Assembly: GCA_030077755.1 (NCBI GenBank)
Contig: JAQJZZ010000011.1
Span: forward strand, 2,666,001-2,730,000
Source of the DNA: Filosporella fistucella
Taxonomy: Eukaryota > Ascomycota > Leotiomycetes > Helotiales
Direction: 5' to 3'
DNA length: 64,000 nucleotides
Position 1 is the stretch's first letter. Each line of letters opens with the position of its first letter. The notes beneath the pieces are model-generated. The model was not told the origin of the DNA. It ran no database searches and worked only from the letters and a program-made list of their open reading frames with translations. Shown here piece by piece: positions 1 to 64,000 of the stretch. The position numbers were made by a program, and so were the translations under genes.

Positions 1-436
1 ATACGATGCCAAATAAAATGGCGGACACATCACATCGGGCACCCCCTGCTTGATCTGCTGTTGTCGAAGGTCGCCCAAACTTTCTCCACCACTTCTTGTC
101 TTTCGAACTCGTTGCAATTTCATCTTTCCGCTGCGAGTCTTTGATGTAATCTAATTCTGCCATGATATCTTCTTCGGTCCGGTCAATATCGACGATAATT
201 TCTGCTACGAGACGATAAATACTGCGTATTCTCCAATCATCCTCGTTATCGTCGTCCAACTCCTCGATAACCGCAACCTGCCGCCGGCTTGTTGTTACAG
301 AGTCAAGAACTCTAGTGACTTCTTCGTGACTAGCTCTCAAAGTTGTGTATCGAACATAGAGGAAAGCCAAAATCGCGGCAACGAAGGTGAGAATACCCGT
401 CACACTAGACGTGATTGAAAGCGGACTGTCTCCCAT
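1..436 (-). CDS. Small-TM membrane protein, N-terminal part, cut by window edge
   Basis: Reading frame open from an ATG at 436-434 to the left edge, giving about 145 residues without a stop. Residues about 12-28 form one hydrophobic segment (GILTFVAAILAFLYV), followed at once by a basic stretch and a long charged, probably helical region with an acidic patch (EELDDDNEDDW). I recognise the general style of a fungal membrane protein with a very short N-terminal head, one membrane segment and a cytoplasmic helix, but no named domain. It is divergent from the membrane-protein gene at 1010, with which it shares a 573-bp promoter region. The 3' end lies outside the window. Function unknown. Confidence 0.6.
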   Translation of the reverse strand, partial: MGDSPLSITSSVTGILTFVAAILAFLYVRYTTLRASHEEVTRVLDSVTTSRRQVAVIEELDDDNEDDWRIRSIYRLVAEIIVDIDRTEEDIMAELDYIKDSQRKDEIATSSKDKKWWRKFGRPSTTADQAGGARCDVSAILFGIV

Positions 437-1009
437 ATTCTTAATACTCTCTTGATAGTTGACGCTTGAGTCAGCTGAATAGTGAAAATTCTCCAAGAAG
501 AGCGATTGATCACTTTTTATCAGACTTACTGAAATCAGATCATGGTGTGGCACTTGCCAGAATTTGGCAGTCACGTGTCAATTCAAAGTTTATGTCAGGC
601 GATGGTAGTATGATGAGAACGCCAGCAATCACTGCCGTTCGAGAAGGCAGCCTAGCCTGCAAACAGAACCTCTCTATGTTATCGTCACGTTTTTGGCGAG
701 GCTCGACTAGCCTTATTGTAACAATTGTGTTTTCATGATGTTGGACGACTTTGCTTTTTCAATTCAGCCACCTTCGGAAGTATCATGAACAGCCTTGATT
801 CTCATTGGTTTTCTTCTCCGAACGCTTGCATCGAGGCATTCGGGCACATCGCAAGGCATTCCTCGCGGAATAAGTTAAGGCTGAGCCATTGAACATTATA
901 CTGGATTTCTGTCATCACCGTCACAAGCTTTCTTTCAGGTCGGCTCCATTCAGATCATTATTGTGAAGATACAAACAGATATTAGACGCGTGAACAACTT
1001 TGAAAAGCC
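437..1009. other. Divergent intergenic region
   Basis: Shared upstream region of the two outward-facing membrane-protein genes. A 90-codon frame on the + strand (466-738) has no recognisable composition or domain and was not called. No clear motif seen. Confidence 0.5.
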
Positions 1010-3049
1010 ATGCCAGAACCTGAGGAGCAATATTTGGTTCATTTTTTAGAGATCGGAAATGGTGACCAACACAGACTGAGGTGGGCTGTATACCAAGTTG
1101 CATGTTTCCTCTGGCTATGCCCTGCATTCACGCTCATCATTCTCAACTTTAAAGAACATATCGTTGGAGCCAGCCTTTGGTACCCGAGTTATCACCTGAA
1201 CCCTTTTTCGCCTTCCGTATTCGCTGAAGCCAAAAAACTCGATACTCGAGATCATACGGTCGTTGGAGCGTTGCAATTTGCGTCTGAACTCATGAAAATA
1301 TGGTTCTTGATGATTCCCGCGGGCATTATCTTCGATCTTCTGATAATCATCGCTAGGCCCCACAGACATATTTCAGTGAGAATGGTAGCTCACTACTTGG
1401 AGTTCAACAATGTTTTACACCTGTTTGATTTGTTCCGACGCCGTGATGGCACATGTACGCTTTTTCTGGTCACTGTTGCTCTATTATGCATCGTGTCAAA
1501 TTTTTTGTCGCCATCAATAGCAGTTCTCATGATTCCAACGATCGTTTGGCGGGAGACCGAGCCCCAGCTTATTGGCTTTTTCAGAAATCTTGCCTCAGAT
1601 ATCCATCCCACGGAAGCCTACTTCCGTCAGAATGAATGTGTAAACCCTGGACCGGCCAATAACGTTGGATGTGCAGCTATTCCGTTTCAGCCAGCTCTCG
1701 ATCTTGTCGCCCAATCCTATTCAATTTCTTTGAGCCAAACCGGGCCAACATCAAACATCTACGACGCAGTGATATTGCAACAAGGCCACGTGTCTTATAT
1801 CGTTAACACGACTGACACTTACATTGATGTTCTTCCACTGAGACAAGTCATACAAGAGCTTTCAGACAGCTATGAAATCTTTGTGGCAGGGATCAGTGAT
1901 GTTGATAATGCCGAGTACCGCAAGCTTTCAAATTCCCTCAACACTATCCTTGTACAAAGCGGGCCGGCCATAGCACTTGCGGGAGGATGCTATCGAGGTA
2001 TAGTTTCAAACGTTCTAATCTCGGCAGAGAAGCGCGTCAAATGCTACAGTGGATGGAGACCATCTACATATGACGATACTTCATTTACTCGATGTATCCG
2101 CACTGGATTAGCTTGGGGTAAACCGACCTCACACTCCCAGTTCTATCTCCAACACGAAGACAACCAGACCACTAGTGTTGATGTTCACTTTGCGGATCGT
2201 GTTCACACCCCAGGTTCTGTCAACTCTCCTTGTTTCATAGATGGATGGAAGCCGCAAAACAACAGTGAATGCGACTGGGACACCGAGTTTCTTGCTGAGC
2301 CGCCTAAAACTCAGGCGGAAACTTCTTCTACGAATGTTATCATGGTAGAATACAGCCAACCCCAATTTGCAAGCTCTGGCGAAGTTGTCTGGTGCGATAA
2401 CATTTCATGGATGGATATTCGACAATACACCATGGATGTTTCCCCGTTCTCCAACGCCATCCGTCTCACCGAAATATCCAGCGCCATCCCAAATGCTACA
2501 GTAAATAGCACACCTCTCGTTCTAAATTCGGACTGGTGGCTCGCAAGTTGGTCGGTCAAGAGCGGGGAAACTTTACCTGCATCCCGGATAGCAGTATCGA
2601 CTATGGTAGATCTGGTCAACAAGGCTTATCAAACGAACTCAACAGCAGACGATTTTAATAGGTTGAATTTCATGGATGGCATCGTAGCTGATCAAGCCCT
2701 CTCTATGATTGGCTACCAGATATATCCTAGCGATATATTTCGCTCAGAAGTGACCGGTTTAGAGCCTCTGACTACCAACTTCAAACTTCAGGTTTGGGCC
2801 TACGGCCTTGGGTCTAGGACTTCCTATTTGGGTGTTGCTTTTGTTTTAGCAGGGATTTTATGCGTGTTCATCGGAATATTTTTGGCCATAAAAGTCTTCG
2901 GAGGAAGACATGGGAGATACACCACCCCGCGACAGTTGACAGATTTGTTTCATGCTGTAGTGAGAGATCATCCTGGTGATCCTGAGATGGCTCTGGTGGT
3001 AGGGCAGAATAGAGAGGGAGAACTTGATGGGATGTTGGGTGCACATTGA
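1010..3049 (+). CDS. Multi-pass membrane protein with large luminal/extracellular domain
   Basis: Single-exon frame of 679 aa from an ATG at 1010. Hydrophobic segments lie near residues 33-48, 92-115 and 148-178, and a last one near residues 611-635 (GVAFVLAGILCVFIGIFLAI). Between them is a roughly 430-residue soluble region with several Cys and many N-x-S/T sequons, suggesting an extracytoplasmic glycosylated domain. The C-terminal tail is short. The layout (N-terminal membrane bundle, big ectodomain, one C-terminal span) resembles that of the gene at 20106, though I see no clear sequence match. This is a common type of uncharacterised fungal protein; no function can be assigned. No intron is needed. 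Confidence 0.75.
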   Translation: MPEPEEQYLVHFLEIGNGDQHRLRWAVYQVACFLWLCPAFTLIILNFKEHIVGASLWYPSYHLNPFSPSVFAEAKKLDTRDHTVVGALQFASELMKIWFLMIPAGIIFDLLIIIARPHRHISVRMVAHYLEFNNVLHLFDLFRRRDGTCTLFLVTVALLCIVSNFLSPSIAVLMIPTIVWRETEPQLIGFFRNLASDIHPTEAYFRQNECVNPGPANNVGCAAIPFQPALDLVAQSYSISLSQTGPTSNIYDAVILQQGHVSYIVNTTDTYIDVLPLRQVIQELSDSYEIFVAGISDVDNAEYRKLSNSLNTILVQSGPAIALAGGCYRGIVSNVLISAEKRVKCYSGWRPSTYDDTSFTRCIRTGLAWGKPTSHSQFYLQHEDNQTTSVDVHFADRVHTPGSVNSPCFIDGWKPQNNSECDWDTEFLAEPPKTQAETSSTNVIMVEYSQPQFASSGEVVWCDNISWMDIRQYTMDVSPFSNAIRLTEISSAIPNATVNSTPLVLNSDWWLASWSVKSGETLPASRIAVSTMVDLVNKAYQTNSTADDFNRLNFMDGIVADQALSMIGYQIYPSDIFRSEVTGLEPLTTNFKLQVWAYGLGSRTSYLGVAFVLAGILCVFIGIFLAIKVFGGRHGRYTTPRQLTDLFHAVVRDHPGDPEMALVVGQNREGELDGMLGAH

Positions 3050-3264
3050 TATCGGAGGAGTAAGCTCCAACAGTATTTTGGATTTCTTTGATACTTGGAG
3101 ATAGAAATGCGATTGCCTCGCACTTTTGCTTGATATCGCGGGGAATCATCTATTGTCGAAGATGGTGGGATGGTGGGCAATTGAAGTTGTCGCTATTCCA
3201 CAAATATACACCTTGCTACTTTAGAATTTTCGTCCCTCTTCACGAAGACGAGAAACTAAACTTC

Positions 3265-3317
3265 CTCTAATCTATAAAATGATTAGAGAAGGGTAATTAA
3301 TATAATAATTATATTAA
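3265..3317. repeat. Two adjacent perfect palindromes in an AT-rich spot
   Basis: Arms CTCTAATC (3265-3272) and GATTAGAG (3281-3288) flank an 8-nt loop. Directly after, TTAATATAA (3297-3305) and TTATATTAA (3309-3317) flank 3 nt. The AT-rich run stops sharply near 3330, where coding-like sequence begins. It could be a terminator-like hairpin or the edge of an inserted element. Confidence 0.5.
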
Positions 3318-3696
3318 TAATTATAAAAATAACCAGCAAGGCGTCGAGGATCTTACTCGGAGCACGTCAGTGGAGCCTGCGCTCCACTCCCTTCCAAAAC
3401 CCTGCGAGGGCGGCGATAATAAGTGGACTTATGAGGAAATAGCAAAATTGGACAAAGAACTGGGGCTGACTTTGGAAGAGGAGCAGGTAAGTCACTATTA
3501 GCCAGCGCATCAACCCCGTCAAGTCCCCGCTCGGTTGAGGCTCAAGATTGCGTTGACGGCAGAAGCACGTATATTGGCGATGGGGAAGGAGAGAAAGGAG
3601 CGCAAGGGAGAGCATGCAAGTCAAGGTCCAAGAAGCGAAGGGTCAGATTGGTTCCATCTTGGGAGGAGAAATGAGGTTCCACGGAAACTGGGTTGA
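3301..3696 (+). pseudogene. Possible 3' gene fragment, two coding-like exons
   Basis: From 3331 the + strand reads with coding-like composition (for example KWTYEEIAKLDKELGL) up to GAGCAG at 3486, followed by a good donor GTAAGT at 3487. A second coding-like stretch could start at 3547 after CTCAAG and ends at a TGA at 3694-3696. The frame runs back without a start into the AT-rich palindromes, so no intact 5' end exists. This looks like the tail of a gene truncated by insertion or rearrangement. I do not recognise the family. It could also be chance composition. Confidence 0.3.
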
Positions 3697-4144
3697 TGAG
3701 ATGCTGAGGTGCAGCACGGAAACCAAGGACTCCTCACAATCTCACCTTCCGGCCTCATTTCTACGAAACTCAATATTCAGCCTCTCCAGTATGGTTCGGA
3801 TACATTTACGTTCATATTTTCATTGTATAGCCAAAGACGGGCATGAAGTGAATCATGTTGTGTGCAGAAATACGGAGAAACGATGGAATCGGTGGAAAAG
3901 AAACCATGGATGCAGCCAGCCGGTTCGAAGAAATTGTTTTTTTCTCTTCACCATATTCTGAAGGTGCGGAAGGGATAGCTAGACAGTGTGTTACACAAGA
4001 TGTGAAAGAAAAGAATGCTTTTTGATATGTCTCCATTCTTAATTTGTCGTCTGACTTCCTTCTCTGGCACTCGACTATCTGTACTGTGTTGACACACTGG
4101 CATGAAGTGTCTCACTTTTCAACAGTCTTGCTGTACTGGTTACA
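3697..4144. other. Intergenic, 3' flank of the GH32 gene
   Basis: No gene or clear motif seen; a + strand frame (3614-3961) overlapping its start has no coding-like composition. Confidence 0.5.
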
Positions 4145-10877
<6,733 letters not shown>

Positions 10878-12464
10878 CTAATTCGAACCTATCAAAGTCA
10901 TCGGCCCAGTCACATCGTCCCCAGCATCCTCATCTTCTGTCTCGTGAACATCATCAAACCTCTGCGAATCACTACTTGAATATGAATTTCCTCGCCCCGT
11001 CGCCTGAACGCACTCATCCACTCTTAATGACAAGAGCTGTGAGAACTCAAAATTGTCTCCCAACTTCATGCCTACAATTTGCCCCAACTCCAAAAGATAG
11101 TCCATCGGCCCGATTTCGAGCGTTGAGACTTGCATCATATATGGACTGACTGATAAAACATCTGCCAGCGTGCAGCCAATATCAGAAACTTTCTCTAGAA
11201 TCCCAATCCCATTTGCTTGAATTGCTTTGGGAGGTAGCAATCGTAGTGCTAGAATGGTGTCTCGAGCAATGATCACTGGATATTGGAAAGACAAACTCTC
11301 AACAGCCGATTTGCTGGAAAGTACCCCGTTGCTGACGCACAGCTTCCAGACTATTGTCTTCAACCACTGTCTACTGACCAGTAGATCTGCCCTCTGGATG
11401 TCCGTTCTTTCGTTGACGTAGGGTATAGAGTATTGCAGAAAATGCTGCAGCTTGGTCAGAAATGGAAGTGCAGCAGGGGGGCCTGGGGACAAATTCCACA
11501 GCGAGATAAATGCGTCACCAAAATTTTGATACAATGCAACCAGGTCCAGGAATCCGGAGAAAATGGTCGACTCGGGGCATTCTTGAACGGTCGGAAGCGC
11601 GATCGTACCTCTGATCGTGAGGGGATGATGCCGTTGGATGGCGTACGCTCTTTCGGTGATACATAGGAGCCAGAATGTTCTGCGACAGCAGGTACTGTAT
11701 TGAATGTCGTCCATTGTTGTATAGGAGGTTTCTTCGTGAAGACGGAGAAGTTGCATTATCGTGATGGCTTCTCGAATGTAGAACCATGCTTTGTTGTGTC
11801 TTTCGAGGCAACAGGAGACCGCAAAGAGGAAGAAGGAGGTGTGCACAGTGTCAAGTGATGGTTCGTCGATATAGTTGTAGAATTTCCTTGCCCGGCTCGC
11901 CTCGTTGATGAGAAAATTTACCAATGGTTTCGAATCGATATGAGTAGCATCTATCGAGGGGCCAGGGCTTGATGGGGATGAAGATTCGGCTTGAAGAGTC
12001 ATGAGTGCACATATGGCCGTCACAAGACTATACTGCGAAGGGGAGTGTTGAATATGTGGCAGACTAGCGGATATCTGATGTCGGTCGACTATTGGCATCA
12101 CAGGATATTTTTGCTCGAAAAATGTATCTAGGCAACTCTGTATCATCCCAGGCGAAAGCAATGGAGACATCTGGAAGCCAGACTCGACCGGTATACCGGA
12201 TATTGGTGACTGAGGAATGCCCAACTGAGGATCACGATTTTGCTTGATGGTTTGAAAATTGAGTCTTGATTCTCCCCACCTTCTTGGCCCCTTTCTTTTT
12301 GGGGGACTGTAACTGCACGGCTGCCAACTCTGGCAATTCGAGCACGGAATTTTGCTATCACATCGTACCTTGCGGGCACGACATTGATCGCATGCTTGCT
12401 TGCCCCTCTTCAAATATTTCCATTGTTCCTGAGGTTGGAAATCGGATTGGGACTGGGTCGCCAT
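10878..12464 (-). CDS. Zn2Cys6 transcription factor
   Basis: Single-exon gene of 528 aa with ATG at 12464-12462. Residues about 24-49 carry the binuclear zinc cluster CDQCRARKVRCDSKIPCSNC plus a sixth Cys five residues later, followed by a basic, Pro-rich linker (PPKRKGPRRWG). The middle region resembles the fungal-specific transcription factor domain (for example RRTFWLLCITERAYAIQRH). The C-terminus is acidic (ETEDEDAGDD), as in activation regions. It is nuclear and presumably binds CGG-type sites. Its position next to the inulinase gene invites the idea that it controls inulin or sucrose use, but that rests on neighbourhood only. A CCCG/CGGG inverted repeat lies about 260 bp upstream. Confidence 0.88.
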   Translation of the reverse strand: MATQSQSDFQPQEQWKYLKRGKQACDQCRARKVRCDSKIPCSNCQSWQPCSYSPPKRKGPRRWGESRLNFQTIKQNRDPQLGIPQSPISGIPVESGFQMSPLLSPGMIQSCLDTFFEQKYPVMPIVDRHQISASLPHIQHSPSQYSLVTAICALMTLQAESSSPSSPGPSIDATHIDSKPLVNFLINEASRARKFYNYIDEPSLDTVHTSFFLFAVSCCLERHNKAWFYIREAITIMQLLRLHEETSYTTMDDIQYSTCCRRTFWLLCITERAYAIQRHHPLTIRGTIALPTVQECPESTIFSGFLDLVALYQNFGDAFISLWNLSPGPPAALPFLTKLQHFLQYSIPYVNERTDIQRADLLVSRQWLKTIVWKLCVSNGVLSSKSAVESLSFQYPVIIARDTILALRLLPPKAIQANGIGILEKVSDIGCTLADVLSVSPYMMQVSTLEIGPMDYLLELGQIVGMKLGDNFEFSQLLSLRVDECVQATGRGNSYSSSDSQRFDDVHETEDEDAGDDVTGPMTLIGSN

Positions 12465-12720
12465 GCTGTGTTGTTGTTTGACAGGTGTGGATATGGTACA
12501 ATATTCGCTTGGGCAAAACGCTCAAACAGGAGATGTTCGTTTGGCAGGATCTTGACTAAAACCGTGGAGCATATGTTCTACCAAGTGCATTGAGGCAGGC
12601 GAAATTGTGGGAAAGTTCAGCAGCTCAAGCGCAGTGCGGGCGAGTATATAATTCACGTCACGTTATCACATGAAAGCCCGTTTGTCGTTATACCATAAGA
12701 AGCCCTAAATATTACTACAG

Positions 12721-12743
12721 GGGATCCCGCGTTTCGGGATCCC
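12721..12743. promoter_or_regulatory. CCCG-N5-CGGG inverted repeat
   Basis: GGGATCCCG (12721-12729) and CGGGATCCC (12735-12743) form a perfect 9-bp inverted repeat with a 5-nt loop, about 260 bp upstream of the Zn2Cys6 gene start. Zinc-cluster dimers often bind CGG/CCG repeats, so this is a candidate autoregulatory site. It may equally be a chance palindrome. Confidence 0.3.
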
Positions 12744-13859
12744 GAGCTAAACTATTCTGTCCTTGGCGGGAATAACTTGAAGGATTGGCATGCTTCTGAC
12801 AGCGGCTGGAGAGCTTTGTACTTTTCTTGATTGGCTATAGCTGATTGTGCCTGAGATCGGGAAATTGATGGGGGGGAAATGGCTCAAGCAGTCCTGCCGT
12901 CTTGATCAGTTCTGACTGAATATGGGATTAGGAGGGGCTCATGAATTTTCGGTGAGTGAACCGCTTTCTAAACGAATAGTCTGCTGCCAATAGGAAGAAC
13001 AGGTGAGACACTGGAAGCTCGCTCTTGATTCTGAAAAGAGGGGTGATATCTGCAGATGCCAGTTTTCGTACGATCACCACTTGAATCGTTGCAATGGAAT
13101 CACCAATTGTGGTCTATGTTGAATCACCTTTGCTACATGTTCACCTTTGCAATACCTATATGGACGACCTAAAGCCACGTGCAGTTTTGCTTGCTGGGAG
13201 AACATATGGAGATACGGATGATGACGGGAAGGGTGTTGACAAGCATCGGCGAAAACCGTATTACAATTTCGGACGGAAAGTGGCAAGAAAATAGGAAACA
13301 TCTCTGCACCATCTGTATTCCCTGATCATCTGTTGAAAACCCAAATTAAGTAAGTTCATATCTATGCACAAGTTATCTATAAATATTTATGTAGTGAGTT
13401 TACTATATGCGATAGCATGATTTTACCTTTTTTATATATTCGAGAATCATCTCTTCCTACCACAATTAAAGCACATTGTCCTTGTAGCCCTCTCATTATG
13501 AGCAGACCAAATGGCAATATTTCATCTGCTGATCTGGCACGTGTCAAAGATAAGCTAAGTAAGAATACAGCCGATACAAAAGTACGTACTAATTGTAGTC
13601 TCCTAAAATTGCTCGGGATCAGATCGATTGAGCTCAGCATAGAGAGCTCAACCCTAACTGGTATCTGTCCACGTTTAGTGGCGTGAGGTAAGTTGAGTGA
13701 TATGGCTAGGACCTTATTCATTCTTAAGAGCAGCCAACTAGTACCTCAAATGCTTTATACTTTTGAGGTCACTAACTATAGCTGTATAACGGTTGCTATA
13801 TGGGCCGGTGCTCATATAATATTCTGGGTAAGAGATACGTATATTATAAAGATAGTCTT

Positions 13860-14110
13860 AATTGCAATATTATTAAGTAAAAAGAATATTACTTAAAGTT
13901 AAGCACAAAGCTCTTATTTAATAATAAAAGTTTTAATTTTATATAAAACCTTTATTCTTAATAAAATTCTAGGATTCCTTATAAGCTAAATCCGTGAATT
14001 CCCTTATATTATCCTATTCTTGGGATTAATATAAGTAAAATTATTAATAAACCTTATTATAAAGCTAGCGTTTATATAATTTTAATACTTGATTAATAAG
14101 TGGAAAATAC
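13860..14110. repeat. AT-rich block, likely decayed repeat
   Basis: Nearly pure A/T sequence with many TTAATA/TTATAA words, contrasting sharply with flanking DNA. This is typical of repeats mutated C-to-T by RIP in ascomycetes. No element can be named. Confidence 0.4.
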
Positions 14111-14541
14111 TTTAATTAATACTTCTCACGGATATTTGGTATTTTGCTTATTATCTAGCCCGACAAAAGACATTTGTGTTTCGTTGGACCGGAAATGAAA
14201 GTCACATGATTATCACATGATCACGTTTTAGAGAATTTCTTGTCAGACAATACCTAGGGGAAGACATTAAACAGATAAACAATTATCTGATGTGTTTGAC
14301 ATGCTCGAAATATAGCGACCCAATTTATATCGTCAGTATGGCACCGGCCTGCTGTATTCTAGCTTTTAATGTTGGTTAGAGAGTTGCCTGCGTTACTGCA
14401 ATCAAGCGAACGGCGCAGCACTCCTATATGAGAGGATGACTCCGTGAACTTCCAACCTCATTGCCCCTACCTACTCACTTCCATCTATATATCCTACCTT
14501 TTCAGGACTTCTACGCTGTCTGTTCTTACACATCATTTGAG

Positions 14542-15642
14542 ATGGCCCGAACAAAGCAGACTGCCCGCAAATCAACAGGTGGCGTCGCTCCTCGGACGCA
14601 TCTTGCTGGTAGTCTCCAGCCACACTATCATCGTTTAACTCTCTCTCGACTTCTATCGGCACAATATTCAGCATCGGAAGCCCCTTTAGTATCTGATATA
14701 GCATCAACTTCAAATGCTCAAGAGCAAGTGCTGTCCACTCCGGAACTTCTCGTCATTATTCTATCTCAGCTTCCTCACTCCTCGTTACTAAGAGCCAAGT
14801 CTGTCAACAAAACCTGGGCAAATCTATTTGGCAATGTGGAAATCCGTGCTGCTCTATTTGAGGTTCCTAGGCCTAAAGAGTCAGCATTGTACACTGAAAC
14901 ATATTCGGATCTGTTGGCGGACAAACTCTGGACTTGCTGGCCAGTACACTCGAAAGAAGAACTAGAGGAAGTGGAGTCGGAAGAAAGTTCAGATGAGGTA
15001 GAGACTCTTTTTGAGAGGCGTGATTGGACATCTATCAATGAAGAACTTCTTCTTAAAGGTGGATCTAAACACCAGCGAAAGGAGATAAAGACAGTTGAAC
15101 TGCAACTGGAAAACTACACAGACCATAGTCTCCCATGGCAATGGAGGCATCTCCTTCTCAGTCAGCCAGCAGTAGAATACCTAGAGCTTGTCCAGCAGAT
15201 CGACAGACGCGGGGGAAGCACATTAGAATTCCGAGCTACTATCCATCGTCCTGGTGGTGTACGGATGGGGTTTCTTTATGATGCAGTGAGATACTGGCAT
15301 GAGATTGAAAGAAGCTCTGTTGAGCTGCTTTGGGGCAGGAAGACTGGTGACGTTACCAAGAAGTCAATATACTATATTGAAGGTTCTAGCTTTGAGAAGA
15401 ATGAAGGGAGATATTGCGTGACTATTTTGGGCAAGACCAGTGTAGGATGTGGCCAATACGGGGGGCTCACGTATGAGAGTTCTGGGCACGGTACCTGGAA
15501 TCCACTAAAGCCAGAGTTTCGTTTTATCAAAAGCGGTGATGAAGATGTGGAGTTTTCAATGTTGGGACCAAAAAGTATAAGCTATGATATGAGCATCATT
15601 TTTGCTTCCAGGGCGGAAGAAGAAGAAATTGGAGATGTATAG
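14542..15642 (+). CDS. F-box protein with a histone H3-like N-terminal tail
   Basis: Single-exon 366-aa protein. The open frame extends 27 codons further upstream, but only by a TTG codon. The first ATG is 14542, with G at -3 and G at +4. It begins MARTKQTARKSTGG, identical to histone H3 from the initiator Met through Gly13, then continues V-APR-TH-LAG where H3 has K-APR-KQ-LAS. H3 positions R2, K4, R8, K9, S10, T11 and R17 are kept; K14 and K18 are lost. Residues about 62-95 form an F-box (TPELLVIILSQLPHSSLLRAK...NKTWANLF), the Skp1-binding module of SCF ubiquitin ligases. An acidic/Ser-rich patch follows (about 133-147), then a region of about 200 residues of unknown fold. Predicted role: a substrate adaptor whose tail mimics the H3 substrate of chromatin readers or writers. 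The function is inference; the similarity is plainly visible. Confidence 0.85.
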   Translation: MARTKQTARKSTGGVAPRTHLAGSLQPHYHRLTLSRLLSAQYSASEAPLVSDIASTSNAQEQVLSTPELLVIILSQLPHSSLLRAKSVNKTWANLFGNVEIRAALFEVPRPKESALYTETYSDLLADKLWTCWPVHSKEELEEVESEESSDEVETLFERRDWTSINEELLLKGGSKHQRKEIKTVELQLENYTDHSLPWQWRHLLLSQPAVEYLELVQQIDRRGGSTLEFRATIHRPGGVRMGFLYDAVRYWHEIERSSVELLWGRKTGDVTKKSIYYIEGSSFEKNEGRYCVTILGKTSVGCGQYGGLTYESSGHGTWNPLKPEFRFIKSGDEDVEFSMLGPKSISYDMSIIFASRAEEEEIGDV

Positions 15643-15856
15643 AATCAATATTCAAACCTAGGCTGAACTAGATCAAGAATCATATGAAAGGACATTTGAT
15701 TTAGAGTATTTTGACATGATATCAAGCTCTTGGAGATGAACTTGGTGTCTTATCCTAGGCCTCATTGAATCTCATTCTCTTCCGGATTACATATGATTTA
15801 TTTGTTCTCAATGCGTCTCATCAAGGGCAAACTTATTTTAATCTCTAGCTTCTGGT

Positions 15857-16069
15857 TATGAGCCCCTTGGAATACGGAAAGCAACGGGATCTCTCTAGCT
15901 CCTACTAAGGTAGATTTTCGTTGCAAGACGTCTAGGCGAACCTCTCTTAAACTCACTCACTTCTTTAACAGGTTGTGAGCCCTGGGACGACGAAGTGCAA
16001 CGAAGTTTTCTGTTTCCTACTAAGGTAGATGTTCGTTGCAACACGCCTGTGTAAACTTCTCTTGAACTC
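15857..16069. repeat. Imperfect tandem repeat, two units of about 97 bp
   Basis: Unit 1 (15857-15954) and unit 2 (15974-16069) share the near-identical core CCTACTAAGGTAGAT followed by TTCGTTGCAA, and both end CTCTT[AG]AACTC. The cores lie 115 bp apart. Function unknown. Confidence 0.6.
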
Positions 16070-16279
16070 TAGTTTCAGCCTCCCGGGGTGCTGTTGAACT
16101 CCTTTCTTTAAATAAGGTCTTGACGTCACGAATGTAAAGAATTTCGAGAATTCCATCCATAGCTCGGAAATTAGTCACATTAGTTCATCGATAGTTGGGG
16201 ACACGCTAGCTACAATTAATTCAAAAAACCCTGGAGCATCCGTTGAGCTTTAAAAACTCGAGTTGCAATCCACAACTGT

Positions 16280-16349
16280 GATGTATCTCTTTCATGATTC
16301 ACAACCCGATTGCAACACCGAAAACAAAGACTTGGAATATCTATTTAAG
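16280..16349 (+). promoter_or_regulatory. Promoter block of the 16708 gene, shared with its paralog
   Basis: GATGTAT (16280-16286), GATTCAC (16296-16302) and the TATA-like CTATTTAAG (16341-16349) recur in the same order before the paralog at 18122. CTATTTAAG lies 367 bp before the start codon here and 365 bp before it there. Confidence 0.55.
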
Positions 16350-16707
16350 CCAGAGAACAAGAGAATATCCTTTTCTTTGTTCTTAACCACAACTTGAACA
16401 AGTTGAAAAAGTTTCAACTGCTTAACATCTACTCTCTTCACTCATTGTTTGTTGCTTGACTCGACACGGTGTTCACAAAAGATTGCAACTCAAACGATCG
16501 TCCATCAAATAATATCTAGAACCCATCAGCCGAAACTGGCACTCAACTGGCAGGTCGAGATATTCTGGTTATCCACCTGCAATCTTGAGGATACAAACGT
16601 GCCTACATTGAACACTCCCTCCTATTCCTGGAACCTGGTTCAGTCGCTCCTTCTCCGGCTTCACTCAAATATTCAGGGCTCCAGATAGTAAAGAAAAGTC
16701 CTTTACC

Positions 16708-17307
16708 ATGACTTCCGAAAGAGAGTATTCAATTGGAGCTCATCCTCAGGACCAGGAAATGCTCAAGAGCATTTTGGAACAGGTCGATACTGATTGGTAT
16801 GTCGGAATCAAACCACATGATACCAATCTTCCAACCTATGAGTGGGTTGCGAAAGCATTGACAGAGCGGAAGAAAGCACTTGCGGTTGCCACCAATCCAC
16901 ATGCTTCTATCCCTATTCAAGTCTTTCATATCGTCGAAGAACTCAGAAGAGACACCAATATGTACAGCCGATCGCGACTCTACAGCCACCCGGCTTCCAA
17001 TAACACCATCGAACGTTCCACAGCAAATCCAGCTGGAAGATGGACGAGATACGAACGTTGGAAGGAAGCGCAGCGAGCTTCATTCAGGCCGTTGGAGCAA
17101 TTCGAAGAAACTGCTCTTCTCAATCTACACGGCCAATATGGAGGAGACCACGATGCTATGGCCGAGAAGATGAATTTCCTGGCTCTGACTCGTGGTTGGT
17201 GGGAAGGTATTGAGGGTGAACCTCGTGTGTACAATGCAAATATTGTGGAGGAGAAACTATATAAGTTGTTGGAACGGAGGGCTAAATGGGCGGCGGAGAA
17301 CAAGTAG
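16708..17307 (+). CDS. Small protein of unknown function, tandem paralog A
   Basis: A 199-aa frame from an ATG at 16708. No signal peptide or membrane segment is seen. It is clearly related to the gene at 18122: both carry LP[TS]Y-x-WVA-x-[AS]L near residues 45-60, an I-x-ELR[RK] motif, an NP[AP]G[RK]W motif followed by a Trp, FE-[DE]-x-AL-x-N-[LM]-[HN]G, and a closing TR-x-[GW]W block. The repeated Trp residues and the shared motifs show real constraint. I do not recognise the family; it looks lineage-restricted. The charged C-terminal 40 residues (VEEKLYKLLERRAKW) are probably helical. Cytoplasmic or nuclear location is likely by default. Confidence 0.75.
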   Translation: MTSEREYSIGAHPQDQEMLKSILEQVDTDWYVGIKPHDTNLPTYEWVAKALTERKKALAVATNPHASIPIQVFHIVEELRRDTNMYSRSRLYSHPASNNTIERSTANPAGRWTRYERWKEAQRASFRPLEQFEETALLNLHGQYGGDHDAMAEKMNFLALTRGWWEGIEGEPRVYNANIVEEKLYKLLERRAKWAAENK

Positions 17308-18121
17308 TGTAAAGCTAGGAGCATGTGCGACGAGTTCAAACACCGCGGTAGCAAGGCAATAACGCATCTGGTGTGTAGTTGTACTATAATTAATTGCCGC
17401 ATGGTTTTACAAGATCTGCCGCTCCTTCAGGACGAGGCTATAGCTTTTGAGTAAATTCTCTGCAACGAATGAACTTCAAGGTAAACGTCATGAAGAAGGC
17501 TGGCTCACTCAACTGTTTATGCTCTGCTCTATTGACGGCAACAAAAACTGCTAAAAGCATAGATTGGTGACAAACCTCAGTCTTGATATCAGGAATATAG
17601 CAGGACTTGGGGAATAATGATTATTCATTGTACAAATATGAGATCCTGGATACGAGATTTTACGCTCTCTGATCCACAAAACTTTCACAAAACTGGAGAT
17701 TTTGATGTATGATTCACGAGCTTGCGAATAAAAGTTTTAAAAACTTGATACGAAAGCTATTTAAGGAAGCAGAACAATGTTTCTTCTACTGCTCTTTCTC
17801 ACACCTCCACATCTCTACAGCCTAGTAAAACTTTACACTCGACCCCTATTTTGTCCGCTTAGAACTGGGTCCGAGCGAGAATGTAACCAAAATCAACTCA
17901 AGAAGGTTATTCCTTCAAGGCTGTTTCACTCCTACACCTCGTTGATACCACTAATCTAGAATTATCTTGCCGAGTCAAGAAGCAAGCTATAAGCACACAA
18001 CTGAGAGAAATCCTTTCATTACCCAATATCTTGATAGCTATCATTTGGTCTAACCACTCTTGCTTAAGTCACTTTATCCTTTCACTAACTCGACGCTTGC
18101 TGAACTGGGTGAGAATCAACT
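17308..18121. other. Intergenic region between the two paralogs
   Basis: Holds the 3' flank of paralog A and the promoter and leader of paralog B. The frame 17777-17959 is not supported as a gene. Confidence 0.5.
17704..17765 (+). promoter_or_regulatory. Promoter block of the 18122 gene
   Basis: GATGTAT (17704-17710), GATTCAC (17711-17717) and CTATTTAAG (17757-17765) match the block before paralog A. GATTCAC to CTATTTAAG spacing is 46 bp here and 45 bp there. Confidence 0.55.
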
Positions 18122-18664
18122 ATGGAACATTTGGCACAATCTCCGACTCGATTTCGCTTGGGTGAGGACATAATACTCAAAAAGCTTATATCGGAAGTTA
18201 ATAAGGCATTATACATTAGTCTCACACTGCATAGCGGCCCCAGGCTTCCAAGTTATGCATGGGTAGCAGAAAGTTTAAACAAAAGGATTGGGATTACGCC
18301 ACCTACTTGTACTCTCCTCCTGCCTTGGACTCAGTTGGAAGCAGTCAATATCATCGGGGAGCTCAGAAAACGTCCTGAATTCTATGGCCGGTATCCAGTT
18401 CCCAATAATAAGTTACCCATTGCATATGACCCTGTCCCACATTCTAAAAAGAATCCACCTGGAAAATGGAGCACACGGCCAAATTCGCAGAATCTGTGGG
18501 CCCACTTCGAAGATGAGGCTCTCCGAAATATGAATGGTAAAGAATCGAAAGGCGTCGTAGGCAAGATGGCTCTCCTGTCTGAGACCCGGGATGGGTGGGG
18601 CGCTTCGGGATCCCTAACTTTACACCGAGAAGGTATGATACTAAGAAAATTGAAGATAGAATGA
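18122..18664 (+). CDS. Small protein of unknown function, tandem paralog B
   Basis: A 180-aa frame from an ATG at 18122, homologous to the gene at 16708 by the shared motifs LPSYAWVAESL, NIIGELRKR, NPPGKW, FEDEALRNMNG and TRDGWG. It lacks the charged C-terminal helix of paralog A and has a shorter tail. The pair arose by tandem duplication that included the promoter, judging from the conserved upstream block. Sequence divergence is large, so the duplication is old or the genes change fast. Function unknown; no domain recognised. Confidence 0.72.
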   Translation: MEHLAQSPTRFRLGEDIILKKLISEVNKALYISLTLHSGPRLPSYAWVAESLNKRIGITPPTCTLLLPWTQLEAVNIIGELRKRPEFYGRYPVPNNKLPIAYDPVPHSKKNPPGKWSTRPNSQNLWAHFEDEALRNMNGKESKGVVGKMALLSETRDGWGASGSLTLHREGMILRKLKIE

Positions 18665-20105
18665 AGACGTTAGGCCTTACATAGAGAGGTATGAAAGGGG
18701 AGACAACGACATAACAGATAATGGCAGTCACATATGGAGGACAGATCTGTTGGGGCAGAGTAGTGGAAATGTAGTACTTTCGTTTTCTTGGGAAGTCACT
18801 TGATATTGATGAAAAATGAAACTTAAACGTTGGGATTTCAGAAATGATATTAGAAGCTTGAACTTACTTCAACAGGCTATTTCTGCTTTCAAAGTCGGAA
18901 GACTATGCTATAGAGAGCTATCTATAGCATTGTCCTAAACTCGGCTACTTGCACCATGAGCCATGTCGGCAGTTGAACACAACTTTTTTTTTCTCCGTCC
19001 CGAGGTCGGTAGAGCTAGGGCGCTAAGCCTAAAACGGACTACGTCATAAGTTCAGTAAAATGTAAGCTAACCGTGATCTAATACTTCTTGTGAATCCGTA
19101 TCGAGTTGGCCTGCAGCTAACACAAACCATATTGTTTGAACTGATTAAAGGTGTGGGTGAGTAAACCGCCAAGAGTGCATGTTTTGTGTCAAATTGGCGA
19201 CCTGCAGAAGGGCTTAAGATTCAGGACATAGAACGGCAGGTAGTCACCGCCCAACCACCAATCCGCCGACACCAGGCTTAAGTTCTGGAGAGCGCGTGGA
19301 ATCCTCTAGTTTTCTACTTCTATGGTCGCATTTGAAAGATATCTGGTTATTTTAATATATATCAAACGTTGTTCAAATGTGCTTTCGTGTTTGGCAGGCA
19401 GGACGGTCAAGATCGCTCAACGCTTGAGCGTCTGACATTTTGAAGTCAACACGTTTTGTGTACTTCCTCGGTCTCCGAGGCAGCTTCTTTGGTGGCCTCA
19501 TACCTCCAATACTTCTTGCAGTACCCACACCTGTCATCGACCGATTTAGCGCCAGAATTCCAGTGGCTTGACACCCTCCTTATCTGTACGGCTTCTCTGC
19601 GTCAGGATTCACAACCACGCACTAAGCTCGCTGCTATCTCTGTTGTCACTGCTACTTTATAGGTTCTACACTTCACCAGGCTGCTTACTTGTTTCAAATC
19701 CGCTTCCATTTAGGCTTGCGGTGCAGCTTATTTTCTCCAATAAATTATTAAAAATTCGTTGAGGTGTTCAGCTGATGCTAATGTGGCTGGAAATTGCGCC
19801 CAAAAATTTCAGCCTTTGGAGAATGCTCAAGCGCACATTGGCCCGTTCACTGCGTTGTCACTTCCTGCATGAATCGTAATGCTTGCTTTCACGTCCACAT
19901 AACATACAACCCGTCGCCGAAGCAGCTTTGTGGAAGTGAAGCATGGAAAACTCCGGAGCTACAGAATGGTTGCTCTGTGCAGCTTTAAGTTACTCGGAGC
20001 ATTAACCTTTATCCCCTACAAATCCCGGAAACTTTTTCTGAATCACAGTTGCCAGCTTTCCTCAATATCAAATCTCTATTTACTATTCCATCTGGTCTTG
20101 TGAAT
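18665..20105. other. Intergenic region, 1.4 kb
   Basis: Nothing recognisable. Frames at 19456-19662 and 19568-19762 overlap each other in different frames and look non-coding. Confidence 0.5.
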
Positions 20106-21710
20106 ATGGTTTTCCCCACCGAACAGCAGCCCTCGGATACTTATCATCTCTGGCGACGCTTTTCCTTCCCTACGAAGCATGGCTCGATCAGGGCTATTGC
20201 GGTCAATAAAACTGCCGGGAATAGAATCAATACCTTGTACGCCATTCTCCTTGAGATGATTTTCGCTGAGATCATCGCTATAATTCTTCTCGTGGTGCTC
20301 CATGTATCGATCAGCCGTACGGTCTCGCAACACGCAAAAAAAATCAATAGGAAGGTCAAGAAGGACCAACATGAGCCTTTCAGCCTAGCAGGGTCGCTTG
20401 GCAGGGAGGTTTGGACTCTTCAAAAGGATAAATCTCGGTCCTGGTGGCTTCCTTTGGTCTGGATTGCCGTTGTTCTCTCTGCGTGGGTAGGGCCAAAAAC
20501 GCTACCTTTGCTTGTTACTCCCAGCCTCTTGATTGGCAACAGTGCTCCGGTTGTCGCTAGCAAAGTATACTTCCCTCAAACTCCAAATGGGGATGGTCTC
20601 AACCTATCCGTCTTCGTCAAAAGTCAGGGACCTGCGGCTCTTCGTACGATCGGAACTGTAGGGATCGCTGATTCAACAACACAAAATTTGGTGCACGTCA
20701 CAAACCCAAAAGTGACGATTGATCGGGTCAGTGGACAGAAAGATATTGAGATTGACTACAACTATGATCTCAGTGCCTTGGACTTCGGAATGCAACGTTT
20801 TGAAGGCCTCTCGCTTCACGTAGAAGGGTCTTGCCGTACCGAGTACAGTTGGCTTTATTCTACAGAAAACGATTTCCCTAGAAATTTCAGAGGCATCGGC
20901 CATAAGGCTGATGCTTACCACCTTTGGAATAATGACTATTATCTTAATGGCGCGGTTTTCACGTCTCTATTGGACGGATGGGCTCCTAGAGCCTTCTTCT
21001 ATCCTCAGTATCCTGGCAATGATACGTGGATACGTACTCAACCAAAGTTCAACTACGCTATCGTTATATCATCTGTTAATAGAACGAGTTTTTCTCAGGG
21101 ATTTGACCCTTGGTATCTGACAGGAACTGTTACAGAGACTTTACCTGCATCTGGCGATCCTCTTGCATGGTATGTTCAACCTCGAAGACCGGCTTTATCA
21201 TGCTGGGAATCAAATTTCTGGTCATACAAAGGCCACAGATCCTCTGTCGCCGATCTAGTCGATATCCCTGGCCTCAAGTTTCCTCCAGGACTTCAGGCCG
21301 CCCTTTACTCTCAGCTTCTTCAGCCCAAAATTCTTAATGTAGGAAGGTACCTGAGTGGTTCTGCCTTGGCTTCTAGTGAACAAGTCACCGATTATTATTT
21401 TGATGCAAATTCTTCGAGTATATATGAAGATATGAAGAGACTAGTCCTTGCAGCTTATGTTTCTACTGCGAATACGCTATTGGATTCAACACTGTATGGT
21501 CCGGGCACAACTATTCCAAACATAGTAACCCCCAAGAACCAAGATGAAGTTGCGGGCTTTGTTGTTTCCAGCTCAGATATTATTACACTCTCGATATCGG
21601 TTTTGGTTATAGTTCCTATATTCACACTACTGTTTGGGATAGTTGGTTTACTCTTGGGGTTTTACTTGGATCGGCGCGAGAAACGCCCTGAGGAGTTTGA
21701 ATGTACATAA
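20106..21710 (+). CDS. Membrane protein with large extracytoplasmic domain
   Basis: A 534-aa single-exon protein. The frame can be extended 19 codons upstream to a TTG, but the first ATG is 20106. Hydrophobic spans lie near residues 46-68 (LEMIFAEIIAIILLVVLHV) and 118-146 (WWLPLVWIAVVLSAWVGP), then a roughly 340-residue soluble region with N-x-S/T sequons, and a C-terminal span near residues 494-524 (IITLSISVLVIVPIFTLLFG) followed by a short charged tail. The topology resembles the gene at 1010. No enzyme motif or known domain is visible, so the function is unknown. Confidence 0.75.
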   Translation: MVFPTEQQPSDTYHLWRRFSFPTKHGSIRAIAVNKTAGNRINTLYAILLEMIFAEIIAIILLVVLHVSISRTVSQHAKKINRKVKKDQHEPFSLAGSLGREVWTLQKDKSRSWWLPLVWIAVVLSAWVGPKTLPLLVTPSLLIGNSAPVVASKVYFPQTPNGDGLNLSVFVKSQGPAALRTIGTVGIADSTTQNLVHVTNPKVTIDRVSGQKDIEIDYNYDLSALDFGMQRFEGLSLHVEGSCRTEYSWLYSTENDFPRNFRGIGHKADAYHLWNNDYYLNGAVFTSLLDGWAPRAFFYPQYPGNDTWIRTQPKFNYAIVISSVNRTSFSQGFDPWYLTGTVTETLPASGDPLAWYVQPRRPALSCWESNFWSYKGHRSSVADLVDIPGLKFPPGLQAALYSQLLQPKILNVGRYLSGSALASSEQVTDYYFDANSSSIYEDMKRLVLAAYVSTANTLLDSTLYGPGTTIPNIVTPKNQDEVAGFVVSSSDIITLSISVLVIVPIFTLLFGIVGLLLGFYLDRREKRPEEFECT

Positions 21711-23173
21711 ACAAAATTATTGTTTGAGTCATTCCATTCCCTTTGGGGGTGCTTCCATGGAAGGGGGAGAAGGGAAGGGGGAGCAGGGAAGGGGGAGCAG
21801 GGAAGGGGGGGCGGGGTTAGGGGGGACGTATAGAGTCAAGAGACGAATTTTACGCAACCGCATCCTATGCTCTCACTTATTCGTTTAGAGTTCTATAATT
21901 GATGTCTCATGATTTTCCGTCTGTTTATTCACTCGATTTTCAGATATTTAATAGTGAAGCGCAATATCGAATACGATCTACAGGTTCTAGTGCTAGCAGG
22001 AGCCCAGACTCTCCAGGCCGGTATCGCCATAACAACAAACAGTAAATTTGCCGAAAATTATATGACTCTATTCTCCTAGACTTATGGATGATTGCAAGGT
22101 TAAAATTAAGGGTTTTTGCGGTATAGACGAAGTCATCAGGTGTTTAAATCTCCTAGTTACTTGCAATTCGCTAGCGGTATAACATTACTTCACCACTGTA
22201 CCTCCGTACATATAATACTCTCTAATAGCTGAATGTGCACACCTGGATACGAGTGGCATCAGACTATTCTTGGTATATCTGCCATTGTGGCATAGTGTTC
22301 AACACAATACGAGGCGTCTCAATAGCGCAGGAGGATCTAGTATATGCTGACATAGGCTGCAATTACTCAAAAGTGGTGCGATGGTTGGCAAAATTCAAAG
22401 CGACAATCTGTATCTGCTCTAAACAGCGAATTTAGTGCTAACATATCTCAGAGTTCTCGTAGATTTAACGCATCTGAAACAATAATAATTTACAACCAAA
22501 CGCAATATTCCGGTGCAAAGGGCTGCTGAATACAGCGGTACTGGTCGCTGTTTTATGCGACCATTGTCCCAGATAGCGTCGAGTAAGCATTGTATATTAG
22601 ATCTTTCACACCTCGAAAAAGCTGTAAAGATGATCATGACTTTCATGCGCGAATATAGCGGAGCAGAGGTTGCCCAAACTATGTATCGATAATAGAATAG
22701 TATGAACAAGTAGTCTTTCTTCCAGTAAGACTTTTGAGAGGCTAGAAATAATTTGTTAAAAATGATTAAACCCATTTTATAGCTTTTCCTTATAAATATA
22801 AGGATATTTATAAAGCATAGCTCTCGTCCATAGGAAATTTATTATTATTCAAGTAGGTGTAATGACACGAGCACCGAGCTATAAGGTAATATATGGGAGT
22901 ATAATGCGGAGGCAATTTGGATATTATTAGGTCTATTATAAAGGAAATAAGAAAAATAATAGCCAAAGTAAGGGATTAGAGCCTCTTATATGTAGGAGCT
23001 AGCCCGGAACCCTTCCGTGGCTGGGTCTCAGCTTGCCAATGTTTATTGATATCACGTGCCATCGTCACATTTTCCATTCCAGGAATTCTTCCTTACATTC
23101 CATAGAAGCAATGCTATCCACGGCACCGAAAGTGCCGATCCAGGCTTTCCCATTATACACAACCGTTTTTTTT
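21711..23173. other. Intergenic region with minisatellite and AT-rich relic
   Basis: Contains the G-rich repeat just after the 20106 gene and an AT-rich stretch around 22690-22960 that looks like a decayed repeat, including the palindrome CCTTATA-AA-TATAAGG (22788-22803). No gene called. Confidence 0.5.
21771..21830. repeat. G-rich 14-bp minisatellite
   Basis: Unit AGGGAAGGGGGAGC is present at 21771-21784 and 21785-21798, then a third copy begins at 21799 and degenerates into longer G runs. It starts 60 bp past the stop codon of the 20106 gene. Repeated G runs could form a G-quadruplex in DNA or in the transcript's 3' end. Confidence 0.8.
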
Positions 23174-24017
23174 TCAATACGTGATAGCCACAATCCGCCC
23201 ACGACCCCTGACTCCCTCGAATTTTTCAATGGCCTCCCGAAAGATATATGCCGCAACATCATTCCTAGAGATGTAGTATCCAATCGCCTTATCTGTCAAC
23301 CCTCCATCCTCAACCTGTGATCTCACAGCATCCTCATAGGAAGCGCCATTTGTAAGTAAGCTCGGACGTACAATCAAGTACTCTCCAATTGGGGGGTCGT
23401 CGCATTCCATCGCTTCAACGACTAGATTTTCCATGGCCTCTTTGTCCTTGTGTTGGCCGCTCAGCATCCAGTGGTACATTGGCGCCATCGCCAGTGGGAT
23501 ATCACGTCCAAATTTGCTGATCCCGGTGGTAGAGAGGACGATAAGTAAAGGTTTCTTTCTTCTTTCAGTACTGTCATTTTTCTCTCTCGACCGTAGGACG
23601 TCAAGGATGGTGGCAGTAGCATCTTGACATATGGTCCACTCGTCCATAGTTGGTAGCCAAGCTCCAGGCTGCCATACTGAGGAGATTCCAATAGCAGAGA
23701 CGATGATGGATGTACTTGGTAAGATAGTTTTTGAGACATCAGCCGGGTTCTTGACATTGCCGTTGATAATTGTTAGATGGCTGTCAATGATTTCCTGCGA
23801 GATGTTTTGTGACGCCAAGAGAGTGTTGAGCTTTTGGGCATTTCGAATCACTGTTTCAAAATTAGAATATTGAATTCCTCTCATGACTTGCTTGGAGGGA
23901 TCAAAACTTACAAGCAGTGCAATTATAACCAGCTTCCAAACAACGGGCAAGACAAGCGCCGCCACTCCCTCCACTCCCTCCAAAAAATGCAATTTGGATA
24001 TCCTCTTTGGGTGCCAT
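23174..24017 (-). CDS. NmrA-like NAD(P)-binding Rossmann protein
   Basis: Two exons: 24017-23912 and 23850-23174, with intron 23851-23911 (GTAAGT...AAACAG). The spliced product is 260 aa. The N-terminus is a Rossmann dinucleotide loop, IAFFGGSGGSGG at residues 9-20, followed after the splice by CTALIRNAQKL, the usual 'new strand, Arg' of NmrA/SDR-a proteins. Later motifs (GNVKNPADVSKTI, IVSAIG, LLIVLSTTGIS, YLIVRPSLLTNG) fit the NAD(P)H-binding superfamily. NmrA-like proteins act as redox-sensing regulators or as reductases; which applies here cannot be told. It lies just downstream of the PKS-NRPS in the same orientation and may belong to the cluster. Without the splice the N-terminal glycine loop would be lost, which supports the intron. 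Confidence 0.85.
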
Positions 24018-24955
24018 TCTTAAATACGTCAGGTCGCAAGTAATGAGGTGCGTTGTAGGCAGAGAACGCTTTCTAATAATTTCAGGTGAGGATAAGCTGA
24101 TGCACTTTTTAGGCTATCAACTGTGGCATCTGGGCTGTACAGACCCTGTTGGTAGGTACCTAAGTACCTGACCGCCACTAAGCCACAGCGGGCTCGCATT
24201 GCGCCGAAGACGCCGCTTCAGGTACCTATTCACTATGGAATTGGTCCGACGCAACACGGAGAATTTGGTTTTGAGACGCAATGACGAGCTGAATACACGG
24301 AATTGAGTGAATAACTGACCTGTACCTTGTATTTCGGAGTCATTTCGCGTTCTATTTCCTTCGGATTGGAAGTGGAAATGGAAGTTTTGGCTTGTCAGCT
24401 GACTTGAACGTGAACGCAGCCAACATTGTCACATGATACTCCCTCACTCCATGTACTTGTATATATCACACGAGTTCATTACCTTTATATGTAAAGCGCT
24501 TATCTATATGGATGTCATAGTATTACCGACCTGTAAAGCATTTGGCTTTGTGTGGAGATCTCTATAAATTCAAGCTTTCACGTGATGTATAGTTGAATCT
24601 ACCTCCCCTAGGAGTTTATAGGAGATGCGTTATTGTGGATTTTGGGGATTGGCTAACTCTTTGAAAAGATCCAGTCATTCATTAGTGGCGAGGCAGTTCC
24701 CTGGAGACAATGGGTAAGGAATGAGGATAAGACGATTTAATCTGTTAACTACCGCATTTTATGGACATGAGAAATCTAAACTAGATACGAGGAACATACA
24801 GCAAAAATAAAAATACCAAAACAAGAACAACCTGCGCCGTGTACAAACTCTAACGGGAATAATTCCAAATAAGAGAGGAGACAATAACATGCTATCCGTT
24901 CTAATTACGCCAAGCAAAACATAGCAAAACTCCTTCCCAAACAATGTTACAAAAT
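24018..24955. other. Intergenic, 3' flank of the PKS-NRPS
   Basis: Contains the promoter of the NmrA-like gene. A TAGGTACCTA palindrome occurs at 24153-24162 with further GGTACC words nearby. No gene seen. Confidence 0.5.
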
Positions 24956-27900
24956 CTAATACCGGCTGCCTAATTCTCGCAAGAAACTTTCATCAATAGG
25001 AGGGCAAGTATTCCTCGTTTCATAACCACCAACTGCCTTCAAAGCCTTCATCGTTTCCGACTGATCAAGAGCAAACATAACATGTCCAGTTTCACAAACG
25101 CTCTTCATCGCCTCCCACCTGACGATATCCGCCTCGGTCTTTGCTTTGGCTCTCAAAAGTGCCAACCATTCTTTTAGAGGGAGAAGTTCGCCTTTTTTGT
25201 CATCAGTGCGAATGCGTGACATCAAAGATGGAAGATTGGCCAGATTCAATGGACTAGGGTTCCCGACATGGTAGATAGTGCTCTTGCGTTTTGGATCGTT
25301 CAATTTTTGTTGTCGGATCTCTTCATTGGTTGAGATGTCCCGCATGACATTGGCGAGATAATTGACTGGAATGAAATCGATAGCAAATGGTGGGATGCTA
25401 GAAGAGTAGTCAAGGTTGGGGACGCTTCCGAGATCGATCATCTCCAAGATGATGCGTCGAACGAATTCGTCATCTGGTGGAGGGACGTTGGTCAAGGTAC
25501 TCCCAGATACCGCGGAAGCGCGGAAGATATTGACGTTGAAACCACGTTCTGCTGCTCTAGCTAGAAGCATCTCAGATACCCATCGAGCTTTGAAGTATAT
25601 GAGCTCGGAAACGTTTGAAGGTTGGAAGTGATCAGGTCCCGACTCCATTATGTCGACATTTTCGAGGGTCATTTTCGCTGCTGGATGAGATTGCAAGTGC
25701 GGAACACTCCATGTTGATAGATAATGAACTATTGTACCTTTTCCAATGGCAGCTAACTCGATGAGATCGAGAGTTGCACCTGAGTGTGAGCGTCTCAGGC
25801 TGTTGTAGTCTTTTAGTAAAGACATCTGACCACCAAGATGGTAAATTGCTTGAATTGAGCGGCCAAGGGAGCCAAAAGCTGTGCTATCAAGACCGAATTG
25901 GGGTTCAGTGAAACTGGCTGGGACGAGAACAACATTTTTGCGCAAATTGGCTTCGTTCACTTCATCATCCAGGAGTTTGTGGCTCTGTAGATTCTGGAGA
26001 AGGTCGGAGAAAGAAACCGGCTTTTCGCTACCAAGGATATGGATACGCTTTATGGGCTTGGAGGATAACAATGCTGCAAACAAGTGGATGCCAATGAAAG
26101 ACTCGACGCCTGTCATCAGTATATCTGTAATTATGGAGGGATTTGAGGCCAATGGTTTGTGGGAGAGCATGTATCGCTTGTCGTTTGGCAGAAGTGCCTC
26201 AAGAGCCCAGTCAACCTGCTCTTTCTCGCTGTCCACGACATCGAGAGCAGCGGCGGTATTTGAGGTGACTTGGAAACCGCAAATTTTGTGCGCGATGATA
26301 CTGGGTGTTGGACCCTTGAACAGCTCGGGCAAAGTAGGTACTTTCTTGAAATTACGTTTGAGCTTTCCTTGTAAACGCAGCAAGAGAATGCTTTGGCCTC
26401 CAAGCTCGAAGAAATTGTCGTTGGGCCCTATTTCCTGCTCTTTCCGAAGTTTCAATGTCTCTCGAAAAAATTGAGTGACTGATTCTAGGACCTGATTTTG
26501 GAATTTGTCGTTCGAATCCGGTTCTTGACTGGGTGAATTCGTTGCGGGGTAGGTCAGTTGAAGGTCTCGAGAGAGCAAATTTTGCCGGTCCACCTTGCGT
26601 CCGATTGTAACGGGGAGTTCGCCCAGGAATTGATAACCATTTGGCAGCATGTATGGATTAAGGTGCACACCAATCCGCTGGTGCAAAGTGGTAACAAAAT
26701 TGACTTGTTCTTTAGTTCCCGGCATCTCGTTACAAACAATGAATGCGATAAGTTGTCGTTCGTCTGTGTAGCTTACAGATTTATCAAGAGAGCGTGCGAC
26801 AATTGAAATGTCCACAAGCTTTGGGCCTGAAATTTTCGAAGCCTCGAGATAAATGCGATGCTCGACCTCACCTAGATCGACACGAAAGCCCCGAAGCTTG
26901 ATCTGTTTGTCGCCCGCAATCCGGCCATGGAACTCGAGTTGACCATCTGGCATGAATCGACCTTTGTCGCCGGTGCGAAATAATCTGCCCCACCCACGAG
27001 TGGAATCTTCCTGGGAGCAGAATGGGTCATTGATGAAAGAGACGGCGTTGGCTTCTGGTCTGTTCAAGTATCCAGCGCCAACTTGAGCACCACCCACACA
27101 TATTTCTCCCACAACCGATCTTGGAACCGGATTCATTTGCGCGTCGACGATGTAGTGGCGACAATTTGCCATAGGGTATCCGATTGGAATATTAACATCT
27201 CCAGTGTCGAAAGAAGAAATTTTATGAATGCATGTTTGAACAACAAGTTCGCTGGGGCTCCATGTATTGAGAATTGTCGCTGTGGTTCCAAGCTTGCGGA
27301 ATTTGTCGACTAAGCGGGCTGAAAGACGCTCGCCAGCGAAGAAAGCGAGACGATGGTTAAAGCTTAGGCTAATAGCTTCAGCTGATTGCTCTATGAGCAA
27401 TGCGAAATGAGTAGGTGTGAAATAGGTGACTGTAACTCCTGCCTTTTGTATGAAGATCGCCAGTAGAGAAGGGTCGTTTCGAACAGTAGTAGATGCTACA
27501 CAAACAGTTGCGCCACATGTTAAAGCAGAAAATATTTGTACAATTGAAAGATCAAAGCTCATGGATGACTGCTGAAGAAATTTGTCGCCCGAAGTGAAAG
27601 AATAGTCATGATGCATTGTCGAGAGCATCTGGTGTGTGTTGGCTAAATGGTATCAGTCAGTATAACACCGGGAACGTGTGAGATACTACTAACCCATGGT
27701 TAACACGACGCCTTTTGGGGTACCTGTAGAGCCCTATGAATGAGAATTAGCGATGCCATATACCACGGCCTGTGAGTCTCACAGAAGTATAGACTGTGTA
27801 GAACGGGCCATCTGAGGACGTTTCCTCGTACCTTGGCTTTTCTTCACCGCTCTTTGCAATTGAGATTGGGAGCAACTGGGGTGGAACTTTCATTGTTGAA

Positions 27901-30900
27901 GCCATGACGGCTCCAACATTCTCAAGACCAGCATCCACCAAAATGAGCTTGGCAGCCGAATCCGATGCCATAAAGCTCAATCGTTGAGTAGCAAATCCTG
28001 GATCTAGGAACAGATAGCCACAGCCGTGAAAGAGAACACCAACCATAGCAATGATGGCATTGCATCCTGGATGTGCTAGGATACCAACAGATGTATTGGG
28101 TGCGATATTGACCAAACTTCCAGCGACTCTCTGTGCCTGGTCAACGAGATCCTTATAGGAGACTGTTTCTCCTTCTGCATTCTCAATAGCCACGGCGTTA
28201 GGTGATATTTGAGCGGCGGCAATGATTCTTTCTACAACAGTGGTGTTGGACCAGGTGTTGTTTGTGAATCCCAAATTCCAGAAGTTGGTCTTCAAGTCCT
28301 GGAGCTCGTTCTCGCTGGCCATTTTGACCTCGGAGATTTCTTGGCAGTGGTCTTGGATCAAACTAGTCAAGAAAGTCAAGAAATTATCGAAGAATCTATC
28401 CATATCCGTGTCGCCGTAAAGAGTCTTTGAGAATTCCAAACGAAGATCTAGGCCTCGCTCAGGATCTTCTAAGGCTTCCAGAGCAATTTCACAGGCTGTT
28501 GGAATATCGTGATTAACGACCTTGTTGATCTCGAAATCCTGGGTCCTGAAGCGCGGCATTGCACCATGCATTTGATAGTTGACGATGATTTGACTGATGG
28601 GGAAAGTGCTGGTAGTTTTTGGTACGTTGACAGCGTCGACGATCAAGTCAAATGGGATTTGGCTATGCTTGATGGCCTCGATGGTAGCAGTCTTGGTACT
28701 TTCAAGAAGCTCCTCGAAGCTAGCATTTAGGTCCTGGTTCAACCGAATTGGGATCAAGTTGACAAAAAACCCGAGAACGTCTTCCAGGTCGGCCCGGGGT
28801 CTGTTGCCATCTGTGACCAAGATGGTGACATCTTCCTCTTCGGTGTATCTATATATGAATGCGCGGAAAGCTGCGAGCAAGAATTGGAATGAGGTAGTGC
28901 CAATGCGGGTACAAACTCTTCTCAGACGTTTGAGCATCTGCAGACGCATTGTCTTGGTGATTATACTTCTTGAATTATCTGCGTGCTTCGGACGATCGCA
29001 TTGGGCGAATGGGAGAGTCTTAGAAGTTGGGTTTATACCTTGCAACTTCTCCTTCCAGAATTCGGTCTCAGGTTTGAGCTTCTCACTCTGGAGATGATTC
29101 TCATACCAGATGGCAAAATCAATATATGAGATACTTGGGAGAGGAATGGTTTCAAGACTCTTGCCCGATTTGATGGCGTCATAAAGTGCGATAATCTGCT
29201 CATAAGCCGCCTTCGAAGATCCACGATCAATGGCAATGTGGTGGAACACCACAACGAAAGCGAAGCGATCATCACCAAGCTTGAAAATAGCAGACCGCAT
29301 AACTTCACCATTTTCGATATCCAGTGGTGTACTTTGAAGACTGGCGGTAGCATGCTTGAGAGATGTCATTGGGTCTTTGCGGGCCGTTAGATCCTCGAAG
29401 GTAAGTCTTGAATCAAAGTCGTCAATTGGTAGCTGTTCGGCAAAATCGTCCCCTTCGAAGTATGACGTTCTGTAAATCTCATTTCGCTTTTTGAACTCGT
29501 CCAGAGCAGCTTTGAACACTTGCACATCTGGTGTGCCCTTCATGTGAGACTCAATAGCCAAATTAAGAGCAGATTTGTCCTCGGCCATCTGGTGTGAGAA
29601 CCACATTCTGCGTTGAAATGTGCTCATTGGGATGTTGCTTGGTCGAGAAGCGGCAATAACATCGAAATCAGAAGACGATATTGAGCGTGCAGATTTCTCG
29701 GATTTAGAGTTTCCAGAAGGATCTGATTCAGCAGACGAGAGCTTGTCTTCTACACCGTCGACGTCGAGGACGATGAGTCCTGCTGCCTTTGTAATCAAAG
29801 CACTGATAGACTTTGAGGAAAGAATGTCAAAAAGAGCAATTTCGACGTTGATAGACTTCGAGAACCATTTCCTAAACTCGACTGCGACAATTGAGTCGAG
29901 GCCATACATTGAAAGTGGATTAGCTGGCTGAATTGTGTCGGCAACGACACCGAGGACAGCTGCAACCTTCTCAATGAATGCAGACGACAGAACTTGAATG
30001 CGTTCCTCAATATTAACGGCTGCCTGAAGGTTGGCGTTCAAAGAGTTACTGCCCTTAGAAGCATTGGAACCGCCATCGAGATCATGGTTTGAGTAGAGAT
30101 TACGGAAGAGAGATCTTGCGTGCCAATAAACATCTTTGCGCTTGAGTTGTACTCCCGTGGTCGTCGCAGTCAGGTCAACTCCGCGATCATTCAAGACGGT
30201 CCCAGAGCTATTAACAACTGCTTCTTCAATTTGGTAAAGCAGTTCTTGTTCGTTGACAGAGTCAGAACCCATTTTGGTAAGCCATTGGAGCATAGCTTCG
30301 TTTTCGGAAACCAATCCTACACCAATGATCATACCACAGTCCATTGAACTGGCCTCGAGGCCAAGACCACGGCGATAGCGAACAAGCGCATCAAGATATG
30401 TGTTTGCGGCAGCATAGTTCGTCTGACCCATGGAACCAATCTGGGAGGAGACAGAGGAGAAGGGGGTGAAGAAGTCAAGCTTCAGATGAAGAGTGGCTCT
30501 ATGTAAGTTCCAGCCACCTTGAACTTTTGAGTGCACACTATGCAAAGTTAGTCTACACGATCCACAAAATATTTACATAAACTTTTGAAGTTGGCATCAA
30601 CGTATACTGGAGTTCTGGAGTAAATGGCATGCGATTGGAGGGTTAACATACCAATTCTTCCACTGCTGCACGGACATTGTGCTCAATGGGGCATCTTGAA
30701 GAACGACTGCGGCATGGAAAACACCAGACAGACTGTTTCCAATGCTATTAACACAATTCTGAACAGCTGCAAAGTCAGTGACATCAACGGCAAAGACGGT
30801 GACTTTGACATCACGAGCTTCAAGCCATGCAACGGTGCTCTTCGCCTCATCTCGAGCAGACCCAGATCTGGACATGAAGGCCAATTTGCGGGCTCCTTTG

Positions 30901-33900
30901 CGAACCATCCATTGCGCCATTGAGCGGCCGAGACCTCCCAACCCTCCACAAAGAAGATAAGTTTTGGCAGGGCTGAATAGAGTCGTGTTGCGGTATACTG
31001 GCTGAGAAACAAGGACCATGTCATTGACGTCTGGCACAAGCACCACCTTGCCAGTATGTTTGCCCATCTGCAAAAGACGGAATGCTTTTTCTACCTGGGA
31101 GTAAGGAAGCTCTATGACAGTTTGAGGAGTCTTAACTGTTCCATTTTCCAGGAGAGCGTACGAGTCCTTGATGAGATGATGCAAAAGAGGCTTGTTATGC
31201 TCCCACATCGTAATAAGATCAAGAGATGCAAATGAGACACTTCTTCGGAATGGCTCCATATCAATCTTGGAATTCTCATGAATATCGCGCTTTCCAATCT
31301 CAACGAAGCGGCCAAAGCGTGCAATGCAGTTCCAGGTGGCGTGCAAGAGGTCCCCGGCAAGACTGTTGAGGATGACATCTACACCATTGCCGTTTGTCAG
31401 ATTGAGAACATCTTTGACAAATGAAGAGTCTCGAGACGAGAAGATGTGGTCATCGGTCAATCCGTATGTTGATTTGAGCAAGTCGCGTTTTGCTTGCGAT
31501 CCACAGGTTGCGATAACTTCTGCTCCCATCATTTGTGCTATCTGAACAGCCATTTGACCTACGCCTCCAGCAGCGGCGTGGATCAAAACCTTCTCACCAG
31601 GCTGGAGACGTGCCACATCTCGAAGAGCGTAGTAAGCGGTGGTCATGACGAGAGTAAACGCTGCGGCAGTGGAGAATGGCATGTCCTTAATCTTGTAGCA
31701 AACAGAAGCCGGATTGCGAACAACAGAACGGTGAGCTCCTTGTCCAGGTCGGAAAGCAACCACTCGGTCCCCGACTTGGAAGTCGGCGCTTGAAACTTTA
31801 CTTCCAACACGACGTACGATTCCACTGCATTCATCGCCAAGTTTATAATCGTCAATGAGTCCGATAGAGGCAGCGATATCTCTGAAGTTGACTGCTGAAG
31901 CTTTCACGTCGATCTCAAGCTCATCATCAGCGAGCTCTGTGTCGACAATCTCTTCATCAACACAGAATGCCAAAGTCTCTAATAGACCAACTTTGCCAAT
32001 CTTGAGGATTAGAGGCTGTCCAGCGGCAAATGGCTGCAGAGTTGTCTCTCCCTTGGCATTCTCTGGCAACTTGGTATTTAGCTTATCATCGGCTTCGATT
32101 CTTGGAATGAGAAGTGCGCCATTGACAATAGCAATCTCATCCTCTCTGAGCTTGCTGTCAAGGATTGCAAGAACACTGCGTGAAACATCGACGTTCTGGG
32201 CATCCTCTGCCACATCAAGGGTGATTAATTTTAGCTTCTCATTCTCATTGCGGGCCACTCTAGCCATGCCAATGATCATGGCCTGCGCAGGATTCTTCGT
32301 TTCAATGCAGGCACCGTTCAGGATCCACACAATATTCTTATTTTCAGAGGTAAGCAGGTTCTGGACCGCTTCGAATTGCTGACCCTCACTAGCTTGGTCC
32401 TCGAAAAAGAGGTCCACGCCCATGCTGGCAAGGACAAGAACATTTGCAGTCGATGGCACAGTGTGAGTCAAGGCATTGAAAGGCATTGTCTCAACAGCAC
32501 CACCGTAGGTTGCCTTAATCATTGCAGCTAAGTCTTCGGCTTTTGCTGACACGACTTGTGGCATGACAAGTGTCAAGGGCTTAGCAACCTCTTTCTTGGG
32601 GGTTTCTCGGTAAGCACTGAACAGGGTGTTTTTGAAGATGACGTCCATATCTAGGCCACCATAATGCACCCCATCGGCGATAATTGTGCCTTCAGGTTTG
32701 AGGTATGATTTGAGATCAATGGACACTTCCTTACTGAGAATGATCAAATCGAACGAAGCAGCAGCTGGTTCTGTGATGTCGATTAAGGATGAATAAGCCC
32801 TTTGCAGAGGTTCGATGTCACCAACGGGTTCCTCCGAGCCAGAGAACAAGGTGACCTTTTGGAAACGGCGACGATCTCCTGGGAGACCGCCAAGAAGTCG
32901 AAGCATCTCCGAGGTATATCCCACGTCGGGAGTGACGTGCAAAATCTTGGTATTTGGATATTGATGCGCGAAAATATCCACAACGCCTGCAATGTCCTTC
33001 AGAGCAGAAAGCTGGGTAGTACCAGCAAGATTGTCAAATGCCACCTGCCACCTTGTGCGAAAGAATAGAGATCGTGCGACACTGTCGGGACCATTGCCAC
33101 CCAATGCCGTTGCTTCGAGTCCCTTGATTTCGATAAGAACTTGGCTGCAGTCAGCCGATCTCACTGTAACATCAGTGATAGCAAGGCGAGCACCAGGGAG
33201 AGTAGTTTCGGTACACGCCCAAAGACTGACATCTTCCGAGCCAGCTGTGAGGTTTTGGAAGGCGCTTGAGATTTTCATAGACTTCAGGAAAGTTGGTACG
33301 AATGGCCCGTCTAATGGGACGCCCATTAGAGACTCGATGCCTGCGAAGAATGGATGGAAAGATGCATCGAGGAAACTAGGGTGAACGACGCAGCGATCGT
33401 TCTCGGGGGTCAAGATATGTGCATTTGGTCTTAACGAGATAGGAGCCATGGCGAAGCCGCTGCCGCTATCAACATCTCCAGTAATGAGTTGGAAATCTTC
33501 ACCGTATCCAAGTCCAATTTCAGCAAGATGTTCGTAATATGCGTGAATAGCTGTAGATCTGTTGCTTCGTTTTGTCAAGGCGACCAAGGAGGGTGCAGGC
33601 TGATTTGTCTCAACGGGCCCAACTTCCCCAGCCTCGACAGAGATGAGACCGTAACAATGCTCATTGACATTTCCATTATCACCATACGAATTGATGACAA
33701 ATCTGTACCAAGCGTCCGAAGTTGTTTTTGCGGAATTTGCAACCGGTTGCATCTCAAATAGAACTTCAGTCCCCTGATCACTATCGGAAACCATGAGAGC
33801 AGATTTGATGGCAATGTCACGAAGAGAAATTGCCTTTATGTTTTTCGGGCAACTATCCAAGCGAATCGCTGCTTCGACTGCCATAGTGAGATATCCTGCA

Positions 33901-36900
33901 GCTGGAAACACGACTTTACCCTCAATCATATGGTGCGGAAGCCATGATAATTCACGGGGGCGAAGGAATTGACGCCATCGTGGATGTTTCTCAATATGCC
34001 CTGGCATTGGAGCACCAAGAATCGAATGGCGAAATTTGCGCTGACGGTAGCTCTTGACCAATCTCGTCTCAGCCCAGTATTTGTTGTGGTCCCAAGCATA
34101 GCTGGGAAGGCTGATAATTTGACCTGCTGGAGCTCTGCAGACCGAACCTTGTGAGTCAAGGAACAAGTTGCTATTGACTGCTTCGAGGTCTACCGGATAA
34201 CCCATGGCATACAACTGTCCAACACAAGTGAGCAAACCCTCAAAATCAGGAGCGCCACGAGCGATCGTAGCCAAGTAGGGAATATCAAGCTTCAATGGTT
34301 GCGTGGTTTGTCTTGAAGGCCCTTTCAATGCTGGGTGCGGTCCGACTTCGATCAGAACATCAATTGCTTGTTCCTCCTCCTCGTTGATCAAGATACCAGT
34401 CAAGGCATCGAAATACTTTACTTGGCTGACAAGATTTGCGGTGTAATATGATCCATCCATGATTTTCCAATTTGCAGGTCGAGCGGTAACACTGGAAAAC
34501 ATGCGGCATGTAGAAGGACGAGGCTTAACGCTACTCAGGAGTCGCGTCAATTCCGGACCATAGGGCGCCATGTGGTGGGAGTGGTATGCACGCTCTACTG
34601 CAAGTCTGCGAACGAAGATCTTTCTTTCGTCGAAACTTTCTTTCATCTTCAAAATCTCAGGCTCATCTCCTGAAAGTGTAAGGCCAGAGGGGCTGTTGAG
34701 AGCGGCAATGACAACCTTGCCTTTGTATGGTTCTAGCTCTAGTTTCGCTTCTGCTTCGTTGATTCCCACAGCGATCATGGCACCGGGAATTGTGACCTTA
34801 TCGGCGGGGTCAGTCGTGAGTGCACATCCTCTGTAAAACGCACAGGCAATGGCATCTCTGAATGTAAGAATGCCTGCGGCATAAGAAGCTGGGATTTCTC
34901 CAGCGCTGTGACCACAGACAGCAGTTGGTTCAACTCCCCAGGCACGAAGCAAATCAATGAGACAGATTTGAACGATAATTGTGAGCGCAGAAGAGAATTC
35001 GATGCCGTTCACACGCGATTCCTCTTTACTCTTCAGTAGTTCAGTCAGGGCTGACCATTCCGGTGCCTGCTCCAGCGTTTGCAGGAGGGCATCGCATTTC
35101 TGAACCGTTTGGCGGAACATGGGTATCTTCTCAATGAGCTCACGGCCCATGGCGAACCACTGCGCACCTTGACCAGTGAAGACATAACCGATTCTTGGTA
35201 CGGACTTGCTGGCCCTGGTCCAAGGTACAGGTACCATACCCGCCTCACTGCCACTTCCCAGCTTTGTAATAACCGACTCGGAATCTTTGCCAATAACAAA
35301 GGAACGGTATTGGTGTTTGGAGATATTGGGCTTACTAAGGCTGATAGCCACATCACTAGCTTCTGGATATGGTGATTGTTCAAGGAAAGCCGAAAGCTTG
35401 TTCTTGAGAATCTTGCCGGCTTTCTCTGTATGTGAAGTAAGCGGTAGGAGATAAGGTCGACCTGCAACCATAGCAGTATGAACTGGTTCCAGAGTGACGA
35501 CTTCTTTGGTGACCACTGGCTTTGTATACCCCTCGAGGATGGCATGTGCATTAGTTCCTCCGTAACCAAATGAGTTGACACTTGCTCGTCTGACACCATT
35601 CACTGGAGCCCAGTCCATGGCTTCAGTGGGAACGATAATCTTCCATTTTTCAAACTCAATTTTCGGGTTAGGTGTGCTGAAGAGCATGTTGGGCAGGATT
35701 TTGCCAGCCTCAAGAGATAGGGTAGTTTTGATGATACTTGCAAGGCCTGATGCACCTTCCAAATGTCCGATGTTTGTTTTTACTGAGCCAATATAGAGAG
35801 GCTGGTCACGATTTGGGGCGAATACTGCTCCGATTGCGCGTGTCTCCCGTGGATCTCCAGCTTGGGTGCCAGTCCCATGTGCCTCAAAGTATCCGGTTTC
35901 GTTCGTACTGAGCCCACTAGCCTTATAAACTCTGCGAATCAGAGCCTCTTGGGCCACAGAGTTTGGCATGGTGATGCCCTCTTTTGTGCCATCGTGATTG
36001 CAGCCAGTTCCTCGAATGACGGCTCTGATGTTGTTGCCGTCCATCTCTGCCTGGGACTTTCGCTTCAAAATGACGGCGCAGATTCCCTCTCCTCGAACAT
36101 AACCCTTTCCATCCGCATCAAAAGCACGGCATCGTCCGTCGACTGAGAGAAAACCAAGGTCTGTCATCGTTGTGTAAATTGTAGGGTCGAAGTGAAGGGA
36201 TGACCCAACGACGATCGAGATATCAGCCTCGCCGTTTTTGATGGACTGTACACCCATGTGCAGACCGACCAGAGAAGAGGAACAGGCCGTATCAAGGGTG
36301 ACACTTGGGCCGTGTAAGTTGTAAAAGTAAGAAATACGATTGGCGAGAATGGATGCTCCAGTGCCAGTCACACAATATTTGGGATAGTGCTCAAGATCTT
36401 TGAAAATCATGTCCCTGTAGTCCATCGTGAAACTTCCGCAGAACACGGATGTTTGAGTACCGCTGATTTCTTCCAGTGTTATGCCAGCTAGAGTTGTGTT
36501 AGCCTTGGAACACTTCAATGATAGCGAGTCCTACCATTTTCTAGACCCTCGTAGACAACTTCGAGGAGGAGGCGCTGTTGGGGGTCGATGGATTCTGCTT
36601 CCTTTCCAGAAATCTGAAAAAACTCAGAATCAAATTCACTGATATCATCGTCGAGAAAATATCCGTATCTGGCATTAGTCTAATTCATGTTAGTCGGCAT
36701 ACTTACACAATCGATGTGGTTTAACATACTGTTCCCTTGTTGGTGCCATCGGGGTGGTAGAAGGCATCCACGTTGAATCTGTTTTTAGGGATCTTTGTAC
36801 GAATATCTTTTTGTTCGATGATGTTTTTCCACAATTGCTCAGGGTTCTTGGCTCCTGGCAATCGGCATGCCATACCAATAATGGCGGGGTTCTCAGATGG

Positions 36901-37062
36901 TCGATGCTCTGGCTCATTCTCAGAGCCAGAAACTGAAGTTGCATCAGCAGAGGTTGAATTGGATCGAATGGAGTTGTCGATGCTGTCAAAGATTTCTTCT
37001 GAAGAACTCAAGAAACCCGACAGTTGGCTATTAGAGGGATGGGAGGAAGTGAGTGTTGCCAT
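24956..37062 (-). CDS. Hybrid highly reducing PKS-NRPS
   Basis: Six exons: 37062-36730, 36679-36535, 36487-30652, 30537-27783, 27733-27694, 27642-24956. All introns are GT-AG and the joined frame is 3931 aa. Domain order: KS (DTACSSS Cys228; His363, His401), AT (GHSAGE Ser687), DH (H-x3-G-x4-P, His1012; Asp1201), a short region at about 1330-1450 that replaces the methyltransferase and lacks a SAM glycine motif, ER with an intact NADPH motif ([10 protein letters not shown] near 1796), KR (glycine motif near 2005; Tyr2146, Asn2150), ACP (GLDS, Ser2320), C (HHIAIDRGS, His2538/Asp2542), A ([19 protein letters not shown], terminal Lys in GRKVDR), T (LGGQS, Ser3454) and a terminal reductase-like domain with changed residues. 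It should build a reduced polyketide chain and couple it to one amino acid. The 40-nt exon 5 encodes the A3 core. It is the core of the cluster. Confidence 0.95.
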
Positions 37063-38546
37063 GTTGACCGATGCTTTCAGTGTAAATGATCTGTTTACAG
37101 GAAATTGAATCTGACGAGTTTATTGAGGAATGAGAACAAGAGGGATATGGATATGGAGCGCGGCGACACCTTGGTATAAAGCCTAGTTGACAAGACGCTT
37201 TGGGACTGATACTTATGAAATATCCTCCCGGATCCTGACACGGAATCAAGAATCCTTCTTAGGAGGGCTACGGAACTCTTACCCTGGTAGCGCTTCCAGA
37301 TTCATCGTCTGTCTCATTGGGAAAACAGCTGCAATGGAACATGAGTACTACCCACATGGCAAAGCGCTATCATCAGCATATTCCGGTTAGAAAAAGAAAT
37401 GCCCGTGGTGTAAAAATTCACCCTAAGCCTGTCGGATAAGCTCATGAAGCTGGTAAGGTTGACAGAATGCTTGAGGATACAGCACCACACGGGGCTCCCG
37501 AGCAAACAGCTTGCCGGCGGGCGATGCGGAGCAATGTACGAGCTGTAGAACCAAGAGGCACAGACTCCAATAAGGTGAGATTCAAAATGGAATTAGACGC
37601 AATGAAAAGAAAAGCCCTTGTATCAGCGGAAGGTAAGCAATATGTGTGGGAAGCCCGCTCGCCTACGGAGCTTTATCACGATGTATTTCCAGGTCCTGCA
37701 AGCCATTCAGCTCGTCTCAGCAAGAATCTTGTAGCGCTGAATCAGCATGGCCATCATATGGAAGTTATGAGATGAATTCGTATCTCTTTGAGTGGATCTA
37801 TTGATGATCAGAAGTGGTTCTCAGAGCTTCAGTTGATGGAAAGGATAGATGATCACAAATTGGCCAGAATCCGAATTTATTGAGCCCCACCAGATTAGTC
37901 AGCACACTCTCTTCCCCTTCCACGTTCTATTAAATTCGTCCCGGTGACAATAATTGTTTGTTTATAATGTCCGCTTCTCCCAATTACACAATCAAACCTG
38001 AGGTAAAGTTACTAGCGCCGGTAGATTCTTTATGGGAGGGGCTCTTTAGTGGCAATTATAAATCCAGCAAACGAAGAACTTGAATCAAGAACATCACCGT
38101 GTGCAAGGACACAGCGTTCGACATGGTACTTCCAACGCATCGTATAGAAGCTTATAGTTTACAACGCTCACTTGAGTACGAGTTTTCTTTCTTTGTGTGG
38201 ACCGAATGGTGAAAATCTAGAATATAAAGTTGATATTCTCCGTCCTCTTCAATCACAATTTTGCACCTTGATTTCTATCTAACCGGTCAAAATTGTCAAG
38301 TAAATATGAACTTTCCAACAGCGTAAATCCATTGCAAAGAAATTGAAAGAAAACAGAAGAGCAACGTGTACCCATCATCTACTATTTCGTTCATCCATCT
38401 AAATGCATGCCTTTATACAATTTACGTTGCCCTGATGTCCCTCTCCCGTCCCTCCACCTCGTCTTTGGAGCTAAGGAGATAACCTCTTTCCTAGATATGA
38501 TGGCTTAAAGTATCTGCGTCTTCAAACCCGCCAATACCTCTTGCAA
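37063..38546. other. Promoter region of the PKS-NRPS
   Basis: About 1.5 kb between the PKS-NRPS start and the 3' end of the acyltransferase gene. Only short, unsupported frames. No clear repeated motif was seen here. Confidence 0.5.
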
Positions 38547-39875
38547 CTACAGCGAGATACCTGGCAGGTATTGCAATACTCGGAGATCAACATCCCAAAG
38601 TCCTGCACTTCTCAATCCATCAACGTACCATATCGACGAATATCCCAACCAGCACGCGCACCACAAATATCCAAAAATCTTCCAGCCTGTAGTATTAGAA
38701 GCATGTCCAGACCTCTTCACGAATTCAATAGCATAGCCTTCTACAACAATTGCCACAGCTTGCAACAAGAAGCATTGCAGATCCCCACATGGGTTCCATC
38801 CACCACGGAAACCGGTCCCGTAAATCGCTACCATCGTGTGGTATATGCCCGGTGCTGCGAAACCACCAAGGAGATACATGAATTTACCCATGAAAGAGCC
38901 TTTAGAAAACGAAAATATATCACGGGAGAGAAGAAGACCACCAGGATGGGCGATTTGGCGCATAAATTGATGCCAGACAAGTCTATTTAGAAAGTCAATA
39001 CTTTGCACGTTCCGAAGATACGTAAAACTCACCCCCAAAATCGCTTTACAGTATATGCATCAGAGAGACGTCCAATGATAGATGGCCACTCGCTCGGCTT
39101 GTAGATCCCGACTGCTGTTGTAAAGGCTGCAGCTAAAGAATGCATGGAAGCCATTTCGACATATATTCGGACTAAATTGCTCAGGCCGATTAGGATACGC
39201 ATGGAGGTTGGCTCGGAAAACACGGTCCAATCTGCACTTTTGTTTTCCAGGGATCTGTACCAGATGTTGAGCAAATCGATTGTGATAGTGAAGCTCAGTG
39301 CCTCTCCAAGTTTCTGGACAACGAATTTCCTATTCAGTAGTTAGCGATTTTCTTCATGACTCTGCCAAGTGAACATACCACACAGGGTAATCAGCTGCAA
39401 CTTGTCTCAATCCAGACGCCTGGTTACTCCACCCAATACCTCTGGGGTTTGTATAGAGGTTGAAGCTCCATAGCAGCTTTCCAAAAAATCCTTTGCTTTC
39501 CACCTCCTCTTCTCTTTGCTCAGGAGTCAGTTTTCTCCCATCTATTTTCCAGAATGTCTTCTCGGGTGCTGTGAGAATTAAACTCAAGTACACGAGAAAC
39601 CAGCCAAAGATTAGATTTCCAAGATCAAAGTCTTTCTTGAAACTGCCTTCGGTATGATAAGGGAGCATCGACACCAAGCCGAGCACAATTGGCAGAGTAC
39701 TATATAGACGAGCTTTCCCTTGGGGTAGAGCAAGCGCGCCGACGACAACACCAAAGAATACTGGAATATACCATTTTGGAAAGGGGATTCGCTGATCATT
39801 GATAGCCCATGATGGAGTTATTTTGGGAAACTTGGGTTGATTTCCATATGTACCAAGAAGAGAACTATTCGCCAT
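38547..39875 (-). CDS. Wax-synthase-like membrane O-acyltransferase
   Basis: Three exons: 39875-39379, 39329-39033 and 38982-38547 (introns 49 and 50 nt, both GT-AG), giving 409 aa. The frame could run 11 codons upstream to a GTG, but the ATG at 39875 is the likely start. Several hydrophobic spans occur from residue 29 on (VFFGVVVGALAL, LIFGWFLVYLSLILT, MYLLGGFAAPG). Family motifs are present: NPRGIGWSNQ and, after the second splice, FWGLVWHQ-x-MR with the presumed catalytic His269. This matches the MBOAT-like wax synthase family, members of which in fungal clusters often O-acylate the product. It acts in a membrane, probably the ER. Same orientation as the PKS-NRPS and MFS genes. Likely a tailoring enzyme (inference). 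Confidence 0.85.
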
Positions 39876-40949
39876 TGGAAAGAAGGTATGCTTGTTTCGG
39901 GGATTCACGTGATTTCAGACAAGTTGTTGATGAAAGCAAATTCAGCAATTCGAAGTAGCCATCTGGTCAACGATGGGATCATATTGCAGAGATTCATAGT
40001 TCTGCTTGATCATCCTTCCAAAATTTCCCGCTCAGAAACGGAGATAATCTCTATACAAGGTACTTTGGTACCTATCAACAGCTATTCTGTCACTTGATGA
40101 CTAAGGTGGGTTTGTGTCCAAATCCAGACATGGCTTGCCTAGGGTCCTGAAAGCAGACTGTACTGCAGCTTACCTGAAGGATTCTGGATGCCGGATTCAA
40201 GATACAGAGCTCAGGGTATATCATTGGCATGCTCGTATTGTACTTGCAGGATATGCATGCTACAGCGAGGTGTCATTGCATGCTGGCGTAGTGACAGGTG
40301 CATGCATGCTGCTTACAGGGTGCTTACCATGGATACCGGGTATCATGAAGCTTGTTCCAAAATTATGGCAGGGTGCTACGGTGTACTTAGCCTGAAAGTA
40401 TAGAAGTTAAAGCTAGGTACACGGTTCGATTTCGCGTTTTTTTCGGGAGATTCACAATGTTTTTTATTTCCGCAGCGATGCGATTTTTGCCCGAAGTTTT
40501 CTAGAATTCCAATGGTAGCCATGCAATGCAGCGTATATTGATTCATGTACAGGTAATGAATCCATCGGCTTTAGGATGTCTGGAAAAACAATAGGTGTTT
40601 TGTAGCGTTCTTGTGCTTTTTTCGATTTTGTTCACTGTCTTTCTATTCTACGATGGCCATCCGACTCCCATGATTCAAGTCTCTACTCTATCCTTCATGT
40701 TATGACAGACGTATATGTTTGAACTTATGGAGTGGCAAGATTGGGAGTTACTATCACAGAAGTATCGTGGCACAGGTGACAATTCAATGTACACAACAAG
40801 TTTTGGAAATAAATATCAATAAAAAATCGTTCTGGTATACCTGATATAATAAGAAACACTCTATAGATTCATCCCCATCTAAACCCATCGTTATACAAAC
40901 TATGTACGGCCGTCAATTCCTTTAAATCAAACAGCGAAATCCCACCACT
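39876..40949. other. Promoter region of the acyltransferase, 3' flank of the MFS gene
   Basis: Holds a dense group of GCATGC palindromes (40227-40309), and one CCATGCAA (40519-40526) that matches the phased motif before the cluster regulator. No gene seen. Confidence 0.5.
40227..40309. promoter_or_regulatory. Five GCATGC palindromes in 83 bp
   Basis: GCATGC at 40227-40232, 40255-40260, 40278-40283, 40300-40305 and 40304-40309 (the last two overlap). It lies about 350-430 bp upstream of the acyltransferase start. A candidate protein-binding cluster; the binding protein is unknown. Confidence 0.45.
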
Positions 40950-42794
40950 TTATGATGCAATTTTTTCCACAGCGGCAACATTCTTCTCAGCATCCTCAAC
41001 TTTCCCCTCCCCGGTCCCACTTCCAGCAGCAGGCACGAATCGATCCAAAGGATAATCCTTAATCAACAAACTAATCAAAAGTCCAAATCCAGCCAGTCCG
41101 CACATCACTGCCCAGACGACCTTCAACGCATCAGCATACGCCTGGGTAAGATCAGTTTTGTTCTGTCCCGCGGGCATGGAGTGGAGAATTTTGGCCAGGG
41201 CGGCAGCGTCGTGACTATACTGCACAGCCATAGATTTGAGCGCCGGATAGGCAGAGATCTTGACAACCAGCTGATTTTGCAGAATCACACCTCCGACAGC
41301 AACCCCGAGTGTTTGGCCAACAGAGCGGAAGAAACTGTACATGGAAACAGCAGCAGCTAGATCTTCATCTGCTACTGCGGACTGGATACTGAATTGCATA
41401 GCTGGGAAGAGGAAACCAGTACCGACACCTGCGACAAGATTGAGGAAGATCCATTGCACGGTGGTGGTGCCGACATCCATCGTGTAGATGAGACCTAATC
41501 CAAGAACTGCAAGTGCCCATCCAGACCAGACTGCCCAACGAAAGGTTCCTATTTTTCCGATCATGATTCCAGCTACGACTGCAGCGGGAGCCACAGTGAA
41601 AGTCTCGGGAAAGATGGCAACTCCTGTAATCGTTGTGTTGAAGCCTTTTACACCCTCGTAGTATAGGGGTAAATAATAGACGAAACCCATAACGATCAGA
41701 CTGTGGAGGACGGTCTGTACGTATGCGGATGCAAGATTCATGTGTTTGAAGATCCGGGTCGGGACCACTGGCTCTACAGCAACGTGCTCTTCGTAGAAGT
41801 AGAATGCAACGAAGCCTGCGAGGCCAACGATGATGGGAACCAAAGTATGCCACGATGTCCACGCATATTGAACACCGCCCCAAGACATACCCATCATAAA
41901 CCCAGTTGCTGAGCCGATGAAAATGATACACCCGATCCAGTCGATACGCTTAAGTTTCTCGGATAGAGGGGTCGGGACAAGCTTTAACTTGACGCAGAGA
42001 GGAACCATTACGATTGCGACACCGATGAACGGGAGGTTGATGTAGAAGATCCATCTCTGTGAATTGTTAGAGATTGTAGGATACAAGCAGACATTGTAGT
42101 AAAATAGAACGTACCCAAGTAACATGCTGAGCGAACAATCCCCCAATAATCGGGCCCAAAACTGTACCAACTGCGTACATCGACCCCAGCAATCCAAACC
42201 ACTCTCCTCTCAACCTCAATGGAATCATATCGCAGACCGTGATCTCTGTCATGACGACAATTCCTCCACCCCCAACGCCCTGAATACTCCTGCAGATCAA
42301 AATTGTGTTGAAGTTCTGCGCGAGCGCACAGCCAAGACAGCCTGCTAGAAAGAACAGTACGGATCCCGTCAACATCATGCGTCTGCCGAAAATCCCTGAG
42401 AAGGAACCGATAACAGGCTGGAGCACAGCACAACAGAGAAGGAAAGCTGTTCCAGCCCAGAAGGCTTCGAGCCCATTACCATGCAAAGCTTCTGCCACGA
42501 CCTGAAGGCTTTGAGTTAGTACTGTTTTCGTTTTCCAAGACTGTGGTAAATGGAAGGGGGACTTACTGGCAAAGCAACAGCCAGAGCAGTAGCATCAATA
42601 GAAACAATAAAGGTAAGTAGAGCCAACGTTGTCATGGCGAGATAGAAAATAGGTGTAGGTTTGAAATTCGCAGCCGCAGTTTCCATTGTTTCCCCAACTT
42701 GCTCAGACTCCACAACAAGGACGGATGAAGCATTTCTTGATGCATCTGTCTCGATAGCCATTTTCGATGCCTCGCTGGATGTTTTGTTGGACAT
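40950..42794 (-). CDS. MFS transporter, DHA2-type exporter
   Basis: Three exons: 42794-42567, 42501-42115 and 42056-40950 (introns 65 and 58 nt, GT-AG), giving 573 aa. After a hydrophilic head of about 50 residues, the first span carries FIVSIDATALAVALP, the usual motif D1 (LDxTIVNVALP) of drug:H+ antiporters. G-x-F-G-RR follows (motif A, SGIFGRRMML), then ICRSIQGVGGGGI (motif B) and YAVGTVLGPIIGGLF (motif C, antiporter motif). The length and hydrophobic pattern fit a 14-span DHA2 protein of the plasma membrane. In this setting it probably exports the cluster product and may give self-protection. The tail is short and charged. Confidence 0.92.
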
Positions 42795-44101
42795 GTTTGC
42801 GTGAGATATGATTGTACCTCAGATTTTGATGGGGAATTCTGGTATTGAAGGGTTTGAAGAAGAGGCGTCTTCAAAGCTGCTGCTTCGAGCAATCGAAGGG
42901 AGCAGCTTGCCCGTTCGCCAGTGTAATACGGAACGAAATTGGTAACTAAATCGACAACGGTAAGACGGAAGAATTGACACGAGAAAAGCAGCACAATAAT
43001 CAAGCTGACAATATCAAATCTTCGCAAGCACTTAGTTCAAAAAATAACGCAATAGCCAAGGAAGAGCTCTGACTTGTATACTCCACCAGATATTCAGAAA
43101 CATGCCTTCTCAGCACGGAGCTTTTCTCATACCCATTGTAGCTAGAGTCTGGTCGACCAACCACAACGCCTCAAGATGACAACGTTATTAGCCGCCTCAG
43201 ATTCCACACCGAGAGGTGCCACCGGCTGAACCGTCAGCCCGCCCGCACGCCACGATGCGACCCTGCAGCTACGCTTCATGCAGTCGCCCAGATCCGTTTC
43301 GCGCAAAAAGGCCGAGTATAAGGCGAGGAGTGTGCGAGAATCTGCGAGAGTGAGATTTATCCGCGATGTGGCTTAAGGAAGGTTGGATGTTCGTCTCGTT
43401 CTTAGGTAAGCAGCGTTTGTGGCGTTTTCAAGGTGGGTACCTATGAGAGAGGTGCAAGAAAGCAAAAGGCGAGGAGTGTCCGAGAGGGAGACATATTCTA
43501 AGATTCAATTCAGGTGACAAGTGTCCGAAAGAAAATTTATCGCAAAGTGTTATTGAGGCTATAGTCTGTCCGAGATTGAAATTTATTTCTAGGTGTTATT
43601 ATTGTGAAAGGAAACAGTTCTGGAAAATGAATAATAAGTATGAATTGGTATTTTTGTATTGAAACTCCAAATCTTATCTACTGTGAAAATATTTGAGCAA
43701 TCTATGTGGGATATCACAACTTTCTATACATCAAAGATCGTCAAGATCAGAGCTGAGCTCCATCTGTAGATAAAGTAGGTATCTTGGATCCAAATGGCAC
43801 TCCACGTGACAACATCTCCAACACATCACCGTAAGATACCTAAATGAGCCGCCAAGGCCATAACCAGCATGACGATACCGTCGGTAGGAGATCTGACATG
43901 ATTTCGATCAAAGCCCTCCCCTTCCCATATATTTCATTGCATTTGTCTTCTATCCGAGCTTCTCTTCCCTTGCATTCCCCCGTCGGGTAGATTCACCACC
44001 GATCTTCATCTAACGGCTTGGCCCTACCCTTCTTCTGTAGATCACCCACCAGTCCAACAGTTACCTAACCCAATCTAATCATATCTCCGTGAGATGCCTG
44101 A
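42795..44101. other. Intergenic region between MFS and regulator
   Basis: MFS promoter and 3' flank of the regulator. Contains a degenerate repeat family at 43322-43600. No gene seen. Confidence 0.5.
43322..43600 (+). repeat. Four degenerate GTGTCCGAGA/ATTTAT repeats
   Basis: Related copies at about 43322-43371, 43469-43502, 43515-43550 and 43561-43600 share [GT]GT[CG]CGA[GA]A, a purine run and, in three of them, ATTTAT. Two copies begin GGCGAGGAGTGT. They lie 530-810 bp upstream of the MFS start. Confidence 0.4.
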
Positions 44102-46525
44102 TCATGCAGACAAAATTTGCATGGCCCTTTCCACAGAATGATCATCTATTATATTTAACAACCCCCCATCGTTAAACCCATTCCCTATGAATGGGAAATC
44201 GTATCCGAAGCCTCCAGTCGAGTGCTTACTCGTCATCGCATCTATCGCGCACGCATCCATATCTACAACTTCTCCGCTGAAAGGTACCAAGCCCTCCTCA
44301 TTCGACCCTGCTCTCAACGATGACGTTAAATGAGAGCCTCCTATTCCAACCGACTCGTTTCTCATCGACCCTGAGCCCGATGAACACGCTCCGAAATCGA
44401 ATTGGGATTCGGAAAACTGGCATACTGCGAGCTCGAGTTGTCTTTTCACGGCCTCCATGCCAGGACTACTGAGAATACTGAGACTTCCGAAGGAGAGAAG
44501 GTCTGTGGATAAGCGAGCAAGTTCGCCTTTCTGTTCGAATATGTACTTTTGTTCAATTTCAGAGCCGGCTTGGCCCAATGTGTAAAGGAAATTAAGACCT
44601 CGGCCACAGGCATCGAGTGCGAGAACGAAAATCCCGGTGGTGCTCGAGTGACGACGTTGCGACATGACGACTCTACCAGCGTGGCCATCGCCATCGTTCA
44701 GCATGGCGAGCATTTTCAGCAACGCAGATGCAGAGTAACAGAAATTTGAGACGAGTTCACTGATTCCTCCTGCTGCTAGGATTCTGTGCATGCCACCCGA
44801 GATTTCGGATGAAGATAGAGGGGAAGGCACAAGGAAATGTATTATCATCATGGTGTATGATGCGGAAAGAGCGAGAGCCTCGATGCGGGATTGTTGCGCA
44901 TGTGTTTCAACAAGTTTAACTGAACCGAGAAGGACTTTTCTGATGCTTCTACAGAGCATGAAAATGTCTGGAACTGGACTAGCGAGATGCCGCAATTGAC
45001 GAAGAAGGTGGGATTGCCAGCAGGAGAAAGCAGCCTCGTCCGGGTGTTCTACTGGCTGAGAGTTGGAATAGAGAGCGAATATGTTGGAGACAGTGGCGGT
45101 GACATGGCTAAGGAGCCAGAGCTCTCTAGCCATTCTCTCTTGATTTTGGAGAGTGGACAGGTTGTAGGATTTGCGATCTAAGGTGAAAGTGGCTGAGGAT
45201 GATTCTTCAGCCGAGGGAAACGTCGTCGGAGCGCTGTCTGGGGGAAATAGAGAGCCAGATACACCAACTTGCATCATTATCCACAGATTGATGGAAAGTA
45301 TCAACCAGTGGGCGTTGCAATAACATTCGGACTCAATTTCGCCAACGTCGATTCCATTGATGGTGCTCAATCCAAGAATTGGCTTGGGGATCGTTTGGAT
45401 GGCACAATTTGCCCAGACAAAATAACATATAGCTCGTCGCGGTTGTGACGAACATAACGCTCGCCAGCCCAGCAAAGTGACAGCTTCGATTGTTGTAAGG
45501 GATATATCTTCCTGCTTCACTTCATGCAAAGAAGCCGTGGCCCATCTGGTAAGTGTATTTCCGCTGGCATTTCCCTCCAGGGTTTCTTGGCCATACTGCA
45601 CATCAGCCAGCATGGCTGCTAGAAGAAGTTCGCTATGGGTTTCGTGTCGTATATCTCTCAAAAGTAGAGTCTTTGAAAACATGAAAGCAAACGGATGTTG
45701 TGAGAACCATATCTCTAGCATCTGAATCGTCATGTGATTATTGTACTCTCGTAAGGGATTATTTTGGTTGGCATTGCTTTCAGAAGTGTAACCCAGAATC
45801 GCATCTCCTGAATCCATTGGCGAATCGAGCATGAGCGTAGTGTTGTCTTGGCTCAGAGAGGTGAGAATATGTCTGGATCTTCCCTGGTGAAGTTGATGGC
45901 AGCCAAGCTCTCCAAATCTTAGGGCCAACATTTCGATGCACTCCTGACCCAGGATACAAAACAATTCCTCGTACGAGATGGCAGTTTTTGACGTATTGTT
46001 GTTGTTTATATTCTGATGTTCCATCATTGGCAAGTGATTTCTGAGTGCGTCAAGTATGGGACCAGAAGGATGACTTGACTCGTTTGGTTGATGGTTCAGC
46101 AACCGATCCATCATATATTGCAACCTCGAAGCAACTGAAAAATCTGATGCAGACGAGATTTTGTCTTTTTCTGCCATCTGGTTTTTGAAAGGAGCTGAAC
46201 CAGAGTGTGACGATGGATTCGCATTTGAGTGTATTGCCAGCGGAGATAACGAGGGTGCCGATTCTGAACATTGTTGCGAGTTTTCAGGGATAAGAGGGGG
46301 GACGGCATTGCTGAGAGTATTTCTCTTGGGTCTGCCTTTTGGACCACAAACTCGGTAGGAACATTCTATACTGCGTTCTCTACATGCCGAGCAAATACTC
46401 TCACCAGAACATCGAATTTTCCTCGATCGACAAAAATGACAACTTTTTCGGAGTAGTTGGGTGAGTGGACTCTTACTCTGGGAATCGGTGGGTCCCCGCA
46501 AGCTGAAAGTGTTAGTGCAACCCAT
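44102..46525 (-). CDS. Zn2Cys6 transcription factor, probable cluster regulator
   Basis: Single-exon gene of 807 aa, ATG at 46525-46523. Residues about 29-57 form a canonical zinc cluster (C-x2-C-x6-C-x5-C-x2-C-x6-C, starting CHFCRSRKIRC), followed by a basic stretch GPKGRPKRN. Then comes a Ser/Asn-rich linker and a long helical region resembling the fungal transcription factor domain (for example MLEIWFSQHPFAFMFSKTLLLRDI). The protein is nuclear. It sits between the MFS and thioesterase genes of the cluster, in the same orientation, so it is the best candidate for a pathway-specific activator (inference). Three CCATGCAA words at 21-bp spacing lie 238-287 bp upstream. The frame shows no interruption that would require an intron. 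Confidence 0.87.
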   Translation of the reverse strand: MGCTNTFSLRGPTDSQSKSPLTQLLRKSCHFCRSRKIRCSGESICSACRERSIECSYRVCGPKGRPKRNTLSNAVPPLIPENSQQCSESAPSLSPLAIHSNANPSSHSGSAPFKNQMAEKDKISSASDFSVASRLQYMMDRLLNHQPNESSHPSGPILDALRNHLPMMEHQNINNNNTSKTAISYEELFCILGQECIEMLALRFGELGCHQLHQGRSRHILTSLSQDNTTLMLDSPMDSGDAILGYTSESNANQNNPLREYNNHMTIQMLEIWFSQHPFAFMFSKTLLLRDIRHETHSELLLAAMLADVQYGQETLEGNASGNTLTRWATASLHEVKQEDISLTTIEAVTLLGWRALCSSQPRRAICYFVWANCAIQTIPKPILGLSTINGIDVGEIESECYCNAHWLILSINLWIMMQVGVSGSLFPPDSAPTTFPSAEESSSATFTLDRKSYNLSTLQNQERMARELWLLSHVTATVSNIFALYSNSQPVEHPDEAAFSCWQSHLLRQLRHLASPVPDIFMLCRSIRKVLLGSVKLVETHAQQSRIEALALSASYTMMIIHFLVPSPLSSSEISGGMHRILAAGGISELVSNFCYSASALLKMLAMLNDGDGHAGRVVMSQRRHSSTTGIFVLALDACGRGLNFLYTLGQAGSEIEQKYIFEQKGELARLSTDLLSFGSLSILSSPGMEAVKRQLELAVCQFSESQFDFGACSSGSGSMRNESVGIGGSHLTSSLRAGSNEEGLVPFSGEVVDMDACAIDAMTSKHSTGGFGYDFPFIGNGFNDGGLLNIIDDHSVERAMQILSA

Positions 46526-47532
46526 GATTCTGGGTCAAAAATCAATGGGGTGGGTAAGGTAGTGATGTAAAGGTAAGGTACATGCCAATAATAACAGGGG
46601 CAAACTCCAACACTGGGACGGGATATATGTATATATGGGAAAAGAACAATCGACTTGTATTGAGGCAGGGTAGAGCTGATGCCCTTGCACCGAGCTCTTT
46701 TAAGCTATCAGCACTATACAGTACATCCACCCTTGGTACGACCATATGCAACTCCCTAGCTACCATGCAAATGCATATACGTACCATGCAATCAAATATA
46801 CTTTCCATGCAAGTACCTACCAAGCATCACCATGCCTCTACCAAAATTTATAACATACAGTAAGATCTTACATATTGTAATACGGGTTTCTAGCTCTCGC
46901 CGCCCTTCGACCGCACGCACGGCGCAACCAAACTCCAGAGCAGCGTCCCTAAGCAGCCTCCTTAATCTTACCTAATCCCTCTACCCAATCCTCCTCATAA
47001 GCGCAGAATCCTTACCATAGATTACCCTTGAAGACAGGTTGCACGAGCGGTACCAGATTAGAGGCAGAATGGGCTGAATCGGGCTTGGATCAATATAGCC
47101 GTGCGCTGAACGCCCACCCGATGCGGGAAAATTCTCCTCTTCTTGGAGAAATGGCGAATACGGCACAGCACTTCTACGGAGTATTTTGTGCTGTACAAGT
47201 ACAAGTACAAGTACGGCACGGCACGGGCCGCTTATTCCAACACCTTCCAACTCGATTCATACACCATACAAGTAAGATCTTAACACGGGCCGTTACACCC
47301 GTCATGCAATAGTATAATAATGCCCCCAATAGCCCCCAATACCGTCACCGGCGTTAAGGTAAGGTACATATGGGTTTATCAAAAAAATATGGAGTCAGGC
47401 AAAATGTAAAATCAATTCAATCTATCTGTCTACGAGAGGCAAAAAACAATTAAGGAAACCAGGGATATAATTCAAAGCTTAAAAACAGAGCAAATAAAAT
47501 CAAGCAGTTCCCTAATTCGGCTGTCCATCTTT
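46526..47532. other. Promoter region of the regulator
   Basis: Contains the phased CCATGCAA triplet, a small (GTACAA)3 microsatellite at 47193-47214 and several GGTAAGGTA words. Small frames here (46542-46823, 47028-47312) look non-coding. Confidence 0.5.
46763..46812. promoter_or_regulatory. Three CCATGCAA sites at exact 21-bp spacing
   Basis: CCATGCAA at 46763-46770, 46784-46791 and 46805-46812; each start is 21 bp from the next, two turns of B-DNA. Located upstream of the Zn2Cys6 regulator on its minus-strand promoter. Candidate operator array, perhaps for autoregulation or a global regulator. Confidence 0.5.
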
Positions 47533-48453
47533 CTAACATCTCAATCCATCCAAAATCATCTCCATCAAACCCGTCAATTCCCCAGCATGCCGTAAATCCA
47601 AAACCTCATCATGTGCTGCACCTGAAAGCTTCAGTGTATTGAAATTCGTGAATTTCCATCCCGACCTTGAATCATGGAAGAGTTTCTGTATCGCCATTTT
47701 TCGTGATTCAGAAAGTGTTGAAGGTATTCTGTTTAGAACTCCGCATTTAATGAGGGTAACCGGTGCCGATGTTGCTGCAGTTGAAGATGCGGATTCCGCG
47801 GCAATCAATGCCAACCCATTGGAAATATGTTCCCGCATGCGAGGAAGCCATTCCAAAAAGCTTATTTCGTTGTCTTCATCCTCTTCACTCGAATCGGATT
47901 TTTCCATTTCGCTGGCGTCCAATTCGTCGTCATAAGTTTCGCCATCATAGATACTGCTATCACTAGAATCACTCCCACGCTGATCCATATCAGACACTTC
48001 CTCGTTGGCAAGACCTCGAGCAAGGAAGTTGAACGTGAGCGTAGTAAGTATTTCGTGGTCTTTGCCGACAAACTCTGGGATTTCCTCCGGGTTCGCAGAA
48101 TCGATGAGAATAACATGTAAGACCTCTTCTCCTTGGGATTCCAGCAGAGCAGCCATTCGTGTCGCTATCATTCCACCCATCGACCATCCACCAAGGATAT
48201 AGGGGCCATGTGGTTGAACTTCGTTCCGAATAAGATTGACATAATCTTCTGCAAGTTCTGCGAGAGTAGGAGGCAGGATGTAGGATCTACGTTCGTAGAA
48301 AGGAGAGCTGATTCCATATACAGGTCGCTCGTCTCCGTTGCTCAGGCTCCCGAGTGAGAGATATGGTAGTGCCAGCCCAGAAATTGCGTGGATGAGAAAA
48401 AGTGGTGTTAGATGAGATGAAGCGTCACCTTGAAGTTGGAGCAGCGATTCCAT
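47533..48453 (-). CDS. Stand-alone thioesterase (alpha/beta hydrolase)
   Basis: Single-exon gene of 306 aa, ATG at 48453-48451. It resembles the thioesterase domains of PKS/NRPS enzymes: LFLIHAISG near the N-terminus (oxyanion strand), GP-YILGGWSMGG with nucleophile Ser91, an acidic candidate Asp118 (VILIDSANPEE), and GAAHDEVL with His281. Between about residues 155 and 205, where the lid normally lies, there is a very acidic Ser/Asp/Glu-rich insertion. No signal peptide is seen, so it is cytosolic. Such enzymes in clusters release or edit acyl chains from the synthase. The PKS-NRPS has its own terminal reductase-like domain with changed residues, so this enzyme could help release the product (inference). 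Confidence 0.87.
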   Translation of the reverse strand: MESLLQLQGDASSHLTPLFLIHAISGLALPYLSLGSLSNGDERPVYGISSPFYERRSYILPPTLAELAEDYVNLIRNEVQPHGPYILGGWSMGGMIATRMAALLESQGEEVLHVILIDSANPEEIPEFVGKDHEILTTLTFNFLARGLANEEVSDMDQRGSDSSDSSIYDGETYDDELDASEMEKSDSSEEDEDNEISFLEWLPRMREHISNGLALIAAESASSTAATSAPVTLIKCGVLNRIPSTLSESRKMAIQKLFHDSRSGWKFTNFNTLKLSGAAHDEVLDLRHAGELTGLMEMILDGLRC

Positions 48454-49148
48454 GATGAAAATTGGAGAATATTCTCAGTCGAATTTGCAAGATTCCTCGA
48501 AACAAAACACCAGCATGCTTCAAAGTTGCCTACTGGTATCTCCAAAGCTTCGAGGCTCTTCGATGAATCGTCCCTTGCGATGCGACAGTATCTTCCAAAA
48601 TAATGGGTAAATAATTTTCTGACAATATCGGTATCGATGTACTGCTATTGCAGGATACCTACCTTACCCTTCGCTTCGTCTCGAAATTTCAAGTGAGACT
48701 AGAGTACCTAATTGTATTTGGGCCCCCAATGCCCATTTTCCGTCTCCCAGCGGAGGTCAGCTCATTGTTTGTCTGATTTGGGGGCGTAAACGGAACATAC
48801 TAGGTTCTTCGGCCCTTGTCAAAGCCCCACTTTTATAGCTGTTAGGGGTGGACCCCTAATTTCAGGGGTCATGAAAATGCTCCGAACATAACGGATGATT
48901 TTCCTATGTTTATGCTTATATTTGATGACTCTTGGAAGCCTTTCCCGGGTATAGGAGCGGCTTTTCTCGTGGATGTGTGCGGAATCCCAAGATTTCCTGT
49001 GGCATGGCATTGGCTATCAAATGTTCTGGGAATAATTTCTCTTCCAACCTTCATTTCGTAGAGTACATATGTAGGATGCTCTACCCTTGATACCCGGCGT
49101 CCATGTCTTTGGAAGATATCTTCATAACCAGTCATCACGGGAGTCACC
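48454..49148. other. Divergent promoter between thioesterase and protease-like gene
   Basis: About 700 bp serving two outward-facing genes. Holds the AGGGG/CCCCT palindrome at 48842-48869. Confidence 0.5.
48842..48869. promoter_or_regulatory. Palindromic STRE-like sites
   Basis: TTAGGGGT (48842-48849) and ACCCCTAA (48852-48859) form a perfect 8-bp inverted repeat with a 2-bp gap, followed by AGGGGT (48864-48869). AGGGG/CCCCT is the stress response element core bound by Msn2/4-type zinc fingers. Confidence 0.4.
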
Positions 49149-50431
49149 ATGCATTTTCCAGCTTCCAGCCTCCTCCTTGCCTTATCGTGGGTCAGCAAAG
49201 TCTATTCAGTCCCAACAACCAACCGTCCTACCCTTCGGAGTTATGATCTGCCTGTAATTCGAGATCCAAACTATGGTTTCTTAGCGAACATCTCTATTGG
49301 CACACCTCCACAACAAATCACGTCTTTTGTTGACTGGACATGGACATCGCAGTATGTTATTTCGATAACTTGCGATGGCACCACCTCAAATCCCGATGCG
49401 TGCTACTCACCACAACAAGCGAAATACAACCAGAGCCGTTCCAGCACCTACGTGAATGAATCAAAGACGTATCCCAGCCAATCATGGTACCCCAACGTAT
49501 TTTTCCCAGCTCCTTTCGAAGTGGATTACGCGTCAGATGTGGAAACTATCGGGCCGGTGTCAAGGCGAGTGGTTATTCAAACGAGCAAATTCCAGCCCGG
49601 GTGGTTTACCAGTCTAGTTCTTCCATTTTCTGGTATTTTCGGACTTATGCCCTCTCTTCCTGGCGATAAAGGTAAGCAAGGAGATTCGAACTCAGCTCCT
49701 AGTGAATATAAGCTGACAGAACTAAAGCCTCAACACAAGCTCCCATCTACCAGCAATACCTCTCTGGGGCCTGGCCACAACCCTACACGGCATTTACGCT
49801 CTGCCCAGGCGTGTCCTGTCCCCCTGGTGCTGATGGTATTCAAACCATCGGTGGCTACAACACTGCCCTCGCTTCCAAGGGTCTCACCTGGTACAATGTT
49901 GTCGACGTACCTTTGGTCAACATACTGGCGTTCCCAATAAACCCTGAGATCTTCAGCTACTGGGCTATCGAGCTTACTTCTCTTTCAATCGGCAGCCACA
50001 AACAAGCTCTCAACACGAGCATGCCCGGCCGCCCCGCGGCTATTTTCGACCACGCATCACGCGGCCGCGGTGTACCTCTTTCCACCAATGCATATGCCAA
50101 TCTGGTAAAAGCAGCAAATGCAACTCTGCTTCCAGCCTCCTCAGCTGCTTTGGTGACTCCGCCCAACAATGGTGGAGGCGAGTTCTACTCTGTGGATTGC
50201 GCAAAGATTAAAGATTTGCCGACGCTGAAATATAAGTTTGGTGGCAGCAGCAAAGAGTGGGGAATTAAGGCTGAAGCTTACGTGATTCGGGCCGGAGATG
50301 TGTGTATTATGAATGTGCGCACTATTGGGCAAGGGGACTTCCAGTATGGGAACTTTGGGGAGCTGTTCTTGATCGGAAAGTATGTGGTGTTCGATTATAA
50401 GCTTAGAAGAGTAGGGTTAGCTTGTTTGTAG
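49149..50431 (+). CDS. Pepsin-like (A1) protein with altered active-site motifs
   Basis: Two exons: 49149-49671 and 49728-50431, with a 56-nt intron (GTAAGC...CTAAAG), giving 408 aa. Residues 1 to about 20 are a signal peptide. The N-lobe has ANISIGTPPQQ, the hallmark approach of A1 proteases, but the catalytic DTG is DWT. In the C-lobe the second DTG is DHA (AIFDHASRGRG). Both Asp residues remain while the Thr/Gly partners are lost, so normal pepsin-type catalysis is doubtful. A disulfide-like CPGVSCPPG segment and a QTIGGYN motif support the fold. It is secreted or in the secretory pathway. Its neighbours are the thioesterase (divergent) and the monooxygenase. A peptidase-A1 gene also occurs in the fusarin PKS-NRPS cluster (fus4), so cluster membership is possible. 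Confidence 0.85.
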
Positions 50432-51537
50432 ATGACGCCAGCCCGACGAGAACAAGAACGAGTAAGAATAGAGGGTTTTTGTCATGAATGTCAGTATCTT
50501 TTGATTGGTGAAGTGAAATTTTAGAAAACCCCTTTGCAGAAAAAGAAAAGTTGCTCTGCATATAGGCTAAAATGTACATCCGTAAGGCTGCATGGGGCCG
50601 CCTTCAAGGATCAGGAAGCGGATATCAGACGGAAAACACAATAGCACGAATAGGAATAGCTTCAAATTCGTGATGTGGAGTCAAACCTTCACGAGCCCGC
50701 CAATAGCGAGAAATACGCTGAATGACGAACTACTTCTGCATGATGCTTCAGAGTGGCGTGAAGTTCATCACATCTTTATCTATGAGAAGGATTCTTCCAC
50801 TATTAAGGTTACATCTCAGGATACGAGTAGCGGGCCGCAGGGGCCTTACCACGGTAACAAAAATCCCGTGGATTAGATGGTAGGCTGCCAAACGCCTATA
50901 TTCCTTAGACGCCACGATGTAACTCGCTAAATTTAAGACCCGCTTCTAGAAGGCAGGTGTTGTCTCGTAGATGCCGGTGAGATGTTGGGGGGAGTTAATG
51001 TTTCTGCATTGAGAATGTAGCATGCCGTTTGTGCGAGGATAAAGTCTGGAAAGGAAGGTGATGACTAGGGTAAAGATGCGGAAGTAAGCAGAAGGAGCAA
51101 ATTTGAGGACGGTTTCATCTGAGCCTCCATTGAATCTCGGTGTTAACTTTCCAATACATATGCTTGCATACTCTTTTTTGAGATAACGGGAAATATGTCA
51201 TAGGGCGGATCCTTCCATCAGCCATGGTGTGACTTGTACCTGCTTCGATTTATTTATGTATTTGTACAATTGCACAAAGTGCTGATTTTCCCGCGGAGAG
51301 ACGGCGAGTTTTGGCTTACATTCTACAACTTCAAGATATGGCGTGAGGATGGACGGCGACTTCTACTTTAGACTCTACAGACCGAGAATTCGGAGTGAAC
51401 AATGTTTCCGTCCTCTTATTATAGCATACAAATTCAATTACAACTTTCCATTTCACGTATGAGAATCCATCGTTGAAGAATTTGCTTGAATATTCTGCTC
51501 AGGAAACAATACAGCTTCCACACTTATTCACAGAACA
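50432..51537. other. Intergenic region, 1.1 kb
   Basis: Promoter of the monooxygenase gene at the right end. The frame 50592-50876 looks non-coding. Nothing else seen. Confidence 0.5.
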
Positions 51538-53149
51538 ATGTCTAAGGTGTCAGAAATCTCGAATGCCCGGGTGCTGATAGTAGGAGCTGGTCTCGGTGGT
51601 CTCACTCTCGCTGCTCTTTGCAGACAAGCAAACATTCCCTGTATTGTTCTTGAGCGTACAGAAACTCTTTCTCCAAATGGCGCCGGTATCTCTCTGGCAC
51701 CCAATGCATTGCGCTCCTTGGACCAGATTGGCATCTACTCTCAGATATGTGAGCATGGCCAGCGATTGAACAAGATGTTGGTGCATTATGAGAAGACGCT
51801 GTGGCGGGCTTTGGATTTTACTGGGATGGAGGCGAAATTTGGATATCCTGTGATGTCAATCGAGAGGCATCTTTTCCATAATTTGTTATATGAGGCAGCG
51901 GGTGGTGAAGAGAATGTTAGATTGGGTTCCACGGTTACGGACATCATTGATGATCCTAAAAGCGACGTTGTGGTAGTGAAAACTTCAAACGGGAAAACAT
52001 ATACAGGCGATCTGGTTGTTGGTGCTGATGGCATACGTTCTGTGACCCGAAGAATCCTGGCCCAGAAAGCAGGTCTGGATGGAATCAATACCATCAAATT
52101 CACCGGAAGGGTGCACATGTCAGGATATACGAAACCGCTTCCAAATCTGGGTGACAAGGACTTGGGAATCGGGACTTGGATATTTTATGATGATGCTATT
52201 TTCACCACATGGCCTTGCAAGGATAACCGCCAGTGGTATATTGGTGTCAAGGTATGATATGTAGAAGAATTCTCACGGTGACGGATTGTTGACCAAAAAT
52301 CAGAGCGTTGGTACAAGCGAGAAAGATCCAGATCGCTCTGTTTGGGAGGGGACCACGAAGGACACTGTGAATGAAGTATATGGCGAGAAATTTCACCCAT
52401 ACACTAAGAATGGAAGAGTGGACGGTTGTAAGTCAAATCACCAATGATACCTTAATCATAGCGCTGATTCTTTCACAAGTGGTCAATGAATCCGAGCGAG
52501 TCATTGCCAGTAATGTATTCCAAGAGCAGGACTTTCCGTCTATGACTAGTGGTAAAGTTGCATTACTTGGAGATGGTAAGTCCCAAATCCTGTTTCTCAT
52601 ATTTATAGCTAATTCGACATGTTAGCTGCGCATTCAATGACTTCTTTCTTTGGTCAAGTAAGATTTTCCATGTCCCTTTCGTGCTCCTCCATACTAACTT
52701 CTTTCAGGGAGCATGCCAAGCAATCGAAGACGCAACTGAACTTGCAAATGCATTGATCAATCATTATTCTTCTCATGGCGAAGTAACTCTTGCTTCCGAA
52801 CTTGATAAATACTCAGTATCCCGTGGGCAGCGCGGTAAAGACCTAGTTGCTTTCTCTTCTTCATACGCCATGGTGCATGTAGCAAGATTGCCTTATGGTT
52901 TAGGCCCATTGGCTAGGAGAATTCTGTACGCCTGGTTGCCGGTTTGGATGTGGCTCTGGGGGCTGCAGTGGCTGTATGGGTATCAGCCCGTTGTCAAAAA
53001 TGTAAGTTATTTTAATTCCTTTTAGCACAAGGTGGTTAAAGAATAATTTCTGGGGAAGAGACTGGTACTAACTTGACTTTTTCTGGTAGCTTGTAAAGAT
53101 TGATTGGAAAGAAAAGCGAGCTGTGAGTGAGGAGAGTGAGGAGATATAA
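51538..53149 (+). CDS. FAD-dependent monooxygenase
   Basis: Six exons: 51538-52251, 52304-52427, 52480-52575, 52626-52657, 52708-53001 and 53090-53149. All introns are GT-AG, and the joined frame is 439 aa. Residues 13-20 hold the FAD Rossmann motif VGAGLGGL, with ERTE at the end of the second strand. A DG motif follows (VVGADGIRSVTRR), and the GD motif VALLGDAAHSM spans the junction into the 32-nt exon 4, followed by GACQAIEDA. This is a class A flavin hydroxylase (salicylate/urate hydroxylase-like). A hydrophobic Trp-rich stretch near the C-terminus (WLPVWMWLWGLQWL) may touch a membrane. The predicted role is NAD(P)H-dependent hydroxylation or epoxidation of the cluster product (inference). 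For the second intron the donor GTAAGT at 52428 was preferred over an alternative 4 nt upstream. Confidence 0.9.
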
Positions 53150-54248
53150 TTCTGTAATACATATTTTAATTGGCTTCAAGTTTTAGTGGTACCATCTGTG
53201 TTGAAAATCATTAAAGAAAAATTTTGTGAGAATCAGCCAGTCCCATTCCCAATATCAAATTGAAATTCATGGTTGGTAATAGTAAGGAGAAGTTGGTGGG
53301 ATTTGATCCTCCACCAGAACTCTCCAGCGTTCATCTCGGTCCCAATTCTGTGGGATTTCCATTCCTTAATTCTTCAGTGATTCATTGATGATGGATTCCA
53401 AAGTATGATGGTGGTATTTTCTTTGCTTGTGCCGGCAGTACCACCAATTCGGCACCCGGGATATCTCGTCTAAATTCTCAGTAAGTTCCCTACTTAGCAT
53501 TACTTATTAACTTTTCTCAATTAATCGAGAGGTTCGTGAATCATAGAGTTACAAAAGAGCTGATCCATAAGATATGCAGTTTCTAAATCACGAGTATAAC
53601 AGTTTGACACTTGCTGTTTAGTAATCTACGCATTTTCGAGAAAGAAGGGACCAATGTCAAAGCCACATCACATCAAAGATGTGTCTATGAATCTCCTGAC
53701 TTCAAATACTGTATGCTCTCTTCAAGTCTTGCAGAAACGCATTATACATAAGGACAATAACGTGGAAGCTTGCTACAATCAGTTCCAACTCTTCTCTATC
53801 ATATCAATAGACTCTAAGTACTATACCCCTATCACCGCCTCTGCCTTGGAAACGTTAACTGGGCGGAGTGGTGAGGGAAACACGTTCATTTCAGAGAGCG
53901 CGTACTCTCTTCCATATCGACATTCTCCGCATTTCTTATTTCGCACTGAGTGCGGAGAAGTTTTGGTTTTTTGAGTTTTTGATTGAGATGCCTTTGAATT
54001 GGTTGATATTGTCATTACAAAATAAACTTTAGATAAAATATCATCTCTTAGCACTTTCAATTCCAGGTTTTCGTTTCTTCACACGAGAGTGGAAATCAAA
54101 CATATTATTAAAATTGATATCAAAAGACGGATCTTGTAACTCAACGCTAGATGGAAACTTCTAATACAGCTCTGCATAAAATCCCGCTGGATCCTCCATG
54201 TTTGGCACTTCATTAATTATGCCTGTACAATGACATGACCAAACACTG
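53150..54248. other. Intergenic region, 1.1 kb
   Basis: Contains the TTCTCCGCA/TGCGGAGAA inverted repeat. The frame 53654-53974 has no coding-like pattern. Possible right border of the cluster. Confidence 0.5.
53923..53959. repeat. 9-bp perfect inverted repeat
   Basis: TTCTCCGCA (53923-53931) and TGCGGAGAA (53951-53959) are separated by 19 nt. It could be a hairpin or a CTCCG/CGGAG zinc-cluster site. Confidence 0.4.
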
Positions 54249-55384
54249 CTACTCAGGATCTCTCTCCCACCTCGGTTTCACCCCTTTCTTCTCATCATTA
54301 GAATTTTTTTTCAAACTATTGGATATGTACTTATGATCATAATCACGATGCTGGAACGTGCCATGCCACCAATCAAGCTCATGGGAAATGCGCCTTGGTC
54401 CAGCCGCCATATCAGGATGTGAGAAAGTATAGATAAAATGTCCTTTTCTCCATAGGAGATGCCCACTCTTTTCTTTCCACACTTGTTAAGAACATATAAC
54501 TCAAACATGTCAGATCTCGCATCCCATTTAGCGCGCCTAGAAGGAAAGGGCTGATAGCATGGTAGGTAAATCCTTTGATTTGCTCTGGGCACCATGTCCG
54601 GCTTGCTAGCTCTTAGGTAGAACTTTGTGTGTTGGTGTATCTCCTCAGAAACCTGATCTCCTGTGAAGTCTTTCTCAATGATGTTGTCAGAAGGGTGTTT
54701 CTTTCTGAAGTATGCAGAAAGTTTCTTAGCCAGTAGATTATATGCTGATGCCGGTTCATATTTGCAATATCTATTAATGTCATACCAACAGATAAAACCT
54801 TTGAGCTTTTGCTGCGTGAAATTGTCGAATAGCTTGGTAGTAGGAGAATTTTTAATATTGATCGCAGCACTGTTGGGGACTTTGTATTGATGCTTAAGTT
54901 GAAGATTTGTTGGAGTCATCTGCTAAGGGCTGGGTTTTACAATGTATTTGGGTTCATGTGAAATACTATGTGGGAGGCTATGTGGGAGGGAATCGTGAAC
55001 GTTGTATTGGTGGGCATGGTGTTCATCATGTTGAAGGTGGTAGTAAGGTTCATAAGGAGGGTTCTATTGAATGCTGATTTGAAGCTTGTGTTGCGAGCTG
55101 GTTTGACGGTTGTGCTGGGGATCGTACTGAGTGCTGGGTTGAAAGTTCTGTTTGGAGCCGTTTGCGTTGTTGGGATAGGAACTGTACTGTTGGCCATATT
55201 GATCGTCATACGGAAATGCATGTGATGGTTCTAGCTGAAGGTTGTCTTGAGAAATACTTCGCTGGTTGAGATAAAAGTCAAAATCAGAGTCGAACCAGGC
55301 CTCGAGCTGACCGTTGTATTGAAAATCCAACCTCTAGGATGTGGAGAGATTGGTAGAAAACGTCCAGCTTTCGCAGATACTCAT
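54249..55384 (-). pseudogene. Broken Gln-rich gene with three in-frame TAG codons and a frame change
   Basis: One minus-strand frame starting at an ATG (55384-55382) reads with coding-like, Gln/His/Tyr-rich composition but meets TAG at 55336-55334, 55066-55064 and 54925-54923, each followed by the same style of sequence. All three sit in Gln-rich context where CAG would fit. Downstream of the third TAG the frame gives about 145 more residues (for example FICWYDINRYCKYEPASAY). Near 54482 the coding-like reading jumps to another frame (KSGHLLWRKGHFIYTF, then ELDWWHGTFQHRDYDH) that ends at 54249. No family is recognised. C-to-T change at CpA, as in RIP, would explain the three stops. Introns could remove some stops (a GTACGA...AATAG stretch covers the second), so an expressed spliced gene is not excluded. 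Confidence 0.5.
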
Positions 55385-56724
55385 TCTAGAGCTATTGAAA
55401 TGAGCTAGAAGGTGATACTGGTAAATTCAGGATAAATTGGGAGACTAGTATTCATGAAATATTGTCAAAGGAAAAAATTAGCATAGGTCTTGACGACAGG
55501 TTTTGTACAATTTCATTTCGTACCTTCCTTCAGCTTTTAAAAGGTTTTGTGAATCGCAATAGTGCAGAAGCCCACCTCGAGCCTTGTGGATCACTTCCGA
55601 AGCATAAATTACTGGCAAAAGACAACATCACCGCATTTCTGTAAATTATCGAAATATACCCTCGAATACTATCCTTGCCAGGATTAATAGCCGATCATTG
55701 CTGTGAACAGTAAGAAGATATCATTTACAACAATAAGAACAAAGAAAAATAGCAAAGGTAACAAATCAGCTGCACAAAATACTGTTCTCTAGAAGAGTCA
55801 TGCTAGAGTGGTGTGATATTTTAAGGCTACTATTATAGTAAGTGGAAGCCGTACCACAAGCTGGGATTTCCAAATCAACACCAGCACAAGCAAATCCAAT
55901 TCCAAAAGCAAGTCTTGGGATTTGAACAAAGAAGAATAGCAAGCTCACCTCCTCTCCGCTCAAACCAAAGCTTCATCTTCTTGCAATCTCTCCTTTTCCC
56001 CCTTCTCTCCATAACCATCCACCACCAAAACCACCAACCAACACACCTAACAACAACAGCTTACACACAGATAATAACAAACACCCTAGACACAGGATCA
56101 AACCTCTCGAGTCCACGAGCAGCTGAACGTAAGAGTTGAAGGAGCTCGTTGAGACTCAGAGAGCTGCTACGTACCAGTCGTCCCTAGAATAATGATAGAG
56201 CTATGAATAGAGCTCGCGTCGTTACCTGTTGAGGAGATAGAGTCAAGTCCGAGGAGAGAATCGTGCTATGACCTACTTCTTGGAAAAGTGTGTTATAAGG
56301 TATAAATCAATGTAGATATGATATAGAAGTATACATCATATCATTAACATTTCACAAGTATCAACTAATACATGATACCTCACATCATCAGCAACTTCTC
56401 ACCTCTTCTCATATCAAATCACCTCAAATCACGACAACACACCACACCACATCACGTCATATCACCGCATTATAAGACAGGACCAAGAGATCTATCAAAA
56501 CCGGGTATGCATTGCGAACCTTTATGCTTTTATATTACATTCCATTCCGCCTTGCTCCATCCCGATCTCTCCTCTCTCACTCCGAGAAGAGAGAGGATTG
56601 AGAAAAAAAAGTTGAGCAAAAAATGTAAAAAACTCCAATGCACGTAGAAGCAATATTACATCGCCCTTTTTCTCAAAGCTCAAAAAAAGTCTATTTTGCA
56701 TTCGCCTATGGCTACACCTCAATT
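55385..56724. other. Intergenic region, 1.3 kb, 3' flank of BiP
   Basis: Low-complexity A/C/T-rich sequence with many ATCAC/ATCA words between about 56335 and 56475. Frames at 55462-55644 and 55915-56139 look non-coding. No gene called. Confidence 0.5.
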
Positions 56725-58904
56725 CTACAACTCGTCGTGAGAACTTGGCTCGTCATCCTCGGCTCCACCAGGTCCACCGGCTCCGGCGTAAAGCTTGGAG
56801 GTGATGGGGTAGGCGACGTTGGATAGTTTCTCCTTTTGCTCTTCGAAGTCTTCGGCTGTGGCGGTGGCGGCGTTCTCCTCAAGCCAGTCGGTGGTTTCCT
56901 TGACGGCTTCGAGGATCTGAATGTATTAGTTTTGGCTCAAACGGTAAGTGGGGGGAATAGAACTTACAGTCTCCTTGTCATCCTCCTCAATCTTGCCTCC
57001 GAGACCTTCCTCGTCGTTGACTTGGTTCTTCAAGCTGAAAGCATAGTTCTCGAGTCCGTTACGGGCCTCAATACGCTCCTTGGTAGCCTTGTCCTCATCA
57101 GCGTACTTCTCAGCTTCCTCAACCATGCGGTCGATCTCTTCTTGAGTGAGACGGCCCTTGTCGTTGGTGATGGTGATAGACTCTGACTTGCCAGTTCCCT
57201 TGTCGTGGGCAGAAACCTTAAGGATTCCGTTTGCGTCAAGCTCGAAAGAAACTTCGATTTGGGGAACACCACGTGGTGCTGGTGGAATGCCGGTAAGCTC
57301 GAATTTACCAAGGTTGTTGTTGTCCTTGGTCATTGTTCGCTCTCCCTCATAGACTTGGATCAAAACTACTGGCTGGTTGTCGGCGGCGGTAGAGAAGATT
57401 TGAGATTTGCGGGTAGGGATGACGGTGTTGCGGGGAATCAACTTGGTCATGACACCTCCAGTGGTCTCAATACCGAGAGTAAGTGGGTTGACGTCCATGA
57501 GAACAAGTTCCTCAGTACCCTCCTCACCGGATAGAACACCACCTTGAACAGCGGCACCGAATGCAACAGCCTCATCAGGGTTGATACCCTTGCTGGCCTT
57601 CTTGCCTCCAAAGTACTCCTCAATAAGCTCGACAACCTTTGGAATACGGGTAGAACCACCGACCAACACGATGTCGTCAACTTCACCCTTCTTGACCTTG
57701 GCGTCCTTGAGAACCTGCTCAACAGGCTTGAGAGTCTTTCTGAAAAGATCAATGTTCAATTCCTCGAACTTGGCCCGGGTGAGAGTCTCAGAGAAGTCCT
57801 TTCCATTGTGGAAAGCTTCGATTTCGATACGGGTAGTCTTTTGGGAAGAAAGAGTACGCTTGGCCTTCTCAGCTTCACGCTTCAGTTTACCCATGGTCTT
57901 GAGATCCTTCGTGATATCGACATCGTTCTCCTTGTTGTACTTCTTGGCGAAGTAGTTGATAACACGTTGATCGAAATCTTCTCCTCCCAAATGGGTGTCA
58001 CCAGCGGTAGAAAGAACCTCGAAAACACCACGGTCAATAGAGAGGAGAGAAACATCGAAGGTTCCTCCACCGAGATCGTAGACAATGATTTGACGCTCTC
58101 CATCAGTCTTATCAAGACCATATGCGATAGCGGCGGCCGTTGGCTCGTTGACAATACGGAGAACGTTCAAACCGGCAATGGTACCGGCGTCCTTGGTGGC
58201 TTGTCTCTGGTTGTCGTTGAAGTAGGCGGGAACGGTAACAACGGCGTGGGTGACCTTGTTTCCGAGATATGACTCTGCGACCTCCTTCATCTTTCCAAGA
58301 ATCATGGCTGAGATCTCTTCGGGTGTGAAGGTCTTGGCGGCTCCATTGACATCGACCTTGACTGATGGCTTGCCATCCTTCTCAACGACATCGAATGGGA
58401 AGTGCTTCATGTCACCTTGGACATCCTTATCAGAAAACTTGCGACCGATCATACGCCTGCGAATGTCTGTTAGTGATTGAGGACAGATTGGCAGAAAATG
58501 GCCACTTACTTGACATCATAGACTGTTCGCTTTGGGTTTGCGGCAGCCTGGTTCTTGGCTGCGTCTCCAACTAACCGCTCATCGTCGGTGAAAGCCACGT
58601 ATGAAGGTGTTATTCTGTGTCCTTGATCGTTGACGAGAATCTCGACTTTGCCCTTCTGCATCACACCGACGCAGGAGTAAGTGGTTCCGAGATCAATACC
58701 GATGACTGTAGCAGACCCGTCAGCAATGATCCTCTGGTCTTTGCGCAGGGAACCGAACTTACCAGTGCCATAATTTTCTTGTAATGGGTCTTGGTCGCTC
58801 TGGGCGTGTGCTGTTTGGAAGAGTGCGAGGGGAGAGAAAAGAAGAACGAGATAGAAAACTGCTGAGAACCCCAAGAGGAGGGAGGATCTATTGCCTCGAG
58901 CCAT
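56725..58904 (-). CDS. KAR2: ER lumenal Hsp70 chaperone BiP
   Basis: Four exons: 58904-58763, 58705-58510, 58456-56968 and 56916-56725; the product is 672 aa, the usual length of fungal BiP. The start is the ATG at 58904; the frame runs upstream only to a TTG. Residues 1 to about 35 are a signal peptide ending AHAQ. Then come the Hsp70 ATPase signatures [26 protein letters not shown] and [13 protein letters not shown], the substrate-binding domain, and a C-terminal HDEL retention signal. It folds and translocates secretory proteins and is a sensor of ER stress. Intron 1 (58706-58762) is 57 nt and free of stops in frame; its splicing yields [10 protein letters not shown], as in other BiPs. CCAAT boxes occur upstream on the coding strand at 59066-59070 and 59217-59221. 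Confidence 0.98.
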
Positions 58905-59977
58905 GATGATCTGTGATATGATCAAAGTGGTCTTGGGAGGTGGTGGTTGTGATGTTGTGTCGAAGAGAAAGAAGACTTGGGGGAAATCTTTCGAGGTTTC
59001 TCCAGACTTTATCAGAGCTCTAGCTTGCGAAATCTGTAATCTGTTCAAATCGAGGGGTGGTGGTTATTGGTTCGCTAATGATTAGACTGATCGAAAGGTG
59101 TCCTCAAAGCGAGTTGCCACGGATAGATTTGCGCCTCAACTTAAATTCGTCCGAAAAAGGGGGCAAAGGGGGAGCAGGGCATAAAGGATTATTAAATATT
59201 CTCTTATTATTTGAGTATTGGTCCAAGGCTACCTTTTCAATCTCAAACGCATTTCGTATCAGATAATTATGCAATCTCAGGTCAAATTCATAATGCTCTT
59301 GTTGTTTGCATGATTGAATAGCCGCTATCTGTCCAGAAGCCTTCCCACTTCAGTGTCTTACCCTCACGTGCGTGGCGAATGGCGTCAAAGATAAGACGGG
59401 GCTGAGTGACACTTCTATTTTGACTCCAGGTTCACTTTTCTTTTCGGGTCTCTCTTTTGTAATGGAATAGCATCATTGATCATTTAGCAAGCCTGTTAAA
59501 TTCAAGTTCCCTACAATTCTTCATTTCCTCATATTCACCTCTTTTATGTTCATCAGCTGTAGCCGTTGCCCTCACTTAGGACCCAAATAATCCAAACCAA
59601 CCTTCCATCTAAAATTATGTAATATCAGCTAATAGCCCCTAGCTCACCCCCCATAGCCTCTCCCCTCCTGACCTCCGCTCGCTCACCAACCGCAACCGTG
59701 TCATCAAAGAGCCTTAACAATCCACTTTTTAATACTCTATAACCAACAAAGAAAAGCCAAAAGTGGTACCTCACCACTGACTACCCATCTGCCACTCTAA
59801 AAAAGGTTAATCCCTCCCACTGCATCACTTAAGATACGTGGAAAAATACACTTATGCGATAATATGAAGAAATGGCTTTGAATCATCTATCTATAATGCC
59901 ATTCACCTTTGCTCTTAATTCCGACGATTTTGATCCTCCCAGCTCCCATGCAATGCAATCTTTGTTCTCAAATGCAG
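58905..59977. other. BiP promoter and 3' flank of HBS1
   Basis: About 1.1 kb with two CCAAT boxes on the minus strand. I did not find a clear UPRE-type element by eye. The frame 59872-60138 runs into the HBS1 gene and is not supported. Confidence 0.5.
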
Positions 59978-62677
59978 TTACTCCAATAACCCCGCAGCGA
60001 CTGTTACCCCGCCACTCCGTAGTACCACCCTCCCAGGTGCTTCCAGTGGTACACTGTCATCTAACTCCACCACAACTCGTGCAACCTGTCCTGGCTTCAC
60101 AATTCTCGGCCTTTTTTTGCCCATGGCAGCGCCAGTAGCTTTGTCGAGGACAGCTACAATTTCCTTGATTTTACCAGGCGTATGTAATCTACCTCTATGC
60201 ACATCAACCTGCATTGGAGTAAGGAATTCGAATGCTAAAACCTTTGCTGTGAACTGTTTGATGTTCTGTATCGGACTCGAGGGACTGCATATCACATCTC
60301 CAACCTTGAGGTATTGTTCTTCGACGTGTGAGAGATGTACGGTGACATTCTGCCCTGCTACAGCCCAGTCTGCTGGCTCTTGGTCGATTTCCAACCCTTT
60401 GATAAAACCCTTTTGACCAGATGGCTGAAAGAGAAGAGCATCTCCTGTTTGCAGACTACCAGCTTCGATGCGGCCGCCGATGGAGAGGGGATTTTGAACG
60501 CCGCCACGGAAAATATCACCAATAGTCAGCCGTAAAGGTTTTGTGAGTGCTCGCGCTATCGGTTCGGAATTGTCGAGCTCTTCTACAAGAGTTGGGCCCT
60601 TGTACCAAGATGCGGCATCTTCCGTAGCACCACGTGCAATGTTATCGCCTAATAGTCCGGAACATGGGATGAAAGAGATATTTTTCGTCTGAAATCCTGC
60701 AGCAGTGAGAAATGCTGAGACTTGGTTTTCGATTTCGGTAAATCGCTCCTGCGACCAGTCCACTGTGTCCAGTTTGTTGACCGCAATAATGATTCTCTGA
60801 ACACCCATACTCCTTACAAGAAGTGCATGCTCTTTCGTTTGGCCTTTCAACCCAGATTCGAAAGAGCCGGTGCTGGCATCAATTACCAGAACTGCAAAAT
60901 CTGCTTGAGCTGCGCCCGCAATCATATTCGGTATAAAGTCTCGATGGCCGGGCGCATCCAAAATTGTGAAAGATGTCTTTTCGGTGTCGAATTTGTTCAT
61001 TGCAATATCGATCGTGACACCTCGACTCCTTTCCTCTGTACCTTGATCCAAAACCCAAGCAAGAGCGAATGAAGATTTCCCCATCTTCTCCGCCTCTTTC
61101 CGATACCTATCAATAGTCCGCTGATCGACGACTTTCAAATCATACAAAAGTCGCCCCATCAATGTACTCTTGCCTGCATCGACATGACCTGGAGATATTA
61201 AACTAAATGCAACTATGATTATGTTATTGACTCACCAATAACCACAAAATTTGCAGCATTCTTCCGTTTCGCCTTCTCAAACTCCGCAAGAACATCCAAA
61301 TTCTTGCTCGTCGCCTTAGGGGTATCATCAATCCTTATCGCTTCCACACCATTCGCAATTTGATCAGCCTTCTTCTCGCCATTCGTTTTGGGTGGCCCTT
61401 TTCCACTCTTGCCAGCGGCTACTAAATGATTAGTGTTAATTTTGGGGTCGAACTGATTTCCCCGAACCTTTCGACTGCGCTGCAATGACTACATCATCTG
61501 GACTGGGTCCTGCAAATGGGTCAGCGGTTGTAGTAGCATTCGTCGCGGTGTATGGAAGCGTAAAAAGATTGTCTTGGTGCTGGCGAGGCTGTGGCGAGCT
61601 ACTGTTGAACATGGTGTTTGCAAAGGCGGAAGGTTCTGCTTGATCCAGAGGCTCTTCCATTGGAGTATCTGGAGGACTTTGTTCTGGTTCCGGTGGTGCT
61701 TTCGGGGCCTTCTCGTGGGGATTGGAGTCTTTCCTCTTTCGAATAGGAAATCCTCGAGTAGGTTGTTTCTCATCCGGCCTTTCGGATGCACTTGGAAGAC
61801 CTTGAGATAAAGATAGACTGGCCATTGGTTTTTCCACCCCTGTCGCTGAGCCTGACTTCTGTTCTTGTGCCTTCTTTTTCCGCGCAGCAGCTAAAGCCTG
61901 TAGCTTAGACATCTTCGGAGCACCATCTGATGATCCTCCCAGAAGGCCTCCTCTTGGATATAGAGGTGGGATTAGAACAGCTTGTCGATCTGCAGGAATT
62001 TGCAACCATGGTGTGTCCCTGAAGAAAGCGGCGAAAGAGAACGGCGTCGAGCATTCCATAAAACCGAGCTCTCCTACACTTCCTGTGAGCCGTCATTCTT
62101 CCCTGGAGGGTCCTCGAGTTGAACGAAAAGCCAACGCACCTCCTATAGCCTTTGCCATACCTCCATGTTCAACAGCACCAACACACTCAAAAGAGATGAA
62201 CCCACCTTGTGCCTTCTTCCCTGCTTGAACCTTATCCTTCTTCGGAGTTTTCGGTTTCGGTGCATAAGTATTGACAAGGTACCCGACTGACTTTTCAATA
62301 TCGTAGTAGTAATGCCACAGTGCCTCTTGTATTTGTTTGTCGGTGACATGAGTGACGGATGGAGGTAAATTCGCGCGAACATCTATTGTGCCAAGTCGCA
62401 TTTGTTCTGGTCGTCGGTCAGATTATGTTTTGCGCAGAGTATCGCATCGTGCTTTATGCAAGGCGGGGTAGAGGGGTGGAGGGGTATTAGCTGTCTGACC
62501 TTGGTCTTCCTCACTGAGCTCTGTTGCGCAATATTAGCAATGTATAAAGCTGTATAACAGATTTCCCATGCCTTCGACGCCGTCTCCTGCACCATCGTAT
62601 CCATATTCCTCCCCACCATCAAAATCATCCAGCTCGTCGTCGAGATCTAAATTCTTGACGAGTTTGTGTCGAGACAT
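59978..62677 (-). CDS. HBS1: Ribosome-rescue GTPase Hbs1
   Basis: Six exons: 62677-62593, 62520-62500, 62406-62206, 62073-61468, 61421-61236 and 61188-59978, joining in frame to 769 aa. Exon 2 is a 21-nt micro-exon that restores the conserved ELSEEDQEQMRLGT block, with a weaker donor (GTCAGA). The N-terminal HBS1 domain (EALWHYYYDIEKSVGYL) is followed by a Pro/Ser-rich linker, then an eEF1A-like GTPase: GHVDAGKST (G1), SRGVTIDIA (G2), DAPGHRDF (G3), NKLD (G4) and the two beta-barrel domains. Hbs1 works with Dom34/Pelota in the cytosol to split stalled ribosomes in no-go and non-stop decay. The acceptor of exon 4 (62073) has an in-frame alternative 3 nt downstream. Single-copy housekeeping gene; neighbours give no special context. 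Confidence 0.95.
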
Positions 62678-63131
62678 GATGTCTCTGACTTAGTATCGAT
62701 TCTGGGTTCACACAGCAAGAGATAAATAGTTGAAGAGGTCTTGTTTCTGTTTATGCAGTCAAAATTCGTGGTGCCAACAGTTCATCTATGCGGTGCTGTG
62801 AATTTGGTTGCTGCCAAGTCAACTCCATAGCGCCTGCCAAATCAGCAAATCAAAGTATCGTCATACTCTCGGGCGGTGACGGCCCGGTCGTAGCGAAACT
62901 CACCTCATATTTCACTACTTGGAAGCTGGGTGCGAGTCACGTGAAACAGGGCACAATTCACTAGGAAGCATTTCCAGATACACTTAGTTCCATGGCATTG
63001 AGGTCTATATTTACAGCCATGAAGAAAATGAGCCTCTCCCAACTATACATATCAGCTCGTCATCCCAAATTGCTAAATTGAACCAGATCCAAGAATTCCG
63101 TCGCCCAACGCCACGCTTCAATCTCAATTTA
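62678..63131. other. Short intergenic region
   Basis: HBS1 promoter and 3' flank of the Vps27-like gene. A GTCACGTGA E-box-like word lies near 62937-62945. Nothing else seen. Confidence 0.45.
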
Positions 63132-64000
63132 TTAAAGTTCAATCAAGCTCTCTTCCACAACTTTAGGTTGTATGGAGTGTTGAGGAGCTGAAGGGAATGA
63201 TTCTTGTGTATATCCATTATAAGTTCCCCCGGCCTGCCATGTCTGAGGAGCAGGGGTTTGTTGTGCCTGCCAGTACGGAGCCCCCTGCTGTTGGGGTGCA
63301 TACTGCTGGGGAGGTTGTACTTGTTGATGTGGTAGAGCTTGCTGAGGTGGTGGTGCCTGCTGCTGTGGCGGTGCGAATTGTTCTTGCGGCTTTTGAGGTT
63401 GTCGGATGGATTGCATGGGAGATACAGGCTGTTGAGCAGTAGCATGAAACTGTTGTGGAGACTGGTGAGTTGGAGGGTATTGTGGTTGATTAGGTTCAGG
63501 GCCAGCCTGTGGGGGTGCCTGGCTACCATTGTTGTAGTAAAAAGCGGCGTTGGGGTCAGCTGATGGGGTAGTAACAGGCTCAGATGGGCCATATCCTGGG
63601 GGTTGTGAAGGGGCATTCATCAGCGGTGGGGCTTGTTGATTATGTACTGCCGCAGGGACTTGGGAATGCTGTTGAGGTGTGCTTTCTTGGGAATATGAAG
63701 GCTGAGAAGGGTGTTGACCCGGTGGAGCTTGGGCTTGCCAACTCGCTGTTCTTTGTGGCTGGGACGGTTGGGGTGGGTATTGTGAATAAGTTTCAGGACG
63801 TTGCTCTGGTAAAGCATACCCAGAAGGTGCCACCGAAGCTCTCTTTCCTGTCTCTGCATATTGTTGTTGAGATGGGGCGTAGGAATAGGTTGATTGGGGT
63901 CGGCCATAAGGTTCTGGCTGGGGATTGCCTGTGTAGAAGCTCTCCGCGCCTCCGACTGCTACGTTCGGATTAATTGTAGGATACATGGTAGAAGTCGGTC
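63132..64000 (-). CDS. C-terminal part of a probable ESCRT-0 subunit (Vps27-like)
   Basis: The frame is open from the right window edge to a stop at 63132-63134, about 289 residues, so the N-terminal domains (VHS, FYVE and UIM if this is Vps27) lie outside. The visible part is a low-complexity Pro/Gln/Tyr-rich tail ending VVEESLIEL. An acidic LIEL-type clathrin box at the very C-terminus, together with PSAP/PTAP-like and Pro-Gln-rich repeats, is typical of fungal Vps27, which recruits ubiquitinated cargo and clathrin on endosomes. Hse1 or another endosomal adaptor is the alternative. The first Met in the visible part (63986) is internal, since the frame continues upstream of it. Confidence 0.55.
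   Translation of the reverse strand, partial: PTSTMYPTINPNVAVGGAESFYTGNPQPEPYGRPQSTYSYAPSQQQYAETGKRASVAPSGYALPEQRPETYSQYPPQPSQPQRTASWQAQAPPGQHPSQPSYSQESTPQQHSQVPAAVHNQQAPPLMNAPSQPPGYGPSEPVTTPSADPNAAFYYNNGSQAPPQAGPEPNQPQYPPTHQSPQQFHATAQQPVSPMQSIRQPQKPQEQFAPPQQQAPPPQQALPHQQVQPPQQYAPQQQGAPYWQAQQTPAPQTWQAGGTYNGYTQESFPSAPQHSIQPKVVEESLIEL

Follow-up and report, generated by a model that had tools for sequence, protein, structure and literature searches.

We find that a 366-residue F-box protein of the leotiomycete fungus Filosporella fistucella is a candidate N-terminal mimic of histone H3, the first 14 residues of its extreme N-terminus (MARTKQTARKSTGGVAPRTHLAG) being identical to those of H3 and the tail being retained in many of its relatives. 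Judging from site rates in two protein families, the H3 N-terminus is conserved on its non-lysine face, and not in the K9 context. The gene lies in a window of 64,000 nucleotides (the whole stretch of DNA analysed here), and the coordinates of its features are summarised in Table 1.

Table 1 Features of the H3-tailed F-box gene, in positions of the window
Feature	Position	Strand	Basis
H3-tail F-box protein, 366 aa, intronless frame	14542..15642	+	homologs P0002-P0057
M+ARTKQTAR codons (H3 1-8), slowly evolving mimic core	14542..14568	+	site rates, family A mean 0.155
KSTGGVAPRTHLAG codons (H3 9-22 equivalent)	14569..14610	+	H3 comparison, site rates
Linker, aa 24-56, fast-evolving, low-confidence	14611..14709	+	mean rate 1.84
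F-box, aa 67-101	14740..14844	+	PF00646 E 3.3e-5, above cut-off
Conserved C-terminal domain, about aa 205-350	15154..15591	+	

The H3-like N-terminus and the protein that carries it

The codons at 14542-14610 read MARTKQTARKSTGG-VAPRTHLAG. With the genome's own H3 gene as reference, the original prediction that the first 14 residues are identical to H3 is borne out (14/14), while its alignment of the next nine with H3 holds at five of nine positions (A15, P16, R17, L20 and A21); the remaining differences (K14V, K18T, Q19H and S22G) include the loss of K14 and K18 that it had described. The tail also appears to occupy the true N-terminus, as had been proposed: in the open frame no in-frame ATG precedes the one at 14542, and the sole earlier start-like codon is a TTG at 14461. 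Across the 45.8-Mb genome, DNA capable of encoding ARTKQTAR occurs in exactly two places, the H3 gene and this frame, and a backwards control pattern has no occurrences in the same genome. There is no sign of a histone fold in a Pfam scan of the 366-residue protein, from which histone families are absent up to E 1, and among the best 60 of 131 PDB sequence matches the best stretch falls inside profile positions 1-32. On sequence grounds, the H3-tail match is real and beyond chance; indeed, the observation is stronger than the original prediction could know, because the tail is conserved.

The proposed junction of the tail with an F-box is likewise supported, PF00646 scoring 24.1 bits in this protein against a curated cut-off of 20.5. 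Four other members were scanned, of which P0058 (20.9 bits) and P0050 (23.4 bits) exceed the cut-off and P0019 (19.5 bits) and P0047 (16 bits) fall below it. In the predicted structure, the mean pLDDT of 10-residue blocks is 37-53 across residues 21-60, and the F-box region is also modelled with low confidence (blocks of 44-56); the C-terminal domain is confidently modelled, its fold being unassigned.

The surroundings of the gene include a Zn2Cys6 transcription factor upstream on the other strand (10878-12464, minus strand), and two small neighbouring frames on the plus strand (16708-17307 and 18122-18664) that share 26% identity (E 4e-14) as relatives and have no Pfam match at E 0.001. Long frames at 24956-36518 (minus strand) make up a polyketide-synthase/peptide-synthetase-like cluster, within which 24956-27628 contains AMP-binding, PP-binding and male-sterility (NAD-binding) domains, and 30597-36518 reads like a polyketide synthase. 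Additionally, a single open frame at 4145-8026 (minus strand) matches the N-terminal model of glycosyl hydrolase family 32 in three stretches and the C-terminal model in two, as if two units had been joined. Elsewhere in the genome, a second H3-like gene in two pieces (loci L008 and L010; G000 C9:3290976-3291325, minus strand) is 66-72% identical to H3, and might encode an H3 variant, centromeric or otherwise.

Distribution of the tail in two F-box families

Within the genome, the only other match to this protein (protein search, E up to 10) is an F-box-like paralogue in two segments on contig C9, the frame of which begins MAKNSEIP and lacks the tail. A full-length protein search returned 57 relatives, and we define family A as this protein together with P0002-P0057. 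The tail was scored as present where 8 or more of the 13 initial H3 letters match (Met counted). By this measure it is found, at the same place, in 32 of the 57 family A members, this protein included; MARTKQTAR is exact in 25 members and MARTKQTARKSTGG in 12. Hosts named among the relatives include Cadophora, Bisporella, Pseudogymnoascus, Glarea, Oidiodendron, Stipitochalara, Venustampulla, Scytalidium, Xylogone, Zarea, Aphanocladium and Lecanicillium, and of the two hosts from this search for which class was looked up, Cadophora gregata belongs to the Leotiomycetes and Aphanocladium album to the Sordariomycetes.

The weakest relative in the full-length search, P0058 (26-28% identity), also begins MARTKQTARKSTGG. 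A second search using residues 28-306 of P0058, i.e. a query free of the tail, yielded 53 proteins including P0058 itself, the closest 26 of which we designate family B, the other 27 being more distant. Family B is a distant F-box family in which 18 of the 26 members carry the tail (MARTKQTAR is exact in 12), and its hosts include Neoarthrinium, Xylaria, Astrocystis, Pestalotiopsis, Sarocladium and the Dothideomycete Periconia. None of the 27 more distant proteins has the tail, and even the top three agree with it at no more than 5 to 7 of the 13 letters. Over both families, tail hosts include Leotiomycetes, Sordariomycetes and one Dothideomycete. The original prediction had left the spread of the pairing to a search of this kind, and its contrary case, in which all relatives lack the tail, fails because tail and F-box are conserved together across genera.

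Not all models carry the tail, as 25 of the 57 in family A and 8 of the 26 in family B score without it. However, P0025, P0028 and P0029 begin MIPDTV, a stretch that P0008 has after its tail, and since this start is apparently the linker Met of tail-bearing sisters, several tail-less models look truncated; the comparison suggests that some are truncated gene models. P0057, scored as tail-less, has a tail with just A1 missing, and a coherent group of five (P0032, P0037, P0038, P0039 and P0042) may be truly tail-less. Furthermore, the related family B proteins P0193, P0197 (Sarocladium) and P0194, which were scored as tails, carry Glu in place of A1 and Asp in place of A7, indicating that the tail can decay. 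An unrooted tree from which the tail was excluded sets each of families A and B and a tail-less group C on one side of a branch, a split consistent with either one ancestral tail followed by loss, or two gains.

A further protein, P0060 (406 aa), contains four degenerate H3-tail copies in a row with acidic spacers, and has no Pfam match.

Constraint along the tail

Site rates were computed on trees built from the protein body alone. In family A, rates are low at A1 (0.11), R2 (0.11), T3 (0.12), Q5 (0.10), T6 (0.17), A7 (0.13) and R8 (0.11), with K4 intermediate at 0.44, and ARTKQTAR has the 7th lowest rate of 359 eight-residue windows. Within the H3 9-22 equivalent, S10 (0.10), T11 (0.12), A15 (0.13), P16 (0.31), R17 (0.15) and L20 (0.29) are slow and K9 (1.03), G12 (1.28) and positions 14 (2.53), 18 (2.52) and 19 (1.38) are fast, the rates of G13 and A21 being 0.26 and 0.81. 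K9 is loose, and positions 14 and 18 change about as fast as the linker (family A mean 1.84; F-box region 0.38). Mean pairwise identity among the 31 tail rows of family A is 0.95 for MARTKQTAR, 0.74 for positions 10-13 and 0.65 for 14-23, the corresponding values for the linker, the F-box and residues 201-310 being 0.27, 0.78 and 0.67, respectively.

Position rates in the two families have a rank correlation of 0.87 over 21 positions, with R2, T3, Q5, T6, R8, S10 and T11 slow in both. In family B, K9 (2.62) and positions 14 (2.68) and 18 (2.39) are again fast, and R8 (0.12), S10 (0.14) and T11 (0.17) slow. Family B is looser than family A at A1 (0.38) and A7 (0.42), and is also loose at G12 (2.01), G13 (1.00), A15 (1.97) and R17 (1.29), so the constrained part is shorter there.

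Counts over all 50 tails give a similar picture. Ala occupies position 1 in 46, and in 46 the protein model starts at the tail Met (29/32 in family A, 17/18 in family B). K4 is kept in 43 and replaced by R, N or T in the other seven; K9 is present in 29 (21/32 and 8/18 in families A and B, respectively), K14 in 6 and K18 in 4, P0019 being the one protein with all four. The original prediction had stressed the K4 and K9 contexts equally, an equal weighting that is not supported: K4 is mostly kept, but the emphasis on K9 does not hold across the families and we drop it. Lysines 9, 14 and 18 may be read as positions of relaxed constraint, and not of strict removal. With K9 loose, 14 and 18 unconstrained and R2, T3, Q5, T6, R8, S10 and T11 slow, H3K9-specific readers or writers appear unlikely targets. 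Rather, slow evolution at A1-R8 and S10-T11, together with loose lysines 9, 14 and 18, points to a tail partner that would grip the former and ignore those lysines.

Possible functions and their precedents

Our preferred, though still tentative, reading is that the protein is an SCF-type substrate receptor, the H3 decoy of which docks an H3-tail-binding chromatin protein that is then ubiquitylated. Proteins starting Met-Ala usually lose their Met. The initiator Met would probably be removed here (Ala being next), so that a flexible linker would present a free A-R-T-K-Q-T-A-R terminus. This terminus would dock into the chromatin protein mainly via A1, R2, T3, Q5, T6, A7, R8, S10 and T11, and the state of lysines 9, 14 and 18 would matter little to binding. 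Recruitment of Skp1-Cul1 by the F-box would then lead to ubiquitylation of the captured protein or of its complex. As partner, an H3K4me0-type PHD finger and an LSD1-type demethylase complex are the leading candidates, and the genome contains candidate components of such a system (one Skp1 match, and 16 PHD, 4 SWIRM and 2 BIR-domain segments). A free Ala end, a fast-evolving linker of low model confidence, an F-box and a modelled C-terminal domain fit an SCF receptor with H3 bait, and the decoy reading gains from the exact tail joined to an F-box, from the occurrence of the tail in two families and from the lack of conservation of the family A linker. It is weakened by the tail-less models, the Glu1/Asp7 variants, the changes at K4, the low model confidence of the F-box region, and the F-box scores below the cut-off in two other members. 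Moreover, the substrate binder could instead be the C-terminal domain, which counts against the tail as bait. Recruitment, titration or degradation of a putative chromatin-enzyme partner, as originally suggested, is plausible.

The cases of PAF15 with UHRF1 and of SNAG domains with LSD1 indicate that such H3-like peptides can work. SNAG sequences resemble H3 just loosely, and are borne by transcription repressors, not by an F-box protein. In the available text of the source, the SNAG domains of GFI1 and SNAI1 fill the LSD1 substrate cleft as H3 mimics, a likeness to the proposed role of the fungal tail in that an N-terminal peptide poses as the H3 tail to an enzyme that acts on it (PMC5896174). 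According to the available portion of the PAF15 report, the PHD finger of UHRF1 has nearly the same affinity for the H3-like PAF15 N-terminus (2.2 uM) as for H3 (1.5 uM), and the K5A change in PAF15 has little effect on this binding (PMC7060239). As described there, PAF15 is similarly a non-histone protein of the ubiquitin pathway with an H3-like extreme N-terminus, but it is the substrate of the ligase, whereas the present tail is carried by a presumed ligase adaptor (PMC7060239). The fungal protein further differs in that its H3 match is exact over 14 residues and that it has no PAF domain match: the PAF15 family (PF15715) is not listed for it in a Pfam scan up to E 1, and reaches 15 bits in relative P0019 against a cut-off of 23.4. 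Fungal SCF F-box proteins (Aspergillus fumigatus Fbx15 and the A. nidulans set) share the F-box as Skp1-Cul1 adaptor, and the title of the Fbx15 paper assigns to that protein control of nuclear co-repressor localisation, yet the accessible parts of these sources do not mention an H3 tail (PMC5029927, PMC9744329). Among the literature matches listed, we found no description of an H3 tail combined with an F-box.

Several alternative hypotheses may explain the tail. An unlikely one is that it is a modification switch, in which H3 kinases or arginine methyltransferases modify T3, S10, T11, R2, R8 or R17 and thereby control the ligase. These residues have low rates in family A and are almost invariant among its 32 tails (R2, R8 and S10 in all 32, T3 and R17 in 31, T11 in 30), yet Q5, A7 and A15, which have no such modification, are equally fixed there, and R17 is found in just 8 of the 18 family B tails.

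We also think it improbable that the tail is a decoy without degradation, i.e. a pseudo-substrate in the H3 site of a chromatin enzyme, the F-box serving only turnover or localisation. For this, SNAG peptides and LSD1 provide a precedent in the text available to us (PMC5896174), and positions 9, 14 and 18, at which H3 enzymes usually act, rank with the loosest in both families. However, these proteins also show strong conservation of the F-box region, which suggests that the F-box is in use, and K4 is mostly retained.

It is very unlikely that the tail is merely a basic nuclear-localisation or importin-binding segment; the segment is basic and H3 tails bind importins, but selection runs in the reverse direction, with 9, 14 and 18 loose and T3, Q5, T6, S10 and T11 slow in both families. 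Finally, there is a negligible chance of a recent H3 copy, gene conversion or an assembly chimera. In its favour are the exact match across 14 residues and the presence on this contig, C10, of the H3 gene as well (minus strand, start near 1474156), but it is contradicted by synonymous differences at 11 of the 18 degenerate codons at shared residues, by the absence from the F-box gene of the H3 intron after the K9 codon, and by recurrence of the tail in many other genera. By nucleotide comparison with the H3 gene, as the original prediction had advised, the tail is no recent H3 copy.

Returning to a ubiquitin-ligase receptor that uses its tail as bait, it is possible, if doubtful, that the Pezizomycotina possess an old class of such receptors, in which a modification-blind H3-tail bait sends a chromatin regulator to SCF. 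The bait would keep the non-lysine face of H3 1-11 while lysines 9, 14 and 18 drift, the regulator would be captured whatever its usual mark preference, and the protein would act as a natural bifunctional degrader of chromatin machinery, either passed down to both F-box families or gained on two occasions. To our knowledge, most known histone mimics are short and approximate; here, a long and exact H3 match is conserved on an apparent E3 adaptor across three fungal classes. The natural tail variants amount to a mutational scan of the H3-tail residues that matter to the partner, and, if that partner is degraded, these fungi would be able to deplete a chromatin regulator by a dedicated route, via a false histone.
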